NCBI GenBank assembly: GCA_022827885.1
Contig: JAJEIP010000120.1
Coordinates: 62,001 to 126,000 of the forward strand
DNA: 64,000 bases
From: Candidatus Poribacteria bacterium
GTDB taxonomy: Bacteria > Poribacteria > WGA-4E > WGA-3G
Reading direction: 5' to 3'
A program made the position numbers and the translations under genes. This document shows positions 1 through 64,000 of the stretch, one piece after another. Position 1 is the stretch's first letter; the number at the start of each line of letters is the position of its first letter. The notes beneath the pieces were generated by a model that worked only from the letters and a program-made list of their open reading frames with translations, had not been told where the DNA came from and searched no databases.

Positions 1-4
1 AGAC

Positions 5-871
5 TTAATTCAGACGCGAGAGCAGTTTTTGGAGGTGTTGTATGTTTCGCTCGACTGCCGTGGCATCCGGAGGTGCGTCCGCGAGTTGGAGATACGTCTC
101 GAAGGCGGCGATACCTTCACCATACGCATGGTTTTTGTAGTGTAAGTAACCGAGCAGCCGATAATCCGCAGCGGCGTTCGGAAGCAGCCACGTGATGCGT
201 TCAGCCGCTGTAAGGGCTTTGTCGTAGTTTTCAAGGAGCGTGTAGGCGCGCGTCAGATTCCGCAAAATGCGGGCAAGGATCTCTTTATCTGTCGCTTCAG
301 TTAACATACTCGATGCCAGCGGCACCGATTCACCGTGGGTTTCGTGGAGTTTCGTCCGGAGCGCGTCTTCGCACATAAAAGACCCGTTTTCAAATACATC
401 GAGTAGGATGTCCAAATGTTCACGTTGGTATCTGACCAGAAAATGCCCCGGAAAATTTACGCCAACGAGGGGTAACCCAGCACGTCTGCCAACTTCGATA
501 TAGACAACGCCTAACGTAATCGGAATCCCCGTCCTTTTATCAAGGACAAAGTTCAGGAAGTTGTTGCCCAGTGCGTAGTAGTTTTCCGTATTTCCTGTGA
601 ACCCTTTTTCCTGAAAGAGGTATCGATTCAGTTCGGTGATGTGCTGTTCAGGTAGCGCTGTCTCTTGGATCCGTTCCCGAACCGCATCCGCCATCTCATC
701 AAGTTGGGAGAGGTAATTCTCAATATTGAGTTCGCGGTACTCGCTTTGGGCAATAAGCAGGGCACCTGTTGCGAGTTCAACCTCGTTACTATCAAGGTTC
801 GCGAAAGAGAAAAATGGATCTGTTTGCGGTTTTTTGGTCATTTTTCCGAAAAAAAGCAAATTTTTTTGCAT
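5..871 (-). CDS. SirB1-family transglutaminase-like protein with C-terminal TPRs
   Basis: The central part (about residues 100-165) matches the SirB1/Transglut_core2 family: RTGIPITLGVVYIEVGRRAG followed by GVNFPGHFLVRY. Residues about 190-285 look like tetratricopeptide repeats (ENYDKALTAAERI, then AYGEGIAAFETYL), the usual SirB1 arrangement. The family is not firmly assigned a reaction; members are predicted cytoplasmic and no signal peptide is seen. The first ATG lies just after AGGGA, and a second ATG 10 codons in is possible. It is divergent from the downstream tRNA gene. Family call is firm, function unknown. Confidence 0.85.
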   Translation of the reverse strand: MQKNLLFFGKMTKKPQTDPFFSFANLDSNEVELATGALLIAQSEYRELNIENYLSQLDEMADAVRERIQETALPEQHITELNRYLFQEKGFTGNTENYYALGNNFLNFVLDKRTGIPITLGVVYIEVGRRAGLPLVGVNFPGHFLVRYQREHLDILLDVFENGSFMCEDALRTKLHETHGESVPLASSMLTEATDKEILARILRNLTRAYTLLENYDKALTAAERITWLLPNAAADYRLLGYLHYKNHAYGEGIAAFETYLQLADAPPDATAVERNIQHLQKLLSRLN

Positions 872-894
872 TCCCTGAGAATATATGATATAAT
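866..894 (+). promoter_or_regulatory. sigma-70 promoter for tRNA-Ala
   Basis: TTGCAT (866-871) and TATAAT (889-894) are separated by 17 bp. The predicted start lies about 17 nt before the mature tRNA. It overlaps the start of the divergent SirB1-like gene. Confidence 0.7.
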
Positions 895-917
895 TAAAGT
901 TAAAGTAATCTTTATGT

Positions 918-990
<73 letters not shown>

Positions 991-1004
991 CTTTTTTATT
1001 GCAC

Positions 1005-1511
1005 CTACTGTTCTGGCGGCGGTTTAGGTGTGGTATCTGTGTTCTTGTGGGTTTGGGTCTTTTTGGTTCGGCGCGGAACACCGTTATCCAACACCCCCAT
1101 CAGTGTTAAATGGAGTTGTGCGCGAGTCGGCAATATCTGAACCAATTCTTCCTCAACCTTCTCAATCCGTTCTTGCATTTCCTTCCGTTTCGCTCGAAAT
1201 GCGTCTAAGGTCTCCTGAATCTCTATATCTTCTACGAGCGAATCCTTTGCGAGTCGATTTAAGGTCTTCAAATCGTTGATTGCCTGAATGTCCTTTTGAC
1301 GTTTCAGGTTCCACAATGCCTCAAGTTGGGCTTTCTGTGTTTCTGTTACACCGAGATCTCCCAAGGTAGTGCCTTCCCTGCTTTCCTCATTGTTATCCTT
1401 CTGCGCCCATGCGATAACGCCAAAAAGCGCAACACATATCAGAATCACCAAGATATGCTTCCCAGAGGAGATACGTGATTCTTGGTTTCGTCTCCCTTTA
1501 GCGTTTTGCAT
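1005..1511 (-). CDS. Membrane-anchored Spy/LTXXQ-like periplasmic helical protein
   Basis: One hydrophobic segment (about residues 19-35) follows a basic N-terminus, as in a signal anchor or uncleaved signal peptide. The rest is charged and helical. GVTETQKAQLEAL followed by long K/E/R-rich helices and TRAQLHLTLMGVL near residue 138 resembles the LTXXQ repeats of Spy/CpxP-like periplasmic sensors and metal-binding chaperones. The C-terminus is Lys/Thr/Pro-rich and probably disordered. Family assignment rests on this weak resemblance. It is convergent with the tRNA gene. Confidence 0.65.
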   Translation of the reverse strand: MQNAKGRRNQESRISSGKHILVILICVALFGVIAWAQKDNNEESREGTTLGDLGVTETQKAQLEALWNLKRQKDIQAINDLKTLNRLAKDSLVEDIEIQETLDAFRAKRKEMQERIEKVEEELVQILPTRAQLHLTLMGVLDNGVPRRTKKTQTHKNTDTTPKPPPEQ

Positions 1512-1652
1512 AAGTTTTCACCTCTAACGTTGATATAAAACCCGGTTTGAATGCTCTTAATATCTATAGTAACATGCAAAACAGCGGATGTCAAGGAGAA
1601 ACGATAGAAGCAGTGGCAGCGTTGAATCCCACGAATGTAAGAAAAATTTCGC

Positions 1653-1681
1653 TTGACAAAAAACAACGCATCTATTACAAT
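1653..1681 (+). promoter_or_regulatory. sigma-70 promoter of the Ski2-like helicase gene
   Basis: TTGACA (1653-1658), 17-bp spacer, TACAAT (1676-1681). The leader of about 45 nt carries a perfect hairpin before the ribosome-binding site. Confidence 0.75.
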
Positions 1682-1700
1682 TGTTCTTAACATTACACCT

Positions 1701-1720
1701 CACACTGTTTATTCAGTGTG
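1701..1720 (+). promoter_or_regulatory. Leader hairpin or operator ahead of the helicase gene
   Basis: CACACTG, 6-nt loop TTTATT, CAGTGTG: a perfect 7-bp inverted repeat between the predicted start of transcription and the GGGAGGT Shine-Dalgarno (about 1724-1730). There is no U-tract, so it is not a terminator. Either an operator or an RNA structure is possible. Confidence 0.5.
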
Positions 1721-1734
1721 CGAGGGAGGTTTGG

Positions 1735-4191
1735 ATGCTTTACAAAGGGTTACAACTGGATCGGTTTCAGGCGGAAGCGATCGCCGCGATTAATCGGGAT
1801 ACCTCAGTGATTGTCACTGCCCCGACAGGTGCTGGTAAAACTGTCATTGCTGAATACGCCGTTGAAAAGTGTCTGCAGGAGAACCGCCGCGTTATCTACA
1901 CCGCCCCGATCAAAGCCCTCAGCAATCAAAAATATCGGGATTTCTACGCCGAATATGGGGAAAAAATCGGCATTGTCACGGGCGATGTGGTTCTAAATCC
2001 GTATGCGCAAGTCCTGTTGATGACGACCGAGATTTTTCGGAATACGATCTTTGAGGATATTGAACGGTTAGGAGACGTCTCTTACGTTATCTTTGACGAA
2101 ATCCATTATATTAATGACATTGAGCGTGGGACGGTTTGGGAAGAGAGCCTCATTTTCGCACCGCAACATATTAAATTCGTCTGTCTGAGTGCCACGATCC
2201 CGAACATTAAGCCTTTCACAGAGTGGATGCAAAGCGTGCGGGATATCGACATTGAGATCGTCGAAGAATTAGAACGTCCAGTTCCCTTGAAACATCACCT
2301 CTATTTTACAGATTACGGTATTGGGAATACCACACACATCACCCCCGTTCGAAAAAGAGCGCAGCACGATACTCGGAAACGAAAAGGTGAGTTATCTGAA
2401 AATAAAAACCCTCCGGCATTTCCGCCTGGCTTTGTTGAGACACGTCTCATTCCGCATCTCCGTCAAGAGAATCAGTTTCCGTGCCTCTATTTCTGTTTTA
2501 GTCGGAGGGGGTGTGAAGGAAACGCACATTCATTGGCACTCGGATCGCAGTTACAGTTGTTGAATGAGGAACAGACCGCACTGATTTTAAAACAATTTGA
2601 TGAACTCTGTCTCCAATTCGACATCGCCGCGGAAAAAAAGGTTGCGGAGTTCCGTAAATTAGTGGGTCGTGGTATCGCCTATCATCACGCCGGTATGTTA
2701 CCGACGCTGAAAGAGGTTGTTGAGCGGTTATTTACCTCCGGATTGATTCAACTCCTCTTTACGACAGAAACGTTTGCCGTTGGTATTAATATGCCAGCCT
2801 GCTCAGTGGTTTTTGACAGTCTCAGAAAATTCGATGGACTCGGATTTCGACACCTCAAGGCGCGGGAATATCATCAGATGTCAGGGCGCGCAGGCAGACG
2901 CGGTATAGATACCATCGGTTATGTTTATGCGCAAATTATACCCGCATACGCGGATTTTAATGAAATCCGAGATGTTGTTTCTGATAAAATCGAACCCATA
3001 GAGAGTCAATTCAATCTTTCCTATTCCAGCATTCTCAGCCTTTATCAGAAATATGGTGATGACATTTACGATGTTTACACGATGAGCTTAAGTAACCATC
3101 AAAACCGGGTGCGGGTCGCTGAGCACAGTAAGCAGATTAATGGTAAGACGAAAAAACTTCAGGCACTCCCTGAACCCGAGTGTATCCACGAGGGTATTGA
3201 TGGAAGTGAACAAATTAAGAAACATTATCGCCAGAAGCGAAAACGTGAAGACAAGATTAAGCGTTTATATGCAGAGATGTCGCAAGTCAAATCGCAGCTG
3301 CGAAGAAAAAAGGGGAGAAAGGAACGCACGAAACAACTGGATACCCTCCACAAACAAATTAAACATGTTCGAGCAAATAGCAAGGAGAGCCTTTGTACCG
3401 GATGTCAGCAGTTGGACACATGTAATGAAAGATATAGAGCAATTCGTCAGGAGGAGACGCAACTTCAGAAACTCAAAAAGAGGGCAACATCCATTAAGAA
3501 CCATCCACAACAGCAGATAGCTGCCCGTTTGAAAGTGCTTGAAGAACTCGGATACATTGAAGCACAGACCGTTCTGCCGCGCGGAACCACAGCTACTTGT
3601 ATTTACGGATATGAGATCCAACTCACCCAATTACTATTTAGCGGACTTTTTGAGAAACTGACGGAAGACGAAATTAATTGTCTCATGGTAGCGATTATCA
3701 CCGAACCCCGTAAAGACGGATACTTTAAGCCCCTCAAAGACGAGCGTTTGTTAGAGGTACTTTATACAGTCAATGCCGAAATTTTGTTCATACAACATTT
3801 AGAGGCCAAACATAAGGTAACAGAAACCACACCCCTGTTAGAACTCCGGCTTTGCACTGCTATGCTCGCTTGGAGCCGAGGCTGTGACTTCGACAAACTT
3901 GAAAAATATGCCGATTTAGATGCCGGTGACTTTGTCAGAACCTTCCGACTCGTCATCGATCAGCTCCGTCAAATCCGTCGTGCTATGACGGGTCATACCG
4001 CTCTCGTTGAGAAACTCAACCGATGTATCGGCAGGATTAACAGAGATGTTGTGGATGCCGAACGGCAACTGCGAATTGGACAGGAGGATCTTGGGGAAAC
4101 CAATGCTAAGGCTTTCGACCAGCGGCTGCTTATCGCCCCTGATAATCCTGATGCGTTTGAATTAGAAGATGAGACAACAATTTCTTCTTAG
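1735..4191 (+). CDS. Ski2/Mtr4-type DEAD/DEAH-box RNA helicase
   Basis: An 818-residue superfamily 2 helicase. Walker A APTGAGKT (about 29-36), Walker B DEIH (121-124), motif III SAT (152-154) and motif VI QMSGRAGRRG (about 380-390) are intact. A long Lys/Arg-rich coiled-coil insert with a CxxC pair (CTGC, then CNE) follows, then a helical C-terminus like the DSHCT domain. This is the layout of the bacterial Ski2-like group (actinobacterial HelY is an example), predicted to unwind structured RNA in the cytoplasm. The start was moved to ATG 1735, 4 nt after GGGAGGT; the longer TTG-initiated frame has no Shine-Dalgarno and overlaps the promoter. Confidence 0.9.
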   Translation: MLYKGLQLDRFQAEAIAAINRDTSVIVTAPTGAGKTVIAEYAVEKCLQENRRVIYTAPIKALSNQKYRDFYAEYGEKIGIVTGDVVLNPYAQVLLMTTEIFRNTIFEDIERLGDVSYVIFDEIHYINDIERGTVWEESLIFAPQHIKFVCLSATIPNIKPFTEWMQSVRDIDIEIVEELERPVPLKHHLYFTDYGIGNTTHITPVRKRAQHDTRKRKGELSENKNPPAFPPGFVETRLIPHLRQENQFPCLYFCFSRRGCEGNAHSLALGSQLQLLNEEQTALILKQFDELCLQFDIAAEKKVAEFRKLVGRGIAYHHAGMLPTLKEVVERLFTSGLIQLLFTTETFAVGINMPACSVVFDSLRKFDGLGFRHLKAREYHQMSGRAGRRGIDTIGYVYAQIIPAYADFNEIRDVVSDKIEPIESQFNLSYSSILSLYQKYGDDIYDVYTMSLSNHQNRVRVAEHSKQINGKTKKLQALPEPECIHEGIDGSEQIKKHYRQKRKREDKIKRLYAEMSQVKSQLRRKKGRKERTKQLDTLHKQIKHVRANSKESLCTGCQQLDTCNERYRAIRQEETQLQKLKKRATSIKNHPQQQIAARLKVLEELGYIEAQTVLPRGTTATCIYGYEIQLTQLLFSGLFEKLTEDEINCLMVAIITEPRKDGYFKPLKDERLLEVLYTVNAEILFIQHLEAKHKVTETTPLLELRLCTAMLAWSRGCDFDKLEKYADLDAGDFVRTFRLVIDQLRQIRRAMTGHTALVEKLNRCIGRINRDVVDAERQLRIGQEDLGETNAKAFDQRLLIAPDNPDAFELEDETTISS

Positions 4192-4393
4192 TATGTTTCG
4201 TTTTCAATTGGTCAGACTTACCCAATCCCTCGATAGGTGCGGTTTCTAACTGAACTTATTTGAAAAGCAATTGTAATGTAAAACAGATTGTATTAGAATA
4301 AGATAATAATGTGCATAGATGCTGGCTATTGAGAGGTGCTACGCGCGGTGCCCGAAGATACCGGCACCTTGATAAAGATTAAAGGAGAATAAC

Positions 4394-4936
4394 ATGGCAA
4401 ATCAAGATTTTGGCTTGGCTGGCGCACTCAAAATACGCCCAGCTGAAGAAGGTGATGCGACACATTTACACACATTTTGTTTCCCTGAAAAAACCAGCAC
4501 ACAGGTTGCCGAAGAACTCAAAACCGATTTGGAATCTGAGGGTCAAACCCAGCGACTCGTTGCGGAATCAAGTGGATACCCGATCGGACAGATTACCGTG
4601 ACCAAGGACTCCGGTGATCCTGAGGTCGCGCAAGTCGGGAATCTCGCTGTATCTGGACCCTTTCGACAGTTAGGCGTGGCCGACCATCTCATGGCAGCTG
4701 CCGAGATTGCCGCAGCAGAAAATGGTGCGAAAACCCTTGAAATTGAACTTACAGCCACGGAGACGAATGTCATCCAGAGATATAAGGATTGGGGATTCGT
4801 TGAAAAGCCGCTTGTCATTCTGCAGAAGATGCTTGATGCAGAAGCATCAGAAGAGGAAGTCGTAGAAGATACGGTCGAAGACGAAAATCCAGTTACTGAG
4901 GCCGGTGGCGAACAACAGGAACTTCTGAATGCCTAA
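4394..4936 (+). CDS. GNAT-family N-acetyltransferase
   Basis: Residues 11-145 have the GNAT fold pattern. The acetyl-CoA-binding motif A is QVGNLAVSGPFRQLGVADHL (RQLGVA in place of the usual Q/RxxGxG/A), and YKDWGFVEKP near the end is the typical motif B loop. The last 35 residues are a strongly acidic tail (EEEVVEDTVEDEN) absent from most family members. AAGGAG sits 6 nt before the ATG. Substrate cannot be deduced. Confidence 0.82.
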   Translation: MANQDFGLAGALKIRPAEEGDATHLHTFCFPEKTSTQVAEELKTDLESEGQTQRLVAESSGYPIGQITVTKDSGDPEVAQVGNLAVSGPFRQLGVADHLMAAAEIAAAENGAKTLEIELTATETNVIQRYKDWGFVEKPLVILQKMLDAEASEEEVVEDTVEDENPVTEAGGEQQELLNA

Positions 4937-4998
4937 GGGGGTGCGTCAACCAACGAACCCACTGCCCTCGCTGGCGAGATTTTTAGGAGAAACGGACC

Positions 4999-5883
4999 AT
5001 GAAAAAAATCTGGATTGCCCTCACGCTCACACTCTTTGTGATTGGGTGCGGCACACAGAACGAGAACCTCGCGAAGGGGAAAGAACTGATTAAATCGGAT
5101 AAACGACGCAAAGAGGAACGCGCTGTCCGAGAATTTAAACTTGCACTCCAGTTACAGATCGATAATGCTGAAGCCCACTATCTGCTTGGATACTACAACT
5201 CACAGGAATTTTACGAGCCGAACACCCCTGATTGGCAGGCAGCCGCGATTACCGAGCGCGGCAAACAGATGTTCCTCGCGTATCAAGCCGAGCAGCGGAA
5301 GTATCTCGAAAGACTCGTTTTTGAAACACTCCGTGATGATGACTTGGATATCCAAAATGCTGCACTTGATGCGCTGAAACGGATCTATAAGCAAGGCGAC
5401 AGGAAGCGACTTCTCAGTCAACTCCAAAAGGCGATTAAATCGAGCGACAATCGCGATAGACATAATGCGCATTGGATACTTGGGCATCTCGGTGCCGAGG
5501 ATCCGGGGACGATCGTCCCTATTTTGGTGAAACTTTTGGATCATCGAAGAATGGAAACCCGTTTGAATGCCGTCAAGGCACTCGGAGAGGTTGGCAGTGA
5601 ACAAGCGATTCCAGCACTCGCGGCTTTAATTGAATCCGGCTCTGCGAAATGGAAGCGCGATCGGGAGGAACCTGAGGTCCGCCAACTTGCTGTGGAAGCA
5701 CTTGGCAAAATCGGGGGTGCTGCTGTGCCGGAATTAGTCAAAATTGTGGAAAATAAGGGGTCATCGCTACGTGTTGACGCGATTCGAGCGTTGGCAATTC
5801 TCGGGGACGAAAAAGTTGTGGAACCCCTCTTAGAGGCTTTAAAGGAACAGAGCAGCCGCGATGTTGTTATCCCTCTTAACTGA
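4999..5883 (+). CDS. HEAT/TPR-repeat lipoprotein
   Basis: The signal peptide ends in a lipobox (VIGC, Cys17), so a lipid-anchored envelope protein is expected. Residues about 40-100 look like a TPR (ERAVREFKLALQLQIDNAEAHYLLGYY). From about residue 100 HEAT/PBS-lyase-like repeats follow (RLNAVKALGEVGSEQAIPAL, then LAVEALGKIGGAAVPELVKI). These folds bind proteins, so a scaffolding role is plausible. It lies 18 nt upstream of the PDZ-HEAT lipoprotein gene, probably in one operon; AGGAGA precedes the ATG. Confidence 0.85.
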   Translation: MKKIWIALTLTLFVIGCGTQNENLAKGKELIKSDKRRKEERAVREFKLALQLQIDNAEAHYLLGYYNSQEFYEPNTPDWQAAAITERGKQMFLAYQAEQRKYLERLVFETLRDDDLDIQNAALDALKRIYKQGDRKRLLSQLQKAIKSSDNRDRHNAHWILGHLGAEDPGTIVPILVKLLDHRRMETRLNAVKALGEVGSEQAIPALAALIESGSAKWKRDREEPEVRQLAVEALGKIGGAAVPELVKIVENKGSSLRVDAIRALAILGDEKVVEPLLEALKEQSSRDVVIPLN

Positions 5884-5901
5884 ATAAGGAATAATTAGGA
5901 A

Positions 5902-7350
5902 ATGCGAAAAAAAATAACACAGTTTAACGGACCTCACCGCTCGGTGTTTATCGTGTCCCTTCTTTTCGTTCTGATGTTCGGGCTCGGATGTGATAGCCAA
6001 TATTATGATGAACGCCTCAAAATGCAGGTGCAGCAGTTAGACAGCGACCTGAAAGACCGTTGGTCCACCAGTGGTGTCGTCGTTTTGGATACAACACGCA
6101 ATGGACCCGCAGATAGAGCACAGTTGGAGACGGGTGAACTCATCTCTTATGTCATCGCAGAATATCCTGTTCGAGATGTCGGAGATTTTAACAGTGCAAT
6201 AAAACAGGCACTCGATGAGGATAATAACTTCATTCTTTATCTAAAAGATAAGCCGCCACTGCGTATTGCGCTCCGCAGACAGGGGGATAAGGTTGGGCTC
6301 ATCGTTGAAGGCAATGGGACTGTGCGTGTCCAAGAAATTCAACCCGGCACCCCAGCGGCAAATACCGATATTCAGATAGGTGATGTCATAGAGAAGATCG
6401 TCGATGAACGCAAAATTTACAGCCTTGCTGATTACAAGAAGACACTCGGAAAATTCTCCAAAAAGCAGTTTACTTTCCGAACGACTGAACTCATAGGGGT
6501 GAAGATTGCCGCTGTGGATGCGCTCGGGGACTTAGGCGATGTCCGTGCGATTGAGCCACTCGTGGACCTCTTCAAAAATAGCACAGAGTTCTCACTCCGG
6601 AAAGGCGCGATTAATAGCCTTCAACGTCTCGTTGAACTGAGTGTCCTCAACGATCTGTTTCAGGAATTTCAAAGCGCGGACACCAACCAACTGCCAGCCG
6701 ATAGTCTGCAGGCACAACAGTTAGAATCTGCTGCGATCCTTGGGCTACTTAGTGTGGATAGAAACGAGAATACCGCCACACTTAAGGCTCCCTTCGGAAC
6801 GCAATTCAGACACAGATCCGAAGCACTTTATGAAAAAATTAACGAAGGGCAACTCGCTACGCTCGCCCAAGAATACATCCAAATTGAAATGGAGCCGGAA
6901 CAAGAAATTCGACGCGCCTGTCTTGCTATGATCGGAATTCTCAAACCGGTTTCTGCTATTGATGCCCTCGTTGCGGTTCTTGAAAATCCTGCAGAAATTC
7001 CCGGCATCCGCTTCCAAGCTGGATTGGCACTGAGTCAGATTGGTGAACCCGCTGTTGATACGCTTATTACTGCGTTTGAAAAGGGAGACACCAGTACAAA
7101 GGATATTGCGGCTTCTGCGCTCGGGAGCATCGGTGGCGCTAAAGCGCGGGATCGATTGATTAACGCCTTAGAAAACAGCACCGAATCCGCGATTCAACTC
7201 ACCCTTGTGGACGCAATTGCCAAAATCGGTGATGTGCCCTCCATGCGAGCCTTGGAACGCCAACTCCAGCAGTATCAGCAGGATGATGAGAGTGGAGTGC
7301 GCATCTTTCTGGATGAAGTTTTCAGAAGTCTGGAAGGGACCTCGATGTAA
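5902..7350 (+). CDS. Lipoprotein with two PDZ-like domains and HEAT repeats
   Basis: The N-terminal hydrophobic segment ends in GLGC (Cys30), a likely lipobox. Two PDZ-like segments follow: about 55-120 (NGPADRAQLETGELI) and about 130-190 (IQPGTPAANTDIQIGDVIEK, the classic PDZ core). The rest is HEAT-type (IGEPAVDTLITAFEKGD, ASALGSIGGAKARDRLINAL). No protease domain is attached, so the PDZ domains probably recruit peptides or partners rather than control cleavage. Probably co-transcribed with the preceding HEAT lipoprotein gene, 18 nt away. Confidence 0.85.
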   Translation: MRKKITQFNGPHRSVFIVSLLFVLMFGLGCDSQYYDERLKMQVQQLDSDLKDRWSTSGVVVLDTTRNGPADRAQLETGELISYVIAEYPVRDVGDFNSAIKQALDEDNNFILYLKDKPPLRIALRRQGDKVGLIVEGNGTVRVQEIQPGTPAANTDIQIGDVIEKIVDERKIYSLADYKKTLGKFSKKQFTFRTTELIGVKIAAVDALGDLGDVRAIEPLVDLFKNSTEFSLRKGAINSLQRLVELSVLNDLFQEFQSADTNQLPADSLQAQQLESAAILGLLSVDRNENTATLKAPFGTQFRHRSEALYEKINEGQLATLAQEYIQIEMEPEQEIRRACLAMIGILKPVSAIDALVAVLENPAEIPGIRFQAGLALSQIGEPAVDTLITAFEKGDTSTKDIAASALGSIGGAKARDRLINALENSTESAIQLTLVDAIAKIGDVPSMRALERQLQQYQQDDESGVRIFLDEVFRSLEGTSM

Positions 7351-7397
7351 TTTTAGGTGTTTCTTTCGCGCGAAAGCCCATACATTAAAAGCTGCTA

Positions 7398-8234
7398 ATG
7401 AAGATTGGTCTCATTTCAGACTTGCACACGGATGTTACGCCTTGGAACAAGTTACTTGTGCCACATCTCATTGATGCTGTTAAGGCATCAGCACTCGACG
7501 TTTTAGTGATTGCCGGAGATATTGCACGACATTTGGTTCAGCTTTCTGAAACGCTGAATGCCTTTCACCTGGCGGATTTGGCATGTGAGATAGTGTTTGT
7601 CCCGGGTAACCATGACATTTGGGCGATTGAGACCGCTAATGTTACGAGTGAACAGAAATGTCGGATTATTTCAGAACTTTGTTCCGCGTGTGGGATTCAT
7701 CCATTGATGGACGCGCCTTTCATCCGCGAAACAGTCGGTTTCTGTGGGACTATCGGCTGGTACGATTATAGTTTCGCACCGGATGGGTACGATTTTTCCG
7801 ACGCTCAATATGCCGAAAAAGAATTGATGGGAGCCGTCTGGAACGATAAGCGGTATGCCAAATGGAATGATACCGATCCAGTGGTCGCCCGACGCTTTGA
7901 AGCAGCTCTTGGGACCCAGATTGCTGCTATTCGGAAGGATGTATCACGTATCGTTGTGGTCACGCACCATGTTCCGTTTCGGAAGTGTATCCGATACCGG
8001 GGTGAGTTGCCGTGGGATTATTTTCGGGCGTTCATGGGCAGCAAAGGTCTCGGAACTCAGTGCTTGCAGGAACCGCTTGTCACACATGCACTCTTCGGAC
8101 ATACGCATGAGGCACTTGATATGCAAATCGACAGTGTGCGGGCTATATGTGCCCCTGTCGGTTACCTGCATGAAAAACCTACAATAGCATTGCAGGCTTA
8201 TGCAGCGCAATGTTTGGTTTGTTTTGAAATTTAA
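7398..8234 (+). CDS. Calcineurin-like metallophosphoesterase
   Basis: All signature motifs of the calcineurin-like family are present: D8-x-H10 (ISDLHTD), GD (IAGDIA, about 42), GNHD (about 72), HH (VVTHHVP) and GHTH (FGHTHE). Two metal ions are expected and the enzyme should be cytoplasmic (no signal peptide). Substrate (phosphoprotein, nucleotide or sugar phosphate) cannot be told. The stop overlaps an in-frame ATG of the following cupin frame, so the two are probably translationally coupled or co-transcribed. No good Shine-Dalgarno is seen. Confidence 0.88.
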   Translation: MKIGLISDLHTDVTPWNKLLVPHLIDAVKASALDVLVIAGDIARHLVQLSETLNAFHLADLACEIVFVPGNHDIWAIETANVTSEQKCRIISELCSACGIHPLMDAPFIRETVGFCGTIGWYDYSFAPDGYDFSDAQYAEKELMGAVWNDKRYAKWNDTDPVVARRFEAALGTQIAAIRKDVSRIVVVTHHVPFRKCIRYRGELPWDYFRAFMGSKGLGTQCLQEPLVTHALFGHTHEALDMQIDSVRAICAPVGYLHEKPTIALQAYAAQCLVCFEI

Positions 8235-8263
8235 TGAATGTGAAATATAGAAAGGAAACCGCT

Positions 8264-8623
8264 ATGGAGATAACGTTAACTAACAGTAACGATGCTGGAG
8301 CGCTCGACTTTCCGTGGGGCGCGATTAAGTGGCTCTGTAACGATCAAATTGATCCGGAAGCTGAGATGACATTCGGGGTCGTCTATATTAATGCGGGTGA
8401 AGGCAATCCTACCCACTACCATCCGAACTGTGAGGAACTTATCTATGTTCTCTCAGGCGAATGCGATCACAAATTGGGGGATGAGGTCATTCCACTCAGA
8501 CCGGGGATGATGCTGCGTATTCCGCGCAATGTGAAACACAATGCTGTTAACACTGGGTGGCAACCCGTAACGATGATTATCTGTTATTCGGATGCCGATC
8601 GGCAAACCGTCTTTGAAGAGTGA
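8264..8623 (+). CDS. Single-domain cupin protein
   Basis: A 119-residue protein with both cupin motifs: HYHPNCEEL (His51, His53, Glu57/58) and PRNVKHNAVN (His92), giving a 3-His/1-Glu metal site. PLRPGMMLRIP between them is the typical GD/RPG turn. Such small cupins serve as dioxygenases, isomerases or sugar binders; nothing here picks one. The start was placed at ATG 8264, 6 nt after AAAGGA, rather than at ATG 8234, which overlaps the previous stop without a Shine-Dalgarno. Confidence 0.85.
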   Translation: MEITLTNSNDAGALDFPWGAIKWLCNDQIDPEAEMTFGVVYINAGEGNPTHYHPNCEELIYVLSGECDHKLGDEVIPLRPGMMLRIPRNVKHNAVNTGWQPVTMIICYSDADRQTVFEE

Positions 8624-8639
8624 GATAACTTAGGTTGCT

Positions 8640-8762
8640 ACTTACAAGAGCTTGTCTGTATGGTAAGAGTAGCCTGCAACAACGGCGCAGGCGGGTCTAC
8701 GTAAAGGCACGTTATTTTTCAAACTCACCTGACCGAACCGCAAGGTATAATTAAAATAAAAA
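8640..8762 (+). repeat. Copy of the start-abutting intergenic repeat, ahead of trpF
   Basis: It contains AGCCTGCAACAACGG (also in the nusB copy near 39530) and ends in CCGCAAGGTATAATTAAAA, the 3' tail of the family. AAGG lies 17 nt before the trpF ATG, against 12 nt in most other copies, because five extra bases (ATAAA or similar) lie next to the start. Confidence 0.8.
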
Positions 8763-9452
8763 ATGTCTAAAGAATCTCACTGCAGTGTTAAAATCTGCGG
8801 TATTACCTCTATCCATGATGCTCGACTTGCTGCCGATGCAGGCGCGGATTACATCGGGGTCTTAGTAGATGTTGCCGTATCCGAACGAACACGTTCCGCA
8901 ACGCAAGCCACTGAAATTGCCAGCGAAAGCCCTCTTCCTACCGTAATTCTACTCTATAACCGCGCCACATCCGACATCCAAGAAATAGTTTCACAAGTTC
9001 AACCGTTTGCTGTTCAGCTCCTCGGACAGGAGTCTCCGCAGCAGGTTGAAGAATTAAAACGCGAAGGCACGTGTGAATTCTGGAAGTCGGTCTATTTGCC
9101 AGCAGGAAGTCCCGAAAATGTGGATATCCCGGCTGTTCAGGAAGAGATGCAGGCATACCGCGATGCGGGTGCAGATTTTCTACTGTTTGATAGTGTTGAT
9201 ATGAGTCTTGAGAAACCGAGATACGGTGGCACCGGGAAAACCTGTGATTGGAATGTCGCTGCTGAACTTATTGTGGAGAGTCCACTACCGGTTTTCTTCG
9301 CCGGTGGGATTCGTCCGGAGAACGTCAAAGCTGCCATTGAGACAATCCGACCTCACGGCATTGACCTCTGTTCCGGTGTCGAAGCCTCAAAAGGTATCAA
9401 GGATCCACACAAACTCGAACAACTCATGAAACAAATTAAGCAAGCGCATTAA
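8763..9452 (+). CDS. trpF: Phosphoribosylanthranilate isomerase (TrpF-like)
   Basis: A (beta/alpha)8-barrel of TrpF type. VKICGIT holds the catalytic Cys (Cys12), FLLFDSVD the catalytic Asp (about 144), GGTGKTCDW the phosphate-binding turn and VFFAGGIRPENV the second phosphate loop; the usual family ending SGVEASKGIKDPHKL is present. The reaction expected is conversion of N-(5-phosphoribosyl)anthranilate to CdRP in tryptophan synthesis. No other trp gene is nearby and residues 30-45 (GVLVDVAVSERTRS) differ from the usual GF-F---S-R-V pattern, so an isomerase of related substrates is possible. Its start region is provided by a dispersed repeat. Confidence 0.85.
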   Translation: MSKESHCSVKICGITSIHDARLAADAGADYIGVLVDVAVSERTRSATQATEIASESPLPTVILLYNRATSDIQEIVSQVQPFAVQLLGQESPQQVEELKREGTCEFWKSVYLPAGSPENVDIPAVQEEMQAYRDAGADFLLFDSVDMSLEKPRYGGTGKTCDWNVAAELIVESPLPVFFAGGIRPENVKAAIETIRPHGIDLCSGVEASKGIKDPHKLEQLMKQIKQAH

Positions 9453-9550
9453 AAGTAGTAGGAACGCGCCGCGTGCCGTGTACCTCTAAGTTCTAAGGCC
9501 GAACATTTATAAACGTTAGATCCCTACCGGCTAAAATCAAGGAGATTTTT

Positions 9551-10291
9551 ATGAAAGGTCATCTTGTCCATTACTCGCAGATATCCAACAATATCTTTCA
9601 GGGTATCGCTATCGTGGTATTAATTTGTATAATATCTATTGCCAACTTTTCTACTGCCTTCGCTGATAGTCATGAAATGGAAGGTGAAAAAGCAGAAGAA
9701 AAGCCGAAGATCACAGGCTGGTTCCAGATCGATGTCGATAGCTTAGGCACCTATTTTTTGGTTGGGGCAAGCCATCCGCTCAGCGGCGGCATTTCATTTG
9801 ATTCTAATATCTATGTTAACGATCATTTGGGCGAGTTTGATATGGGTGTTTCATTCCCTGTTATCGCGAATGACAGCATGGCACTGCTGCTAACACCCAT
9901 GCTCGGCGTTGGATTTGATTATACCACTCCAGACGGTCCGTATGCCTTATACCCACAAATCTTTGCGATCCTACCCGCCGGTAAAATTTTCGGGTTCCAC
10001 TGGACAATCAGCACGGTCAAGACCCTATTTGATAGTGAAAGTCTTGATGAACTCTATAATCGGACCTACCTGACTTATGCTCTTAACGACACTGTCGCGG
10101 TGGGTCCGCAGTTTGAATCGGTGATGGGCATTGGCGAGGGTGGTGGACTGTGGGCACTCAATTTTGGTGGACGTGTGAACATCGGTTATGGTGAGAATAA
10201 CACACTCGGCATATACGTCGGGTATGAGACGAAAAAAGGGGAAGGCGAAACCGGACTTACCGGTAGAATGAATTTTACGCGTAGATGGTAA
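9551..10291 (+). CDS. Predicted envelope beta-barrel protein, paralog A
   Basis: A signal peptide with cleavage probably after FADS-type residues (about 38) is followed by an acidic linker and alternating beta-strand sequence rich in Gly and aromatics, ending in Trp as many outer-membrane barrels do. It is clearly paralogous to the protein at 12161-12877: both share GWF-x-D/T-D-SLGT, VGASH, GYGENNTLG and a Gly-Arg-Met ending. No known family was recognised. AAGGAG precedes the ATG by 7 nt. The paralog's position beside amtB hints at a role in nitrogen uptake, which is inference. Confidence 0.75.
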   Translation: MKGHLVHYSQISNNIFQGIAIVVLICIISIANFSTAFADSHEMEGEKAEEKPKITGWFQIDVDSLGTYFLVGASHPLSGGISFDSNIYVNDHLGEFDMGVSFPVIANDSMALLLTPMLGVGFDYTTPDGPYALYPQIFAILPAGKIFGFHWTISTVKTLFDSESLDELYNRTYLTYALNDTVAVGPQFESVMGIGEGGGLWALNFGGRVNIGYGENNTLGIYVGYETKKGEGETGLTGRMNFTRRW

Positions 10292-10306
10292 GACGAATTT
10301 AAGTGG

Positions 10307-10327
10307 GGCGCGGTTACAAACCGCGCC
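10307..10327. repeat. REP-like palindrome
   Basis: GGCGCGGTT-ACA-AACCGCGCC: a perfect 9-bp stem in the short gap between two convergent genes. It could end transcription but has no U-tract. Similar palindromes recur at 30199 and 44065. Confidence 0.75.
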
Positions 10328-10344
10328 TATATCCCAATTCCTTT

Positions 10345-11751
10345 CTATTCTAACAGATACACATGAATTGTCCTGTCTTTTGCGCGTGAAAAGGCAGGCA
10401 ATGTCTTTACGATATGTCCTCGTTGGCGAATCCAAGTGCGAACCCTCGTATCAGCGTCAAAGACGTTAAAACTCGCTACATCCACAAGAAACCATAAGCG
10501 TTCCCTTCCCGAAGTTTCCCATTCTCTTTCAAATGCTTCCGAATCTTCCAATAACCCACCGATGTAGATAGGTGTTAATTCTGGAAGATAATACCTACCC
10601 ATCTCAGGTTCTGAAAGCACAACTTTATCGGTCGGTTTCTTCTCCGCTTCTACGACTTCAAACGCCTCCCGCCATTTCGGCCTCCCCCCATTTTCTATTT
10701 TAAAATAGAGATAGTCTTGCGACAGGAGTGTCACCAGAAGTACGCACGGCACGAGTATGCCAAGTATATTTCCTGATTTCATCTCTATTGCTTCCCTGAC
10801 CCGTTCGCACGCAACACTTGCCAGGATAAAGTAGGCGGGTATCGTCCAAAATAGGTAATAACCGGCGACGTTTTGAAGCTGCGATGCGATGAGAAAAAGA
10901 ATTAACGGGATACCCGCATAACAAAGTAAAAAAAGCGTGGCTCTGTTGAATCGGGTCGCGATGGGAGCGAAAAAGGCGGTAACAGCGATGGGGATACTCA
11001 CGCCTTGGACGAGCGTCAGCACGATATAGAGTGGACTCCGCTGCCAGACATTGCGTCCCCATCCCGAGAAGAGATAACCGCGCACTTGTGGGAGTATGAG
11101 CGCCAACACCGGCACTGCGAACGGGAGAAAGAAAATGAGGAGATTCAACCATCGCTTTCTGTTGGCGTTTTCTAATAGGCAGATCACAGCGTATGCCGCT
11201 AAAGCCGGAACGATCACAACGGCAAGCGTATGCGAAAGAATTAAACAGAGACAGGCAACGAGCGCGCCTACGGTTAAAAGTGTTGAATCGCGTTCAAGGG
11301 AGGCATAGAATAACCACGCCGTCAGGACCCCAAAGAAAAAGGTAAAGACCGGATAACGCGCATTTTGTGCCCAAAACAGGTGCCAACTTGAGCATGCCAC
11401 AAAGGCACTGCTTAGGAGTCCGATCCGCCAATTGAAAAGGGTTCGTCCGAGCCCAAAAACCATCGGAATCGAGGCGATCCCGACCAGGCACGGAATTAAG
11501 CGGCTTCCCCACTCATGACTGCCAGCAATTGAGATTGAGAGCTTCACCGCAAGATAGGGGATCGGGTTTGGGATAACTCGCCAACTGTCGACTGAAAGGT
11601 TTTGTGCGTCTCGAACCGTGAAAACCTCATCAATCCAGAAACTCCACTGCCCAAGGTTCCAAAATCGGAGGGCTGTCCCGAACAGGACAACAACGCCCAA
11701 AAACATAATATGCATCTTTTTTGGGCAATGTTTTGTTGAAAATTTCAGCAT
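10345..11751 (-). CDS. GT-C fold glycosyltransferase (ArnT/PMT-like), integral membrane
   Basis: A 468-residue protein with about 10 hydrophobic segments. The first extracytoplasmic loop carries WSFWIDEVFT (Asp41-Glu42), the acidic motif of GT39/GT83-like enzymes that use polyprenyl-phosphate sugars. The C-terminal ~110 residues form a soluble domain (RPKWREAFEVVEAEKKPTDK). The family transfers a sugar from a lipid-linked donor to protein or lipid on the outer face of the inner membrane; acceptor and sugar are unknown. It is convergent with paralog A. Confidence 0.82.
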   Translation of the reverse strand: MLKFSTKHCPKKMHIMFLGVVVLFGTALRFWNLGQWSFWIDEVFTVRDAQNLSVDSWRVIPNPIPYLAVKLSISIAGSHEWGSRLIPCLVGIASIPMVFGLGRTLFNWRIGLLSSAFVACSSWHLFWAQNARYPVFTFFFGVLTAWLFYASLERDSTLLTVGALVACLCLILSHTLAVVIVPALAAYAVICLLENANRKRWLNLLIFFLPFAVPVLALILPQVRGYLFSGWGRNVWQRSPLYIVLTLVQGVSIPIAVTAFFAPIATRFNRATLFLLCYAGIPLILFLIASQLQNVAGYYLFWTIPAYFILASVACERVREAIEMKSGNILGILVPCVLLVTLLSQDYLYFKIENGGRPKWREAFEVVEAEKKPTDKVVLSEPEMGRYYLPELTPIYIGGLLEDSEAFEREWETSGRERLWFLVDVASFNVFDADTRVRTWIRQRGHIVKTLPAFSRAKDRTIHVYLLE

Positions 11752-12160
11752 TTTTTTACGAGTTGTCAGTTTTAAAAGTTTATCTCACAGCGAACGTTAT
11801 TCATCATCGATTACCGGTTAAATGCTTGTAGTGTTTACATTACTGACATCTGAAAATGAGCGAATCGAATGCGCTGACAACCGATAACTCTTAATTGGCA
11901 CGCGTTTTGCTTTAAACGAAAACAGGTGCACCGTAGGGACGCGGTTACCTCGCCCTTACGATGAAAGCCTGTTGCCCTTTTATTCAAAAAGTGTTGAAAA
12001 AGACAGGCAAAATCACTATATCACAAATTTATGCTGAGGTCAAGCGGGGACTTTCTCTATGAAAACCGCAGACTCACAGTATCGCACCGTGAAAGTACGT
12101 TGCTCAAATTTTAATATAACCTTGTAGGCGCGTTTCAAGACGCGTATAAAGGAGATTTTG
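11752..12160. other. 409-bp intergenic region with palindromes and the sigma-54 site
   Basis: It holds GCTGACAACCGATAA (a motif recurring near 12950, 14780 and 39335), the sigma-54 promoter at 11896-11911 and an imperfect palindrome at about 11933-11959 (GTAGGGACGCGGTTACC with CGCCCTTAC). No open frame with a Shine-Dalgarno was found. Confidence 0.6.
11896..11911 (+). promoter_or_regulatory. sigma-54 (RpoN) promoter
   Basis: TGGCAC-GCGTT-TTGCT matches the sigma-54 consensus with the obligatory GG-N10-GC spacing (GG 11897-11898, GC 11909-11910). The start of transcription would be near 11922, giving a leader of about 240 nt to the envelope gene at 12161 and then amtB. Nitrogen control of ammonium transporters by RpoN/NtrC is established in other bacteria. 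No clear paired activator site was seen upstream. Confidence 0.75.
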
Positions 12161-12877
12161 ATGAAAACGCATACGTTTTGGTTGGTTCGTTTGTTGGTAA
12201 TGGTTTGTATTTTCGCAGTTGGTAGTATCCCCATGGCTTATGCAGACGCGCATGAAGCCGGTGAAGAGATGGCAGAAGAAGAAGCATCAGAGGTTTCCGG
12301 ATGGTTCCGGACGGATACAGATAGTTTAGGGACACAGATCTGGGTGGGTGCGAGCCATTCCCCAAGTTTCCTCGGTGGTCTTTCTCTGGATACCGATATT
12401 TACGTCGTTGGCACGTTCGGTGAATTAGACCTCGGACTCGGCATTCCGGTCGTCGATAGCGATGACCTGTCCCTTAGTTTTCTCCCTATGGTGGGTATTG
12501 GGTTTGATTACGCCGCCGCGGACGGTCCTTCTTCCTTGATTGCTCCACAATTATTCACATATCTCACCGCTGGATCCATCTATTTTGAATCATGGATACA
12601 GGGGTTCTTGAATTCCATGTTTGATTATGGTGACGATTCCTTTTACACACGTAATTTTGTCCTCTATTCGCTGAATGATACCGTTGCTATCGGTCCACAA
12701 GTAGAAGTGACCTTTGACTTGACCGCAGGCGAAATCAGTAGTATAGCACCGGGTCTCCGTGCCAATGTCGGCTATGGCGAAAATAACACGCTCGGCGTTT
12801 TTGTTGGATTTGAGACCCAAAAAGGTGAAGATGAAACAGGGATCACCGGCAGAATGACTTTCGTCCGTTCCTGGTAA
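12161..12877 (+). CDS. Predicted envelope beta-barrel protein, paralog B
   Basis: A signal peptide (cleavage near the Ala-Asp-Ala at residue 30) is followed by an acidic stretch, then beta-rich sequence ending in VRSW. It shares with the protein at 9551 the blocks GWFRTDTDSLGT, GVGASH-like turns, VGIGFDY, SLNDTVAIGPQ and GYGENNTLGV. The start is ATG 12161, 6 nt after GGAG, not the TTG one codon upstream. It is the first gene downstream of the sigma-54 promoter and 125 nt upstream of amtB, so it may be an outer-membrane partner for ammonium uptake. That role is inference. Confidence 0.78.
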   Translation: MKTHTFWLVRLLVMVCIFAVGSIPMAYADAHEAGEEMAEEEASEVSGWFRTDTDSLGTQIWVGASHSPSFLGGLSLDTDIYVVGTFGELDLGLGIPVVDSDDLSLSFLPMVGIGFDYAAADGPSSLIAPQLFTYLTAGSIYFESWIQGFLNSMFDYGDDSFYTRNFVLYSLNDTVAIGPQVEVTFDLTAGEISSIAPGLRANVGYGENNTLGVFVGFETQKGEDETGITGRMTFVRSW

Positions 12878-13002
12878 GGATGGAAACTATCGGTTGTTAG
12901 TTATCAGTTATCTTAGTAACAACAAGAGGCTTGATGTGCCAGTCCCTCCACTGACTGCTGACAACTGATAGCTGACTGCTGTTCTACAAGGAGATATTTC
13001 GA

Positions 13003-14340
13003 ATGAAAAGTAAGGTTATCATAACAGTTTTGGTACTCACATGTTTGCTGAGCCTGAACGTTTTTGCCTTGAACGGATCCATCGAAGGTGAGAAGGTTTC
13101 TGATGCAAAGTATATGGCAGACACGTTGTGGGTGCTCCTCGCTGCATTTCTGGTTTTCTTTATGCAGGCAGGCTTCGCTATGGTGGAGTCTGGCTTCACC
13201 CGTGCCAAGAACGCTGTCAACATTCTGATGAAAAACTTGCTGGACTTCTCGATGGGTTCGATTGCTTATTGGGCGATCGGGTTTGCTATTATGTTTGGCA
13301 CAGGTAGCGCATTCATGGGATTGAGTGGTTGGTTTGTCCCCGCTGATTCTACAGCGTTTGCTTCATTAGAGTGGAGCTCCGTTCCAACACACGCCGCTTG
13401 GCTCTTCCAGTTGGTGTTCGCCGCAACTGCCGCAACTATCGTTTCTGGGGCAATGGCGGAACGGACACAGTTCAAAAGCTACTTGATTTACAGCGTCTTC
13501 ATCACAGGTATCATCTACCCCATTGTTGGACACTGGATTTGGGGCGGGGGTTGGCTATCAGACTTCGGTATGTCAGATTTCGCGGGATCTACAGTTGTTC
13601 ACTCAACCGGTGGCTGGCTTGCCCTGACAGGTGCAGTCGTCTTGGGACCGCGTGCCGGTAAATACGATAGCGATGGAAATCCACGACCGATCGCTGGGCA
13701 TAACCTTCCACTCGCCGCCCTCGGCGTCTTTATCTTGTGGCTCGGTTGGTTCGGATTTAATCCGGGTAGTCAGATGGGTGCCGATGCAGCCGAAATTTCA
13801 GGTATTGCCGTAACAACAAACCTCGCAGCTGCCGCAGGCGCAATTACTGCGATGATTACTGCATGGATTTTCCTTGGCAAACCCGATGCTGGTATGTCAC
13901 TCAACGGCGCACTCGCTGGATTGGTAGCAATTACTGCCGGTTGTGCATCGGTGAGTCCTATCTCCGCAGCGATTATCGGTGCACTCGGTGGTATTGTGGT
14001 CGTTTTGAGTGTTCTCTTGTTCGAAAAACTTCGCATTGATGATCCGGTCGGTGCGATCTCTGTCCATGGAACGTGTGGTGCATTAGGCACAATTCTGCTC
14101 GGATTTTTCGACAGTTCAAACGGGGTTTTCTTCGGCGGAGGATTTGGACTCCTCTGGGCACAAATCGTCGGTGTCGTTGCTGTGCTTGTATGGTGTCTCG
14201 TTACTGGCTTTATTCTGTTCTACGGAATCAAGGCTGTTACAGGGTTAAGGGTTAGTGAAGAGGAAGAACAAACAGGACTCGACTACGAAGAACACGGCGC
14301 GAGTGCTTATCCTGATTTTAATGTTTCCTCAATGCGTTAG
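13003..14340 (+). CDS. amtB: Ammonium transporter (Amt family), first copy
   Basis: A 445-residue membrane protein with a signal-like first segment and 11 expected helices. The Amt signature runs through FAGSTVVHSTGGWLAL, with the first pore His at 200; the second pore His is 355 (VHGTCGALG). GHWIWGGGWL and NPRPIAGHNLPLA are also characteristic. It conducts ammonium/ammonia across the inner membrane and is normally gated by a PII protein, but no glnK gene is in the window. AAGGAG lies 8 nt before the ATG. Confidence 0.95.
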   Translation: MKSKVIITVLVLTCLLSLNVFALNGSIEGEKVSDAKYMADTLWVLLAAFLVFFMQAGFAMVESGFTRAKNAVNILMKNLLDFSMGSIAYWAIGFAIMFGTGSAFMGLSGWFVPADSTAFASLEWSSVPTHAAWLFQLVFAATAATIVSGAMAERTQFKSYLIYSVFITGIIYPIVGHWIWGGGWLSDFGMSDFAGSTVVHSTGGWLALTGAVVLGPRAGKYDSDGNPRPIAGHNLPLAALGVFILWLGWFGFNPGSQMGADAAEISGIAVTTNLAAAAGAITAMITAWIFLGKPDAGMSLNGALAGLVAITAGCASVSPISAAIIGALGGIVVVLSVLLFEKLRIDDPVGAISVHGTCGALGTILLGFFDSSNGVFFGGGFGLLWAQIVGVVAVLVWCLVTGFILFYGIKAVTGLRVSEEEEQTGLDYEEHGASAYPDFNVSSMR

Positions 14341-14355
14341 ATATATTTCAATGTA

Positions 14356-14382
14356 GTCTCCGCTCCAAATAGGACGGAGACA
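14356..14382 (+). repeat. Inverted repeat after the first amt gene
   Basis: GTCTCCG, 13-nt loop, CGGAGAC. A perfect 7-bp stem just ahead of the large terminator; it may strengthen termination or be a protein site. Confidence 0.5.
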
Positions 14383-14394
14383 TAAAACCGAATA

Positions 14395-14466
14395 GGAACG
14401 TCCACACGAAGTTTCACTTATATCCCTGAGTTTACTTCACGTGCTGTGGACGTTCCACCTTTTTTC
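14395..14466 (+). terminator. Strong Rho-independent terminator after the first amt gene
   Basis: GGAACGTCCACA pairs with TGTGGACGTTCC (12 bp), closing a loop that contains a second stem (GAAGT/ACTTC), and a run of T follows (about 14460-14465). It separates the transcription of the two amt genes. Confidence 0.85.
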
Positions 14467-14804
14467 GTATTTACCACTTACTCCTTTTTTTATTTGAAAA
14501 ATCTCTAAGTCGAAATTAACGCTTGATACTATTATGATATTTTGCTAAAATCTGAGTCGATATCTTCTGAGAATAAGGCTCGTTATCAGGAAACGGTTAG
14601 TAGGACAAAAGTACCTGTCCCTACAAAAATTGAAGAGGTAGACGAAGGGGTCTACCTTTACGGAATAACAGAACAAGCAATATCTGCTGAACGGCTATTG
14701 GTTATCGGAAATCAGCACTTAAAGAGAAACCCAGTTTAACAGAACCTCTTCTTAACTGATTGCCGACTACCGATTGCCGACAACTATTAACATGGAGGAT
14801 ACAG
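14467..14804 (+). other. Gap between the amt genes: promoter and two hairpins
   Basis: A sigma-70 promoter is visible: TTGATA (14523-14528), 17 bp, TAAAAT (14546-14551). Two hairpins follow: GTAGGACA/TGTCCCTAC at 14600-14624 and a perfect AGGTAGAC/GTCTACCT at 14636-14657. The 65-codon frame across them lacks a Shine-Dalgarno and is dictated by the palindromes, so it is not called a gene. The leader of more than 240 nt could hold regulation. Confidence 0.6.
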
Positions 14805-16178
14805 ATGCAACAACGATGTGCATCACAATCTACAAAGGAGCGATCTGGTTATACACGAATTGGAACGCTAATTGTTATTTTATTGATATGTGGCGTGCCG
14901 AGTTTAGCGATGGCACAAGAGGCAACTGCTCCTGATTCAGGCGACACCGCTTGGATGCTGACTTCAACTGCACTTGTGCTCTTTATGACGATTCCCGGAC
15001 TCGCGCTCTTCTACGGAGGGCTCGTGCGCGTCCAAAATGTACTCTCTGTCCTTATGCAGTGTTTCGCATTGACAGGGTTGATTACTATTGTGTGGGTTAT
15101 CTGTGGCTACAGTCTTGCTTTTAACACCGCCGGTATGGAGGCTGGGAAAATCACACTTGCCTCTTTTGTTGGTGGATTCGGGACCATGTTCCTGCGCGGT
15201 ATCGGCGTGGACACCCTCTCTGGCACTATCCCCGAAACCGTTTTTATTACCTTCCAGTTGACATTTGCCATCATCACACCGGCCCTTATTGCCGGCGCAT
15301 TCGCGGAGCGGATGAAATTCTCGGCAATGTTAATCTTTTCCGTGGTTTGGTCGATTATAGTATACGCGCCTCTGTGCCACATGGCATGGTCAGGTGACGG
15401 TTCGTTATTTGGCGACATTATTGGCGCGCTTGATTTCGCAGGCGGCACCGTTGTGCATATTAACGCAGGTATCGCAGCTTTAGTTGCTGCTATCTTAGTC
15501 GGAAAACGACTCGGTTACCAAACAACAGCGATGCCTCCACACAGTTTGACGCTCACCGTCGTTGGGGCTTCCATGCTCTGGGTAGGCTGGTTCGGCTTCA
15601 ATGCTGGCAGTGCTGTTGCTGCTGATGGTGCCGCTGGTATGGCGATGCTCGTCACCCAAATTTCAACGGCTACCGCCGCTGTTGCGTGGATGTTTGTTGA
15701 ATGGGCAAAACACGGGAAACCGAGTGCTTTAGGTATTGTAACAGGAGCCGTGGCTGGCTTGGTCGCTATTACCCCTGCCTCAGGTTCTGTCGGACCGATT
15801 GGCGCACTTGCTATCGGGATTGTCTCTGGTATTGTCTGCTTCTGGGGTGCGACCACTTTGAAGTCACAACTCGGTTATGACGATTCCTTGGATGCATTTG
15901 GCGTTCACGGTATCGGTGGAATTGTCGGTGCCTTAATGACCGGCATTTTTGTGGCTGAAGGCTTAGGCGGTGTTGGATTAGCGGAAGGTATGACCATAGG
16001 CACACAGGTGTGGGCGCAGCTACTCAGTATCATTGTTACTGTCGTTTGGAGTGGCGTGCTTTCATTTATTATCCTCAAAATTGTCGATGCCACAGTCGGC
16101 TTACGCGTAGAAGAGGATGACGAACGGATGGGGCTCGACCTGTCGCAACACAACGAACGTGGATACAACCTCTCATAG
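14805..16178 (+). CDS. amtB: Ammonium transporter (Amt family), second copy
   Basis: A 457-residue Amt protein with a cleavable-looking signal (ending near AMAQ, residue 38), then GDTAWMLTSTALVLFMTIPG, the canonical Amt N-terminus. Pore histidines are His218 (GTVVHINAG) and His368 (GVHGIGG). It is closer to the classical AmtB pattern (LALFYGGLVR) than the first copy (FVFFMQAGF), so the two belong to different Amt subgroups and are not a recent duplication. The start was chosen at ATG 14805, 8 nt after GGAGG; the longer frame upstream has no ribosome-binding site. Confidence 0.95.
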   Translation: MQQRCASQSTKERSGYTRIGTLIVILLICGVPSLAMAQEATAPDSGDTAWMLTSTALVLFMTIPGLALFYGGLVRVQNVLSVLMQCFALTGLITIVWVICGYSLAFNTAGMEAGKITLASFVGGFGTMFLRGIGVDTLSGTIPETVFITFQLTFAIITPALIAGAFAERMKFSAMLIFSVVWSIIVYAPLCHMAWSGDGSLFGDIIGALDFAGGTVVHINAGIAALVAAILVGKRLGYQTTAMPPHSLTLTVVGASMLWVGWFGFNAGSAVAADGAAGMAMLVTQISTATAAVAWMFVEWAKHGKPSALGIVTGAVAGLVAITPASGSVGPIGALAIGIVSGIVCFWGATTLKSQLGYDDSLDAFGVHGIGGIVGALMTGIFVAEGLGGVGLAEGMTIGTQVWAQLLSIIVTVVWSGVLSFIILKIVDATVGLRVEEDDERMGLDLSQHNERGYNLS

Positions 16179-16212
16179 AGGCATCTGCTTTCTGATTTTG
16201 CGTGGTTAATGT

Positions 16213-16238
16213 AAGGGCGGACCCTTGTGTCCGCCCTT
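16213..16238. terminator. Hairpin between convergent genes
   Basis: AAGGGCGGAC, 6-nt loop CCTTGT, GTCCGCCCTT: a perfect 10-bp stem, with only a short T-run. It is a likely bidirectional terminator or REP-like unit between the second amt gene and the hydrolase. Confidence 0.6.
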
Positions 16239-16271
16239 TCGCGCGCAGCTTGGGAGTCTATATTACACATT

Positions 16272-18278
16272 CTACCCAATTATTTGTGCGACTATCTCTT
16301 CATCAGACATTTTGTCTTTTTCGACAAGGACTGCCTGACCTGCCCCGATATTCGCATAAACCTCAGTGATCCATCCCGTATCAAATACGTCACCGGTGTT
16401 ATGGATAGCCAGCGGTCGCGGTGCGACAAGTGTTCCAGCTGTCCGAAGATCGCCTACTCGACGGATGCTCGGTATCGGTAAGGTTTCCAAGAACGCCGCA
16501 TCGCTGTCAAGGGCGTACGCTGCCGCATCCACGACAACGTTTTTGGCCTCTGTAAACGCCGCTGCCAGTAAACTCCACAATCCCGCTTCACCGATCCCGA
16601 TCAGATTCACCTCCGAAACATCACCTCTGTTTGTGAAACAGTGCAGTGCCGTTACAATATCTTGCACGCGTAGGGCTGCGGTTGTTCGGTTGTATGTGGT
16701 GAAGTAGTTGGTAGTTTCTGATCTCTCGTAGTCGCTATGTTCACCCGTCCCAAAAACATCAATGATCAGTACTTTCTGGTCAGCACTGAGTAAATCCATG
16801 ATGAGCGAAGAAGGTTCGCCTGTCTCCGAATTGATTAAATTCGCTTTACCCTCTGGATGCACAATCAGCGTTACCGGATCGTGGTCTATTAGAGGTTCTC
16901 GGCTAAATAGCAACGCAGGAATCGCGTCCCTCATACCCTTTCTACCGATGACAAGGTGTCTCGCGGATAAACGGGTGTGATACGTTGTCGGAAACGCGCC
17001 TTCCGGTTCAACAAGCGTTACATCTGTGCTTGTCGGGATGTCTAATCCGAGCGCGTGTTGTAACCCGCTACCCATTTCTTCGCGAAATGTTTGGAGTTCC
17101 GTTTCGTTCGTCGGCTTCACCTTTTCGAGTGCTTCTTGGGATCTGTTCGCCCACACCGGTAGAAACTCGTCCTGTTTCATGGCGTGCGGCGGTAGATCGC
17201 GTTCCGAGAAAACCAGCAGTGCCTCATCGGGTTCAACTTCAAACGCCACCTCTTTAAACGCCGAAGTGTCTTCTGCTCCGAGAAACCACTTCGCGAACCA
17301 TGCGTAGACCGCTTCGCGGCTTTCTTGATTGTAGTTATGCTCGGCGTCTACTTGAACTTGGTGCACCCTGTCTTCTGCGTTGAAGTGTGCATAGATACTT
17401 CGGATAGCGGGATATTCAACCGTGGGTGTATTTACCGTCCAGTCGCCTGTCGCGGACACGAGTAGAAGTGGACGCGGTGCCATCAGCGCGCCGATCTCAA
17501 TGTTACTCACATCTAAACGCAGGTTCGGTGCGTTTTCACAGATACATCCGCCTTGCATCGTAGCTGAGATCATATTGACGGGTGCCGAGACTTTAATGCG
17601 TTCATCAACCGCCGTCAATATAAAGGTTTGTGTGCCGCCGCCCGATGCCCCCGTACATCCGATGCGTTCATTATCCACATCTGGTAGACGCTCCAAAAAG
17701 TCGATGGAACGGATACTGTTCTGGAGTTGAAGTCCCATCGCACTGAGTCCCCACAGTCCTTCGTGCGCGCCGCCGTAACCGTGTTCTATCTGTTTACCGC
17801 TGTCATTGTAGCCAAGCATATCGTAGGCAAAAATGACGTAACCCTGTTTGGCGAAATTGATACAACGACCGGGGATTGAGCCACGCTCGATACTCTCCAG
17901 TCTCCCGCGTGCCCAATGCCCATGCGGGCTCACGATTCCGGGGAATGGACCTTGTTTTCCCAACGGACGGTACAGGTTTCCTGTTGTGAAGAAGCCGGGA
18001 AAGGGTTCAAAATAGACTTTTTCGATGGTGTAATCGTCTCGTTCAATTTTCCCGAAGATCTCAGCCTTTAGCGGTGTCGGTTCGTGTATTGGAATTAAGC
18101 CATTGGCGACGCGAATCTGCTGACGTAAGGCTTCGGCTTTTTCCGTCCATTCCGCTTTCGTATAACCGGGAAAAGTGTAGGGGGTGTTGAGGGTGCGCGG
18201 CGTGCCCCCGCGGGCATCGTTGACACGTTGTGAAGCCTCAGCAAAAACGTGGGCGAGTTCGTGATGTTGTTCAGCCAT
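16272..18278 (-). CDS. Tandem alpha/beta-hydrolase (acetyl xylan esterase-like), second domain degenerate
   Basis: The N-terminal half (about 60-345) is a complete alpha/beta-hydrolase: nucleophile elbow GASGGG (Ser212), Asp279 (SATGDW) and His314 (DAEHNY), in the order expected of the acetyl xylan esterase/dienelactone hydrolase group. The C-terminal half (about 470-668) again has a hydrolase-like strand/helix pattern and MAPRPL-like LVAPRPL, but the elbow reads GIGEAG, without a serine, so it is probably non-catalytic. No signal peptide is seen, suggesting a cytoplasmic enzyme. An ester substrate, perhaps a decorated sugar, is inference. Confidence 0.82.
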   Translation of the reverse strand: MAEQHHELAHVFAEASQRVNDARGGTPRTLNTPYTFPGYTKAEWTEKAEALRQQIRVANGLIPIHEPTPLKAEIFGKIERDDYTIEKVYFEPFPGFFTTGNLYRPLGKQGPFPGIVSPHGHWARGRLESIERGSIPGRCINFAKQGYVIFAYDMLGYNDSGKQIEHGYGGAHEGLWGLSAMGLQLQNSIRSIDFLERLPDVDNERIGCTGASGGGTQTFILTAVDERIKVSAPVNMISATMQGGCICENAPNLRLDVSNIEIGALMAPRPLLLVSATGDWTVNTPTVEYPAIRSIYAHFNAEDRVHQVQVDAEHNYNQESREAVYAWFAKWFLGAEDTSAFKEVAFEVEPDEALLVFSERDLPPHAMKQDEFLPVWANRSQEALEKVKPTNETELQTFREEMGSGLQHALGLDIPTSTDVTLVEPEGAFPTTYHTRLSARHLVIGRKGMRDAIPALLFSREPLIDHDPVTLIVHPEGKANLINSETGEPSSLIMDLLSADQKVLIIDVFGTGEHSDYERSETTNYFTTYNRTTAALRVQDIVTALHCFTNRGDVSEVNLIGIGEAGLWSLLAAAFTEAKNVVVDAAAYALDSDAAFLETLPIPSIRRVGDLRTAGTLVAPRPLAIHNTGDVFDTGWITEVYANIGAGQAVLVEKDKMSDEEIVAQIIG

Positions 18279-18369
18279 TTTTTATCTCCTCCAAATGAAG
18301 CAATCCATGTAATGATGCCACGTAGATAGCGTATAGACTGTTTCCGCTTACTGCTACGGATTTCGCTTG

Positions 18370-18780
18370 TTATTGAGGCACATCTGGTTCAGCCAATTGG
18401 GTTTGTGAATCTCCGAATTTCGTGCTTTCCGCCTCGACAGCAAGTTTGGCATCAGCGGTAGCATTCTCGTCATCTTTGAGCGGTTCAATCGAAAGTTGGC
18501 ACCCAAGTGCTTTGAGAACTGCCGTGAGCGTGTCAAGATGCAGGGCTTTTCCATCTGACAGGATTTTTGAGAGTGTTTCTGGAGCCATAGCCGTCCGTTT
18601 GGCAACTTCAGCAACCCCCCCCTGCGATTCCACAACTATTGTGAGTGCGCTCACTACCGCTGCAACGTCACCATATACTGGATAATCCTCGAGGACTGCT
18701 TGAAGAAAACCGATCGCCTCCTCCCGGTCAATAGTAAATCGTTCAATTAAGTATTCGCGCCAATCCCTCATTTTTCTCAT
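18370..18780 (-). CDS. HigA-like/XRE antitoxin of a toxin-antitoxin pair
   Basis: Residues about 50-105 form a helix-turn-helix of the 'probable addiction module antidote' type (GGVAEVAKRTAMAPETLSKI, then LDTLTAVLKALG). The N-terminus (DWREYLIERFTIDREEAIGF) is also typical of that family. The C-terminal 30 residues are extra and low-complexity. The start overlaps the end of the toxin gene by 4 nt, so the pair is translationally coupled. It should neutralise the toxin and repress its own promoter. Confidence 0.85.
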   Translation of the reverse strand: MRKMRDWREYLIERFTIDREEAIGFLQAVLEDYPVYGDVAAVVSALTIVVESQGGVAEVAKRTAMAPETLSKILSDGKALHLDTLTAVLKALGCQLSIEPLKDDENATADAKLAVEAESTKFGDSQTQLAEPDVPQ

Positions 18781-19115
18781 GATTGCGTCTCCTTATACTC
18801 TCGCCAATAGGTTTTCGCGCGTGCAATATCTCGCGTCTGCGACGACTTGTCACCACCGCAAAGCAGAAGCACAATTGTGTTTTCCATTTCGCCGAAATAG
18901 ACACGATAGCCCGCCCCGACGTGGATACGGAGTTCAAAAACACCATCACCAACAGGTCGATGATCGCCAAAATTACCTTGTTCAAGATAAGTAAGTCGTG
19001 CCTCAATTCGGGTTTGTGCCCTTTTATCTCGAATTGAATCAAACCATTCAGTGAAAGGGACACGCCCACTTGGAGTTCGATAGGCTTGTAGTTCTCGTGG
19101 ATGTACGTTACGCAT
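18777..19115 (-). CDS. RelE/HigB-like toxin (Gp49-like addiction module killer)
   Basis: A 112-residue protein with the Gp49/HigB-like pattern: FTEWFDSIRDKRAQTRIEAR, then ELRIHVGAGYRVYFG and a final LLCGGDKSSQTRDIARAKTY. Members of this RelE-superfamily group are mRNA interferases acting at the ribosome. The toxin gene comes first and the antitoxin second, as in higBA. The full motif set suggests an active toxin. Confidence 0.86.
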   Translation of the reverse strand: MRNVHPRELQAYRTPSGRVPFTEWFDSIRDKRAQTRIEARLTYLEQGNFGDHRPVGDGVFELRIHVGAGYRVYFGEMENTIVLLLCGGDKSSQTRDIARAKTYWREYKETQS

Positions 19116-19164
19116 TGCCGATGTTTTGTCGCTCTATGACCAGCAGTTTGAAATAGATGCTTTA

Positions 19165-19193
19165 AGTATAACACATCCATCATTATTTTTGAA
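19165..19193 (-). promoter_or_regulatory. Promoter of the toxin-antitoxin operon
   Basis: Read on the minus strand: TTCAAA (19193-19188), 17 bp, TATACT (19170-19165), with ATG 50 nt downstream. The -35 is weak. It lies back to back with the purD promoter, so antitoxin binding could affect both. Confidence 0.45.
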
Positions 19194-19208
19194 CCTAACT
19201 GAAAACTC

Positions 19209-19237
19209 TTGATTTTCCGAACACATTCTGGTATAAT
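19209..19237 (+). promoter_or_regulatory. sigma-70 promoter of purD
   Basis: TTGATT (19209-19214), 17-bp spacer, TATAAT (19232-19237), 22 nt before the purD ATG. Confidence 0.75.
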
Positions 19238-19259
19238 ACAGTCAAAAAGGATATGTGAT

Positions 19260-20534
19260 ATGAAAATTCTGGTTGTAGGGCAAGGCGGACGCGAACATAC
19301 ACTCGTCTGGAAACTTGCCCAGAGTCCACTCGTTGAAAAAATCTATTGCACCCCTGGTAATCCCGGTATTGCTAAAATTGCGGAACTTATCCCGATGCCG
19401 GATCGGTTTACCGAGTTAGCGGACTGGGCAGAGTCCCAAAACATCGCGTTAACTGTTGTCGGTCCCGAAGCACCTTTGGCTGAAGGGATCGTTGACGTGT
19501 TCAGTGAACGCGGGTTGAAGGCATTTGGACCGGATAAACGCGGAGCATACTTGGAAGCGAGTAAAGATTTCGCGAAGCAGCTCATGGTAAAAAACGGAAT
19601 CCCGACAGCTGAACACCAGACGTTTACGGATGCCGAAGCAGCCATGGCTTATGTCGAAGATCGCAATGCCCCTGTTTTCGTTAAGGCGAATGGACTTGCA
19701 GCAGGCAAAGGCGTTATCCCCGGACGCACCTTCAAAGCGGCGTTGCAAGCCGTCACAACGATTCTGGTAGATAGGGCATTCGGAGAAGCGGGTGATAGTG
19801 TCGTCATCGAAGAGGAGCTCATCGGCGAAGAAGCCTCCTTCACTGTGCTTACCGATGGCACTTACTGTCTCCCTTTTGTCAGTTCCCAGGACCACAAAAT
19901 GTCCCACGATGGTGATATTGGCAAGAATACCGGTGGGATGGGTGCATACTCTCCCGCGCCTGTTATCACACCAGAATTACACGACGATGTGATGCAGCGC
20001 ATCGTTTATCCGACTGTCAAGGGCATGGCAGCTATCGGAAGACCCTTCAAAGGTGTACTATACGTTGGATTGATGATTACCGATGCGGGTCCGAAAGTGG
20101 TGGAATTCAACTGTCGTTTTGGTGATCCTGAGGCTCAAGTTCTCTTACCTCGCCTCAACAGTGATTTGGTGCCTTTGTTGATGGCGTGTATTGATGGAAC
20201 GCTTGAACAGCACGCTAACGTGCAATGGCATGATGCGGCAGCCGCATGTGTCGTTATGGCTTCGGGTGGGTATCCAGACCCCTACCAGACAGGGATCGTT
20301 ATCACAGGACTTGAAGATGCCGATGCGATTGAAGGCGTTACCGTCTTTCATGCAGGCACAAAGCGGAACGGTGAAAACATTGTCACGGATGGCGGTCGAG
20401 TGTTGGGTGTCACGGCTATGGCTGGCGGATTGCGCGATGCGATTCAACAGGCATATAAAGGTGTATCCGCCATTCATTTTGATAACGCACACGTCCGAGA
20501 TGACATCGGATATCGGGCATTGAAGCGCGGCTGA
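19260..20534 (+). CDS. purD: Phosphoribosylamine-glycine ligase (GAR synthetase)
   Basis: A 424-residue ATP-grasp enzyme. The N-terminal MKILVVGQGGREHTLVWKLA and TVVGPEAPLAEGIVD are diagnostic of PurD; FVKANGLAAGKGVIP is the ATP-binding segment, QDHKMSHDGDIGKNTGGMGA the glycine-rich loop and VVEFNCRFGDPEAQ the metal-binding core. It joins phosphoribosylamine and glycine with ATP in purine synthesis. The start was set at ATG 19260, preceded by AAAAGG, because the longer frame runs into the promoter. It stands apart from other pur genes here. Confidence 0.97.
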   Translation: MKILVVGQGGREHTLVWKLAQSPLVEKIYCTPGNPGIAKIAELIPMPDRFTELADWAESQNIALTVVGPEAPLAEGIVDVFSERGLKAFGPDKRGAYLEASKDFAKQLMVKNGIPTAEHQTFTDAEAAMAYVEDRNAPVFVKANGLAAGKGVIPGRTFKAALQAVTTILVDRAFGEAGDSVVIEEELIGEEASFTVLTDGTYCLPFVSSQDHKMSHDGDIGKNTGGMGAYSPAPVITPELHDDVMQRIVYPTVKGMAAIGRPFKGVLYVGLMITDAGPKVVEFNCRFGDPEAQVLLPRLNSDLVPLLMACIDGTLEQHANVQWHDAAAACVVMASGGYPDPYQTGIVITGLEDADAIEGVTVFHAGTKRNGENIVTDGGRVLGVTAMAGGLRDAIQQAYKGVSAIHFDNAHVRDDIGYRALKRG

Positions 20535-20634
20535 GATGCTTCGAATGTACGCCAATTGCAATCCAACAGGTTCTGGATGCTTAAACGCGTTTTTTTTAAG
20601 GAAAAAGCATATTCTCGCGTCGTGTAGAGGTGCC

Positions 20635-20706
20635 ATGTCTAAGAAGATGTCAACTTATATTAATAGATGGCGTTGTAATGGTGCAGAAAGATGGGAATTG
20701 AATTAA
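20635..20706 (+). CDS. Possible 23-codon leader peptide overlapping the next gene's start
   Basis: ATG 20635 follows GAGG by 4 nt; the frame ends with TAA at 20704-20706, 15 nt inside the next gene in another frame. The next gene has only a weak Shine-Dalgarno, so coupled translation through this frame would make sense. The sequence (MSKKMSTYINRWRCNGAERW) shows no known motif. Could be chance. Confidence 0.3.
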   Translation: MSKKMSTYINRWRCNGAERWELN

Positions 20707-21209
20707 CATATAAAATCGCCAAATGTTGCGCGCCACAAGAGGGTAACCCAATTACTGGCTATTTTAAAGAGGATGGCACTATTGCTGTTCATGATGCCAC
20801 ATGTAGCACGGTACAAGATTTACGAACTGAACGATTACTAAAAGTAACGTGGAATGAGATTCGAGCAACCGAGGCTCCGCCGGATTCAATTGCACTCCCC
20901 TCTGAATTTGCGGAACTTGATGAGACCGATTACTTCATACTGAAACACCATCAAGAACTGGGAATGGACTACTCTATCGTTGTCGCTGAAACTTTGAGAA
21001 TCCCACTTGAAGAGATGCACCAGCGACACCGCAAATTGAGGGATATAGGAGGTTTAAAACGGGTCGAAGGGCGGATTATCCACTATCGAAAAAATATCGT
21101 CAAGGGAAAATGGATCAAGCATCGAAATCACACCTATTATGAACTGACCCCCGAAGGCAGAACGTGGATCCAAGCTTTTGAAAATCAGCAAACTTCATCA
21201 GGAACGTAA
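20691..21209 (+). CDS. Rel-type zinc/RIS-like domain fused to a DUF2250-like winged helix
   Basis: The first 55 residues (IAKCCAPQEGNPITGYFKED, then VHDATCSTV) closely follow the Cys-Cys...His-x4-Cys zinc/RIS segment of RelA/SpoT proteins, where the pattern is CC-P--GD-I-GY...VH---C. Residues about 75-165 resemble the DUF2250 winged helix (ETDYFILKHHQELGMDY ... YYELTPEGR). There is no hydrolase, synthetase or TGS domain. In Rel proteins this segment contacts the ribosome, so a small ribosome- or nucleic-acid-binding regulator is plausible, but this is inference. The frame is closed 12 nt upstream, so ATG 20691 is the only start. Confidence 0.7.
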   Translation: MGIELTYKIAKCCAPQEGNPITGYFKEDGTIAVHDATCSTVQDLRTERLLKVTWNEIRATEAPPDSIALPSEFAELDETDYFILKHHQELGMDYSIVVAETLRIPLEEMHQRHRKLRDIGGLKRVEGRIIHYRKNIVKGKWIKHRNHTYYELTPEGRTWIQAFENQQTSSGT

Positions 21210-21296
21210 ACGCAAAAATTCCGAAAGATGTTGCTTACACATCTATACTTTAAAAAATATACACTGAAAAAAAAACGAAACGCGGAGGACTTTATC

Positions 21297-22499
21297 ATGC
21301 TAAATCATTTGCTAAACTGGGGCATTGATGCACGCCGACGTAAAAACCGAACGCGCTCTGTCATCTTATTATCGCTTATCCTACACATGATTTTCGCGAT
21401 TACCTACCTGTTTCTTCCAATCAATCAACTTCATCAAGAACAAGCGGATGCCCTCGCTGTGGACCTGATTAACGATGCTGAAGCACCCAGAAAACGGAAG
21501 CAGAAACCGAAACCCCCGCTCACGAAGAAGATGTATAATCCGAATGAGGAACTCGCCCGAGACGCCATGGAAAAGAAGATTGAAGCCGCTCGGAATCAGA
21601 TAGACGAGGTCATGAAACTCAGTCCACGCGTTGTTCTCAAAGATGTAGAGGTCAACAAAGCACCCGTGAGCGAGATAATTCCAGATGTTATGACGGACGC
21701 ACAATTACGCGATGCGGAAGCCTCGAATCTCAGCAGACTTATCGCACAACCCGGACAGACGGATGGACGCGGTCTTGTTACCGGCAGGGTCCGCGCGCGT
21801 GGCGACGGTATGGGGAGATTCCGTGGCGATGGACAAAGCGGCTCCAACGGTGGACTCCTTGGAGGCGGCGGAAAGGATGGGATCGCAGACCGACTCGGCA
21901 TCATTGATTTTCTCGATGAATTCGGGGGTCCTAAAGATGTCGTCTACTGCCTCGATGTATCCGCAAGCATGCAGGCTGCTGGGCTTAACAAACTCGAATT
22001 AGCCCTTAACTCCATCAAGGACTCCGTAATGATGCTTGGCAGTGAGGATACGTTAAATGTAGTAGCCTTTTCTTCGCAGGCGCAAACCATGCACAAAGAA
22101 ATGCTACCCGCAAACGCAGCGAATATAAAACGCACCTTAAAATATCTTGACAAATTCACATCTGCGCGCATTCAGTCCAATGTAGGGACGAACATTCTTG
22201 CCGCATTCAAAGCAGCACTCATGCTTGAATCTTCTGTGATTGTTTTAGTAACAGATGGCCTGCCGACAACAGTCGATGGGTATTCAATTGAGACAAACAC
22301 GCAGAAGATACTTGATGCTGTGCGTGAAAATAATCACAATAATGCCATTATCTATGTCGTTGCGCTTGAAATAGATTTGAAACGCTCACCTGGTGCGGAA
22401 CTCCTTGTTTCCCTCGCTGAGGAACACAATGGAGAAATAAAGGTCATTAACACTGAACGATTGTTTGAATTGACAGAGCAAGATGGATTGACCGATTAA
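21297..22499 (+). CDS. Membrane-anchored VWA-domain protein with TonB-like stalk
   Basis: The N-terminus has a single transmembrane helix (about 22-41) followed by a Lys/Pro-rich stalk (APRKRKQKPKPPL), resembling TonB. A Gly/Arg-rich linker (about 155-195) leads to a VWA domain with a complete MIDAS: DVSASM (Asp220, Ser222, Ser224), the Thr in SNVGTN and VTDG. It probably binds a protein ligand through a metal ion in the periplasm. Start chosen at ATG 21297, 8 nt after GGAGG. The following SDR gene is 25 nt away. Confidence 0.8.
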   Translation: MLNHLLNWGIDARRRKNRTRSVILLSLILHMIFAITYLFLPINQLHQEQADALAVDLINDAEAPRKRKQKPKPPLTKKMYNPNEELARDAMEKKIEAARNQIDEVMKLSPRVVLKDVEVNKAPVSEIIPDVMTDAQLRDAEASNLSRLIAQPGQTDGRGLVTGRVRARGDGMGRFRGDGQSGSNGGLLGGGGKDGIADRLGIIDFLDEFGGPKDVVYCLDVSASMQAAGLNKLELALNSIKDSVMMLGSEDTLNVVAFSSQAQTMHKEMLPANAANIKRTLKYLDKFTSARIQSNVGTNILAAFKAALMLESSVIVLVTDGLPTTVDGYSIETNTQKILDAVRENNHNNAIIYVVALEIDLKRSPGAELLVSLAEEHNGEIKVINTERLFELTEQDGLTD

Positions 22500-22524
22500 T
22501 TATAGTTTGCAATTGGAGTCTAAT

Positions 22525-23331
22525 ATGAATCAGAAATCTGCTACAGGGATCGTTGAACAATTTCGGTTAGAAGGTAAAGTGAGTCTCGTCACTGGAGCGA
22601 GTCGCGGCATTGGGCTTGCAATGGCGGAAGGGCTTGCGGGTGCAGGTTCAGATCTCGTCGTTGTGGGCAGAGAAATAGAGACCTTGACCCCCGTCGCTGA
22701 GCGGATTGCCGATGAAACCGGTAGAAACGTCCTCCCTATTCAGGCGGATGTCAGCAATCTTACAGAAATTGACGCGCTCGTCGCACAGACTGTGGAAACT
22801 TTAGGACGGCTTGATGTCCTCGTCAACAACGCCGGCGTCAATATACGCAATCCTGCCTTGGAATTTACCGAGGCGGATTGGGACTTCGTTACGGATATTA
22901 ATCTGAAGGGTGCGTTTTTTCTCGCAAAAGCCTGCGGCACTGTCATGCAGCGACAGAAGTCGGGTAAGGTCATCAATACGTTGTCGCTCACCTCAGCGAT
23001 TGGGCTCCCCACGAGTGTCGCCTATACGGCGGCGAAAGGAGGGCTCCTCCAATTAACGAAGTTGCTCGCCGTAGAATGGGCGGAACACAACATTCAGGTC
23101 AACGGCATCGCGCCCGGCTTCATCCGAACCGAGATGACTGCCCCGGCACGCGAGGACAGCCGAAACCGATGGATTCTCAATCGCACCCCCGCAGACCGAT
23201 GGGGTGAACCTGAGGACCTTGCGGGCTTAACAATTTTCTTCGCCTCCAATGCCTCTGACTTCGTTACCGGACAAATGGTCTTCGTCGATGGTGGGTTCAT
23301 GGCGGGTAGCGATTGGAGGCGACAGTCTTAA
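22525..23331 (+). CDS. Short-chain dehydrogenase/reductase
   Basis: A 268-residue classical SDR: TGASRGIG (23-30) binds NAD(P), NNAG is intact, the catalytic Ser lies in TLSLTSAIG and Tyr/Lys in YTAAKGG. The sequence resembles gluconate 5-dehydrogenase and related sugar/polyol SDRs more than FabG, but substrate is not certain. Start at ATG 22525 with GGAG 8 nt upstream. It ends 1 nt before the ATG of the next small gene, implying co-translation. Confidence 0.88.
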   Translation: MNQKSATGIVEQFRLEGKVSLVTGASRGIGLAMAEGLAGAGSDLVVVGREIETLTPVAERIADETGRNVLPIQADVSNLTEIDALVAQTVETLGRLDVLVNNAGVNIRNPALEFTEADWDFVTDINLKGAFFLAKACGTVMQRQKSGKVINTLSLTSAIGLPTSVAYTAAKGGLLQLTKLLAVEWAEHNIQVNGIAPGFIRTEMTAPAREDSRNRWILNRTPADRWGEPEDLAGLTIFFASNASDFVTGQMVFVDGGFMAGSDWRRQS

Positions 23332-23332
23332 A

Positions 23333-23578
23333 ATGGAAAAAGATCCGGATATATTGCAAGCCGAAAGCTCCGCAGCATTGGTAGCGGTGAAGCAGATCCT
23401 GAGCGAATTTGCGCTTGAAGACGTTTCACTTTTTGACCATACGCCAGTGTTGCGGATACAGGTCTCGGAGGCACAATTTACGCGTGCCCTTCAACTGCGA
23501 GAAACTTTGGTTGATCGGATAAAACCCCTGGGATACCGATTCATCGCACTCGATTTAGACGAGTTGTCGTCGCCATAG
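23333..23578 (+). CDS. Small protein like the C-terminal end of LarE
   Basis: An 81-residue protein. VLRIQVSEAQFTRALQLRET followed by IKPLGYRFIALDLDEL matches the last segment of LarE/ATP-dependent sulfur transferases (R-E-V---F--LL--R--IV--LK-LGFRYVTLDLEG). The PP-loop ATPase and the catalytic Cys region are missing. It may be a genuine stand-alone domain or the remnant of a larE gene. It starts right after the SDR stop; no separate Shine-Dalgarno, so coupling is likely. A related coiled-coil frame follows in a different phase. Confidence 0.6.
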   Translation: MEKDPDILQAESSAALVAVKQILSEFALEDVSLFDHTPVLRIQVSEAQFTRALQLRETLVDRIKPLGYRFIALDLDELSSP

Positions 23579-23685
23579 GCATCCCTGTTTGGCGCGGCAA
23601 GAAAGACCGCGACCAGGAGCGAAAAATCGAAGAGCTCAGGCAAGAAATCGAAACCCTTAAACAACAGCGAATCGTAAACCCTTGA
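23515..23685 (+). pseudogene. Out-of-phase coiled-coil coding segment after the LarE-like gene
   Basis: A second frame, offset by -1, overlaps the end of the LarE-like gene and runs to TGA 23683-23685. It encodes a well-formed heptad coiled coil (RKIEELRQEIETLKQQR, with I/L at a and d positions) after IPVWRGKK. It has no ATG, GTG or TTG start. Either it is the true C-terminus reached by frameshifting, a frameshift mutation, or an old fragment. The regular heptads argue against random sequence. Confidence 0.4.
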
Positions 23686-23693
23686 CACGGATA

Positions 23694-23828
23694 AAATGTT
23701 ACACTTTCCGCCAATTTATTTTTTTTCACAGTAGTGGACCAGAGAAAAAAATGCCTCTAAACCCTTACAACCACTGGATTTTCTGACCATAACCGAGGTC
23801 CATCAAATGTTACACAAGTGTAACATTT
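23694..23828. promoter_or_regulatory. Three copies of AAATGTTACAC, two as a palindrome
   Basis: AAATGTTACAC occurs at 23694-23704 and again at 23805-23815, where it faces its complement GTGTAACATTT (23818-23828) across 2 nt. T residues follow, so the palindrome may be a terminator, but the isolated third copy suggests a DNA-binding site. Confidence 0.5.
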
Positions 23829-23939
23829 TTAAGGGAAATCCCCACGCAACCATTTCCAATTCTAAAAACACTGATACGGTAAGTTAATCCCATTTTCACA
23901 TCCGTTTTTTTATCGAGAAGCGGTCACTGAGCAAAAAAT

Positions 23940-23968
23940 TTGATTTTCATGCCGCAATGTGTTATAAT
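23940..23968 (+). promoter_or_regulatory. sigma-70 promoter of the prenyl synthase gene
   Basis: TTGATT (23940-23945), 17 bp, TATAAT (23963-23968). The leader is about 112 nt; the 23686-24087 gap otherwise holds only the palindrome above. Confidence 0.7.
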
Positions 23969-24087
23969 TTTAAAGCGAAACTCGCGAACCAACGCTTCAT
24001 GAAGCTTGATGTTCCTGCTCAGGGACCCAACAAAATCATGGGAGGGCTGAGTAAAATAAAAAGACGGCAAAATACATAAGGAAACCC

Positions 24088-25152
24088 ATGCAGAAAACTG
24101 GACAAGACACCTCACCCACAAAGCATCTTGTCGCAACATACCTCAGCGATGTCAAAAGTAAGGTCGATGCCTGTATTTTTGACTTTCTCCCGACTACCCA
24201 CAAGCACCCGGATGTCCATCAGTTGTACCAGATGATGTTAGACTACCCGCGCCGCGCCGCGAAAGGGTTACGTCCCGCGCTCTGCATGCTCATGTGTGAG
24301 GCGTTCGGCGGTGATACGCAACGTGCCGTTAACACGGCTGCTTCCCTGGAACTCCTCCAAAATTGGCTCCTGATTCACGACGATATTGAAGATGGTTCCG
24401 AGCTACGCAGAGGCGAACCGTGTCTCCATCAAAAACACGGCATCCCAATGGCTATCAATGTTGGGGACGCGCTCCACTGCAAGATGTGGGAGATGCTGCA
24501 CCGAAACACGGAGATTCTCGGACATCAACTCGCCTTCCGAATTTTATCGGAATTCATACAACTCAGCAACCAAGTCGTTGAGGGCCAGCACATTGAATTG
24601 AGTTGGGTCAGCGATAACCGCTGGGATCTCGATGAAGATGACTACTTAACGATGTGTATCCAGAAAACCGCATGGTATACCTGTATCACACCGTGTCGGG
24701 TAGGGGCAATCATCGGTGGCGCAAGTGAAACAGAAATAGATGGACTCGTAGAACTCGGCAAAGAACTCGGCGTCGCCTTTCAAATTCAGGACGATGTCCT
24801 TAACCTGATCGGGGATGTCGGCAGGTATGGAAAAGAGATTGCCGGGGATATTAGTGAAGGCAAGCGGACACTCGTTCTTATTCATCTTATCAATGCTTGC
24901 AGTTCCGCTGAAGCCAAGCAGGTGATTGACATCATGGCACGTCCCCGTGATGAGAAAACCGAGGCTGAAGTCGAGAGCGTGCTCCACTTAATGCAAAAAT
25001 ATAAATCCATTACCTATGCCCAACAGCGGTCTCAGACACTCTTACAGGAAGCCGCTGGACGGTTTCAGAACAATTTTGCCCATCTTCCTGATGGACGGGC
25101 AAAGCAGTTGTTTTTCTCTTTAATCCGTTTTTTCGTTGAACGTGAATACTAA
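24088..25152 (+). CDS. Trans-type polyprenyl diphosphate synthase
   Basis: A 354-residue all-alpha isoprenoid synthase. The first Asp-rich motif is DDIED within LLIHDDIEDGSELRRGEP, the second is QIQDDVLNL, and KGLRPALC supplies the conserved basic residues for IPP. It condenses IPP with an allylic diphosphate to make a C10-C40 chain for quinones, carotenoids or lipid carriers. The product length cannot be read with confidence. AAGGAAAC precedes the ATG. The LacD-like gene begins 18 nt after its stop. Confidence 0.92.
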   Translation: MQKTGQDTSPTKHLVATYLSDVKSKVDACIFDFLPTTHKHPDVHQLYQMMLDYPRRAAKGLRPALCMLMCEAFGGDTQRAVNTAASLELLQNWLLIHDDIEDGSELRRGEPCLHQKHGIPMAINVGDALHCKMWEMLHRNTEILGHQLAFRILSEFIQLSNQVVEGQHIELSWVSDNRWDLDEDDYLTMCIQKTAWYTCITPCRVGAIIGGASETEIDGLVELGKELGVAFQIQDDVLNLIGDVGRYGKEIAGDISEGKRTLVLIHLINACSSAEAKQVIDIMARPRDEKTEAEVESVLHLMQKYKSITYAQQRSQTLLQEAAGRFQNNFAHLPDGRAKQLFFSLIRFFVEREY

Positions 25153-25169
25153 TGAAAAAGGAGAACTAA

Positions 25170-26234
25170 ATGAACGATATTTCCTCTGGTAAATTGCGGG
25201 GTATCATGAAACTCGCAGATGCGAATGGTCGCTTTAAAATGATGGCGATTGACCAGCGGGGTTCCATGGTACAGGCACTCGCAGATGCGCTTAATAAGGA
25301 TAACGCTGAAGTTCAATACGAAGATGTTGCAGCCCTGAAAACTCTGATTACTCGCATCCTTTCTCCAAATTCAACAGCGGTTCTCACCGACCCAATTTAC
25401 GGACACCCCTACTCTATTGCCGAGATTCCACGGGATGTCGCATTGTTGTTAGCCTATGAAGAATCAGGCTATGTCAGCGAAGGGGTTGCCGAGAACGAAC
25501 GTCTCTCCAATCCGATTGAAAACTGGAGCATCGCTAAGGCACAGCGTGCCGGGGCAGATGCCATTAAACTCCTCGCCTATTACCACCCTGATGCCTCCGC
25601 TGAAACCCTTGAACACCAACAAGCCTTTGTGCGTCATGTCGGAGACGAATGCGAAAAGCAGGATTTGCCGTTTTTGTTGGAATTGGTCAGTTATGCCCTT
25701 GAGGGGACGGCGAAGAGTGTCGCCTTCGCCAAACAGAAACCCGACCTTGTGATTCGGAGTGTCAAGGAGTTCACGGATCCAAGTTACAAAGTCGACATTC
25801 TCAAGTTAGAATTTCCCGCCGATCTGAAATATACAGCAGATTATAAGGATGCCAGTTTTTATGCAGGCGACTCGGCGTATGAACTCGCTGAAGTGAAGGA
25901 AATCTGCCAGAAGTTAGATGAAACCTCAACACTCCCTTGGGTAATTTTGAGTGCCGGTGTGGATATTGAAGAATTCATTGAGAACGTTGACCTGGCGACG
26001 GGTGCCGGTGCAAGCGGTTTCCTCTGTGGCAGAGCCATCTGGAAAGATGCTGTCCAATACTATCCTGACACTGGAGCGGTTAAGCAGTTCTTGCAGAACG
26101 AAGCAACAACGAACTTCAAGAACGCGAACGCTGCGGCAGAGAACGCGTTACCGTGGTTTGAGCATCGCCAGTTTGGGGGTGTAGAAAACGTTCAGATTGC
26201 CAAACAATCCGCAACATGGTATCAAGACTATTAG
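25170..26234 (+). CDS. lacD: Tagatose-1,6-bisphosphate aldolase (LacD-like)
   Basis: A 354-residue class I aldolase. MAIDQRGS (26-32), GADAIKLLAYY (128-138) and the Schiff-base Lys212 in VDILKLEFP match LacD; ILSAGVDIEEF and GFLCGRAIWKDA form the phosphate site. It should cleave tagatose-1,6-bisphosphate (and possibly related ketose bisphosphates) to DHAP and glyceraldehyde 3-phosphate. No other tagatose-pathway gene is nearby, so the physiological substrate is open. AAGGAG lies 8 nt before the ATG. Confidence 0.88.
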   Translation: MNDISSGKLRGIMKLADANGRFKMMAIDQRGSMVQALADALNKDNAEVQYEDVAALKTLITRILSPNSTAVLTDPIYGHPYSIAEIPRDVALLLAYEESGYVSEGVAENERLSNPIENWSIAKAQRAGADAIKLLAYYHPDASAETLEHQQAFVRHVGDECEKQDLPFLLELVSYALEGTAKSVAFAKQKPDLVIRSVKEFTDPSYKVDILKLEFPADLKYTADYKDASFYAGDSAYELAEVKEICQKLDETSTLPWVILSAGVDIEEFIENVDLATGAGASGFLCGRAIWKDAVQYYPDTGAVKQFLQNEATTNFKNANAAAENALPWFEHRQFGGVENVQIAKQSATWYQDY

Positions 26235-26244
26235 GTTTTCAGAC

Positions 26245-26724
26245 TTACCGTTTTGATTGCAGCGCGTCCTGAATTTTCTTGGAAATTTTTTTCGCGATAT
26301 GGAGGGTTGTTTCCTCGGGAACCTGCCCTCCTATTTCAGCAACCAGCACGACTATCGTCTGTTGGACGAACAGAAAATTCGCCCCAGCCTGCCACACGAC
26401 ATCACCCAGTCCATGTTGATCATTTGCTGGGGGTTGATAGATAGAATCGCGTCCACCTAATTTCCGCACGGTCTGTGCTGAAAACCGAAATCTGCCTTCA
26501 TCAGCGGCTGCGCGTGCTTCGTCGTGTGACTTGAAAAACCAGTAATTGATGACAACTTGCTGTGCTGCTGTGTGGTTTAACCACCATCTATCGCGCCAAC
26601 CGAATTGTGCCGTTGGTTGTCTTGGGGCTGTTGGAGAGTAGATTTCCTGGGCAGAAGTATGACGTGCGGCTACGTCCGCCAAGTCATCCGTTGTGAGTTG
26701 AATGGATTCAAGCGTAAATTCCAT
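26245..26724 (-). CDS. Conserved-looking protein of unknown function
   Basis: A 159-residue protein from ATG 26724 (the longer start lacks support). It has no signal peptide. Residues about 45-65 are Trp-rich (FGWRDRWWLNHTAAQQVVIN), then a repeated-looking DEARAAADEGRFRFSA and a C-terminal VPEETTLHIAKKISKKI helix. The composition and the alternating strands suggest a compact soluble domain. I do not recognise the family. It is convergent with lacD, 10 nt apart. Confidence 0.6.
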   Translation of the reverse strand: MEFTLESIQLTTDDLADVAARHTSAQEIYSPTAPRQPTAQFGWRDRWWLNHTAAQQVVINYWFFKSHDEARAAADEGRFRFSAQTVRKLGGRDSIYQPPANDQHGLGDVVWQAGANFLFVQQTIVVLVAEIGGQVPEETTLHIAKKISKKIQDALQSKR

Positions 26725-27011
26725 GTGGGTATGATAACATCTTTTATACCAAAATTTCAAATTAAATTATGAAGGTTTTTCCGGCACAAATCAACAAATA
26801 GAAAAGGACTGCATCAGTTCTCCGCTTCGCTTACGGAAAACTACGGTTACGAAAATTATCTTAAGACGGCAGCCTGCAACAATACGCAAAAACACCCCAC
26901 TGAATGCCACACGCGCATTCAGCGTTGATTCGCAAAAACACGCAGGCGTATATAAAGGAAACGACTCCTAAACAGACCATCTTATTTTAACGTCTTGCGA
27001 ACAATTAAAAA
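26725..27011. other. Gap with degraded repeat ahead of lptF
   Basis: It contains AGCCTGCAACAATACG (repeat family) and TGAATGCCACACGCGCATTCA near 26903-26923, which matches the inner hairpin of the element at 44065. It ends in GAACAATTAAAAAATG, a degenerate form of the start-abutting tail that has lost AAGG. No open frame was found. Confidence 0.55.
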
Positions 27012-28211
27012 ATGAGAATATTAGCGCGGTATATCCTTAAAGAATTTCTTCCACCGTTCATCATAGCACTTATCTGTTTTACCTTTATCCTCATCTTCGA
27101 TGACCTTTTTCGGTTGACGAAGCTTTTCGTGCAGAAGGGGATAAGCCCGGTTTACCTTGTTGAGTTGCTCATCTATGTGATGCCCGCTTCGGTTGTGTTA
27201 TCTCTTCCGATGGCGGCTTTGGTCGCGATTTTACTTTCTCTCGGACGCCTCTCCACCGATAATGAAATCATCGCCATGAAAGCACATGGGATCGCTTTCC
27301 ATCATCTGATGCTTCCGCTTATAGGCATGGCGGTAGTGCTGAGTGTCGCTGATCTCGCATTGATGGACTACGCGCTACCAAGGGCAAACCTCGCTTACGC
27401 CACACTCAAACGCGACATTCAAAGACACAATCCGACGTTCGTTTTGGAAGAATCCACTGTTATGAAGGAGCTGGAGCGAGAAGGCAAGTTATGGATGTAC
27501 GAATCCACAGATGCCAAGAGCGGGCGCATGCAGGATGTCAAAATATGGGACGGTATTTGGACGGGACGCCCTCGGTTCAGTCACGCGGAAGAGGGGACCC
27601 TCGGTTTTGAAAATGGCAGAGCCGTGCTCACGCTTTACGATGGACTCTCTTATGAACCCACAACCGATAATTCAGATGGATATCGTATAACAAAGTTCCA
27701 ACAGCAACAACTTGCCCTGCAGTTGACCGAGGATCTGGAGCGTGGTGCCTTACAGAACCAAACACCCCGGTCAATGACTATTGTCCAACTCAAGGCATTC
27801 ATCAATAAGTTGAAAGCCTCCGTCCCAACCAGTCAGAATCCTGATTATGCCCGTAGTAGACTCCGTTTGGCGGAGGTAGAATATCACAAAAAGTTTTCTA
27901 TCCCTTTCGCGTGTTTAGCGTTCGGATTAATGGGCGTGCCGCTTGGGTTGATGGTAAAACACGGAGGCAAGATGATTGGGTTTGGCATCGGCTTAACTGT
28001 CATCTTGGTTTACTACTTACTGCTTCAAATCGGTCAAAGTGCGGGTTTGAACGGCATGGTGTCCCCTGCCCTTGCCATGTGGCTTCCCAATATTGTTATT
28101 GGTGCGTTCGGCATTTTTCTGAGTGTCCGCATGATAGCCGAAGGAACGCTGCGGACGTGGCGTGGTCGAGACAAACTGACGCTTGTCGTCAATAGGAAAG
28201 CCGAATCATAG
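27012..28211 (+). CDS. lptF: LPS export permease LptF
   Basis: A 399-residue YjgP/YjgQ protein: three N-terminal membrane helices (RYILKEFLPPFIIALICFTF), an extended periplasmic beta-jellyroll region (about 115-290) and three C-terminal helices (VEYHKKFSIPFACLAFGLMG, the conserved cytoplasmic-loop motif). With LptG and the LptB ATPase it extracts lipopolysaccharide from the inner membrane. LptB is not in the window. There is no Shine-Dalgarno; only an A-rich degenerate repeat tail precedes the ATG. Confidence 0.93.
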   Translation: MRILARYILKEFLPPFIIALICFTFILIFDDLFRLTKLFVQKGISPVYLVELLIYVMPASVVLSLPMAALVAILLSLGRLSTDNEIIAMKAHGIAFHHLMLPLIGMAVVLSVADLALMDYALPRANLAYATLKRDIQRHNPTFVLEESTVMKELEREGKLWMYESTDAKSGRMQDVKIWDGIWTGRPRFSHAEEGTLGFENGRAVLTLYDGLSYEPTTDNSDGYRITKFQQQQLALQLTEDLERGALQNQTPRSMTIVQLKAFINKLKASVPTSQNPDYARSRLRLAEVEYHKKFSIPFACLAFGLMGVPLGLMVKHGGKMIGFGIGLTVILVYYLLLQIGQSAGLNGMVSPALAMWLPNIVIGAFGIFLSVRMIAEGTLRTWRGRDKLTLVVNRKAES

Positions 28212-28231
28212 CTGAAAAGAAGCGATCAGCA

Positions 28232-28382
28232 GTCAGTTGTCAATGCCTATAGTTTTTCTCGAAATCCAAAGCCTGTAGTCCGTAACGTAGTGGAGGGGTT
28301 TTTGCTTGGGTATGTCTTCAGATTTAAGAAAGGCACTTGACTGCCAGTTCCATGTCCTTATTCCGCAAGGTATAATTAAAAA
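28232..28382 (+). repeat. Copy of the start-abutting repeat between lptF and lptG
   Basis: It has both conserved ends: GTCCGTAACGTAGTGGAGG (about 28278-28297) and CCGCAAGGTATAATTAAAA (28363-28381). The middle has GGGTATGTCTTCAGATTTAAG, also found in the nusB copy. The lptG TTG start lies 12 nt after AAGG. Confidence 0.85.
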
Positions 28383-29444
28383 TTGAATATTTTAGATCGA
28401 TACCTGCTTCGCGAATACCTGAAAGCCTTTTTTGTGGGGCTTTTATTTTTTATTGCACTGATTATTATCGTCCGTTTGCTGGATAAGGACATCAAGAAGT
28501 TTGATGACGATGTCGCTTATATGACGGCTGTTAAAATTGTTCTCTACCAAGCCCCCCGTCGGATTATGGAGGTAGTGCCTGTTGCTGCATTTGTTGCTAT
28601 CTTTTTTGTGCTGGGTAGGATGGTCCAAAGCAACGAGTTCACTGCTATGAAGGCGGGAGGGCTTAGCGTTTACCGGCTCCTCGTTCCTATTTTGATTGTA
28701 ATGATCGTTATTTGTGGATTCTTCGCGCTTTTTTATAACCGCGTCGCGGCACCCGCGTTTCATGAAGCACATCTTTTACAAAATAACGTTAGACCGCGTC
28801 GCGGCAGAAACATCGTCTTTAAAGGCAAAGACGACCGCATCTTTTACTCGCAGCGGATTGCTTTGGACGCACGTAAAATCCAACAACTCACCATCTATGA
28901 ACATGATACAGAAGGGAAACTCGCTCGCGTAACCTTCGCAAAGGCAGCGGAGTGGACCGCTACCCACTGGCAACTAACGGACGGATACATTCGCCACTTT
29001 GAAGGCGGGGTAGAGGTTGGTTATGAAGCCTTTGATAGTTATGCGATTGAACGGCACGAGGATCCCGCCCGTTTTATTGGGAGTGAAAAAGATCCGAGAG
29101 CAATGACAATCGAAGAGCTCCGACAACAGATCGCCTATAAGCAGGAGGCCGGACAGATTTCGCGCAAAGAGCAGGTAAAATTGTATCACAAAACAGCGTA
29201 CCCGTTCGCTGCTGTTGTTGTTATTATGCTTGGCGCGCCTATTGCGATCCGTTTTGGGAGAGCAGGTTTCTTCGCGGGGCTCGTGATGGCTTTCTTCCTC
29301 TCTTTTATCTATTGGGCACTCTCCTTCGCAACGCTTGAGGGATTGAGTGAAAGTGGAAAACTTCATCCCTTTCTCGCCTGTTGGGGCGCGAACATCCTCT
29401 ACGCTATTGTGGGGGGTATCATGATCTGGCGCACCCCGAAATAA
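28383..29444 (+). CDS. lptG: LPS export permease LptG
   Basis: A 353-residue LptG: ILDRYLLREYLKAFFVGLLF at the N-terminus, a periplasmic jellyroll, and KLYHKTAYPFAAVVVIMLGA before the last helices. Partner of LptF in the Lpt ATP-binding cassette complex. The start is TTG 28383, directly after the repeat tail; no ATG is available in frame near it. Gene order lptF-lptG matches that of Proteobacteria, but here a 170-bp repeat-bearing gap separates them. Confidence 0.93.
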   Translation: MNILDRYLLREYLKAFFVGLLFFIALIIIVRLLDKDIKKFDDDVAYMTAVKIVLYQAPRRIMEVVPVAAFVAIFFVLGRMVQSNEFTAMKAGGLSVYRLLVPILIVMIVICGFFALFYNRVAAPAFHEAHLLQNNVRPRRGRNIVFKGKDDRIFYSQRIALDARKIQQLTIYEHDTEGKLARVTFAKAAEWTATHWQLTDGYIRHFEGGVEVGYEAFDSYAIERHEDPARFIGSEKDPRAMTIEELRQQIAYKQEAGQISRKEQVKLYHKTAYPFAAVVVIMLGAPIAIRFGRAGFFAGLVMAFFLSFIYWALSFATLEGLSESGKLHPFLACWGANILYAIVGGIMIWRTPK

Positions 29445-29598
29445 TCAAACCGACTTCACCGAACCGCAAGGAAAATTAGGCGAAGAGTGTATGGGTAAGC
29501 CCAGAGCCAATAGCCCGTAATGAAATGGAGGGCGGCTATACGGAGAGGCATATAAAAGTAAAAACCGACTTCACCGAACCGCAAGGAAAATTAAAAAA
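29445..29598 (+). repeat. Two tandem copies of the start-abutting repeat
   Basis: The tails CCGCAAGGAAAATTA occur at 29464-29478 and 29579-29593, each preceded by ACCGACTTCACCGAA. Between them is AGCCCGTAATGAAATGGAGG (about 29510-29530). The second copy ends at the predicted ATT start of the methyltransferase. Confidence 0.85.
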
Positions 29599-30171
29599 AT
29601 TGGCAACTTCTTCTTCAAAATTCGCAGTTTCACGCCTATCCCTTTCATCCTCGCACTCCTCTATTTTGCTGAACCTGTGTGGTACACCGTAGTCATTGGC
29701 GCGTTGTTCATTGCTGTCGGTGAGTTTCTCAGGATATGGGCGGTCGGATATGCCGGAGCATCCACCCGTGCCAGAACCCTTGGGGCTGCCCGCGACCTTG
29801 TCACAACAGGTCCCTATCGTTACGTCCGCAATCCGCTCTATCTTGGTAATTTTTTCCTAAGCCTCGGTGTCTGCCTCGTCGCGAATGTCTATTGGCTGGT
29901 CGCCGTATTTGTTATCGGTTATTTCTTCCAATACCTTTCGATTATTGCGGTAGAAGAAACTTACTTGCTGGAATCCTGCGGTCCGGTCTATCAGGCATAC
30001 CGAGCGCGGGTGCCTCGCTTTATTCCGCAATTTCATCCCTATCCCGAACCCTCTCCTCACGATTTTTCTTGGACACGCGCCATCAAAAGCGAAAAGCGGA
30101 CGTTGACAGCGATTGTCTGCGTCATTGGATTGATTTTCGCAAGACAGATTGTCGACTATAAATTACTGTAA
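29599..30171 (+). CDS. Isoprenylcysteine carboxyl methyltransferase-like membrane protein
   Basis: A membrane protein with the ICMT/PEMT signature TGPYRYVRNPLYLGNFFLSL, then VEETYLLESCGPVYQAYRARVPRFIP, which binds S-adenosylmethionine. Substrates in bacteria are mostly unknown. The reading frame continues without stop upstream of the first GTG (29677): the extra 26 residues contain RSFTPIPFILALLYF, which fits the first transmembrane helix. No ATG/GTG/TTG precedes it; ATT 29599 lies exactly 12 nt after AAGG of the repeat, as in lptG and nusB. The ATT start is therefore proposed; GTG 29677 would truncate the first helix. Confidence 0.78.
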   Translation: MGNFFFKIRSFTPIPFILALLYFAEPVWYTVVIGALFIAVGEFLRIWAVGYAGASTRARTLGAARDLVTTGPYRYVRNPLYLGNFFLSLGVCLVANVYWLVAVFVIGYFFQYLSIIAVEETYLLESCGPVYQAYRARVPRFIPQFHPYPEPSPHDFSWTRAIKSEKRTLTAIVCVIGLIFARQIVDYKLL

Positions 30172-30198
30172 GTGTGCCGCTGTTTCCTCGTCAAGGTA

Positions 30199-30219
30199 GG
30201 TGCGGTTTGGAACCGCACC
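30199..30219. repeat. REP-like palindrome
   Basis: GGTGCGGTT-TGG-AACCGCACC, a perfect 9-bp stem after the methyltransferase gene. It is the short form of the element at 44065-44150. Confidence 0.75.
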
Positions 30220-30373
30220 GATTCTGAGCCACAAACCGTGTGTATTTCCAATCCGCTCTTGAGTCTGGTAGCGTTTATTTGCTTGGATGTTTCTTCATTA
30301 TAGACTGCCCATCCCTCATTTTTTCCAAATCAACTCCAGTCTATGATATGATAGCCTTGAAGGAGGGAGCGAG

Positions 30374-31039
30374 ATGCTTGAGAAACCAACACGAAACAAT
30401 CAAGGGTCTTGGGAAACAGCACAAGCGTTTTCGGTTTTCGTGCTTTTCGTATTGCGACCCGATATCGAAAGTATATTTACATTGATTGGCCTTAGCCTCA
30501 TGTTGATTGGTTTGGGTATCAGTCCCTTATCCATTAAAAGAGCTTCTGTTTTTATTGCTACTGCCAGTTGTATTATGATTGCCTGCGGGGGTGCTATTGG
30601 TGGGTTGACAATTGCTACACTTTTAGAAAGACTCTTTGCTGAAACTCCGGCAGAGATAGCCGATAGTTGGGTAGCGAGTGTTACTTTAATATGTTCAAGT
30701 CTGGGAGTTTTGGCGTGGATATTTATAGTTCTAAAAATATCGCCTGTATCGCGTCCACCGCACGTTGCTGTTGTTCTTTTTGCTCTCGCAGGTGTCTATT
30801 CTCTACTTTATGGTATTCTGACAATAAGGGTGGTTCTTTCAGGTGAGCCTTTGATAATGCCAGAGTGGGAAAAGGGGATAGCGTATCTTTTAAACGGTGG
30901 CGCAATGATGGGATGGATCCTCCTTGTTACGCGGAGGGCCTCTATTACCCGTCGTAAAATATTGGTGATATGTTTGATGATTGCTGGAGTAAGTACTGTA
31001 ATCGTCGGAATTATCCATATTTTCGATGCAATTTGGTAG
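30374..31039 (+). CDS. Multi-pass membrane protein of unknown function
   Basis: A 221-residue protein with about six hydrophobic segments (FTLIGLSLMLIGLGI, ASCIMIACGGAIGGLTIATL, VTLICSSLGVLAWIFIVL, VVLFALAGVYSLLYGIL, AYLLNGGAMMGWILLV, ILVICLMIAGVSTVIVGII). GGAGG lies 6-7 nt before the ATG. I do not recognise a family and see no polar residues that would mark a transporter or enzyme. It stands alone between intergenic regions. It is probably an inner-membrane protein. Confidence 0.65.
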   Translation: MLEKPTRNNQGSWETAQAFSVFVLFVLRPDIESIFTLIGLSLMLIGLGISPLSIKRASVFIATASCIMIACGGAIGGLTIATLLERLFAETPAEIADSWVASVTLICSSLGVLAWIFIVLKISPVSRPPHVAVVLFALAGVYSLLYGILTIRVVLSGEPLIMPEWEKGIAYLLNGGAMMGWILLVTRRASITRRKILVICLMIAGVSTVIVGIIHIFDAIW

Positions 31040-31155
31040 TAATTAAACTTGCGTCATGGTAGGAGACAACATGTTTAAGCGAATCGCAGAGAAGCTTATA
31101 AGCCGAAAGTTTTCATGTTTATAGTAGAGTCAATAATTACTTGGGCACCTCAATT

Positions 31156-31213
31156 GTAGCACAAACTGTTAGTTTGCGTGCCACCCCTGCACAAACTGGA
31201 CAGTTTGTGCTAC
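31156..31213. repeat. 58-bp palindromic MITE-like element
   Basis: Terminal inverted repeats GTAGCACAAACTG (31156-31168) and CAGTTTGTGCTAC (31201-31213) are perfect over 13 bp. A third ACAAACTG lies inside. No coding capacity and no obvious target duplication. Confidence 0.7.
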
Positions 31214-31331
31214 GAATGTTCACTTATTTTTGGTTTTACTATAGTAGGAATTTTTAGGATTCTATGGAACCTCTTTACATGATGCTGGAATGGAGGACAG
31301 AGGTAGAACCTTCCGGAATTCACAATTTTCC

Positions 31332-31360
31332 TTAACATTATTTTCACAATGGTGTATAAT
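31332..31360 (+). promoter_or_regulatory. sigma-70 promoter of the secreted protein gene
   Basis: TTAACA (31332-31337), 17-bp spacer, TATAAT (31355-31360); leader about 95 nt with no evident structure. The rest of the 31040-31462 gap holds only the MITE-like element. Confidence 0.65.
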
Positions 31361-31462
31361 GAGGAGTGATGGTGTTGTTCAACTTTCAGACGCGTGTTCA
31401 CAAGTTCCTGCCCAAATAACTCGAAACCCATAACTTTTTACAAACAGAAGGAGACGCATCTC

Positions 31463-32152
31463 ATGAAAAAAACAGTGTTCTCGCTCATGATACCCTCCGT
31501 CCTCCTGATACTGTTAATTCTGCCTGCTAACACCGCCTCGGCGCGGGCGTTCAACAACGATTTCGAGACGGGCGACCTCACGGACTGGGAGACAGATGGA
31601 GAGGCATTCGATTTCCAGCCTACCTGGGGAGATAACCCAACAGCACGGAACCGCGGTCAGCCCTCTGAACATCAAGGGGATTGGTGGTTAGGGTTATACG
31701 AAAAGTATCAAGGTCCGGATAAAGGGAAAAAACTTGGACAAAATCCAGGTGCTACGCAGGGCGATGGACCGCAAGGCACCCTCACCTCGATCGAATTCAC
31801 GATTATTGGTGAGACGATGAACTTCCTCATCGGTGGCGGCAATCACCCGTGGAAAGATGATCCTGCTCCATGTTGTGTTAACCTTGAGATTAAAGGAAAA
31901 GTCGCGCGCACAGCAACAGGGAAGGCTACCGAAACGATGGCGCGGGTAGAATGGGATGTCTCCGAATTCAAAGGCGATACCGCCCAAATTGTTGTTGTGG
32001 ATAACAATAGCGGCGGATGGGGACATCCGAATTTTGATGATATACATCAAGCCGATTCCAAAGGAAAGAATATCCCGTGGGAACAGGTACTATCTGTCGA
32101 TGCCCGCGGGAAGTTGGCTGTCACTTGGGCACAGATGAAAAAGTACTATTAG
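31463..32152 (+). CDS. Secreted protein with carbohydrate-binding-like fold and C-terminal KLAVTW motif
   Basis: A 229-residue protein with a clear signal peptide (ending near ASA, about residue 28). The mature part begins FNNDFETGDLTDWETDGEAF and contains FLIGGGNHP and a late FDDI, a pattern seen in jellyroll modules attached to GH32-type and related secreted proteins. The last residues (DARGKLAVTWAQMKKYY) share KLAVTW-x-Q with the end of the unrelated secreted protein at 62738. Start at ATG 31463, 8 nt after AAGGAGA. A sugar-binding role is inference. Confidence 0.78.
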   Translation: MKKTVFSLMIPSVLLILLILPANTASARAFNNDFETGDLTDWETDGEAFDFQPTWGDNPTARNRGQPSEHQGDWWLGLYEKYQGPDKGKKLGQNPGATQGDGPQGTLTSIEFTIIGETMNFLIGGGNHPWKDDPAPCCVNLEIKGKVARTATGKATETMARVEWDVSEFKGDTAQIVVVDNNSGGWGHPNFDDIHQADSKGKNIPWEQVLSVDARGKLAVTWAQMKKYY

Positions 32153-32228
32153 GTTGAATGTTGAACAACATCATCATCGTTCTTTCATTCATTATCCAAT
32201 AGACAAAATGCGCTCTGCCCAATAGCGC

Positions 32229-33176
32229 CTATATCTGCGCCAACCCGGCGCGCTCCCGGAAGCGATTGAACGTTTTCAGGATTCCGCGCTCCATCGTGTA
32301 ATCAGGCGTAAATCCCATCTCCTCAGCGATAGGTGTTGCGTCGTAGTCCCACGAGATTCCAAACACCCCTGGCTCCAGTGTAATCTGTGCATCAGGCACC
32401 AAGGTCTTCAGGTATGCCACGCCGTCCTTGACCGGTCGGATACCGCCCTTCACATTGAAGACACGTGTTCGCGTTGTTGGACAGGTGCAAGAGACAACAA
32501 TCGAACGAGCTACATCCTCTACATACTGCCAATCCACGGCATCATCGCCGAACGGACAGACGTGTGGTTTACCTAACGCCACTGCTTCAATCATTTGCGT
32601 CGTGAATGAACTCATGCCGCGGGTCCTACCGACCCCATAGACCGCAGTAAACCGAAGTCCGATCGAATCCACACCGTAGGCATCAAAATAGTGCATCGCG
32701 TATCTCTCGTTGAGGGATTTGCATGCCCCATAGATAAACTTTGGATAGTGGGGCGCATCATTGAGAATCTGTTCGTGGTTGTAATCCTCAGGTGCTCCAA
32801 AGACAGCCACACTGCTTGCCCACACGACACGTTTGAGGTTGAAAATACGAGCCGCTTCCAATATGTTGATCGTGCCTTCGCAAACCACCTTTAAGGCTTC
32901 TGGTGGATTCGCATTACACGCTGGCACCTGCCACGAGGCGAGATGGATGATCCGATCAATCTCATGGTCTTGGACAGTGCGTAAGATATGGGGTAGATCG
33001 GTGATGTCCCCCTGCACAAAGGTGAACCCTTCAAGGTGTTCATCCGTGAGGACCATTTTCGGGATCGTTAGGTCGTAAGCGAAATCGTAAACGACTACCT
33101 TTTCACCGGCGGTCAATAGGTCGCGGATGACGTAAGTACCGATGCACCCCATGCCACCGGTGATCAGATATGCCAT
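32229..33176 (-). CDS. NAD-dependent epimerase/dehydratase (extended SDR)
   Basis: The N-terminus ITGGMGCIGTYVIRDLL has the GxxGxxG NAD site; the catalytic Tyr/Lys lie in YGACKSLNERY and the Ser in WASSVAVFG. About 315 residues, typical of UDP-sugar epimerases and related enzymes. Nucleotide-sugar substrate not determined. ATG 33176 follows AGGAGAAAG; the upstream alternative start (33197) lacks a Shine-Dalgarno. The Rieske gene lies 79 nt upstream on the same strand. Confidence 0.88.
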   Translation of the reverse strand: MAYLITGGMGCIGTYVIRDLLTAGEKVVVYDFAYDLTIPKMVLTDEHLEGFTFVQGDITDLPHILRTVQDHEIDRIIHLASWQVPACNANPPEALKVVCEGTINILEAARIFNLKRVVWASSVAVFGAPEDYNHEQILNDAPHYPKFIYGACKSLNERYAMHYFDAYGVDSIGLRFTAVYGVGRTRGMSSFTTQMIEAVALGKPHVCPFGDDAVDWQYVEDVARSIVVSCTCPTTRTRVFNVKGGIRPVKDGVAYLKTLVPDAQITLEPGVFGISWDYDATPIAEEMGFTPDYTMERGILKTFNRFRERAGLAQI

Positions 33177-33199
33177 AATCTTTCTCCTTTTTTTCAAAG

Positions 33200-33258
33200 G
33201 GCGCGATCGGAGGACCGCGCCGTTCTACCAAGTAGGAGTGAGGTAACCTCGCCCCTAC
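33200..33258. repeat. Two adjacent imperfect palindromes
   Basis: GGCGCGATCGG...CCGCGCC (about 33200-33221) and GTAGGAGTGAGG-TAA-CCTCGCCCCTAC (about 33232-33258). The second reaches into the end of the Rieske gene. Both resemble palindromes seen at 10307 and 11933. Confidence 0.5.
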
Positions 33259-33575
33259 ACGAGAGGCGTTTCCACATTCACAAGGATGTCTTCACCCTCC
33301 ACTTTAATAGGATAGGTGGGTAGTTTCTCCTCACCCGGCCACACACATTCGCCTGTCGTCACATCAAACTCCCACATGTGGAGTGGGCAGGTAACACAGT
33401 TGTTATCTAAAAAGCCGTAACTCAAAACCCCACCGAGGTGTGGGCAGATGTTGTTCATGGCGTAATACTCGCCCTTCACATTGTAGATACCGATGAAAAC
33501 ACCTTCAACTTTCACACCAATACATTTACCGGGTTCAATCTGGTCGGTTGTTGCGGCTTTTACAAATTGTGACAT
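33255..33575 (-). CDS. Rieske [2Fe-2S] ferredoxin
   Basis: A 106-residue single-domain Rieske protein. The cluster ligands are Cys44/His46 (CPHLGG) and Cys63/His66 (CPLHMW). Such soluble proteins carry electrons to oxygenases or nitrite reductases. No oxygenase is next to it; it sits in a minus-strand run with the epimerase, an SDR and a gamma-glutamyltransferase. No membrane anchor. Confidence 0.93.
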   Translation of the reverse strand: MSQFVKAATTDQIEPGKCIGVKVEGVFIGIYNVKGEYYAMNNICPHLGGVLSYGFLDNNCVTCPLHMWEFDVTTGECVWPGEEKLPTYPIKVEGEDILVNVETPLV

Positions 33576-33747
33576 AATGTCTCCGTCTTTTCGTGCCTTT
33601 TATGCAGCACGAGGTTGAAATCGCAATTGATGTCGTTACTTCTAAAGAGTTTCGGGCCTCGGCTTTGGTTTCAAATAGAGTGAACCGCCTGCTACCGAAA
33701 CCTGCTTACCAAATCACACGAAATTTGTAGCACCTATTCTTTGTGAA

Positions 33748-34536
33748 TTAGGCGTCATCCATTGGATACAGACTACATCCGCCATCTACGAGTAGCACTG
33801 TTCCAGTCATATAATCTGCAGCTGCGCTGCAGAGAAATAGAAAGGCGTCTGCCACCGAATCAAGCGGTTGCATAACGCCAAGGGGGATGGCTTTCTGCGC
33901 CCGAGCGCGATAGGTTGGATCGGTATCCCACTGTTGTTTGGCAAGTCCAACACTGACGATCCCGGGGGCGACTGCGTTGGCGCGAATACCTTTGTCGGCG
34001 AGTTCCCTTGCAAAGGAACGCATTAACTGCTTCATTGCAGCCTTGCTGGCGTTATACGGTCCAATCTCAGGCCACGGCACATCAGCGACCCAAGATGTCG
34101 TAAAAATGAGGTGTCCTTTAATACCGTCTTCAAGCATTGAACGGGATGCGACACTGCCCAATAAGAACGCTGTCCGAACATTAACTGCCATCGTCTCATC
34201 CCACTCGTCTGCTCTGTATTCCAACAACGGTTTCGGAATTACCATACCGATATGACACAAAGCGACGTGGATAGGTCCAAACCGTTCGCGAGCCGTCTTT
34301 ACCAGCATATCGGTTTCATCGGTGTCCGTCAGATCTGCTTTGACGTAGTTTATTCTCGAGAGATCAATGCCGTTCTCACTAAGTCGGTCTGCTGCCTGTT
34401 GATCCGTCAGGATGTCGTTCACCGTTATGCTCGCGCCGTGTGCCATTAATTTTTTGACGATTCCGAGTCCGATCGCTCCGCACCCGCCGGAAATAACGAT
34501 GTGTCGTCCAGCGAGTGCATCGTTACGGAAAACCAT
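33748..34536 (-). CDS. Short-chain dehydrogenase/reductase with altered NNAG motif
   Basis: A 262-residue classical SDR with GGCGAIG (17-23), catalytic Ser148, Tyr161 and Lys165 (YNASKAA), and DGG near the end. The conserved NNAG that stabilises the central sheet is CHIG (94-97). The active-site residues are all present, so activity is likely, perhaps with a shifted substrate. The neighbouring gamma-glutamyltransferase starts upstream on the same strand (15-nt gap), so they are probably co-transcribed. Confidence 0.87.
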   Translation of the reverse strand: MVFRNDALAGRHIVISGGCGAIGLGIVKKLMAHGASITVNDILTDQQAADRLSENGIDLSRINYVKADLTDTDETDMLVKTARERFGPIHVALCHIGMVIPKPLLEYRADEWDETMAVNVRTAFLLGSVASRSMLEDGIKGHLIFTTSWVADVPWPEIGPYNASKAAMKQLMRSFARELADKGIRANAVAPGIVSVGLAKQQWDTDPTYRARAQKAIPLGVMQPLDSVADAFLFLCSAAADYMTGTVLLVDGGCSLYPMDDA

Positions 34537-34550
34537 TGCCAGATCTCCTC

Positions 34551-36152
34551 TTATTTCCCCATTACCTTACCTTCACCACGCGGATCCGTCCCACCGTCAT
34601 GATGCGTTCCATCGTCCGAGACACGAACACCGTGTCCTGGACCTCCGATACCTGCACTTGGCGTAACTTCGTGCCCGAGTTCTCTTAACGCTGCGAGCAC
34701 ATCTTCACCGGCACGAGGTTCGACTTGGATCGGTTCGGCACCGTCGGAGTGGAACCGTGGTGCGTCCAGCGCTTGCTGCATTGAGACTTGTAAATCTATA
34801 AGACTGACGCTGATGTTAAGCTGATTGTTCGGGATAGTTCTGCCGCCAGGGATACCGTAAGTGGCGAAAGGTTTGCCATCCCGTGTGGCGAGAAACGGAG
34901 CCATGTTGTGAAGTGGGCGTTTCCCCGGTCCCACTGAGTTCGCAATTCCCGGTCGGGGATCGAAACGTCCGACCCCGTGTCCGAAGAGGAGTCCGGTGCC
35001 TGGGACTGTCACCATTGAACCGAAGCCACCCCCGTGCGTTTGCGTAAGAGATACCATGTTCCCCTGTGCATCCGCAGTAGAGATGTGACTCGTGCAGTTC
35101 ATCGGTTCGTGGTAGACAACCTCCCCCGGTTGCGGGACTTCAAGCCCAGCCTTCAGTTTCTCACTGAGTGTAGCCGTGAAACTGTCGGAGAGTTCCGTTT
35201 CAATATCTATATCAACGAACGTTGGATCCCCGAATCGCCGAAGTCTTTCGGGCCAGCAGATTTTCATGGCTTCAGCGAAAAGATGAAACCTTTCAGAGAC
35301 AGACATCGCTGCGACGTCAAACCCCTCTACCAACCGCAGCATCTGTAAAGTGGTCAATCCACCAGCACCGAGCGGTGCCGTATAGACCGAGTAGTCTCGA
35401 TACTGAATTCTGTAAGGTTCTGTGATGATCGGACGGTAGTTCTTGAGGTCGTCCACGGTGAGGCATCCACCTAATTCCTGAATGTGGTTTGCGATGGTTT
35501 CCGCTATAGCACCTTCATAGAATGCGGCGTGTCCACCTTCAGCAACGGCTTCCAAAGTTCGGGCAAGTTCAGGATTGGTGAGTGTTTCCCCTTTCTTCGG
35601 GGGTCTGCCATTTTTGAGGAAAACCCGTGCCGTTTCAGGGAAGTCCTGTTTCCATCGTTCCGCATTTCCTGCGATCCCACCGCGATTCGCGCTGTTCGGC
35701 GCATAACCGTAGCGGGCAGAATTGATGGCGGGTTTCAGGACTTCTGTGAGTGGCAGACTCCCGAACTCCTCTAAAGTCAAGCATAAACCAGCAACAACCC
35801 CTGGCACACCGATAGACAAGGGTCCGTGAACGTTTACACGTCCGGGCACTCGGTAACCAGCAGGCACATCGGGGGCATCTTCAATCGTAAACATTTCCTC
35901 AGAAGCAGCTGCAGGTGCTGCAGTGTTGTAGTCTATTGCGATGACGTCTTGCATCTGCTTGCGATAGATAAGAACACAGCCTCCGTAGCCCGCGATACCG
36001 TTGTGCGAAGGCTCTACAACACCTTCCGCAAAAGCAGCGGCAACAGCGGCATCAACGGCGTTCCCACCCGCAAGAAGCATTTCAAACCCCGCTTGCGCAG
36101 TGCGAGGGTGTGGTCCAGCGACGGTCCCATATTCCCGTTTGTGTAAATTCAC
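34551..36152 (-). CDS. Gamma-glutamyltransferase-family protein
   Basis: A 533-residue protein of the GGT (Ntn-hydrolase) family. GFEMLLAGGNAVDAAVAAAF and VVEPSHNGIAGYGG form the N-terminal signature; the autocleavage Thr is Thr354 in CTSHIS, followed by GNMVSLTQT and GSGM-like GFGSMV. No signal peptide, so cytoplasmic, unlike many periplasmic GGTs. It may act on glutathione-like substrates or be an acylase. The start is GTG 36152 with AAGGAAG upstream, inside the 52-bp direct repeat. Confidence 0.88.
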   Translation of the reverse strand: MNLHKREYGTVAGPHPRTAQAGFEMLLAGGNAVDAAVAAAFAEGVVEPSHNGIAGYGGCVLIYRKQMQDVIAIDYNTAAPAAASEEMFTIEDAPDVPAGYRVPGRVNVHGPLSIGVPGVVAGLCLTLEEFGSLPLTEVLKPAINSARYGYAPNSANRGGIAGNAERWKQDFPETARVFLKNGRPPKKGETLTNPELARTLEAVAEGGHAAFYEGAIAETIANHIQELGGCLTVDDLKNYRPIITEPYRIQYRDYSVYTAPLGAGGLTTLQMLRLVEGFDVAAMSVSERFHLFAEAMKICWPERLRRFGDPTFVDIDIETELSDSFTATLSEKLKAGLEVPQPGEVVYHEPMNCTSHISTADAQGNMVSLTQTHGGGFGSMVTVPGTGLLFGHGVGRFDPRPGIANSVGPGKRPLHNMAPFLATRDGKPFATYGIPGGRTIPNNQLNISVSLIDLQVSMQQALDAPRFHSDGAEPIQVEPRAGEDVLAALRELGHEVTPSAGIGGPGHGVRVSDDGTHHDGGTDPRGEGKVMGK

Positions 36153-36161
36153 AAGTTTCTT

Positions 36162-36331
36162 CCTTTTTCTGCTTGTCTGCTACCAAAATTTGTAGTCCGT
36201 AATGAAATGGAGGACGGATTTAAGAGAGAAGTGTTAGAGTGCTAATTCACATTGTTTTACCGCAAGGAATAATTAAAAGCCTTTTTCTGCTTGTCTGCTA
36301 CCAAAATCTGTAGTCCGTAATGAAATGGAGG
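36162..36331. repeat. 118-bp tandem duplication including the intergenic repeat
   Basis: A 52-bp segment occurs at 36162-36213 and 36280-36331 with one mismatch. Each begins CCTTTTTCTGCTTGTCTGC and ends in GTCCGTAATGAAATGGAGG. Between them lies a tail CCGCAAGGAATAATTAAAAG (36260-36279). Confidence 0.85.
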
Positions 36332-36783
36332 TGTTTGCGCTAAGGTTAATACGCGGAATTCTAAAAGTTTTTCACAGAATTGTCAAGTATTTCAAGCAAT
36401 GTAACGCTTTTTTGACATATTATAACCCACATTGCTACTTACAACGTTTTAGACAGGGATATAGCATTTTCGTTTAAAAATACAAGGAATTTCCTCTAAT
36501 TCTGGTTCTCTATGGTGCCTACCTCTACAATTCTTGCTTATGTTCCATAAGGTAGCAGCTTGGGTTATTATAGTAAAATTTGAAATTTAAGGGGACATTT
36601 TTGCGGGTAGGGGAATCTATAGTAAACGTGAAAAATAAACAGACCTTTTACCCCGGGTCCGGTAGGTGCGGTTTCTAAGCACACCATAGGGGTCATAGGA
36701 ATTTCTGTTCAATTTTTCAAGGAATCGTGATAAAATCTGCATGCCAGCATTGTCAAGCACCCATCATCGAAAAAGGAGACCTC
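36332..36783. other. Gap of about 450 bp ahead of the M14 peptidase
   Basis: AT-rich, with TATAGTAAA repeated near 36568 and 36615 and GGTAGGTGCGGTTTCTAA near 36662 (half of the palindromic element seen at 44065). TTGACA at about 36412 has no good -10 at 17 bp. No gene seen. Confidence 0.5.
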
Positions 36784-39330
36784 ATGAACTATCAAGTAAC
36801 TTCCCCCGAAGCATTCTTTGGATTCCAACTTGGCTCTGACCGTAAGATCGCCGCTTGGGATAAGATCGTTGCGTACCTGCGGCTGTTAGCGCAGGAGAGC
36901 GACTGCCTGCGAGTCATTGATATGGGTCCCTCCACAGAAGGGAACCCGTTTCTGTTAGCCTTCATCTCATCGCCACAAAATCTGGCGAATTTAGAGCGTC
37001 TGCAAGCGGTCAACGCCCAAATAAGCGATGCCCGGGGACTCTCGGAAGATGCAGCGAAATCGCTGATCGGTGAGGGAAAGGCTGTGATCTGTCAGTCAAT
37101 GGGCATTCACGCCACGGAGATCGGAAGCACACAGATGGCATCGGAACTTACCTACGATTTGATAACCAAAACCGATGCGGAAACCCAACGCATTCTTGAT
37201 AACGTGATTTTCCTGATGTTTCCGTGCTTGAACCCGGACGGATTGATTATGACCACAGATTGGTACAATAAATATCTTGATACCGAATACGAGGGCTGTA
37301 ATCTTCCGTGGCTCTACCATAAATATTCTGGGCACGACAACAACCGTGACGCCTTTATGTTGAATCTGGTTGAATCGCAATACGTCGCACGGATTCTGTT
37401 TCAGGAGTGGCACCCACAAGTGTTCCAAGACCACCACGAGATGGGGAGTTACGGGGCACGCCTCTACCTCGCGCCTTATTGTGAACCGATTCACCCGCAT
37501 GCCGACCCGCTCGTCTGGCGAGAAATAAGCTGGTACGGGGCGCACATGGCATACAGACTCGAGGAAGCGGGTAAGACAGGCGTCCTGAATGCCGCACAAT
37601 TTCCAGCGTGGAGTCACCTCGGATTCCACTGGATCGGGAATTACCACAACATCGCCAGCATGTTGACCGAATCTGCACACATCCAGTTGGCGACACCTCT
37701 ATATATTCACAAAGGGCAATTAAAATCCCAAGGGGGCCGACTCAGAGCGTTTCCGCATTATAAACCGCAGACCAATTTCCCACATCCATGGCAGGGCGGT
37801 TGGTGGCGATTACGCGACATCGTCGAGCAACAGAAGATTGCAGCGTGGGGTTTGCTTGATTTAGCCGCGCGGCACAAGGATACCATCTTGTCGAACGCAT
37901 ATCTGAAAGCGAAGCGGCAGACGGCGCGTGGCGCGGCAGGGACACCAAAGGCATACCTCATCCGTCCGATACAGCATGATGCCTTGACTGTCGTGGATCT
38001 GATTAATAAACTGCTCGCGCAAGGGATTGACATCCGGAAAGCAACGCAAGCCTTCACCGCCAATGATGTAACCTATCCGGCGGGTACATACGCCATTTTC
38101 CTCAATCAACCGAAAATGGCGATCATCAAAACCCTGCTCGGACAGACCTTTTTCCCTGATGACGCTTGGACCCGCACACCCGACGGGACGCCAAATCGAC
38201 CGTATGACACGGCGACGGATACAATCGCAGAGTTTATGGGGGTGAATGTCGAACCTGTCGATGCTTTGGTGTGCGATAACGCTATTTTCACGCCGCTCAT
38301 AACCTCAGAGCAGCCCACGGGGCGGTTGGTTGGTGAATCGGAATTTGGCTATATCTTCGACGGGCGACTCAACGAAAGTTTCGGACGCGTCAACGAGTTG
38401 CTGGCGCGAGACATCCAAGTCATACGGGTTGATGAAGCCATCGAAGTCGGTGATACGCAATTTCCACCGGGAGCGTTTGTGGTACCTGCTGGATTCAAAG
38501 AGGCACTTGAGGGATATATGCTCAATTCTGGGATTACGTTCTATGCCTTAGAACAGGAACTTTCGGTCTCTCGGCATGAAGTCCAACAATTACGCGTCGG
38601 CATGTACCAGCGATACCACGGTGGTAATATGGATGAAGGGTGGACGCGATTGGTCCTCGAACAGTTCGGATTCCCTTATTGCACCTTGAAAGACGACGAC
38701 ATCACGGGTGGCGACCTGAGGCAGCGGCTTGACGTTTTCATACTCCCCAGCGACGCGACCCACAGCATCGTCGGCAACGCGGAAAAGGACGAAGCCGACG
38801 CAGATGAATCGAAGGAGTTCGACGTTCCGCCAGCGTATCGGAGCGGTATCGGTAAGGAGGGTGTCAAAGCGATTAAGCAGTTCGTCGAAGCAGGAGGCAC
38901 GCTACTTGCCTTGAACGAAGCGTGTGCGTTTGCGATTGAGAAATTGGATTTACAGGTCAGCAATAGCCTTAAAGGGAAGTCATCGAAGTCGTTCTTTTGT
39001 CCCGGCTCGACGTTGAAAGCAACCGTTGACACAACTCATCCACTCGGGTACGGTATGCCTGATGAGGCACTCATACTGTTCTGGGATAGCCCGGCATTCG
39101 AGATTCAACCCTCACGCTTCAGCGAAAGATACGAGCTCGTTGTTCAATATCCAGAAAGGGATATCTTGAAAAGCGGCTGGCTTGTTGGCGAAGACCACCT
39201 CGCGGAACAGGCAGCTATGGTCTCGGCGCAGTATGGTGCCGGACGTGTCATTCTTTTCGGATTTCGACCGCAGTTTCGTGCACAAACCCGTGGGACGTTT
39301 AAGTTGTTTTTTAACGCTCTTCTCGGTTAG
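36784..39330 (+). CDS. M14-family zinc carboxypeptidase with C-terminal amidotransferase-like domain
   Basis: An 848-residue protein. The M14 zinc motif is HATE (His109, Glu112) in SMGIHATEIGS, then FPCLNPDGL and FQDHHEMGSYGARLY. The second half (about 600-848) contains EAGGTLLALNEA, typical of the glutamine-amidotransferase-like domain attached to such peptidases, with no Cys nucleophile seen. No signal peptide is seen, which is unusual for an M14 enzyme of this size. The start at ATG 36784 has AAGGAGA 6 nt upstream. Confidence 0.87.
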   Translation: MNYQVTSPEAFFGFQLGSDRKIAAWDKIVAYLRLLAQESDCLRVIDMGPSTEGNPFLLAFISSPQNLANLERLQAVNAQISDARGLSEDAAKSLIGEGKAVICQSMGIHATEIGSTQMASELTYDLITKTDAETQRILDNVIFLMFPCLNPDGLIMTTDWYNKYLDTEYEGCNLPWLYHKYSGHDNNRDAFMLNLVESQYVARILFQEWHPQVFQDHHEMGSYGARLYLAPYCEPIHPHADPLVWREISWYGAHMAYRLEEAGKTGVLNAAQFPAWSHLGFHWIGNYHNIASMLTESAHIQLATPLYIHKGQLKSQGGRLRAFPHYKPQTNFPHPWQGGWWRLRDIVEQQKIAAWGLLDLAARHKDTILSNAYLKAKRQTARGAAGTPKAYLIRPIQHDALTVVDLINKLLAQGIDIRKATQAFTANDVTYPAGTYAIFLNQPKMAIIKTLLGQTFFPDDAWTRTPDGTPNRPYDTATDTIAEFMGVNVEPVDALVCDNAIFTPLITSEQPTGRLVGESEFGYIFDGRLNESFGRVNELLARDIQVIRVDEAIEVGDTQFPPGAFVVPAGFKEALEGYMLNSGITFYALEQELSVSRHEVQQLRVGMYQRYHGGNMDEGWTRLVLEQFGFPYCTLKDDDITGGDLRQRLDVFILPSDATHSIVGNAEKDEADADESKEFDVPPAYRSGIGKEGVKAIKQFVEAGGTLLALNEACAFAIEKLDLQVSNSLKGKSSKSFFCPGSTLKATVDTTHPLGYGMPDEALILFWDSPAFEIQPSRFSERYELVVQYPERDILKSGWLVGEDHLAEQAAMVSAQYGAGRVILFGFRPQFRAQTRGTFKLFFNALLG

Positions 39331-39410
39331 GTGCTGACAACCGACCATCTCTAAAATTACGGATCCGGAGATCGCACCAGCAAAAGAACTGAATATCTCT
39401 GGAGTTTTAT

Positions 39411-39439
39411 TTGACATGCCCTCCGAAACCGTGTATAAT
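39411..39439 (+). promoter_or_regulatory. sigma-70 promoter of nusB
   Basis: TTGACA (39411-39416), 17 bp, TATAAT (39434-39439). The roughly 190-nt leader is made largely of the intergenic repeat. Confidence 0.75.
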
Positions 39440-39504
39440 ACAAAGTAGCGTATGCGAAAAAGTCTGCGCGTTAGCGTTCTGAGTTAGATTGTGTGGGTTT
39501 GGAA

Positions 39505-39636
39505 AGACCGTAGTCCTTAATGAAATGGGTAGCCTGCAACAACACACAGGGTTTTTGATAGGGTATTTCTTCAGATTCGAGAAACGCACTTCAAAGATAG
39601 TATGACCGTAATTTCTCCGCAAGGTATAATTAAAAA
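39505..39636 (+). repeat. Copy of the start-abutting repeat ahead of nusB
   Basis: GTCCTTAATGAAATGGG (about 39512-39528), AGCCTGCAACAACAC and the tail CCGCAAGGTATAATTAAAAA (39617-39636). The ATG follows at once, 12 nt after AAGG. Confidence 0.88.
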
Positions 39637-40053
39637 ATGTCTCTTCGTAGGCGATCTCGCATCGTTGCGATGCAAATACTGTATCAGATTCAACTTACCG
39701 CTGCACCAGCACCCATCGTTATCAAGCGGTTTTGGGAAAGTCAAGACACATCGGTAGAACTCCGGCCTTTCGCTCTGGAACTTGTTGAAGGCACGACTGC
39801 GCATCTGGAAGCAATTGATACATTACTTCAAAACACATCCAAAAATTGGCAACTCCACCGGATGCCTGTCGTGGATCTCTCTATTCTGCGATGTGCGACT
39901 TATGAGATTCTCTATCTCGACGATATTGATCCAGCAACCTCCATTAACGAGGCGATTGAGATCGCTAAATCTTACAGCACGCCAGACTCCCCTAAATTTA
40001 TCAATGGTATCTTGGACAATATCCAAAAAAGTGCCAGCAATTCCAAAACGTGA
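39637..40053 (+). CDS. nusB: Transcription antitermination factor NusB
   Basis: A 138-residue NusB: RRRSRIVAMQILYQIQL at the N-terminus, VVDLSILRCATYEILYLDDI and SINEAIEIAKSYSTPDSPKF near the end are strongly conserved. It binds BoxA RNA with NusE/S10 for rRNA antitermination. It normally stands near ribosome or riboflavin genes; here it is between an M14 peptidase and an NHL protein. The last codon region overlaps the start of another repeat copy. Confidence 0.96.
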   Translation: MSLRRRSRIVAMQILYQIQLTAAPAPIVIKRFWESQDTSVELRPFALELVEGTTAHLEAIDTLLQNTSKNWQLHRMPVVDLSILRCATYEILYLDDIDPATSINEAIEIAKSYSTPDSPKFINGILDNIQKSASNSKT

Positions 40054-40203
40054 GCCCGTCATGTAATGGAGGGGTTTGCTTGGGGTTTTTGATAGGGGTC
40101 TTTGCTTGGGTGTTTCTGCGTATTTCTGCGTATTTCTTCAGGTCTAAGGAATGCGCTTTAGCGTTTAGAGACAGGTTGTTTCCCCGCAAGGAAAATAAAA
40201 AAG
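40050..40203 (+). repeat. Copy of the start-abutting repeat after nusB
   Basis: Starts GAGCCCGTCATGTAATGGAGG, overlaps the nusB stop, contains TTTGCTTGGG twice and TTTCTGCGTA twice, and ends in CCGCAAGGAAAATAAAAA. The next gene's TTG start lies 26 nt after this AAGG but 12 nt after a second AGGA. Confidence 0.8.
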
Positions 40204-40217
40204 GACACCTTAAAAAT

Positions 40218-42023
40218 TTGAAAAACTTGACGTTTTGTTTGCTACTCCTGCTTTCAGTGCCTGTACACGCCGCGCAGGAATTCAAATTCGTTAATGCGTT
40301 CGGTGAAAAAGGGGCGGGCGAAGCGCAATTCGCTAAAACCTTGTTCATGGCGTTTGGACCTGATGGTGCTATCTACGTAACGGATACAGATAACTTCCGG
40401 ATCCAGAAGTTCAATGGAACCGGGGAGTTCGCATTTGACATCCAGATGAAGGCAGAGAGCAAATTTCGGTTCATTAACCCTACGGCTATCGCTATTGGCA
40501 CGGATAGTAGTATCTATGTAATGGACTGGATGTTCGTGGAGATCTCAGACGCACCCCTACGAGAAGCACAGGGTCCTAAAGTCTTCAACTACGGTCCATG
40601 TATCCATAAGTTTGACGCACACGGAGTATTTGTCGCAAGTTATCCGATTCAAGATTTGAGCCAACGGATAAAGCCTCTGGAAGCCGCTGCCCCTGGTTTG
40701 GACGCAGACGGTAATTATGCCCTGATTATTCCACAGGGAAACACGAAACGAGAATTTTTATTAGCGATTGACCCTCACAACAATCTCTATGTTTGCGACA
40801 GAGATGTCCCGAATAAACTTATTGTCAAACTTGATGCGAACGGCAAAACCGTTGCCCGCTATTTCTTGGATCAACCTGGATCAGGACACGTCGCGCGGCC
40901 CGCGGATATGGCAGTGGATAAAGTTGGGAATCTCTATGTTGTTGATGAAAAGGGGCATCGGGTCCTGAAATACAGTGCCGATGGGAGGTTCGAGCGTGAC
41001 TTTGGCAGGTACGGCGACGCAGCGGCGGAATTTATCGCACCTTTTCGGATAGCGGCATTGGCGGACGGAACGCTCCTTGTCGCGGATACAGCGAAGTACT
41101 TAAAGGATTTCGCCTCCACGCTTCCGAAACGGCTTGACGATCCGACGCGACGCTACGATGGCTATACAAGACAGTTTCGCTATCGGCTGCGGCGCATCCA
41201 GCGGTTTACCACAGATGGCACCTACATGCAGAAACTTCTTGTCCCGTTTCGACGAGAAGTTGAGACAGATGTCGCACTCCAACTCAAAGGCATTGACGGA
41301 CATGGGAACCTTTACTATCTGAATCCAGCAGAATTGCGATTTAGGAAATACGCGCCGACCACGTCATTGATATCTTCAATGTTTCAAACGGAACTCAAAC
41401 TCCGGTATACACGCGACCTACACGACGTTGAAATTGACAACCAAGATGATTTGGACGCAGATCTTCATACCAAGTCCGATTTTGATGAACAGATTATTCA
41501 GGATGCGGCACATGCAAATTTAATTTTTTCTTATGATCTCAATGAATCATACCGCATCGCAGTGTCAAATCGACTCACTTATATCCGAATGACCGATACG
41601 AGTTATTACCGGGCACGGGATTTCGAGGACTTCCGCGGACGCTTCAATCAAGACGATCGGGCGACTGAGAACACTTGGGACGATCGCATTCAGCTTGACT
41701 TTACATGGGTTCGTGATCACAGTCTCTACAACTATCGGGAAGTCCGGGCTTTTGCCTACTTTAGCGTCATCCGCCTCGATTTCATCAACGATGCGCTTGA
41801 CAGTTTCAATTACCGCTTCTTTGACTTCAATGCGAATCTCTCCGACTGGGGGGCGGGGATCCATTACGACTTAAGTCGAACGTTCCGCTTGAATTTTGAA
41901 ATCACACATTTCTTCGGGAAAAACCGATATACCTATATTGATGAAACGAATATTCTCTACGCCACAGGTTTTCAGGAAGGCGATCTGACCCGCGCAGTTC
42001 TGTTTATAAATGGGATCTTTTAA
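40218..42023 (+). CDS. Secreted NHL-repeat beta-propeller with barrel-like C-terminus
   Basis: From TTG 40218 the protein starts with MKNLTFCLLLLLSVPVHAAQ, a clean signal peptide; the longer open frame upstream translates the repeat and was rejected. NHL blades: FGPDGAIYVTDTDNFRIQKF, VDKVGNLYVVDEKGHRVLKY. The last ~150 residues alternate polar/hydrophobic with many aromatics and end in Phe, like an outer-membrane barrel. AGGA lies 12 nt upstream of the TTG. Confidence 0.78.
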   Translation: MKNLTFCLLLLLSVPVHAAQEFKFVNAFGEKGAGEAQFAKTLFMAFGPDGAIYVTDTDNFRIQKFNGTGEFAFDIQMKAESKFRFINPTAIAIGTDSSIYVMDWMFVEISDAPLREAQGPKVFNYGPCIHKFDAHGVFVASYPIQDLSQRIKPLEAAAPGLDADGNYALIIPQGNTKREFLLAIDPHNNLYVCDRDVPNKLIVKLDANGKTVARYFLDQPGSGHVARPADMAVDKVGNLYVVDEKGHRVLKYSADGRFERDFGRYGDAAAEFIAPFRIAALADGTLLVADTAKYLKDFASTLPKRLDDPTRRYDGYTRQFRYRLRRIQRFTTDGTYMQKLLVPFRREVETDVALQLKGIDGHGNLYYLNPAELRFRKYAPTTSLISSMFQTELKLRYTRDLHDVEIDNQDDLDADLHTKSDFDEQIIQDAAHANLIFSYDLNESYRIAVSNRLTYIRMTDTSYYRARDFEDFRGRFNQDDRATENTWDDRIQLDFTWVRDHSLYNYREVRAFAYFSVIRLDFINDALDSFNYRFFDFNANLSDWGAGIHYDLSRTFRLNFEITHFFGKNRYTYIDETNILYATGFQEGDLTRAVLFINGIF

Positions 42024-42140
42024 AATCGTTGCAATATATCCCAAAATTAGGTATTATCAGACTTGAAACCCTATCGTTCAAATTCTGAAATCTATTGTCG
42101 CTAAGTATGTAAACGTTCATACCGAATAGGAGGAATGACC

Positions 42141-42989
42141 ATGGCAACTTTTGGAACGGGTGATTATCAGTATGAAGTCGTGGAAGGGTGGGGTATGATT
42201 CCACAACTCGGGCTCGTTTCGGGCGTAGCGTGTGATTCCAATGACAGAGTCTATGTCTATAATCGGAGTCCACAGCCGGCTATGCTCGTTTTTGAGGCGG
42301 ATGGCACATTCGTAACTGAATGGGGTAAGGATATTTTTCAGAAACCCCACGGTATCTGGATAAGTCCCGACGATGAAATCTATACCACAGACACCGTCGA
42401 TCATACAGTGCGGAAATTTTCCCTTGATGGGGAGTTGTTAGAGACGTTCGGCACTGTCAACCAACCCGGAGCACCGGGAGGGCCTTTTAATGAACCGACG
42501 CGCGCTGTGCTTTCAACATCTGGGGAGATGTACGTCTCTGATGGCTATGGACAGTCGCGAGTGCACCGAATGACTGCCGATGGCGAGGTTATCGTCTCAT
42601 GGGGGGCACCCGGCACGGGACCTGGCGAATTTAACCTCCCACACGATGTTACGGTCGACCATAACGATCGCGTTTATATTCTTGATCGTGGGAACCTTCG
42701 CTGCCAGATTTTTAACAACAACGGCGAATACTTAACTGAGTGGACAGACCTCCGTTCCCCGAACGATCTCTTCATTGATAGTGATAACATCATTCACATC
42801 GCTGAAGGTGGGCAGCGCATCAGTATCATGACGCTTGAGGGTGAAGTCATCGGACGGTGGGGCGAGAAGGGAGATGCCCCCGGACAGTTCAGTGATTCCC
42901 CACACGGCATCTGGATTGATTCAAACGGGAATATCTATGTCAGTGAAGTCGTCGCTGATAGACGTTTCCAGAAATTCGCAAGGATTTAA
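42141..42989 (+). CDS. NHL-repeat beta-propeller (PAL-like), cytoplasmic
   Basis: A 283-residue six-blade propeller with repeated PxG(I/V)xxDxxxxIYxxD units (PHGIWISPDDEIYTTDTVDH, PHDVTVDHNDRVYILDRGN, PHGIWIDSNGNIYVSE). It resembles the lyase domain of peptidylglycine alpha-amidating enzyme and related NHL proteins. No signal peptide. Start at the second ATG, 7 nt after GGAGG; the first is too close. It is 6 nt upstream of the metal exporter and probably translationally coupled. Confidence 0.85.
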   Translation: MATFGTGDYQYEVVEGWGMIPQLGLVSGVACDSNDRVYVYNRSPQPAMLVFEADGTFVTEWGKDIFQKPHGIWISPDDEIYTTDTVDHTVRKFSLDGELLETFGTVNQPGAPGGPFNEPTRAVLSTSGEMYVSDGYGQSRVHRMTADGEVIVSWGAPGTGPGEFNLPHDVTVDHNDRVYILDRGNLRCQIFNNNGEYLTEWTDLRSPNDLFIDSDNIIHIAEGGQRISIMTLEGEVIGRWGEKGDAPGQFSDSPHGIWIDSNGNIYVSEVVADRRFQKFARI

Positions 42990-42995
42990 TAAGCT

Positions 42996-44036
42996 TTGAA
43001 GAAACTTTATCTCTGTTTTAGCAGTGTAACTTGCAAGCGTGTATTGCAAGCCAGTATCATTTTTATCGGTGTTATGGCGTGCGCATTCGTTTTTGCTGAT
43101 GAAGGGCATGAGCATTCAGGCGACCGGATAAAAGAGTTAATAAATCAACCGCTTACGCTTCAACTGGCAATTGTTGCCCTTGTTGTTTCGTTTGTGTTAG
43201 GGGGATTGCACGCTTTAACACCCGGACACGGCAAAGCCATAGTGGCTGCCTACCTCGTCGGTTCTAAAGGTAGGGTCATTGACGCGGTATTCCTTGGGCT
43301 TGTCGTTACCTTTACGCATACCTTCAGTGTTGTAGCACTCGGCGTCGTCATGTTGGTAGCACAAGAGTTTGCCCCGGAGGATATCGTTCCGTGGTTGAGC
43401 CTGTTCTCTGGCGCTTTGATTGTTGGGATCGGGGCGTGGCTGCTTGCCAGAAACATGAAGCAGTATTATAGCGGTGGCGCGCGCAACCGCGGTCATGGGC
43501 ATACACACCCTCCACACGACCATGATCACGGGCACTCACACGATCATGATCATTCACATGACCACGATCACAACCACCCGCATGCAGACGATCACGATCA
43601 CGGACACGATCATTCACATGACCATTCGCATGATGATGACCCTGGACATTCACATGACCACACGCATACACACAGTCATGGTGGGCGGACGCATAGCCAT
43701 GCCCCTCCAGAGCGGACCGGTTTTTGGGGTTTACTATCGCTCGGTATCTCTGGCGGTATTGTGCCCTGCGTCGATGCGCTCATCGGGCTCCTATTCGCGA
43801 TTAGTCTTGGCAAACTTGTATGGGGTCTAATTATCCTATGTGCCTTCTCATTAGGGCTTGCCGCTGTGTTGGTCGCTATCGGTATCCTGATGGTGATGGC
43901 AAAACCGGTGATTGCGCGTTTCACGGGCGAAGGTATTTGGCTACAACGTCTACCGATTATGAGTGCTGCCGTCGTCATCCTGCTCGGTGCGGTATTAGTG
44001 TTCAAGGCATTTAACACTATCGGCGTTCACATTTAA
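42996..44036 (+). CDS. NicO/RcnA-type Ni/Co exporter with a long His-rich loop
   Basis: TTG start, 11 nt after AAGGA and 6 nt after the propeller stop. A signal-like segment, then the signature HALTPGHGKAIVAAYLVGSK and VTFTHTFSVVALG in the membrane, then a very His/Asp-rich loop (about 165-240: HGHTH, HDHDHGHSHDHDH) and GGIVPCVDALIGLL near the C-terminus, where the family usually has VPCP-x-A. NicO proteins export nickel or cobalt; the loop should bind metal. Confidence 0.88.
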   Translation: MKKLYLCFSSVTCKRVLQASIIFIGVMACAFVFADEGHEHSGDRIKELINQPLTLQLAIVALVVSFVLGGLHALTPGHGKAIVAAYLVGSKGRVIDAVFLGLVVTFTHTFSVVALGVVMLVAQEFAPEDIVPWLSLFSGALIVGIGAWLLARNMKQYYSGGARNRGHGHTHPPHDHDHGHSHDHDHSHDHDHNHPHADDHDHGHDHSHDHSHDDDPGHSHDHTHTHSHGGRTHSHAPPERTGFWGLLSLGISGGIVPCVDALIGLLFAISLGKLVWGLIILCAFSLGLAAVLVAIGILMVMAKPVIARFTGEGIWLQRLPIMSAAVVILLGAVLVFKAFNTIGVHI

Positions 44037-44064
44037 GATATAGGACTTACGCACTGCCGCGGTA

Positions 44065-44150
44065 GGTGCGGTTTTGCGGCGTACTCGCCCCGGTGAATGC
44101 CACACGGCATTCATACCGTTGATTCATGCGAGGTGCATTCTAACCGCACC
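44065..44150. repeat. 86-bp element with GGTGCGGTT/AACCGCACC ends
   Basis: Terminal inverted repeats GGTGCGGTT (44065-44073) and AACCGCACC (44142-44150). Inside is a perfect hairpin TGAATGCC-ACAC-GGCATTCA (44094-44113). The short form is at 30199; the inner hairpin also lies near 26903; half-copies lie near 4238 and 36665. Confidence 0.75.
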
Positions 44151-44244
44151 GATTGCGTCATATAAACCTAATTCTCTGACTTTGCGTAAGTCCTGAAGAT
44201 AGATATTGCGCAAGTTATGTCGAAAAAAAGAGGAGAGGTCATCT

Positions 44245-45126
44245 ATGCTCAGCACTGTTGGAATATTAAGTCCCGGTGATATGGGGCACACTGTCGGGAA
44301 TGTGCTTCGTCAAAACGGTTTGCGTGTCATCACCTGTCTGGAAGGAAGGAGTCAGCGCACTCGGCAGCTTGCTGAGAAAGCAGGCATTGTGGATGTCCCA
44401 ACATATCCACGATTCGTCACCGAAGCCGATCTTATCCTCTCAATCATGGTGCCTGCCCAGGCGATGTCCGCAGCGTCTATCGTTGCAGAAACGCTGCAGC
44501 GGGTCGACACAACCTTAGCTTATGCCGATTGCAATGCCATCGCACCACAGACGGTTCGTCAATTGGAGGATCTCATTACCTCGGCGGGTGGAACGTTCGT
44601 GGATGCGTCCATTATCGGTCCACCGCCTCGCACACCCGGAGCAACGCGGTTCTACACATCGGGACCCGACCTTAACCTATTTTCAGAACTCAACAATCAT
44701 GGGTTAGATATACGGGCAATCGGCGCAGAGATAGGATTCGCCTCAGCGATTAAGATGTGTTACGCCTCCTTAACCAAAGGATTGACAGCGCTCTGCACCG
44801 AATTGCTCACAGCGGCATCCCTGTTAGGGGTTTCAGAGGCACTCACTGCGGAGTTTCAATTGAGCCAGTCCGCACTCTTTGAAAGGATGGAAAAGGGACT
44901 ACCGAGCATGCCACCAAAAGCGAGACGCTGGATCGGTGAGATGGAAGAGATTTCAGCAACCTTTGCGCATGTCGGGTTGACCCCGAATATCTTGACAGGC
45001 GCGGCGGACATGTATCGCTTCGTGGGTGACACGCACCTTGCGGATCTCCCGCCTGAGGCACGGGACGAGTTTCCGACCTTGGCAGAACTGATTGAAATCC
45101 TGGCGGCGAACCTCAAATCGGAGTAG
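44245..45126 (+). CDS. 6-phosphogluconate dehydrogenase-type NAD-binding protein with DUF1932
   Basis: A 293-residue protein starting at ATG 44245, 8 nt after GGAGAGG. N-terminal Rossmann domain (VGILSPGDMGHTVGNVLRQN, where the glycine-rich loop is GxxGxxG-like) of the beta-hydroxyacid dehydrogenase type, and an all-alpha DUF1932 domain with FASAIKMCYASLTKGLTALC. Family members reduce or oxidise small hydroxyacids; substrate unknown. It stands alone downstream of the 86-bp repeat. Confidence 0.83.
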   Translation: MLSTVGILSPGDMGHTVGNVLRQNGLRVITCLEGRSQRTRQLAEKAGIVDVPTYPRFVTEADLILSIMVPAQAMSAASIVAETLQRVDTTLAYADCNAIAPQTVRQLEDLITSAGGTFVDASIIGPPPRTPGATRFYTSGPDLNLFSELNNHGLDIRAIGAEIGFASAIKMCYASLTKGLTALCTELLTAASLLGVSEALTAEFQLSQSALFERMEKGLPSMPPKARRWIGEMEEISATFAHVGLTPNILTGAADMYRFVGDTHLADLPPEARDEFPTLAELIEILAANLKSE

Positions 45127-45136
45127 TGTTTCTTCG

Positions 45137-45199
45137 ACTCGAACATAAAGAATGTTAAAATTCTAACTCACATTCCCTATCCGCAAGGTAAAATTAAAG
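45137..45199 (+). repeat. Truncated start-abutting repeat between convergent genes
   Basis: TTCTAACTCACATTCCCTATCC leads into CCGCAAGGTAAAATTAAAG (45181-45199). No start codon follows; instead the complement of its tail supplies the TAA stop (45194-45196) of the minus-strand ABC gene. Confidence 0.75.
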
Positions 45200-47041
45200 A
45201 TACCATTGTGCTTGTGCTTTGAAAAATTGGGCATACAGTCCATCTTTTGCCAATAGCGTCTCATGGTCGCCATCCTCAATAATTGTTCCGTTGTCAATTA
45301 CGAGAATCCGATCACAGGTGCGGACAGAGGAAAGACGGTGCGAAATTAACACCGATGTCCGTCCCGCACTCCGTTCAATAAATCGTTCATAGATCGCCTG
45401 TTCAGCGAGCGGATCGAGTGCAGCAGTCGGTTCATCGAGGACAACGAGCCATGGGGTTTCCCGCATGAAACTCCTGGCTGTCGCGAAACGCTGCCATTCG
45501 CCACCGGAGAGATCGCGTCCGCCAAATGTGGGACCCAGTGTTGTTTCGTAACCTGCGGTGAGTCCTTCAACAACTGAAGCTGCGCCTCCGGCAATTGATG
45601 CCTCTTCCATACGCTCGGGATGTTCTAAATCCCCAAAGATAATGTTTTCACGGGCAGTGAGATGATAACTGGTGAAGTCCTGAAAAACCGCACTGCAATG
45701 CGTCAACCACGCTTGACGATTCTCGTCGGTTAAGGAGACCTCGCCTACGTGAATTGTGCCTGTCTGTGGACGGTAGAGTCCCAAAAGGACACGCGCCAAT
45801 GTCGTTTTTCCTGCCCCGTTGGGTCCTACCAGTGCGACTCGCTCCCCTTTTTTCAATGTCACGTTTATATGATTTAGCACGGGGACTTGCGTATTTGGAT
45901 AGAGGAATGAAACGTTTTCTATCCGAAGATATGGAGGTTCTTCAGGGGTCTGGAATGGATTGGTGTGAGATTTTGAAGGGTGTTCGCCGCCTATCTTTGC
46001 TTTGATTGTGTCTGAGCGGCGATCTAAAAACGGGTATAAATCTCCTGATAAACGGCGCATCTCGTTTCCTATCCACTGAAAATGACTAACGACTTCGTTC
46101 CAGATACCATCCAATTGAACGAGGGCAGCAGCAGCGGCAATATAGGTCCCTACCGTCAATCCACCCCGAAAGACTTCCAGCAATAAGAGAATGAGCGAGC
46201 AAGCGTATAACAAACCGCGGGCTATGTCGATCGCAAGATGTGCGAAGAATTTGCGTCGTTCAATTACCTGTTGTTCCTCTATTAACGCCGTCCATAAATT
46301 TCGCCAGCGAGTTATCCATAGGTCCTGCGCTTGGTATAACCGCACTTCTTTGCCTGCCCCGCGATCCGTCAGAATCCCTTCTAATGCGTCCCGTTCTCGC
46401 CGCTGTGGCGTTTGTTCTACATCAAGATTGTAAGCACTGGCGGCAAAGCGTGAACCGCTCCACCACGAAGCTAAACCTGTGACCATAGGAAGCAATGCCA
46501 GCAACGGATGATAACGCCAAAGCACAATACCGAGTGCGACGGCACTGATTAGTTGTTGGAGACTGTCAAATATCCACCAGACAATTTCATCGAGTTCTAT
46601 GCCGGACATCGCGCGGGCTCGCGCCAGCGCATTTTGAAATTCTGGGGTCTGGAATTCAGTCAATTCTATTGTATTGGATTTCCGAACGATATTCTCATTC
46701 ATCCATGTCTCAATGTTTGCGCCCACGTGAAGACGCAGCGGTTCCCGTAAATGATCGACAAGGATACTCAGAATTTGTAAACCGATCAGTCCTATCAACC
46801 ACGGAACGACTTGTTGCCACCAGTTGGCATCTCCTATAGCGGCGGTGATTGCATTGACTAAGCGTTCCGTCACAAAAAACTGACCGGCAGGCACCACACC
46901 GAGCAACAGTGTGAGCAGCAGGACTCCCAAAAGTGCCAATGCCCCGTTCTGCCAAGTGATCGCAAAGGTTCGGATATAGGCGACGATGCTGTCTTTAACT
47001 GCGGATCCCCATGTCTTCAATGTTTCTTTTATATTTTGCAT
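45194..47041 (-). CDS. ABC exporter half-transporter, subunit 1
   Basis: A 615-residue protein with an N-terminal six-helix permease domain and a C-terminal ATPase: Walker A GPNGAGKTT, signature LSGGEWQR, Walker B WLVVLDEPTAALDP and H-loop ISHRLSS. It pairs with the next gene product as a heterodimeric exporter. Substrate unknown (lipid, drug or peptide). ATG 47041 lies 12 nt after AAGG of a repeat copy on the minus strand; the stop is inside another copy. Confidence 0.92.
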   Translation of the reverse strand: MQNIKETLKTWGSAVKDSIVAYIRTFAITWQNGALALLGVLLLTLLLGVVPAGQFFVTERLVNAITAAIGDANWWQQVVPWLIGLIGLQILSILVDHLREPLRLHVGANIETWMNENIVRKSNTIELTEFQTPEFQNALARARAMSGIELDEIVWWIFDSLQQLISAVALGIVLWRYHPLLALLPMVTGLASWWSGSRFAASAYNLDVEQTPQRRERDALEGILTDRGAGKEVRLYQAQDLWITRWRNLWTALIEEQQVIERRKFFAHLAIDIARGLLYACSLILLLLEVFRGGLTVGTYIAAAAALVQLDGIWNEVVSHFQWIGNEMRRLSGDLYPFLDRRSDTIKAKIGGEHPSKSHTNPFQTPEEPPYLRIENVSFLYPNTQVPVLNHINVTLKKGERVALVGPNGAGKTTLARVLLGLYRPQTGTIHVGEVSLTDENRQAWLTHCSAVFQDFTSYHLTARENIIFGDLEHPERMEEASIAGGAASVVEGLTAGYETTLGPTFGGRDLSGGEWQRFATARSFMRETPWLVVLDEPTAALDPLAEQAIYERFIERSAGRTSVLISHRLSSVRTCDRILVIDNGTIIEDGDHETLLAKDGLYAQFFKAQAQWYL

Positions 47042-47215
47042 TCTTTAATTTTTCCTTGCGGTTCGATCCAGTCGGATTGGCATTTGCCATCCATTTCCGT
47101 AAAGCTAGAGGAAACACCCAAGCAAAAACCTCTCCATTTCATTCCGAACTCGGTTTTTGGAACTATCCTGATTAATTATCCGTTGCGGTTCGGTCAAGAC
47201 AGATGATTTCCGTGC
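47042..47215 (-). repeat. Two copies of the start-abutting repeat between the ABC genes
   Basis: On the minus strand the copy ends in CCGCAAGGAAAAATTAAAG (47061-47043) followed by A and the ATG of the first ABC gene. GGAATGAAATGGAGAGG (about 47152-47136) is the 5' box. A second, diverged tail (CCGCAACGGATAATTA) lies at about 47191-47176. Confidence 0.82.
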
Positions 47216-47228
47216 CTATGAGCCGTTT

Positions 47229-49070
47229 CTACTGATACCAGTGTGCCTGTGCTCTAAAGAATTGGGCGTAGCGTCCATTTCTGGCAAGTAACGTTTCATG
47301 TGTGCCGTCTTCAACAATACGTCCCGCATCCAGAACCAAGATACGATCGGCGAGACGGGCGGATCCGATTCGGTGTGAAATCAGGAACGTCATCCGACCT
47401 GCTGCAAGTTCAACAAACCGTTGGTAGAGTTCGACTTCAGCCTGTGGATCCAACGCGGCAGTTGGTTCATCGAGGACAAGGACTTGCGGATTGCGTGCCA
47501 AAGCCCGCGCAAGCGCGACTTTTTGCCATTCCCCGCCGGATAACTCGGCACCTTCGCCATCTTTGCCGAGCGAAGGGTCCAGATATGTATCCAATCCGTG
47601 TGGAAGCGTTTGAAAACGCTCCGCGATGCCAACGGCATTGATGACATTCCAGAGGGTATCATCGTCAATATGGAGACCTGGCGGGCCCGGCACGAGTTCT
47701 TCCCGTACCGGTCGGCGGAACCGCGTAAAATCTTGGAAAACGGCGGCACAGTTAAGGGCAATCTGTTCTGGCGCAATTGACTTCGCGTTCATACCGTCAT
47801 AGCGGATTGTGCCGTCATCGGGCTGATAGAGACCGAGCAACAATTTGATGAGTGTCGATTTTCCCGCGCCATTGACACCCACGATACTCACGACTTCCCC
47901 GGGACGCACGTGAAAATTTATATCTTGTAGCACATCATCAGTTGCCTGCGGGTATCGGAAGCGTAAATTACGAACTTCCAATCCTTGCTGTAAGGGCTGC
48001 GGAAACGTCTCTGTTCCGGCTTGTGTGCGCGCCTTTTCTGCGCGTTGTAGGAAGAAATGCAGGTCCCGAAGCAGGGGTAAATCCCTGAATATGTTTTGTA
48101 TGCTTCCCAGCAATCCCTCCATATTTCCTTGAAAGGTTGCCGCTGCACCGGTAAGCACAACGTAATCCCCGAGCGTGAGATTCCCGTCTACAATGCGCGC
48201 CGCAAGTATACCGATTGCTACCGCATACGCAACGATTTCGGCGATAGTTGTGCCGATAGAGGCTCTGATTTCCGTCCAAATCATTGAGACGGATTCTTTC
48301 CGCCATTTACGGTGGTTTGTTCGCCAGCGTCCAAAAAAGCGATCAAAGAGTCCATAGAGTCTGACCTCCTGTCCAGATGATGAACCGAGGAGTAGACCGA
48401 TCATGTAATCCATCATACGACGGACGGGTGTTGTATGGTAATCGTAGATGTATTGCTTTTCGGCTGTTTTAACTTTGAACCACGCCGAAGGGATTGCGGG
48501 TAACACCACCACAAGCACGAGCAGCGGGTCCGCGATCCAGAGGAGAACACCGTATCCTACAAGCGTTACGCAGAGTTGTCCAATCTCTGTGAGAAACCGC
48601 AGAAAATTGGTGAGTCGATGATCCAGCGCCTGCCGCGCCCGTTGTATCAGATCGTAGGTTTGTGGCTGATCGAAGAGGGCAAAGTCTATATGTGTTGCGG
48701 CTTCAATCAAGGCATGCTGTTGATGAACTTTAATACGGTTCTGCATCTTCCATCGCAAGTAACCGTCATAAGTGCCAGTTATGTTTCTAAAAAGTGCCAA
48801 ACCGACCAATGCGATCACCCCAGGGGCTGCGGTCTCTAAGCTAGGTTCCGCTTCCTGAGCAAGAACGGCTGTGATGAAGTTCACCAGCCCCCGGCTCGCC
48901 CAGAGGATACCAATGGGGATAAGTCCGTGGATGAGTGTTAGGAGTGCTTGTGCGATGGCTCCGAATGGACTGACATGCCACGCCACAAAGAAAAAACGGC
49001 GCAATGTCTTTAGGGCAGAGGGACGGGGTTCTGATTCTGTGTTGGGGGGATGTGTATTGTTGCTATCCAT
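47229..49070 (-). CDS. ABC exporter half-transporter, subunit 2
   Basis: A 613-residue homolog with permease domain and ATPase: GVNGAGKST, LSGGEWQKVALARAL, VLVLDEPTAALDP and LISHRIGS. Similar in length and order to subunit 1. Upstream gene in the pair (transcribed first), with ATG 49070 7 nt after GGAG. The two signature and Walker motifs look intact in both, so both ATP sites may be active. Located beside the sigma/propeller block but with terminators between. Confidence 0.92.
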   Translation of the reverse strand: MDSNNTHPPNTESEPRPSALKTLRRFFFVAWHVSPFGAIAQALLTLIHGLIPIGILWASRGLVNFITAVLAQEAEPSLETAAPGVIALVGLALFRNITGTYDGYLRWKMQNRIKVHQQHALIEAATHIDFALFDQPQTYDLIQRARQALDHRLTNFLRFLTEIGQLCVTLVGYGVLLWIADPLLVLVVVLPAIPSAWFKVKTAEKQYIYDYHTTPVRRMMDYMIGLLLGSSSGQEVRLYGLFDRFFGRWRTNHRKWRKESVSMIWTEIRASIGTTIAEIVAYAVAIGILAARIVDGNLTLGDYVVLTGAAATFQGNMEGLLGSIQNIFRDLPLLRDLHFFLQRAEKARTQAGTETFPQPLQQGLEVRNLRFRYPQATDDVLQDINFHVRPGEVVSIVGVNGAGKSTLIKLLLGLYQPDDGTIRYDGMNAKSIAPEQIALNCAAVFQDFTRFRRPVREELVPGPPGLHIDDDTLWNVINAVGIAERFQTLPHGLDTYLDPSLGKDGEGAELSGGEWQKVALARALARNPQVLVLDEPTAALDPQAEVELYQRFVELAAGRMTFLISHRIGSARLADRILVLDAGRIVEDGTHETLLARNGRYAQFFRAQAHWYQ

Positions 49071-49083
49071 TTTTTTGCTCCAT

Positions 49084-49120
49084 TAAAAATAAAACCTACG
49101 GGGTTTAATCCGCAGGTTTT
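49084..49120 (-). terminator. Rho-independent terminator upstream of the ABC pair
   Basis: On the minus strand AAAACCT...AGGTTTT pairs around CGG/CCCG, followed by a T-rich run (49090-49084). It lies between the sigma/propeller gene and the ABC genes. Confidence 0.65.
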
Positions 49121-49162
49121 AGAAAAAATCACTTAAAATTATCGGAACGCATTGTGTCCTGT

Positions 49163-49208
49163 AAAAAAACTGGCACCGAATGCGTTTTCAAAACGCATCC
49201 GATGCCGG
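49163..49208 (-). terminator. Rho-independent terminator of the first sigma/propeller gene
   Basis: CCGGCATCGGATGCGTTT pairs with AAACGCATTCGGTGCCAG (18 bp with two mismatches), then seven T residues on the minus strand (49169-49163). It directly follows the gene. Confidence 0.88.
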
Positions 49209-49222
49209 TTATGTAACAGATT

Positions 49223-52213
49223 TTATTCTCCTTCAAGCGAGATGTGCAATATTCCCCGATCTTCAGTAGCACTATAGAGTTTATTGTTAGCGATAGCGAG
49301 CGCGCTGATCTCATCCGGCATTTCTGAAGATATCTGCTCCCATCGGCTTTGAGGGTCCAAACGATAGACCCCCACATCGCCGATACCATAAACTTTGATA
49401 CCGTCCATAGCAAATTTATCTATGATGGGACGTTCCCCAGCACCATCTGTTATCACGCGCCAGTGTGCGCCAGTTTTTGAACTCAAGACCCCTTCGTCTG
49501 TTGCGACATAAACTGTTGAACCGACAAAGGTTATCTCTTTGAAACGTGCAAAATGAAGCGGTAGACTTGGCGTAACATCTCTCCAACTGTTCCCCTCATC
49601 AAACGACTGAAACAGTTTTCCATCGCGTTGCCCTACGTAGACGGTCTCTCCCGAAACGGCTAATTTGAGTTTCATCCTGAAGTCGTCATCAAACGATGGC
49701 CCCCTGTCGGTTAATCCCGTGCTTGTCCACTCTGGATCACCACGTCTCCACCTAAAAAGAGTGCGTTCGTATTCACCGTAGAACACATCATTACAGACTT
49801 GGACCCTTCTGGCATTCACCTGTGGTCCATGAACAGGAGGTGAAACAATTGATAGCGGGTTACTTTTAGAACTGTTAGATAAGTACAGCTCTTTCACTTC
49901 CTCGGTACTCGTTTGTACCTTATCGAGTGATGCTTCATCATCAAAAGTAGGTATGTTTTGAATTGGGCTATTGCGTGTATCTCTATCTGTAGACAAGCGG
50001 ACAATTAACAATCTGTTATCTTTAGATGAAAGAAAATAGAGATTGTTGTTAGCAACCACCAATTTTGAATCAAAAAAGTTGTAGACGTGCGCCTGATTCG
50101 GCTGTGATGACTCATGTATAATCATAGTTCCCTTCCCAGTAGCCATCTCAGCAATTGAGAGTTTTTTCCAAGACACACCTTCGTCGGTTGATTGATACAC
50201 CGCGAAGCCAGTATACGCGTATAATTTGTTGTTAAACACAACCAGATCCTTTATCCTTGTTCCCACCATCCCGTCTATAAGTAGGGACCACGACTTCCCA
50301 CCATCGGTTGTGCGATGAATGCCAAAGGGACCTGCTTTGTAAAACGTCGTCTCGTCCACTACCACAGCTGGAAGACTATTCATCATAATCATATCCGTAT
50401 CACCTGAAAGCTCTGTCCAAGTTTGTCCGCCGTCTGTTGAACGATATTGATGCATAGCACTTGAGGCGAAGAGCGTTTCACCAGCAGCCAAAATTGTTAT
50501 GCCAGAGGGTATCCTCCAAACTGTTTTATAACTGGGCGTTATTTCAACCCACGACGCTCCCAAGTCAGCCGAATGGAAAATCTTGATTGAAGGGGACGTG
50601 CGTGTCGGCACCACTTGTCCTGTCGCTATTGGCGTTAATCCCAACAACTCAGGACCCGTTCCAACGTAGAGATTATTCTTAGACACTGTCAAAGAGTAGA
50701 CGGCTCTTGATGTCTCCACCGGTAACTTCTTCCAAACACCTGAATCGAGACGGTAGAGACCCCTGCCTGTCCCCGTAAATACTGTTTCTCCAACAGCAGC
50801 GACTGCGGAAATTAGCTCGCCTGTCAATCCATTGTTAAGCGGATGCCATTGTGTTCCGCCGTCTGTGGATCGGAAAACCCCTTCATCTCTAAGTGCCAGA
50901 TATATCATGATATCTGCTTGTGAATTGGTATCTTGGGGTGTGCCTGTGATGATGAGTCCAACGGTGTGTCCCTTTGGGCGGGGACCCAGCGAATGCCATG
51001 ACTCACCGCTATCAACCGAAGTGAATATTTCATCCACAGAGGCGATATAGAGACTACCATTATGCTCTGCCATCGGCATCCGAGCGTTACCAATAGGAAT
51101 GTTGGCGTTGAGGCGGGTCCATGCGGTTGCGTCCGCAGCTGATCTGTATATTCCGGTTGGGGCAACAGCATAGACCATGCTTTCAGAGGTCGCGAACATA
51201 TCCTGTATACGTCCCCCTGGTGGTGCGTTTCCCTGTGTCCACTGCGAGGAGGTGCCAAACTTAAGAGAATCCTTCAGTGCCTTGGATCTCGTAACTGTTT
51301 CAGAGACCTGAATACCAGCACTGCTACTTTTACCCGGGATAGCAGCTCGTCCAAACTGATTGCGTATAGATGGCTTTGATACAATATCAAGCACGATGGG
51401 GGCATCGACAATTTCAATCGTGGGTTCGGATTCCGCCTCGAAACTATACGGTTTCTGAAATCTGGCAAGATACTGATTACTCACACCGAGCATCAAAATA
51501 ACGAAAGCCACAGCGGTCCCGAAAGCCATCCACGGGATCAACGGCTTTCCAGTCGGAGCCGGTGTCGGCTGCATGTTAGCCACCTGTTCCATGATACGCT
51601 CCGTCACGTGGGCGGGGAATGGGATGCTCCCGAGTGTTTCGCTCACCAGAAGTTCCTCTCGTTGTTCCTGTAAACGTTTCCGTCCCCGGCGCAGTCGGCT
51701 CTTAATTGTGTTCACCGACACCCCTAAGAGTTTCCCAATTTCCTTTGCCGTCATCTCTCCGAGAAAGTGGAGTGTTACCACTGTGCGCTCACTCTCCGGT
51801 AGCTGCGCCAAAAGTTTTTTGACGAGTTCACGACGATGCTCGGTGACCTCCGTTTGTCGTTGTTCCGATACATAATGTGTGTAAGAGGATTCTTGGATTT
51901 CTTCCACCGGAGTGTCCTCCAATGAGTGCATCGCAAATTTGTTTTTGTTCTTTTCGAGCCATTTAAGACAGAGCCGACTGGCGATGACATATATCCACGC
52001 GGAAAACTGATTCGGATTCTTGAGTTGCGTGAGGTTCTTGTAGACTTGGAGGAAAGTGTCTTGGACAATCTCTTCGGCGATGTGAAAATCGCCAACTTTT
52101 CGCCACGCCAGTGCATGAATACCCTTTTGGTGCTTTCGGACTAAGATATTGAATGCGGCGTCGTCGCCGGACAAGATCCTACGAATCAGTTGAACATCGT
52201 TTTTTGTTTCCAT
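49223..52213 (-). CDS. ECF sigma factor fused via a TM helix to a BNR/YCF48-like beta-propeller (copy 1)
   Basis: A 996-residue protein. Sigma region 2 (about 15-85, DTFLQVYKNLTQLKNPNQF) and region 4 (about 130-182, LPESERTVVTLHFLGEMTAK, then VNTIKSRLRRGRKRL) are complete. A single transmembrane helix follows (228-246), and about 700 residues carry Asp-box propeller repeats (STDGGTQW, STDGGQTW, STDEGVSW, SFDEGNSW). The propeller would lie outside the inner membrane and the sigma domains inside. No separate anti-sigma gene is seen, so the tether may hold the sigma domain at the membrane until released. Paralog of the gene at 58104. Confidence 0.9.
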   Translation of the reverse strand: METKNDVQLIRRILSGDDAAFNILVRKHQKGIHALAWRKVGDFHIAEEIVQDTFLQVYKNLTQLKNPNQFSAWIYVIASRLCLKWLEKNKNKFAMHSLEDTPVEEIQESSYTHYVSEQRQTEVTEHRRELVKKLLAQLPESERTVVTLHFLGEMTAKEIGKLLGVSVNTIKSRLRRGRKRLQEQREELLVSETLGSIPFPAHVTERIMEQVANMQPTPAPTGKPLIPWMAFGTAVAFVILMLGVSNQYLARFQKPYSFEAESEPTIEIVDAPIVLDIVSKPSIRNQFGRAAIPGKSSSAGIQVSETVTRSKALKDSLKFGTSSQWTQGNAPPGGRIQDMFATSESMVYAVAPTGIYRSAADATAWTRLNANIPIGNARMPMAEHNGSLYIASVDEIFTSVDSGESWHSLGPRPKGHTVGLIITGTPQDTNSQADIMIYLALRDEGVFRSTDGGTQWHPLNNGLTGELISAVAAVGETVFTGTGRGLYRLDSGVWKKLPVETSRAVYSLTVSKNNLYVGTGPELLGLTPIATGQVVPTRTSPSIKIFHSADLGASWVEITPSYKTVWRIPSGITILAAGETLFASSAMHQYRSTDGGQTWTELSGDTDMIMMNSLPAVVVDETTFYKAGPFGIHRTTDGGKSWSLLIDGMVGTRIKDLVVFNNKLYAYTGFAVYQSTDEGVSWKKLSIAEMATGKGTMIIHESSQPNQAHVYNFFDSKLVVANNNLYFLSSKDNRLLIVRLSTDRDTRNSPIQNIPTFDDEASLDKVQTSTEEVKELYLSNSSKSNPLSIVSPPVHGPQVNARRVQVCNDVFYGEYERTLFRWRRGDPEWTSTGLTDRGPSFDDDFRMKLKLAVSGETVYVGQRDGKLFQSFDEGNSWRDVTPSLPLHFARFKEITFVGSTVYVATDEGVLSSKTGAHWRVITDGAGERPIIDKFAMDGIKVYGIGDVGVYRLDPQSRWEQISSEMPDEISALAIANNKLYSATEDRGILHISLEGE

Positions 52214-52245
52214 TAGTACACTCCGTGATTATCAGATCCATTTAT

Positions 52246-52281
52246 AATTAAAGATACTATTTTGAAACCGAAAGGGTGCAT
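52246..52281 (-). promoter_or_regulatory. Shared bipartite motif, predicted ECF promoter 1
   Basis: On the minus strand ATGCACCCTT (52281-52272), 14 nt, GTATCTTTAATT (52257-52246), with a T-rich block just upstream. The start codon lies 32 nt further. The same motif with the same spacing stands at 55179-55214 and 61114-61149. Confidence 0.75.
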
Positions 52282-52563
52282 AACTTTGAAAAATAGCAGG
52301 AAGTTGATCTTCTTTAAATTTATGATACCAGAAATCCAAGGCGTTTTATAGTAAAATCCCAAAATATATGAACCGGTCTTCAATGAACAAAATCCAACGC
52401 CGCCACTGGCAAAGATTGTATCCTCGCCCGATAATGTCCAAATAATTATGGACTTCACTATAAGCAAGGCTTACGCTAATTCTGCGCTTCTGTTGTTTGC
52501 TTAGATAGCATCCAGAGAAGCGTGCCATGCGTAAGCCTCACAATATCGATGGAACAGAATACT
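52282..52563 (-). other. Gap with a possible propeller-gene fossil
   Basis: On the minus strand a frame around 52450-52350 reads LSGEDTIFASGGVGFCS, close to the blade pattern VSGETVYVGQRDG of the sigma/propeller proteins. It has no start with a Shine-Dalgarno and runs into the promoter motif. Otherwise the gap is AT-rich with no gene. Confidence 0.3.
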
Positions 52564-53595
52564 TTAGTTCGACCCCTGAGGAAGCATCGGTTCCTGTGGA
52601 GGCGTCGGTTTTTTGGGCGCGGTTAAAGCCTCTTGTATGTCCTCAATCTGCTTCCCAAGGTCTACAAGTTGTTGTAAATTCAACTCTTTTTTCGCACGTT
52701 CGAGTTGCACCATGGCGCGTTCAATTTGCGCTTTACTGTGTTGAATCTGAGCCTTGGCACGTTCAACCGCATCCTTACTGCGTTCGATGGCGAGTTTAGC
52801 GTTCTTTTTACTCTGTTCAATCTGTGCCTTCGCATGTTTGAGTTGCTCTGTGCCGCGTTCGAGTTGTGCGTTAGCACGTTCGATTGCTTCTTTACTGCGT
52901 TCGATAGCAAGTTTGGCGTGCTCTTTACGCTGCTCAATCCGCACTTTCGCACGTTCAACAGTCTTCTTACCGCGTTCAATCTGTTTCGCAGAGGCTTGGA
53001 TCTTGGTGTAATCCTTTACCAACTTATCGATGTAAGCGGCTTTATAAGTTTCCGAATCATCCGCCGGTGGAATACCAAGAAGCCCTGACTGCCGCAAATC
53101 TGGATTGTCTTCAAAGAGTGCCAAAGTGTAACGCTTTGACAGCAAGGAGGCATACTCGAAAGAATCATCTACAGTGATGCCTTTATCCAAAAGGAGTTGA
53201 AGCCATTCCGCTCGTGGATACCTGGCATCTATTTCACTGAGTGTGAGGTCGCTACTATAAGTCGTGGTTTTTGGATCTTTGCCCTTACCAGCACTCGTGG
53301 TTTTTGCAGTGAACTTACCGGATACACTCACCTTGGTCTTTGCCAGGCTCTGATTGTAATCCGCATCTAACGCTTTCATCAATTCCTGGGCGTTTTGGGG
53401 ACCGGTATACTTTTTATACACGAACGGTGCTTTTGCGTCGAGCTCAATGTGTTCACGTAACTGCATACTCGACGCTCCAATACCATGACCGTGTGCAGAT
53501 AAATAGGTAAAGGCACCGCAAAAAATAGCGAGTTCTAAAGTTGCGAAGAGTGTGAGTCTTGCCAGAGTTTTTCTCCCGTGAAAAATACTTTTCAT
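52564..53595 (-). CDS. Secreted or anchored protein with a long heptad coiled coil
   Basis: A 343-residue protein. An N-terminal hydrophobic segment (LTLFATLELAIFCGAFTYL) is a signal or anchor. Residues about 35-190 form a domain I do not recognise. Residues about 200-310 repeat every seven residues (AIERSKE-AIERANA-QLERGTE-QLKHAKA-QIEQSKK), a very regular charged helix or coiled coil. The end is Pro-rich. AAGGAG precedes the ATG. It sits between the sigma/propeller gene and the ABC-2 permease, so may belong to the same regulon, but lacks the promoter motif. Confidence 0.75.
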   Translation of the reverse strand: MKSIFHGRKTLARLTLFATLELAIFCGAFTYLSAHGHGIGASSMQLREHIELDAKAPFVYKKYTGPQNAQELMKALDADYNQSLAKTKVSVSGKFTAKTTSAGKGKDPKTTTYSSDLTLSEIDARYPRAEWLQLLLDKGITVDDSFEYASLLSKRYTLALFEDNPDLRQSGLLGIPPADDSETYKAAYIDKLVKDYTKIQASAKQIERGKKTVERAKVRIEQRKEHAKLAIERSKEAIERANAQLERGTEQLKHAKAQIEQSKKNAKLAIERSKDAVERAKAQIQHSKAQIERAMVQLERAKKELNLQQLVDLGKQIEDIQEALTAPKKPTPPQEPMLPQGSN

Positions 53596-53714
53596 TTTGT
53601 TTCTCCTTCAGAGGCGTTATGTTGCCTCATGTTTGAAGTTTAACCTTTGACAATCTGCGTCTGTATCCTAATGACGCGTTTTAAACGTTACCGGCAATTC
53701 AGTTATCATGGACA

Positions 53715-55130
53715 TCAAATATCAGAACGGAAAAATTTCAGAAACGCTACCGTTGTTAACACGACTGCAAAGAAACAGAGCAGGAGGACATCTACGACTG
53801 ATTGACGGAACGTCTCACCTAAATTCGGAGTTTCCAAAGGAGGCGGTTGTGTAATTTTGACGGTATCTTCTGGTCTCATAGTTCTCATTGAGATATGATC
53901 TAAGACTTTACTAAACAAATCCTCATCAAGTGCATCATAATAGCGATCGCCCGCTTGAAAGTAGTTATTCCTTTTTGTTTTTCCGGTCTGTGTTAAATTT
54001 GTAGCAAGATAGATGAGGGAGGATGTCGGCGTGATTCGGGAAAACGTTTCGCCTACATTTTCTTGCCGTGCTTTATCTCGTTTATAACGCCGGTCTATCT
54101 CGTCGGCACTGTCATTATATTTCTGCCGAAATTCCTCTTCAAGCGGTTGCACGTGTTTATCTATCTCAAAACCCCCTGCCACCATTTCTTCCATGGAACT
54201 TTGAGAGCGGGCTTTCCAGAATTCTTGGTGTATTTTCTTTTTTTTCTCTTCAAGTTCCGCATTGAAATTCTCACGGAGTGCCGTCTTTTCCAGATAGACA
54301 CTCTGTGATGTTTGGGTCGGTGCGATGAATCTCGCCATGATAAATCCGACGCGCGGTGTAATTAACACAGCAAACACCCAGACAGTAAAGGCGATGATGA
54401 GTGCGGTTTTGGAATTATCTAAGTAGGTAGAAATGACTGTCCCGACTGCGAAGAAAACAGCAATATAGAGTAACGAGACGAAGGTTAGACTGAACACTCG
54501 TGGAAAAATTTCGGGTTCACCGAGGGGAAAACCTTGCCAAACGATCACAAGTAAACCAAATAACTGCGACACCAAAAACGGCACCACGAACACTATGTAT
54601 CCGCCAATCAATTTACTCCATAGAAAGAGGTCACGGGGTAGGGAATTGGCTAAGGTGATTCGCAGCGTTCCTGCTTCTCTTTCACCCGCGACGGCATCAA
54701 ACGTAAACAGAAGTGCAAGCAAACTGAAAACGGTACCGATAAGAAAAAGAAAGTCAAGATGTCCCAATAGATAGGAGAGAGAATCCGAAACCAAGGCTGG
54801 AGCTCCCTGAATAATCCCGTTGCGTGTCATACCAAGATAGCTCGGAAGTGCCTCTCCTAATCCGTTTGCGAACACGCTCAAGGGGGTCGGTTTAAGGAAG
54901 AGTTTAGAGACTTCCAACTCCGGTTTCAATTCCATCTCTGGGTTTACTGTGGTTTCTTCGATATTCGCCAGTTTAACGGCTTCCTGATAGTCAATAAGGT
55001 TTTGGCGATAGTTCTGATAATTGATAGATAAGGTGAGCGGGACGAGCAAGAGACACATCAGTAGAAGCGCAACAAACCGGACGCTCAGGATATGATGCAT
55101 CACCTCTTTCTGAATCAATGTCATTAACAT
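53715..55130 (-). CDS. ABC-2-type permease with a large extracytoplasmic loop
   Basis: A 471-residue membrane protein. MLMTLIQKEVMHHILSVRFV followed by helix 1, then a loop of about 110 residues, four to five helices (about 150-290), a long coiled-coil region (about 290-400) and a final helix before LKFFRSDI. This layout matches ABC-2/DUF3526-type permeases. The ATPase partner is not next to it. Start at ATG 55130, 5 nt after AAGGAGAA; the frame extends further upstream into the promoter motif, which was rejected. It carries the shared promoter motif. Confidence 0.82.
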   Translation of the reverse strand: MLMTLIQKEVMHHILSVRFVALLLMCLLLVPLTLSINYQNYRQNLIDYQEAVKLANIEETTVNPEMELKPELEVSKLFLKPTPLSVFANGLGEALPSYLGMTRNGIIQGAPALVSDSLSYLLGHLDFLFLIGTVFSLLALLFTFDAVAGEREAGTLRITLANSLPRDLFLWSKLIGGYIVFVVPFLVSQLFGLLVIVWQGFPLGEPEIFPRVFSLTFVSLLYIAVFFAVGTVISTYLDNSKTALIIAFTVWVFAVLITPRVGFIMARFIAPTQTSQSVYLEKTALRENFNAELEEKKKKIHQEFWKARSQSSMEEMVAGGFEIDKHVQPLEEEFRQKYNDSADEIDRRYKRDKARQENVGETFSRITPTSSLIYLATNLTQTGKTKRNNYFQAGDRYYDALDEDLFSKVLDHISMRTMRPEDTVKITQPPPLETPNLGETFRQSVVDVLLLCFFAVVLTTVAFLKFFRSDI

Positions 55131-55178
55131 TTGGATTCTCCTTTCATTTTTCCGTGAAGGGATATATGCCGCTTTTAC

Positions 55179-55214
55179 AATTAATGATACAGGTTTGTGC
55201 CGAAAAGGGTGCAT
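55179..55214 (-). promoter_or_regulatory. Shared bipartite motif, predicted ECF promoter 2
   Basis: Minus strand: ATGCACCCTT (55214-55205), 14 nt, GTATCATTAATT (55190-55179). ATG is 48 nt downstream. Upstream lies ATTTTTTCG. Confidence 0.75.
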
Positions 55215-55433
55215 AAAACGAAAAAATCTGGATTTTTATAGGCAGGGTTGATGACGTGGCGGTTTTGGATAGGGACGTTAGAAAACCCACCAGTGATGGG
55301 AAGGGTTATTGTTTTAGCGTCAGGCTGTAAGCGATTTCATTGTTCTGATTCTTGGGATGGATTGCCCCCTTTTAAATAAGCATATCAAAATTCATCAATA
55401 TTCGGACAGGAGACCCCATGCTTTAGCTTGGGG

Positions 55434-55453
55434 AGGAAGGTCCGCCTCTTTTT
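55434..55453 (+). terminator. GAGG/CCTC stem with T-tract at the left end
   Basis: GAGG-8 nt-CCTC followed by seven T residues just inside the left hairpin. It may insulate tnpB from outside transcription. Weak stem. Confidence 0.4.
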
Positions 55454-55463
55454 TTGTTTTTTC

Positions 55464-55492
55464 TTGACATAGATCGTCAGAAATGTTATACT
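55464..55492 (+). promoter_or_regulatory. sigma-70 promoter of tnpB
   Basis: TTGACA (55464-55469), 17 bp, TATACT (55487-55492). The expected start of transcription, about 55499, coincides with the first base of the structured leader. Confidence 0.8.
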
Positions 55493-55499
55493 CTGTAAT

Positions 55500-55576
55500 A
55501 CCAGTTGGCAGACATTTCCAGCGTAACCGCAAGGTTACGTGTCTGCCTACCCACTGGAAAGGGGTTAAGAACTGGT
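55500..55576 (+). ncRNA. Structured tnpB leader with nested stems and possible pseudoknot
   Basis: Outer stem ACCAGTT (55500-55506) with AACTGGT (55570-55576). Inside, GGCAGACA (55507-55514) with TGTCTGCC (55540-55547), and CGTAACC-GCAA-GGTTACG (55522-55539), a perfect stem with a GNRA tetraloop. The bulged TTCCAG (55516-55521) can pair with CTGGAA (55554-55559), crossing the middle helix as a pseudoknot. It ends 13 nt before the GTG start and could control translation or be part of the guide RNA system. Confidence 0.65.
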
Positions 55577-55589
55577 AACTGGTAACGCT

Positions 55590-56771
55590 GTGCGAACCTA
55601 TAAATATCAGATACGTGAACATCTGCAGAATCTGCGTTTGGGCAATCTGCTGGATGACCTTGCCGATGTCCACAACCACCTCCTTGCTTTGGAAAAGCGG
55701 TATTACCGCATCTATGGGAAATATGCCGGTCGGTATCGTCTGCAACCGCACCTGACGAATTTGCTCCAACGCACCCATAAGCATTGGGCATGGATACCGC
55801 GTGATACGCTTGACGCTGTGATTATCCGTATCCACATCGGTTATGAACGGTTCTTTGATTGGATCAAAAAAGGGAGACGTGGCAGACGCGTCGGTCCCCC
55901 GAAGTTCAAAAAGCGTAGCAAATATCGCTCTGCGAAGTTTCAAACAGGGTATGCGATTTTTGAAGAACGCGAAGACGGAAAACCTTCTAAAGTTCCGCAA
56001 GGCACTGTCCGCCTCTCCTTCAAAGAATGGAACGCAGATAAACAGAAGTTCGTATTTGTCCGCAGGAATATCCTGTATCACCATCATCGCGATTGGAACG
56101 GGATTGTCAGTTATGTCCAAATCCTTCGCGACAGTGTTGGCACGTTTTGGCTGTATGTTGTCACCGATGATGTTTCCAAAGAAGTCAAACCTGCGACAGG
56201 TGAAAGCGTCGGGGCAGACTTCGGTATGGAGACGTATCTGACGCTCTCGACGGGTGAGAAAAAACAACATCCACAACCGCTGAAACAGTCCTTGAACCAA
56301 CTCCGCAAGCTCAATAAAGCGGTGAGTCGAAAGAAAAAAGGGTCTGGCAACTATTGGCGTGCCGTTCGTGAACTCGCACGGACCTATCACAAAATTGCCG
56401 ACCAACGCAAAGATTTTCAGTGGAAACTTGCCACGGATCTCTGTGCGCGGTTCGACTTTATCGCTACCGAGACGCTGAACCTTGAGGCAATGAAACGTCT
56501 CTGGGGACGCAAAGTCTCTGATCTTGCGTTTTCCCAATTCGTTGAGATATTGGCGTTCAAATGCTTTAAACATGGTCGTGAGTTCTCTCAAGTCGGTCAG
56601 TGGACTGCCACAACAAAACCCTGTAGTGAGTGTGGGCATCACAACGAAACCCTAACACTCTCTGATAGGCAGTGGACATGCCGTGCCTGTGGGGCTTACC
56701 ACGATAGAGACATCAACGCTGCAATAAACATCTTGAGGGCTGCCTTGGGTCCCTCTGTGGAGCAGATGTAA
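55590..56771 (+). CDS. tnpB: TnpB (RuvC-type RNA-guided nuclease of IS605/IS1341 elements)
   Basis: A 393-residue TnpB. RuvC-I Asp210 (SVGADFGME), RuvC-II Glu294 (IATETLNLEAM), zinc finger Cys345/348 and Cys364/367 (CSEC, CRAC), and RuvC-III Asp374 (HDRDINAAINI) are all intact, so the nuclease should be active. TnpB proteins cut DNA guided by an RNA from the element's right end. GTG start; no ATG or strong Shine-Dalgarno is available. A long minus-strand open frame across it is a shadow. Confidence 0.94.
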   Translation: MRTYKYQIREHLQNLRLGNLLDDLADVHNHLLALEKRYYRIYGKYAGRYRLQPHLTNLLQRTHKHWAWIPRDTLDAVIIRIHIGYERFFDWIKKGRRGRRVGPPKFKKRSKYRSAKFQTGYAIFEEREDGKPSKVPQGTVRLSFKEWNADKQKFVFVRRNILYHHHRDWNGIVSYVQILRDSVGTFWLYVVTDDVSKEVKPATGESVGADFGMETYLTLSTGEKKQHPQPLKQSLNQLRKLNKAVSRKKKGSGNYWRAVRELARTYHKIADQRKDFQWKLATDLCARFDFIATETLNLEAMKRLWGRKVSDLAFSQFVEILAFKCFKHGREFSQVGQWTATTKPCSECGHHNETLTLSDRQWTCRACGAYHDRDINAAINILRAALGPSVEQM

Positions 56772-56841
56772 GTCCTTCCTTGGAAGGCAAACTGCTACGA
56801 AGCACAAGCCCCTGCCTTTAGGCAGTGGGTGCCTTGACAGA
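56772..56841 (+). ncRNA. Right-end scaffold, candidate omega RNA 3' part
   Basis: After the tnpB stop come a perfect hairpin CCTTCC-TT-GGAAGG (56774-56787) and the terminal hairpin CCCCTGCC-TTTA-GGCAGTGGG (56809-56829). In known TnpB systems the omega RNA covers the end of tnpB and the right end, with the guide taken from the flank. The guide here would be the 16-20 nt following the end near 56841. Confidence 0.55.
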
Positions 56842-57016
56842 TGAGTCCGGCAGAAAAGGTAAAGCCAAGCTGAGGGATCTCCAAAGACGCATTGATTTCA
56901 AAACCGAAGCAAAATTTCATAAAAAGGTTTGGACCTCCACTTGGAACCTGAATTGCAGACTGTAACGCTCCGTTAGATGTTCCAGTTGACACAGAAATCA
57001 CGCTTATCAACAGCAC
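56842..57016 (-). pseudogene. Possible small secreted protein interrupted by the TnpB element
   Basis: A minus-strand frame begins with a signal-like MLLISVISVSTGTSNG, then beta-rich FEINASLEIPQLGFTFSAGL, and runs into the right end of the element, where the reading continues as element sequence. There is no good Shine-Dalgarno and a stop stands a few codons upstream. It may be a decayed gene cut by the insertion. Confidence 0.3.
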
Positions 57017-57094
57017 ACAAAACAGCCAAACCTATGAGGAATCTTTAATTCCAACAACGGCTTGGCTGTAATAGTGAAACGGAATATGTTTTTC

Positions 57095-57886
57095 CTATGG
57101 ATTTTGTTGAAAAAAAATGCCTTCAGTCCATCTCAGAAATACATCTGTATTCGTAAAATTATTGAGAATTTCTGCGGTTAGCGCAGGGTTGTGCACGGCG
57201 AGCCATAAAAGCCCATCATCTTTGCCGTGTTGCTCAAACTGCTCCTGTATGAAAAGCGCATCCTTCTTTTCGGTTTCAGTCACGAAATGTTCAAGGGCAG
57301 TGAAAAATTCTTTTGCTTGATCTTGATTTGGGAGATGTATTTCCATCCAAGCCTTCACGGGTGCTTCATCAAGGACTAATAGTTTTTTTTCGAGCACAGC
57401 AAATATCGCATTGAGGCCATCTTTGATATTGTCTTCACCGCCGTGTATCATCTGATACAGCATCACGTTTGCACAGCGGTAATCTAAAGTTAACTGATGA
57501 ATAATGGCTATGTCTTCTTCGTTGGATTTCCCGATAGATTCTTTCAAAAAGGGTTTATATCTTTCCGGGTCAGGTTTGGCTACCTCGAGGTACTCTGCCA
57601 ACGTTTTAAATGGTTTCTTTGTTCTATATTCTTGGGTAACAAAGTCCAAATAGGTTTTAGAAGTTGTCACCTCATCGAGTCTTGTGAAGTCTACATCAAA
57701 AATAGGTTTCGGAAACAACATCTTTAGTTTTGCAAACGTGTCTTCCGGTGTGGGTTTGGGAGGTATAGGTTCGGCAATAAGTTTTTCGACAGACGTTGTG
57801 TCAGTGTCGGGGTCTTCAGAGCATCCCAACAATTGAAAAGCAATCGCAAAAAGTATAAAGACCGTGAAACGTAAAGAATGCTGCAT
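57095..57886 (-). CDS. Lipoprotein of unknown function
   Basis: A 263-residue protein with signal peptide and lipobox LLGC (Cys22), then an acidic Thr/Pro-rich linker (EPIPPKPTPED) and a helical domain (about 45-255) that I do not recognise. It lies between the two sigma/propeller genes on the same strand and may belong to the same system. The shared promoter motif is absent upstream. AAGGAC lies 6 nt before the ATG. Confidence 0.75.
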   Translation of the reverse strand: MQHSLRFTVFILFAIAFQLLGCSEDPDTDTTSVEKLIAEPIPPKPTPEDTFAKLKMLFPKPIFDVDFTRLDEVTTSKTYLDFVTQEYRTKKPFKTLAEYLEVAKPDPERYKPFLKESIGKSNEEDIAIIHQLTLDYRCANVMLYQMIHGGEDNIKDGLNAIFAVLEKKLLVLDEAPVKAWMEIHLPNQDQAKEFFTALEHFVTETEKKDALFIQEQFEQHGKDDGLLWLAVHNPALTAEILNNFTNTDVFLRWTEGIFFQQNP

Positions 57887-57972
57887 TGTTTGTCCTTTTC
57901 GTATTGGTGACAGGTATTTGATGCCTTATGGACAGGCACGGATACCTGATTGGGTGTTGATGTTGTGTAACA

Positions 57973-58033
57973 TTAGTAGTTTTCTTCTTCAAGCGAGACC
58001 TGAAACATCCCGCGCTTTTCCATCACAACGATG
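57973..58033 (-). pseudogene. 3' remnant of a third sigma/propeller gene
   Basis: A duplicate, nearly exact over about 50 bp, of the last codons of the next gene: it encodes MEKRGMFQVSLEEENY followed by TAA, against TEKRGMFQVSLEEENY in the intact gene. Upstream codons are unrelated. A tail-to-tail duplication or the decayed end of a third copy. Confidence 0.7.
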
Positions 58034-58103
58034 AATTACAAAAATAAGTTTACATCGTGTAGGGGTACCCCTTGTGGATGCCTGTAGCCTTAAATCTATA
58101 ACA

Positions 58104-61049
58104 TCAATAGTTTTCTTCTTCAAGCGAGACCTGAAACATCCCGCGCTTTTCCGTCACAGCATAGAGTTTATCCCTGTTAATGACGAGAGACAGAACGCTA
58201 TCTGGCAATTTTGGTGATATCTTTTTCCATTCACCGCGACGGTTCAATTGATAGGCACCTTCATCGCCGGCACCGTAGACCTTGGTACCGGACACAGCAA
58301 TTCGATTTATAACGGTATGCTCCCCAACCTTATCGGTGATCGCTCGCCAGTGTTCACCCGTTTCTGAGGTCAAGACCCCTGTGTCTGTCGCGACATACAC
58401 TGTTGGACCCGCAAAGACTATCTCTTTAAAGTGCTTGAAGCGCAGTGGCAGGTTTGAAGTCAGATCTTTCCATGTGTTCCCACTATCAAACGATTGAAAG
58501 AGATGTCCGTCGCGTTTTCCGACATAGACGGTCTCTTCTGAAACAGCAAGTGCGATACTTTTCTGGTTCTCTTTCACAGCATCGTCATAATTGTCAGGGA
58601 GCTTGGTTTTATCTATCAATCCAGTGTTGAACCATTTTGGCTCACCGCGTTTCCACCGGAAAAGCCGTCTCTTATATTCTGTGTAAAATGTCTCGCCGCT
58701 CACTGCGAACTCTGCAGAGAATTTTTCGAGTTGCCGCGTTACATCTGCCATACCCATTATGTCTATCATAGAGAAATTTTTACCGAAGGTAGCAGGTCCC
58801 TGGATAGGTATGAACACATCGCCGCTCGCAGAGAGACGAAAAAGGCGAACTTCATTTTGCGCGTCGAATGCCGCTGAGATGCCGTAAAGTACACCGTCAG
58901 AGACCGCTAATTTTGCGGAAATCAACATATCCGTAGGTAGGGTTATGTCTGACGGTTCTAACGTAAGTTCTGCGGAATTCACAGGAAGGGTTTTCCAGGA
59001 CTTCCCATTATCAGCAGATTTGGCGATACCTAAGCCGGTATTTGCGTAGAGTGCATTTTTGAAGGTTATCAAGTCAAATACTTTGGTGCCCACCATCCCT
59101 TTCGTGAACGGGTGCCACGACTGCCCGCCATCCGTTGAACGGATCAGTCCGTCGCGAACTCCAACTTTGAGAAATGTGTTTTTATCCACTGTTAATGTAG
59201 GGAACATACTGAGTGTCACCGAATTCATCATCGCATTCATATCAGATGTGTCAAACCCTGAGTCTGTCCATGTTTTACCGCCATCCGTTGAGCGGAATGT
59301 GGTGACACCTAATGCCAATAACGTCTCTCCAGCCGCCAAGACTTTAACGCCCGGTGACATTTTCATTGTGAACGAAGTGCTTTTCGGTGTTAGATCCGTC
59401 CACGTATCCCCCAAGTCGGTCGAGTGGAAGATCTCCCATGAACTTCGGGTGTCGCTGCTCATCACTTGTCCTATGTATGCTCCCATTCCCTCGGGAGTGT
59501 TTAATTGAGAAAGATCGGGACCTGTCCCGACATAGAGGTTGTCTTCATAAACTGCCAAGGAGTGGATGGCTTTGGTGGTATCCACCGGCAATTTTTCCCA
59601 CACTCCTGCGCGCGAGCGATAGAGTCCGTGGTTCATGCCTGCCAACACACTGTTTTCGATGGCAGCAAGCGTGAGAATGTGGGTGTTTTCGTCGGCTATC
59701 CCCTCGTTCATCGGGATCCACTGTTTACCGTCATTTTCGGATCGAAAAATCTGATTCTCAAGTGCCAGGTATAGTCCTTCGTCTGTTATCGCGAGTCCGA
59801 TAGGATTTCCTTTTGGACGCGCGCCAAGGGACTTCCAATTCTCGCCGCTATCAGTTGAAGCCCATACTCCATCAGTGGATACAAGGTAGAGGGTGCCGTT
59901 TCGTTCTGCCATGGGTTTCCAGTTGTAGTCTTCGGAAGCCTCTGGAGGCAATGGACTAACGTATGTCCATACAGACGCATTTGGTGTTAATCTATAGATA
60001 CCCGCCGGTGAAGCGGTGTAGACATCGCCTGTGGAGCTGAGGAGTAACCCCGAGACTTGTCCGCCTTCTGGCCCGTTTGCTTGTATCCACTGCTGTTTTG
60101 TTGATGGGCGTGTCTCCTTCTCTATCTGCGCAGCGGCGAGCACAACAGGCTCCGAAACTTGTGGACCGGCCCCTCTACTTTTACCAGTGGTATCAAAGCG
60201 TCCCACTTGGTTCCGTAAATCGGGTTTTGCCTGTGTATCAAGGACAATGCGGGCATCAATGATTTCAACCGTGGTTTCTGATCTGGCGTTCAGGTTATAC
60301 GGTTTCTGAAAGTAGGCGAGGTATTGTGACCCTACACCTATTATTAGAAAAATGAAAATGGCTGTTGCGGCGGAGATTGCCCAAGGTATTAAGGGTTTGC
60401 TGTTCGTAGGCGTTACCGGTCTTAGGTTGGCAACCCGCTTTACAATGTTTTCGGTAAAAGTGACAGGTAAATCTACACTGCCAAGGGTTTCCCGCACGAT
60501 GTCATCCTCCTGCCTTAAACGGTTGCGTGCGCGTTGGAGACGGCTTTTAACCGTATTTGGGGACACGCCTAAAAATTCACTAATCGCTTTATATGTCATT
60601 TCTCCAAGATAGTGAAGTGTCACAACTGTGCGTTCGCTCTCCGGTAGTTTCTCTAAGAGACTTCTGATGTGCCTTTGACGGTGTTCGGCAGAGGCATCCT
60701 CACGCTGTTCGTCTTCGTAGTGACGGTAGGAAGATTCTTCAATCTCCTCTCCACTGGTGGTTTCCAAGGATTCCATTGAGGGTTTCTGCTTTCGATGCCA
60801 GTCAATACAGAGTCGATCGGCGATGACATAGAGCCATCCAGCAAACTGATTCGGATTCTTTAACGTCGAGAGTTTCTGGTATGCTTTAAGGAAGGTATCC
60901 TGTGTGAGTTCCTCAGCGGTATGGAAGTCACCGACCTTCCGCCATGCGAGGGCGTGGACGCTTTTCTGGTATTTTTTTACCAGTCTGGTAAAGGCGTTCT
61001 CGTCCCCAGTCAGGAACTGATTGACCAGCTGTGCATCTTCGTTTTTCAT
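58104..61049 (-). CDS. ECF sigma factor fused via a TM helix to a BNR/YCF48-like beta-propeller (copy 2)
   Basis: A 981-residue paralog of the 49223 gene. Sigma region 2 (15-85) with DTFLKAYQKLSTLKNPNQFA, region 4 (about 130-180) with LPESERTVVTLHYLGEMTYK, a TM helix (222-241), then Asp-box blades (STDSGENW, STDGGKTW, STDGGQSW, SADNGKSW, SFDSGNTW). The juxtamembrane segment TVEIIDARIVLD is shared with copy 1 (TIEIVDAPIVLD). The two probably arose by duplication and may respond to different signals. It has the shared promoter motif. Confidence 0.9.
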   Translation of the reverse strand: MKNEDAQLVNQFLTGDENAFTRLVKKYQKSVHALAWRKVGDFHTAEELTQDTFLKAYQKLSTLKNPNQFAGWLYVIADRLCIDWHRKQKPSMESLETTSGEEIEESSYRHYEDEQREDASAEHRQRHIRSLLEKLPESERTVVTLHYLGEMTYKAISEFLGVSPNTVKSRLQRARNRLRQEDDIVRETLGSVDLPVTFTENIVKRVANLRPVTPTNSKPLIPWAISAATAIFIFLIIGVGSQYLAYFQKPYNLNARSETTVEIIDARIVLDTQAKPDLRNQVGRFDTTGKSRGAGPQVSEPVVLAAAQIEKETRPSTKQQWIQANGPEGGQVSGLLLSSTGDVYTASPAGIYRLTPNASVWTYVSPLPPEASEDYNWKPMAERNGTLYLVSTDGVWASTDSGENWKSLGARPKGNPIGLAITDEGLYLALENQIFRSENDGKQWIPMNEGIADENTHILTLAAIENSVLAGMNHGLYRSRAGVWEKLPVDTTKAIHSLAVYEDNLYVGTGPDLSQLNTPEGMGAYIGQVMSSDTRSSWEIFHSTDLGDTWTDLTPKSTSFTMKMSPGVKVLAAGETLLALGVTTFRSTDGGKTWTDSGFDTSDMNAMMNSVTLSMFPTLTVDKNTFLKVGVRDGLIRSTDGGQSWHPFTKGMVGTKVFDLITFKNALYANTGLGIAKSADNGKSWKTLPVNSAELTLEPSDITLPTDMLISAKLAVSDGVLYGISAAFDAQNEVRLFRLSASGDVFIPIQGPATFGKNFSMIDIMGMADVTRQLEKFSAEFAVSGETFYTEYKRRLFRWKRGEPKWFNTGLIDKTKLPDNYDDAVKENQKSIALAVSEETVYVGKRDGHLFQSFDSGNTWKDLTSNLPLRFKHFKEIVFAGPTVYVATDTGVLTSETGEHWRAITDKVGEHTVINRIAVSGTKVYGAGDEGAYQLNRRGEWKKISPKLPDSVLSLVINRDKLYAVTEKRGMFQVSLEEENY

Positions 61050-61113
61050 CGAATGTCTCCAGGAACTTAAGGGTGCGCGTTTTTAACACGCGACTATTGG
61101 ACTGCTGTCACTA

Positions 61114-61149
61114 ATTAATGACGAGATTTAAAGAGCAGAAGGGTGCATG
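61114..61149 (-). promoter_or_regulatory. Shared bipartite motif, predicted ECF promoter 3
   Basis: Minus strand: ATGCACCCTT (61149-61140), 14 nt, TCGTCATTAATT (61125-61114). ATG is 64 nt downstream. Here the second half contains CGTC, the common -10 core of ECF promoters. Confidence 0.75.
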
Positions 61150-61303
61150 ACGAGAAAAAATTAGAGAAATTATATCATAACTACACTAAAATATTTTTCT
61201 TGATATGGTGAAATGTGGAATTTACGGATTGTTTTTGGTGGGCACTCCTGTTCTTTGTTGGATTTCGCGGTAAGTTGCTTCAGAAAAAGAGCGATAAAAT
61301 CAC

Positions 61304-61332
61304 TTGACATAACTGAGGAAAATCAGTATATT
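61304..61332 (+). promoter_or_regulatory. sigma-70 promoter of the MOSC-nagB operon
   Basis: TTGACA (61304-61309), 17 bp, TATATT (61327-61332), only 8 nt before the ATG, so the mRNA should have almost no leader. Confidence 0.7.
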
Positions 61333-61340
61333 AAAACATC

Positions 61341-61982
61341 ATGAAACTTCTATCTATAAACGTCTCAAAACCAAAGCCTATTCAATACGGCGGTAAAACG
61401 GTCCAGACAGGGATTTTTAAAGAACCTGTGTCAGGCACCGTCATGCTCAGAGAGAAAAACATCGACGGTGATGGACAAGGCGATCTGCGGGTCCATGGGG
61501 GCACCTATAAAGCCATCTATGGGTATCCGTTTGAGCATTACACCCACTGGCAACAGGCGTTGCAAAGAGGCGACTTGACCTACGGGCAGTTCGGCGAGAA
61601 TCTCACGGTTGAGGGGCTGCTGGAAACGTCAGTTCATATTGGCGATGTCTTTCAGATAGGTTCAACGGTGAAATTACAGATTACGCAACCGCGCGTGCCG
61701 TGTTTCAAACTTGCGTATAAGATGGGACTGCCGGAGTTCCCCAAGCAGTTTTTAGAGAGTCGACGCGTTGGCTTCTATTTTCGAGTGCTTGAAGAAGGCG
61801 AGATCACGGCTGGAGATATGATTGCCCGCATTGAAGTTGCATCGGCGTCGATGAGTGTTACAGAAATACTCAATCTACGCTATTTTGATAGGGACAACCG
61901 CGAGAAAATCGCACGCGCCAGAAAACTATCTGCCCTCTCGCCGAGTTGGAAAAGGGATTTTACGAAGATTTTATCAAAATGA
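61341..61982 (+). CDS. MOSC-domain protein (YiiM-like)
   Basis: A 213-residue MOSC protein. [34 protein letters not shown] and the conserved Cys in PRVPCFKL (about 128), which binds the molybdenum cofactor or a sulfur carrier, are all present, followed by the 3-alpha C-terminal segment. YiiM-type proteins reduce N-hydroxylated compounds. Start at ATG 61341 is 8 nt after the -10. The stop overlaps the start of nagB by 4 nt. Confidence 0.9.
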
Positions 61983-62710
61983 ATATTTTTAAAGCAACAA
62001 CCAAACGCGAAACGAGCGAAGCAGCAGCACATCTCGCAAGTAGAAAACTTCGAGAGGCATTAGATGCAAATGGACATGCCAGTTTCATCGTTGCAACGGG
62101 CGCGTCTCAATTTGATTTCCTTGCCGCATTGACTGCTGATAAAACGATTGATTGGGACAACACAACGATGTTCCATCTCGATGAGTACATCGGCATTCCT
62201 GAGACACATCTCGCCAGTTTTCGCAAGTACCTACGAGAACGGCTCGTGGATATCGCTCATCCCGGAACCGTCCATTTCCTGGACGGAGAAGCCGGCGAAC
62301 CGCAAGCCGAGTGTGATCGGTTGAATCGGATTATCTCACAACATCAGATTGACGTGGCGTTCGTCGGTATCGGTGAGAATGGACATCTCGCTTTTAACGA
62401 TCCACCGGCGGATTTCGAGACAGAGGATCCGTATATCTTGGTCGAATTAGATGAGGCATGCCGCCTCCAACAGGTCGGTGAGGGCTGGTTTGCCGGCATT
62501 GATGACGTGCCGACCCAAGCGATTTCAATGTCCATTCGCCAAATCGTGAAGTCGAAAGCGATTGTTTGCACTGTGCCAGATGAACGAAAGGCGGAAGCAG
62601 TGCGGGATTGCTTACACGGCGAGATAACGCCAATGCACCCTGCTTCGATTTTACAGACACACCCAGATTGTGCGGTATTTCTGGACGCAGGGTCGGCATC
62701 TTTGTTGTAG
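61979..62710 (+). CDS. nagB: Glucosamine-6-phosphate deaminase (NagB-like)
   Basis: A 243-residue NagB/6-phosphogluconolactonase-fold protein. FHLDEYIG (Asp68 general base), [14 protein letters not shown] (His136) and TMGVGT-like ATGASQ at 39-44 correspond to the family; PxR-like and [14 protein letters not shown] are conserved. It should convert glucosamine 6-phosphate to fructose 6-phosphate and ammonia. No other amino-sugar gene is nearby. ATG overlaps the MOSC stop (ATGA), so translation is coupled. Confidence 0.88.
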
Positions 62711-62737
62711 AAAGTGATAAGAACTTGGCATTGGCAT

Positions 62738-63466
62738 CTAACGTGCCGCTTTAATCTGTCCCCAAGTGACAGCGAGTTTGTCTTGTGGCGCGACATCGAA
62801 TGGGATCTGACCAAGGGCGTAGAGGATTGAACGGTGGATCAATTCCCATCCATCGTCTGTTACCTGTTCCCATCCGGTCGAGTGGGGCCAGATATTAACG
62901 TGGCGCGCTTTCGTTGTGCCTTTCAGTAGTTTTGCACCTTCTTCGTAGACAGAGATAGCCACGAGATCATCGTTGTCGGCGCGCACGGCTAATATGTCAA
63001 CATCGCCTTCAAATCCGCTGCACGTCATGAGTGCTATCGCGGGTTTGCTAACTGTGATGTCGCCCTTAAAACCTTCCATTATTGGATGTTCGGGATCAAT
63101 GACAGTGAGGTCGTCGCCCGGATCGGAGTTGAATGTGCCGTCTGCCGCGAATCCCATATCATCGTATGTCCACGTTTCTGCATTGACGACTGGGACTGTT
63201 GAATCTTTGTAAGCACCCAGAATATTGGCACTGGAGGTTGATTCTGAAATGAAGACGAAATCAATATCTGCCAAATTAACAGGGTGCTTTGCCAAATGCT
63301 GATGCGGTTCAACGACGTAACCCCATTCTTCGAGGTATTCTATAAGAAGGATGTCCTTGGGATCGGGTTCCCCGGAGCCAACGAGTACCAGTTTTTCACC
63401 CTCGGCGATGACGGAACTTACAGCAAAAAGTAGCACGAAAATCGGTAGGAAAAAGTGGCGATACAT
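62738..63466 (-). CDS. Secreted protein with C-terminal KLAVTW motif
   Basis: A 242-residue protein with signal peptide (cleavage near AEGEK, about residue 22). The mature part is an alpha/beta domain (LVLVGSGEPDPKDILLIEYL; VFISESTSS; PVVNAETWTYDDMG) resembling the DUF1080/ThuA-like or glutamine-amidotransferase fold without an evident active site. The end PQDKLAVTWGQIKAAR shares KLAVTW-x-Q-x-K with the secreted protein at 31463. No known family was recognised with certainty. Confidence 0.75.
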   Translation of the reverse strand: MYRHFFLPIFVLLFAVSSVIAEGEKLVLVGSGEPDPKDILLIEYLEEWGYVVEPHQHLAKHPVNLADIDFVFISESTSSANILGAYKDSTVPVVNAETWTYDDMGFAADGTFNSDPGDDLTVIDPEHPIMEGFKGDITVSKPAIALMTCSGFEGDVDILAVRADNDDLVAISVYEEGAKLLKGTTKARHVNIWPHSTGWEQVTDDGWELIHRSILYALGQIPFDVAPQDKLAVTWGQIKAAR

Positions 63467-63642
63467 GAGAAGAATTTCCTCCTTTTGAATTGATTTTACG
63501 GTATGGAGGCACCTGCAGACAATTACTTACAACGACCTGAGTGTATGGCAGATCCCTTCCGAGGTATTTGATTGAGTTCCAGATCGGATTCGGATATATT
63601 CTATAGGAATATACAGAAAATGTCAAGCGTTTTGATTGAGTA

Positions 63643-63837
63643 GAGGGCGGATTTGAGAAAGGCATGTCAAAGTCCAAACTCAGGTCCTTTAACCGCAAGG
63701 AAAGTTAAAAAGACCACAAGGAATAATTAAAATCCAAAGTTCAAAGCACAGAGCCCGTAACGTAGTGGAGGGCGGATTTAAGAAAAGCATGTCAAAGTCC
63801 AAACTCAGGTCCTTTAACCGCAAGGAATAATTAAAAA
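63643..63837 (+). repeat. Tandem copies of the start-abutting repeat ahead of the last gene
   Basis: A 58-bp segment recurs at 63643-63700 and 63768-63825 (two mismatches). Each has GCATGTCAAAGTCCAAACTC and ends in AACCGCAAGG. A further tail (CACAAGGAATAATTAAAA) lies at about 63715-63732. The ATG of the next gene lies 12 nt after the last AAGG. Confidence 0.88.
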
Positions 63838-64000
63838 ATGAAAGATGCAATCAGAGTTGGGATCATTGGTGTTGGTGGGACAATCGGCAGTACGACCGCT
63901 ATTCTCGCCGCAGAGCCGAACGTAGAACTCGTCGCTTTGGCGGATCCGGATCCCACCCGTAGGAAACGGGTCTTGGACGGGATTAAAGGTGTCCGCGTTT
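63838..64000 (+). CDS. Gfo/Idh/MocA-family oxidoreductase (N-terminal part)
   Basis: Only the first 54 codons are inside the window. IRVGIIGVGGTIGSTTAIL is the Rossmann GxGxxG of this family and ALADPDPTRR the start of the NAD-binding second strand. The full enzyme would be about 330-400 residues, oxidising sugars or their derivatives with NAD. The start is placed by the repeat, 12 nt after AAGG. Confidence 0.85.
   Translation, partial: MKDAIRVGIIGVGGTIGSTTAILAAEPNVELVALADPDPTRRKRVLDGIKGVRV

Follow-up and report, generated by a model that had tools for sequence, protein, structure and literature searches.

A RelA/SpoT-type RIS domain joined to a DUF2250 winged helix in a small conserved protein of Poribacteria

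Introduction

Can the ribosome-intersubunit (RIS) domain of RelA (PMC4974054) serve outside the enzymes in which it is known? In the open-licence literature searched, this domain, also called ZFD, is treated solely as a component of long RSH enzymes; neither a stand-alone RIS domain nor one outside RSH enzymes was found described there. The question is raised by a protein of Candidatus Poribacteria in which a domain of this type precedes a winged helix. The protein is encoded in a window of 64,000 nucleotides, the whole stretch of DNA analysed here, which belongs to a genome of 5.1 Mb. Nothing about the stringent response of Poribacteria was found in the open-licence literature, where DUF2250, the family of the winged helix, is named in just two papers. 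We know of no tested function for DUF2250. The RIS-winged-helix protein joins known domains in an apparently undescribed combination in which the ribosome contacts have been lost.

Gene and domain architecture

The open reading frame begins with an ATG at 20691 and its stop codon ends at 21209. Since the open frame reaches just four codons 5' of this ATG, no N-terminal domain has been missed. The product consists of two domains and a variable linker between them (window positions):

20691-21209, + strand: RIS-winged-helix protein (P0001), 172 aa
20703-20864, + strand: RIS/zinc-finger (CC) domain, residues 5-58, assigned from TIGR00691, a PDB profile and the predicted fold
20724-20729, + strand: codons of the putative zinc ligands C12 and C13 (C612 and C613 of E. 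coli RelA), invariant
20766-20777, + strand: K-E-D-G loop in place of the basic T-R-G-R loop of Rel; G29 corresponds to E. coli R629
20790-20804, + strand: codons of the putative zinc ligands H34 and C38 (E. coli H634 and C638), invariant, and of the three residues between them
20865-20918, + strand: variable interdomain linker, residues 59-76, with pLDDT below 50 at residues 63-65
20919-21185, + strand: DUF2250 winged helix, residues 77-165 (Pfam PF10007); the model resembles MarR/AspA-type wHTH proteins
21117-21140, + strand: wing motif KHRNHTYY, residues 143-150, invariant in the family

A domain scan of the 172 residues found no HD, SYNTH, TGS or ACT domain. The protein, lacking the HD/SYNTH catalytic domain as well as TGS and ACT, does not qualify as an RSH enzyme, and the original prediction was right in stating that it has no catalytic domain. 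The genome of the window also carries a separate, ordinary Rel of full length. The RIS plus DUF2250 architecture is kept whole in 50 Poribacteria contigs, and conservation within the family rules out a chance or frameshifted ORF.

The N-terminal RIS domain

Residues 5-57 match positions 553-606 (of 687) of the NCBIfam model TIGR00691 (spoT_relA) with an E-value of 7.3e-9, and phmmer comparisons of the protein with M. smegmatis Rsh (8fr8) and E. coli RelA (5iqr) gave E-values of 2.4e-5 and 3.4e-4, respectively. When a profile of 23 N-terminal domains was compared with the PDB, RelA, Rel and SpoT chains alone were retrieved up to E=10, the best at 2.3e-10. Judged from these comparisons, the N-terminal domain is homologous to the RIS/zinc-finger domain of RelA/SpoT. 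Residues C12, C13, H34 and C38, which align with C612, C613, H634 and C638 of E. coli RelA, are invariant in the 43 family sequences and, by analogy with Rel, probably bind zinc.

Fold search with the whole-protein model returned wHTH-type matches alone. Because the winged helix dominates such a search, the N-terminal domain was also modelled separately with AlphaFold2, from an alignment containing family members only (mean pLDDT 81.7). The best nine Foldseek matches of this model in the PDB without exception belonged to RelA, Rel or SpoT proteins (probability 1.00, rmsd 1.5-2.7 Å, TM-scores normalised to the query of 0.63-0.67), and the tenth had a probability of 0.06. Foldseek weighs sequence as well as shape and the best E-value was modest (0.004), so that the match gives strong support to a predicted RIS fold but is not independent proof. 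The Rel zinc/RIS domain that had been proposed is thus borne out by sequence, by all four ligands and by predicted fold; a structural model unlike the Rel domain had been named as the result that would speak against it, and the nine best matches are Rel-type proteins.

The C-terminal DUF2250 winged helix

Residues 77-160 match DUF2250 (PF10007) with an E-value of 5.9e-14 and 52.4 bits, well above the gathering score of 24.4, which confirms the DUF2250-like winged helix first read from the sequence. The whole-protein model (mean pLDDT 79.9, pTM 0.52) matches MarR-type regulators and AspA in fold search, and a winged-helix profile retrieves AspA and Lrp-family regulators first (E 2e-4 to 6e-4). 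One DUF2250-only homologue is also recognised by MarR, ArsR and further HTH models. The domain is basic (charge +3.5, pI 9.2), and its predicted winged-helix fold with basic net charge is that of wHTH transcription regulators. Winged helices can bind RNA or protein too.

The segment K-G-K-W-I-K-H-R-N-H-T-Y-Y is nearly unvarying. Since KHRNHTYY (KHLNHTYY in one case) is also present in DUF2250-only proteins of two other phyla, the wing is likely to work without RIS.

Other DUF2250 matches were observed in several contexts. A second, weaker match occurs in ORFs of about 230 aa in one Poribacteria family (G016, G017, G019, G020, G022 and G023). In one phylum, a DUF2250-only gene with the KHRNHTYY wing lies directly upstream of rplU-rpmA-obg-proBA (L103, 4502-4777; L107, 4250-4525; neighbours named by eye). 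In two phyla, a DUF2250-only gene forms a pair with that of an unannotated, roughly 105-aa protein (L060, 3734-4413; L105, 3720-4385; L106, 4013-4656), one copy of which was scanned and gave no Pfam or NCBIfam match.

Ribosome contacts retained and lost

Arg629 of E. coli RelA lies near the phosphates of A885-A887, and exchanging the equivalent residue of B. subtilis Rel (R619E; R629E in E. coli) compromises both its recruitment to the ribosome and its activation (PMC7058999). The 43 family sequences were compared with the RIS of Rel in an alignment fixed on the CC pair. In place of the Rel consensus T626-R627-G628-R629 they have K26-E27-D28-G/S/N29; positions 27-28 are E-D in nearly all sequences and the Arg629 position is G, S or N in every one of them. 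At the position of Arg635 most members carry D, H, N or G (K or R in four), and position 640 is A, T, S, N or G, whereas Rel mostly has R or N. On average, the domain carries a net charge of -3.2 in the family and +0.9 in Rel. The Rel of the same Poribacteria genomes retains an ordinary RGRGVSVHR.

The RIS-winged-helix protein has therefore retained the fold and the zinc site of the domain, as predicted from model and alignment, but not the known rRNA contacts of Rel. This loss makes a Rel-like docking to the ribosome less likely, though docking in some other way is conceivable, and the absence of the key ribosome-touching charges makes a gene regulator more likely than a ribosome partner. The suggestion that the protein is ribosome-linked is weakened accordingly, the basic A-site-finger loop, with the Arg629 position, being acidic in every member.

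Distribution, origin and selection

Of 85 Poribacteria genomes, 67 carry the gene: 57 of the 59 in the family of the window, all nine of another family, and one partial copy at a contig end. It is absent from the seven remaining families (16 genomes). One full-length member, 41% identical, comes from another, small phylum (genome G220), with E-values of 1.1e-71 against a profile that includes it and 1.8e-51 against one that does not; the other three genomes of that phylum have no such gene. All other matches in 386 widely sampled genomes (E<=1e-10) were either ORFs of 672-825 aa, the size of Rel, or DUF2250-only proteins. In a tree of RIS segments, calculated from only 55 columns, the family forms one clade against 28 Rel sequences with a support of 100/100.

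One old fusion would fit both this distribution and the tree. The domain had been described as freed from RelA/SpoT, which holds for the homology; the event itself looks old and single and not like a recent fragmentation of a Poribacteria Rel. Such a recent fragment is rejected on the separation of the clade from all Rel, including those of Poribacteria, in the 55-column tree, and on the low dN/dS. A phage or plasmid gene was also rejected, since viral contigs contained no relative of the protein and plasmids gave Rel-type partial matches only.

The gene is under strong purifying selection, with whole-gene dN/dS values of 0.04-0.12 in ten pairs. By domain, values are mostly 0.02-0.08 for the winged helix, usually lower than those for RIS (about 0.07-0.22); one of the ten pairs showed no difference.

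Neighbourhood and promoter

The gene lies between two conserved neighbours:

19209-19237, + strand: purD promoter, TTGATT-17-TATAAT, probably of a purD-RIS-wH unit, kept in most loci of the same genus
19257-20534, + strand: purD, conserved upstream neighbour
21297-22499, + strand: VWA-domain protein, conserved downstream neighbour

The order purD, RIS-wH, VWA, SDR, LarE-tail-like ORF, polyprenyl synthase and aldolase recurs in nearly all loci that are long enough. Between purD and the RIS-wH gene, about 20 loci have a gap of 2-43 nt; the window has 156 nt, and in a few loci the distance rises to as much as 1.3 kb. The short gaps, and a + strand on which no terminator-like site was found in the window, support a purD transcription unit, in which purD and the RIS-wH gene are probably co-transcribed. 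In the outlier genomes the setting differs: the G220 copy overlaps the end of a gene for a class-A penicillin-binding protein, and the G012 copy comes after a propeller protein. The link to purD is therefore Poribacteria-specific and weak evidence of function.

The purD promoter region (19209-19256, + strand) has an unusually conserved spacer (TTGATTTTCCGAACA...TGRTAYAATAC) in the majority of loci of this genus. Allowing up to three mismatches, the motif occurs just once in the genome, and the sister genus lacks it upstream of purD; no common binding site, and no operator, is claimed. Rfam gave no RNA element nearby (12-32 kb of the window).

Two further features were observed around the gene. 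A HigB/HigA-type toxin-antitoxin pair (18370-19115, - strand; TIGR02683 toxin with E=5e-37, HI1420-like antitoxin) shifts its place: it is upstream of purD in many relatives, between VWA and SDR in L007 and L008, and absent in others. A conserved ORF of about 80 aa (23330-23578, + strand), retained in nearly all related loci, resembles the C-terminal tail of LarE (TIGR00268 positions 193-252, E=4e-4; PDB LarE E=0.035; no Pfam match) without the catalytic part.

A two-module regulator and the alternatives

The RIS-winged-helix protein is best explained as a regulator that binds nucleic acid, most likely as a transcription factor, with RIS as a partner- or signal-binding zinc module; we hold this reading with middling confidence. 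The basic winged helix would use its recognition helix and the exceptionally conserved wing to bind nucleic acid, most likely DNA. The RIS, a small module, presumably with structural zinc, that shares ancestry with the RIS of Rel but lacks its known A-site-finger contacts, may serve for partner binding, dimerisation or signal input. Made from the purD transcription unit, the protein would be a housekeeping regulator of Poribacteria. DNA binding and a transcriptional role are suggested by the basic charge, by the likeness to AspA, Lrp and MarR, and by the selection on the winged helix, usually stronger than that on RIS. On the other side, no operator emerged from the promoter search, the conservation of Y7, F25, W54 and R48 could partly serve an unrecognised ligand of RIS, and the DUF2250-only genes beside rplU-rpmA-obg keep a ribosome or RNA role possible. 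A more specific proposal, that such a transcription factor senses the translation or starvation state through its Rel-type RIS, by binding Rel, a ribosome site or another partner, and relays it directly to DNA as a branch of starvation signalling independent of (p)ppGpp, is quite unlikely.

A ribosome-associated factor, whose RIS would dock, like that of Rel, between the A-site finger and uS19, with rRNA or a partner held by the winged helix, and which would compete with or assist Rel, is rather unlikely. Its case lies in the genuine RIS fold and ligands of a domain that in RelA is intersubunit (PMC4974054), in the very strong conservation, and in the DUF2250-only gene that precedes rplU-rpmA-obg in one phylum. 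However, the TRGRG loop has become KEDG in an acidic domain, R629 is missing throughout and R635 and R640 are mostly lost, the R629E/R619E exchange impairs binding of Rel to the ribosome (PMC7058999), and TGS and ACT, the other anchors of Rel, are absent. The invariant CC-H-C site joined to a wHTH could also point to a zinc- or redox-sensing transcription factor, switched by metal release or gain, and the winged helix has the zinc regulators ZitR and AdcR among its fold matches. These matches, however, reflect the general wHTH alone, no metal-transport or redox genes are found among the conserved neighbours, and the CC-H-C site of Rel is structural; a sensor of this kind is quite unlikely. Modulation of Rel in trans, by RIS-RIS or RIS-SYNTH binding that would tune (p)ppGpp synthesis, or with the winged helix bringing the state of Rel to DNA, is likewise unlikely. 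RIS Cys and Asp residues have been proposed for RelA dimerisation or SYNTH contacts (PMC3153485, PMC6719525) and the carrier genomes examined have a full-length Rel with an ordinary RIS, but Rel is near-universal, so that coexistence means little, D637, one of the proposed contacts, is not conserved in the family, and RelA with these ZFD mutations is reported to complement fully (PMC6719525).

Significance and comparison with known systems

A conserved protein of this kind separates what the RIS domain is from the role of RIS in Rel, and constitutes a natural test of which RIS functions are separable: fold, zinc, dimerisation and rRNA docking. It may act as a housekeeping regulator of an uncultured phylum and, if the sensing of translation state were true, a new wire from starvation to transcription.

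With respect to the C-terminal domain, DUF2250 is described as conserved in archaea, and the match spans nearly the whole model above the curated cut-off. The DUF2250-only bacterial proteins have the wing motif in common with the RIS-winged-helix protein but lack RIS. AspA, the centromere-binding protein of pNOB8, which also has a winged-helix fold, is the best sequence-profile match and among the best fold matches; it is a partition protein, however, and no par genes were seen among the neighbours of the RIS-winged-helix gene. Lrp/MarR-type wHTH regulators share the same fold as well. All of these wHTH proteins are about 20% identical to the RIS-winged-helix protein and carry no RIS. The closest counterpart of the N-terminal domain is the RIS/ZFD/CC domain of long RSH (5kps, 5iqr, 6htq, 8fr8, 7qpr), with which it shares the predicted fold, the CC-x20-H-x3-C ligands in the same register and 31-35% identity over 51-54 columns. 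Unlike that domain, it sits outside any RSH enzyme, has replaced the basic TRGRG loop together with Arg635 and Arg640, is acidic, and belongs to a clade separate from the Rel sampled.
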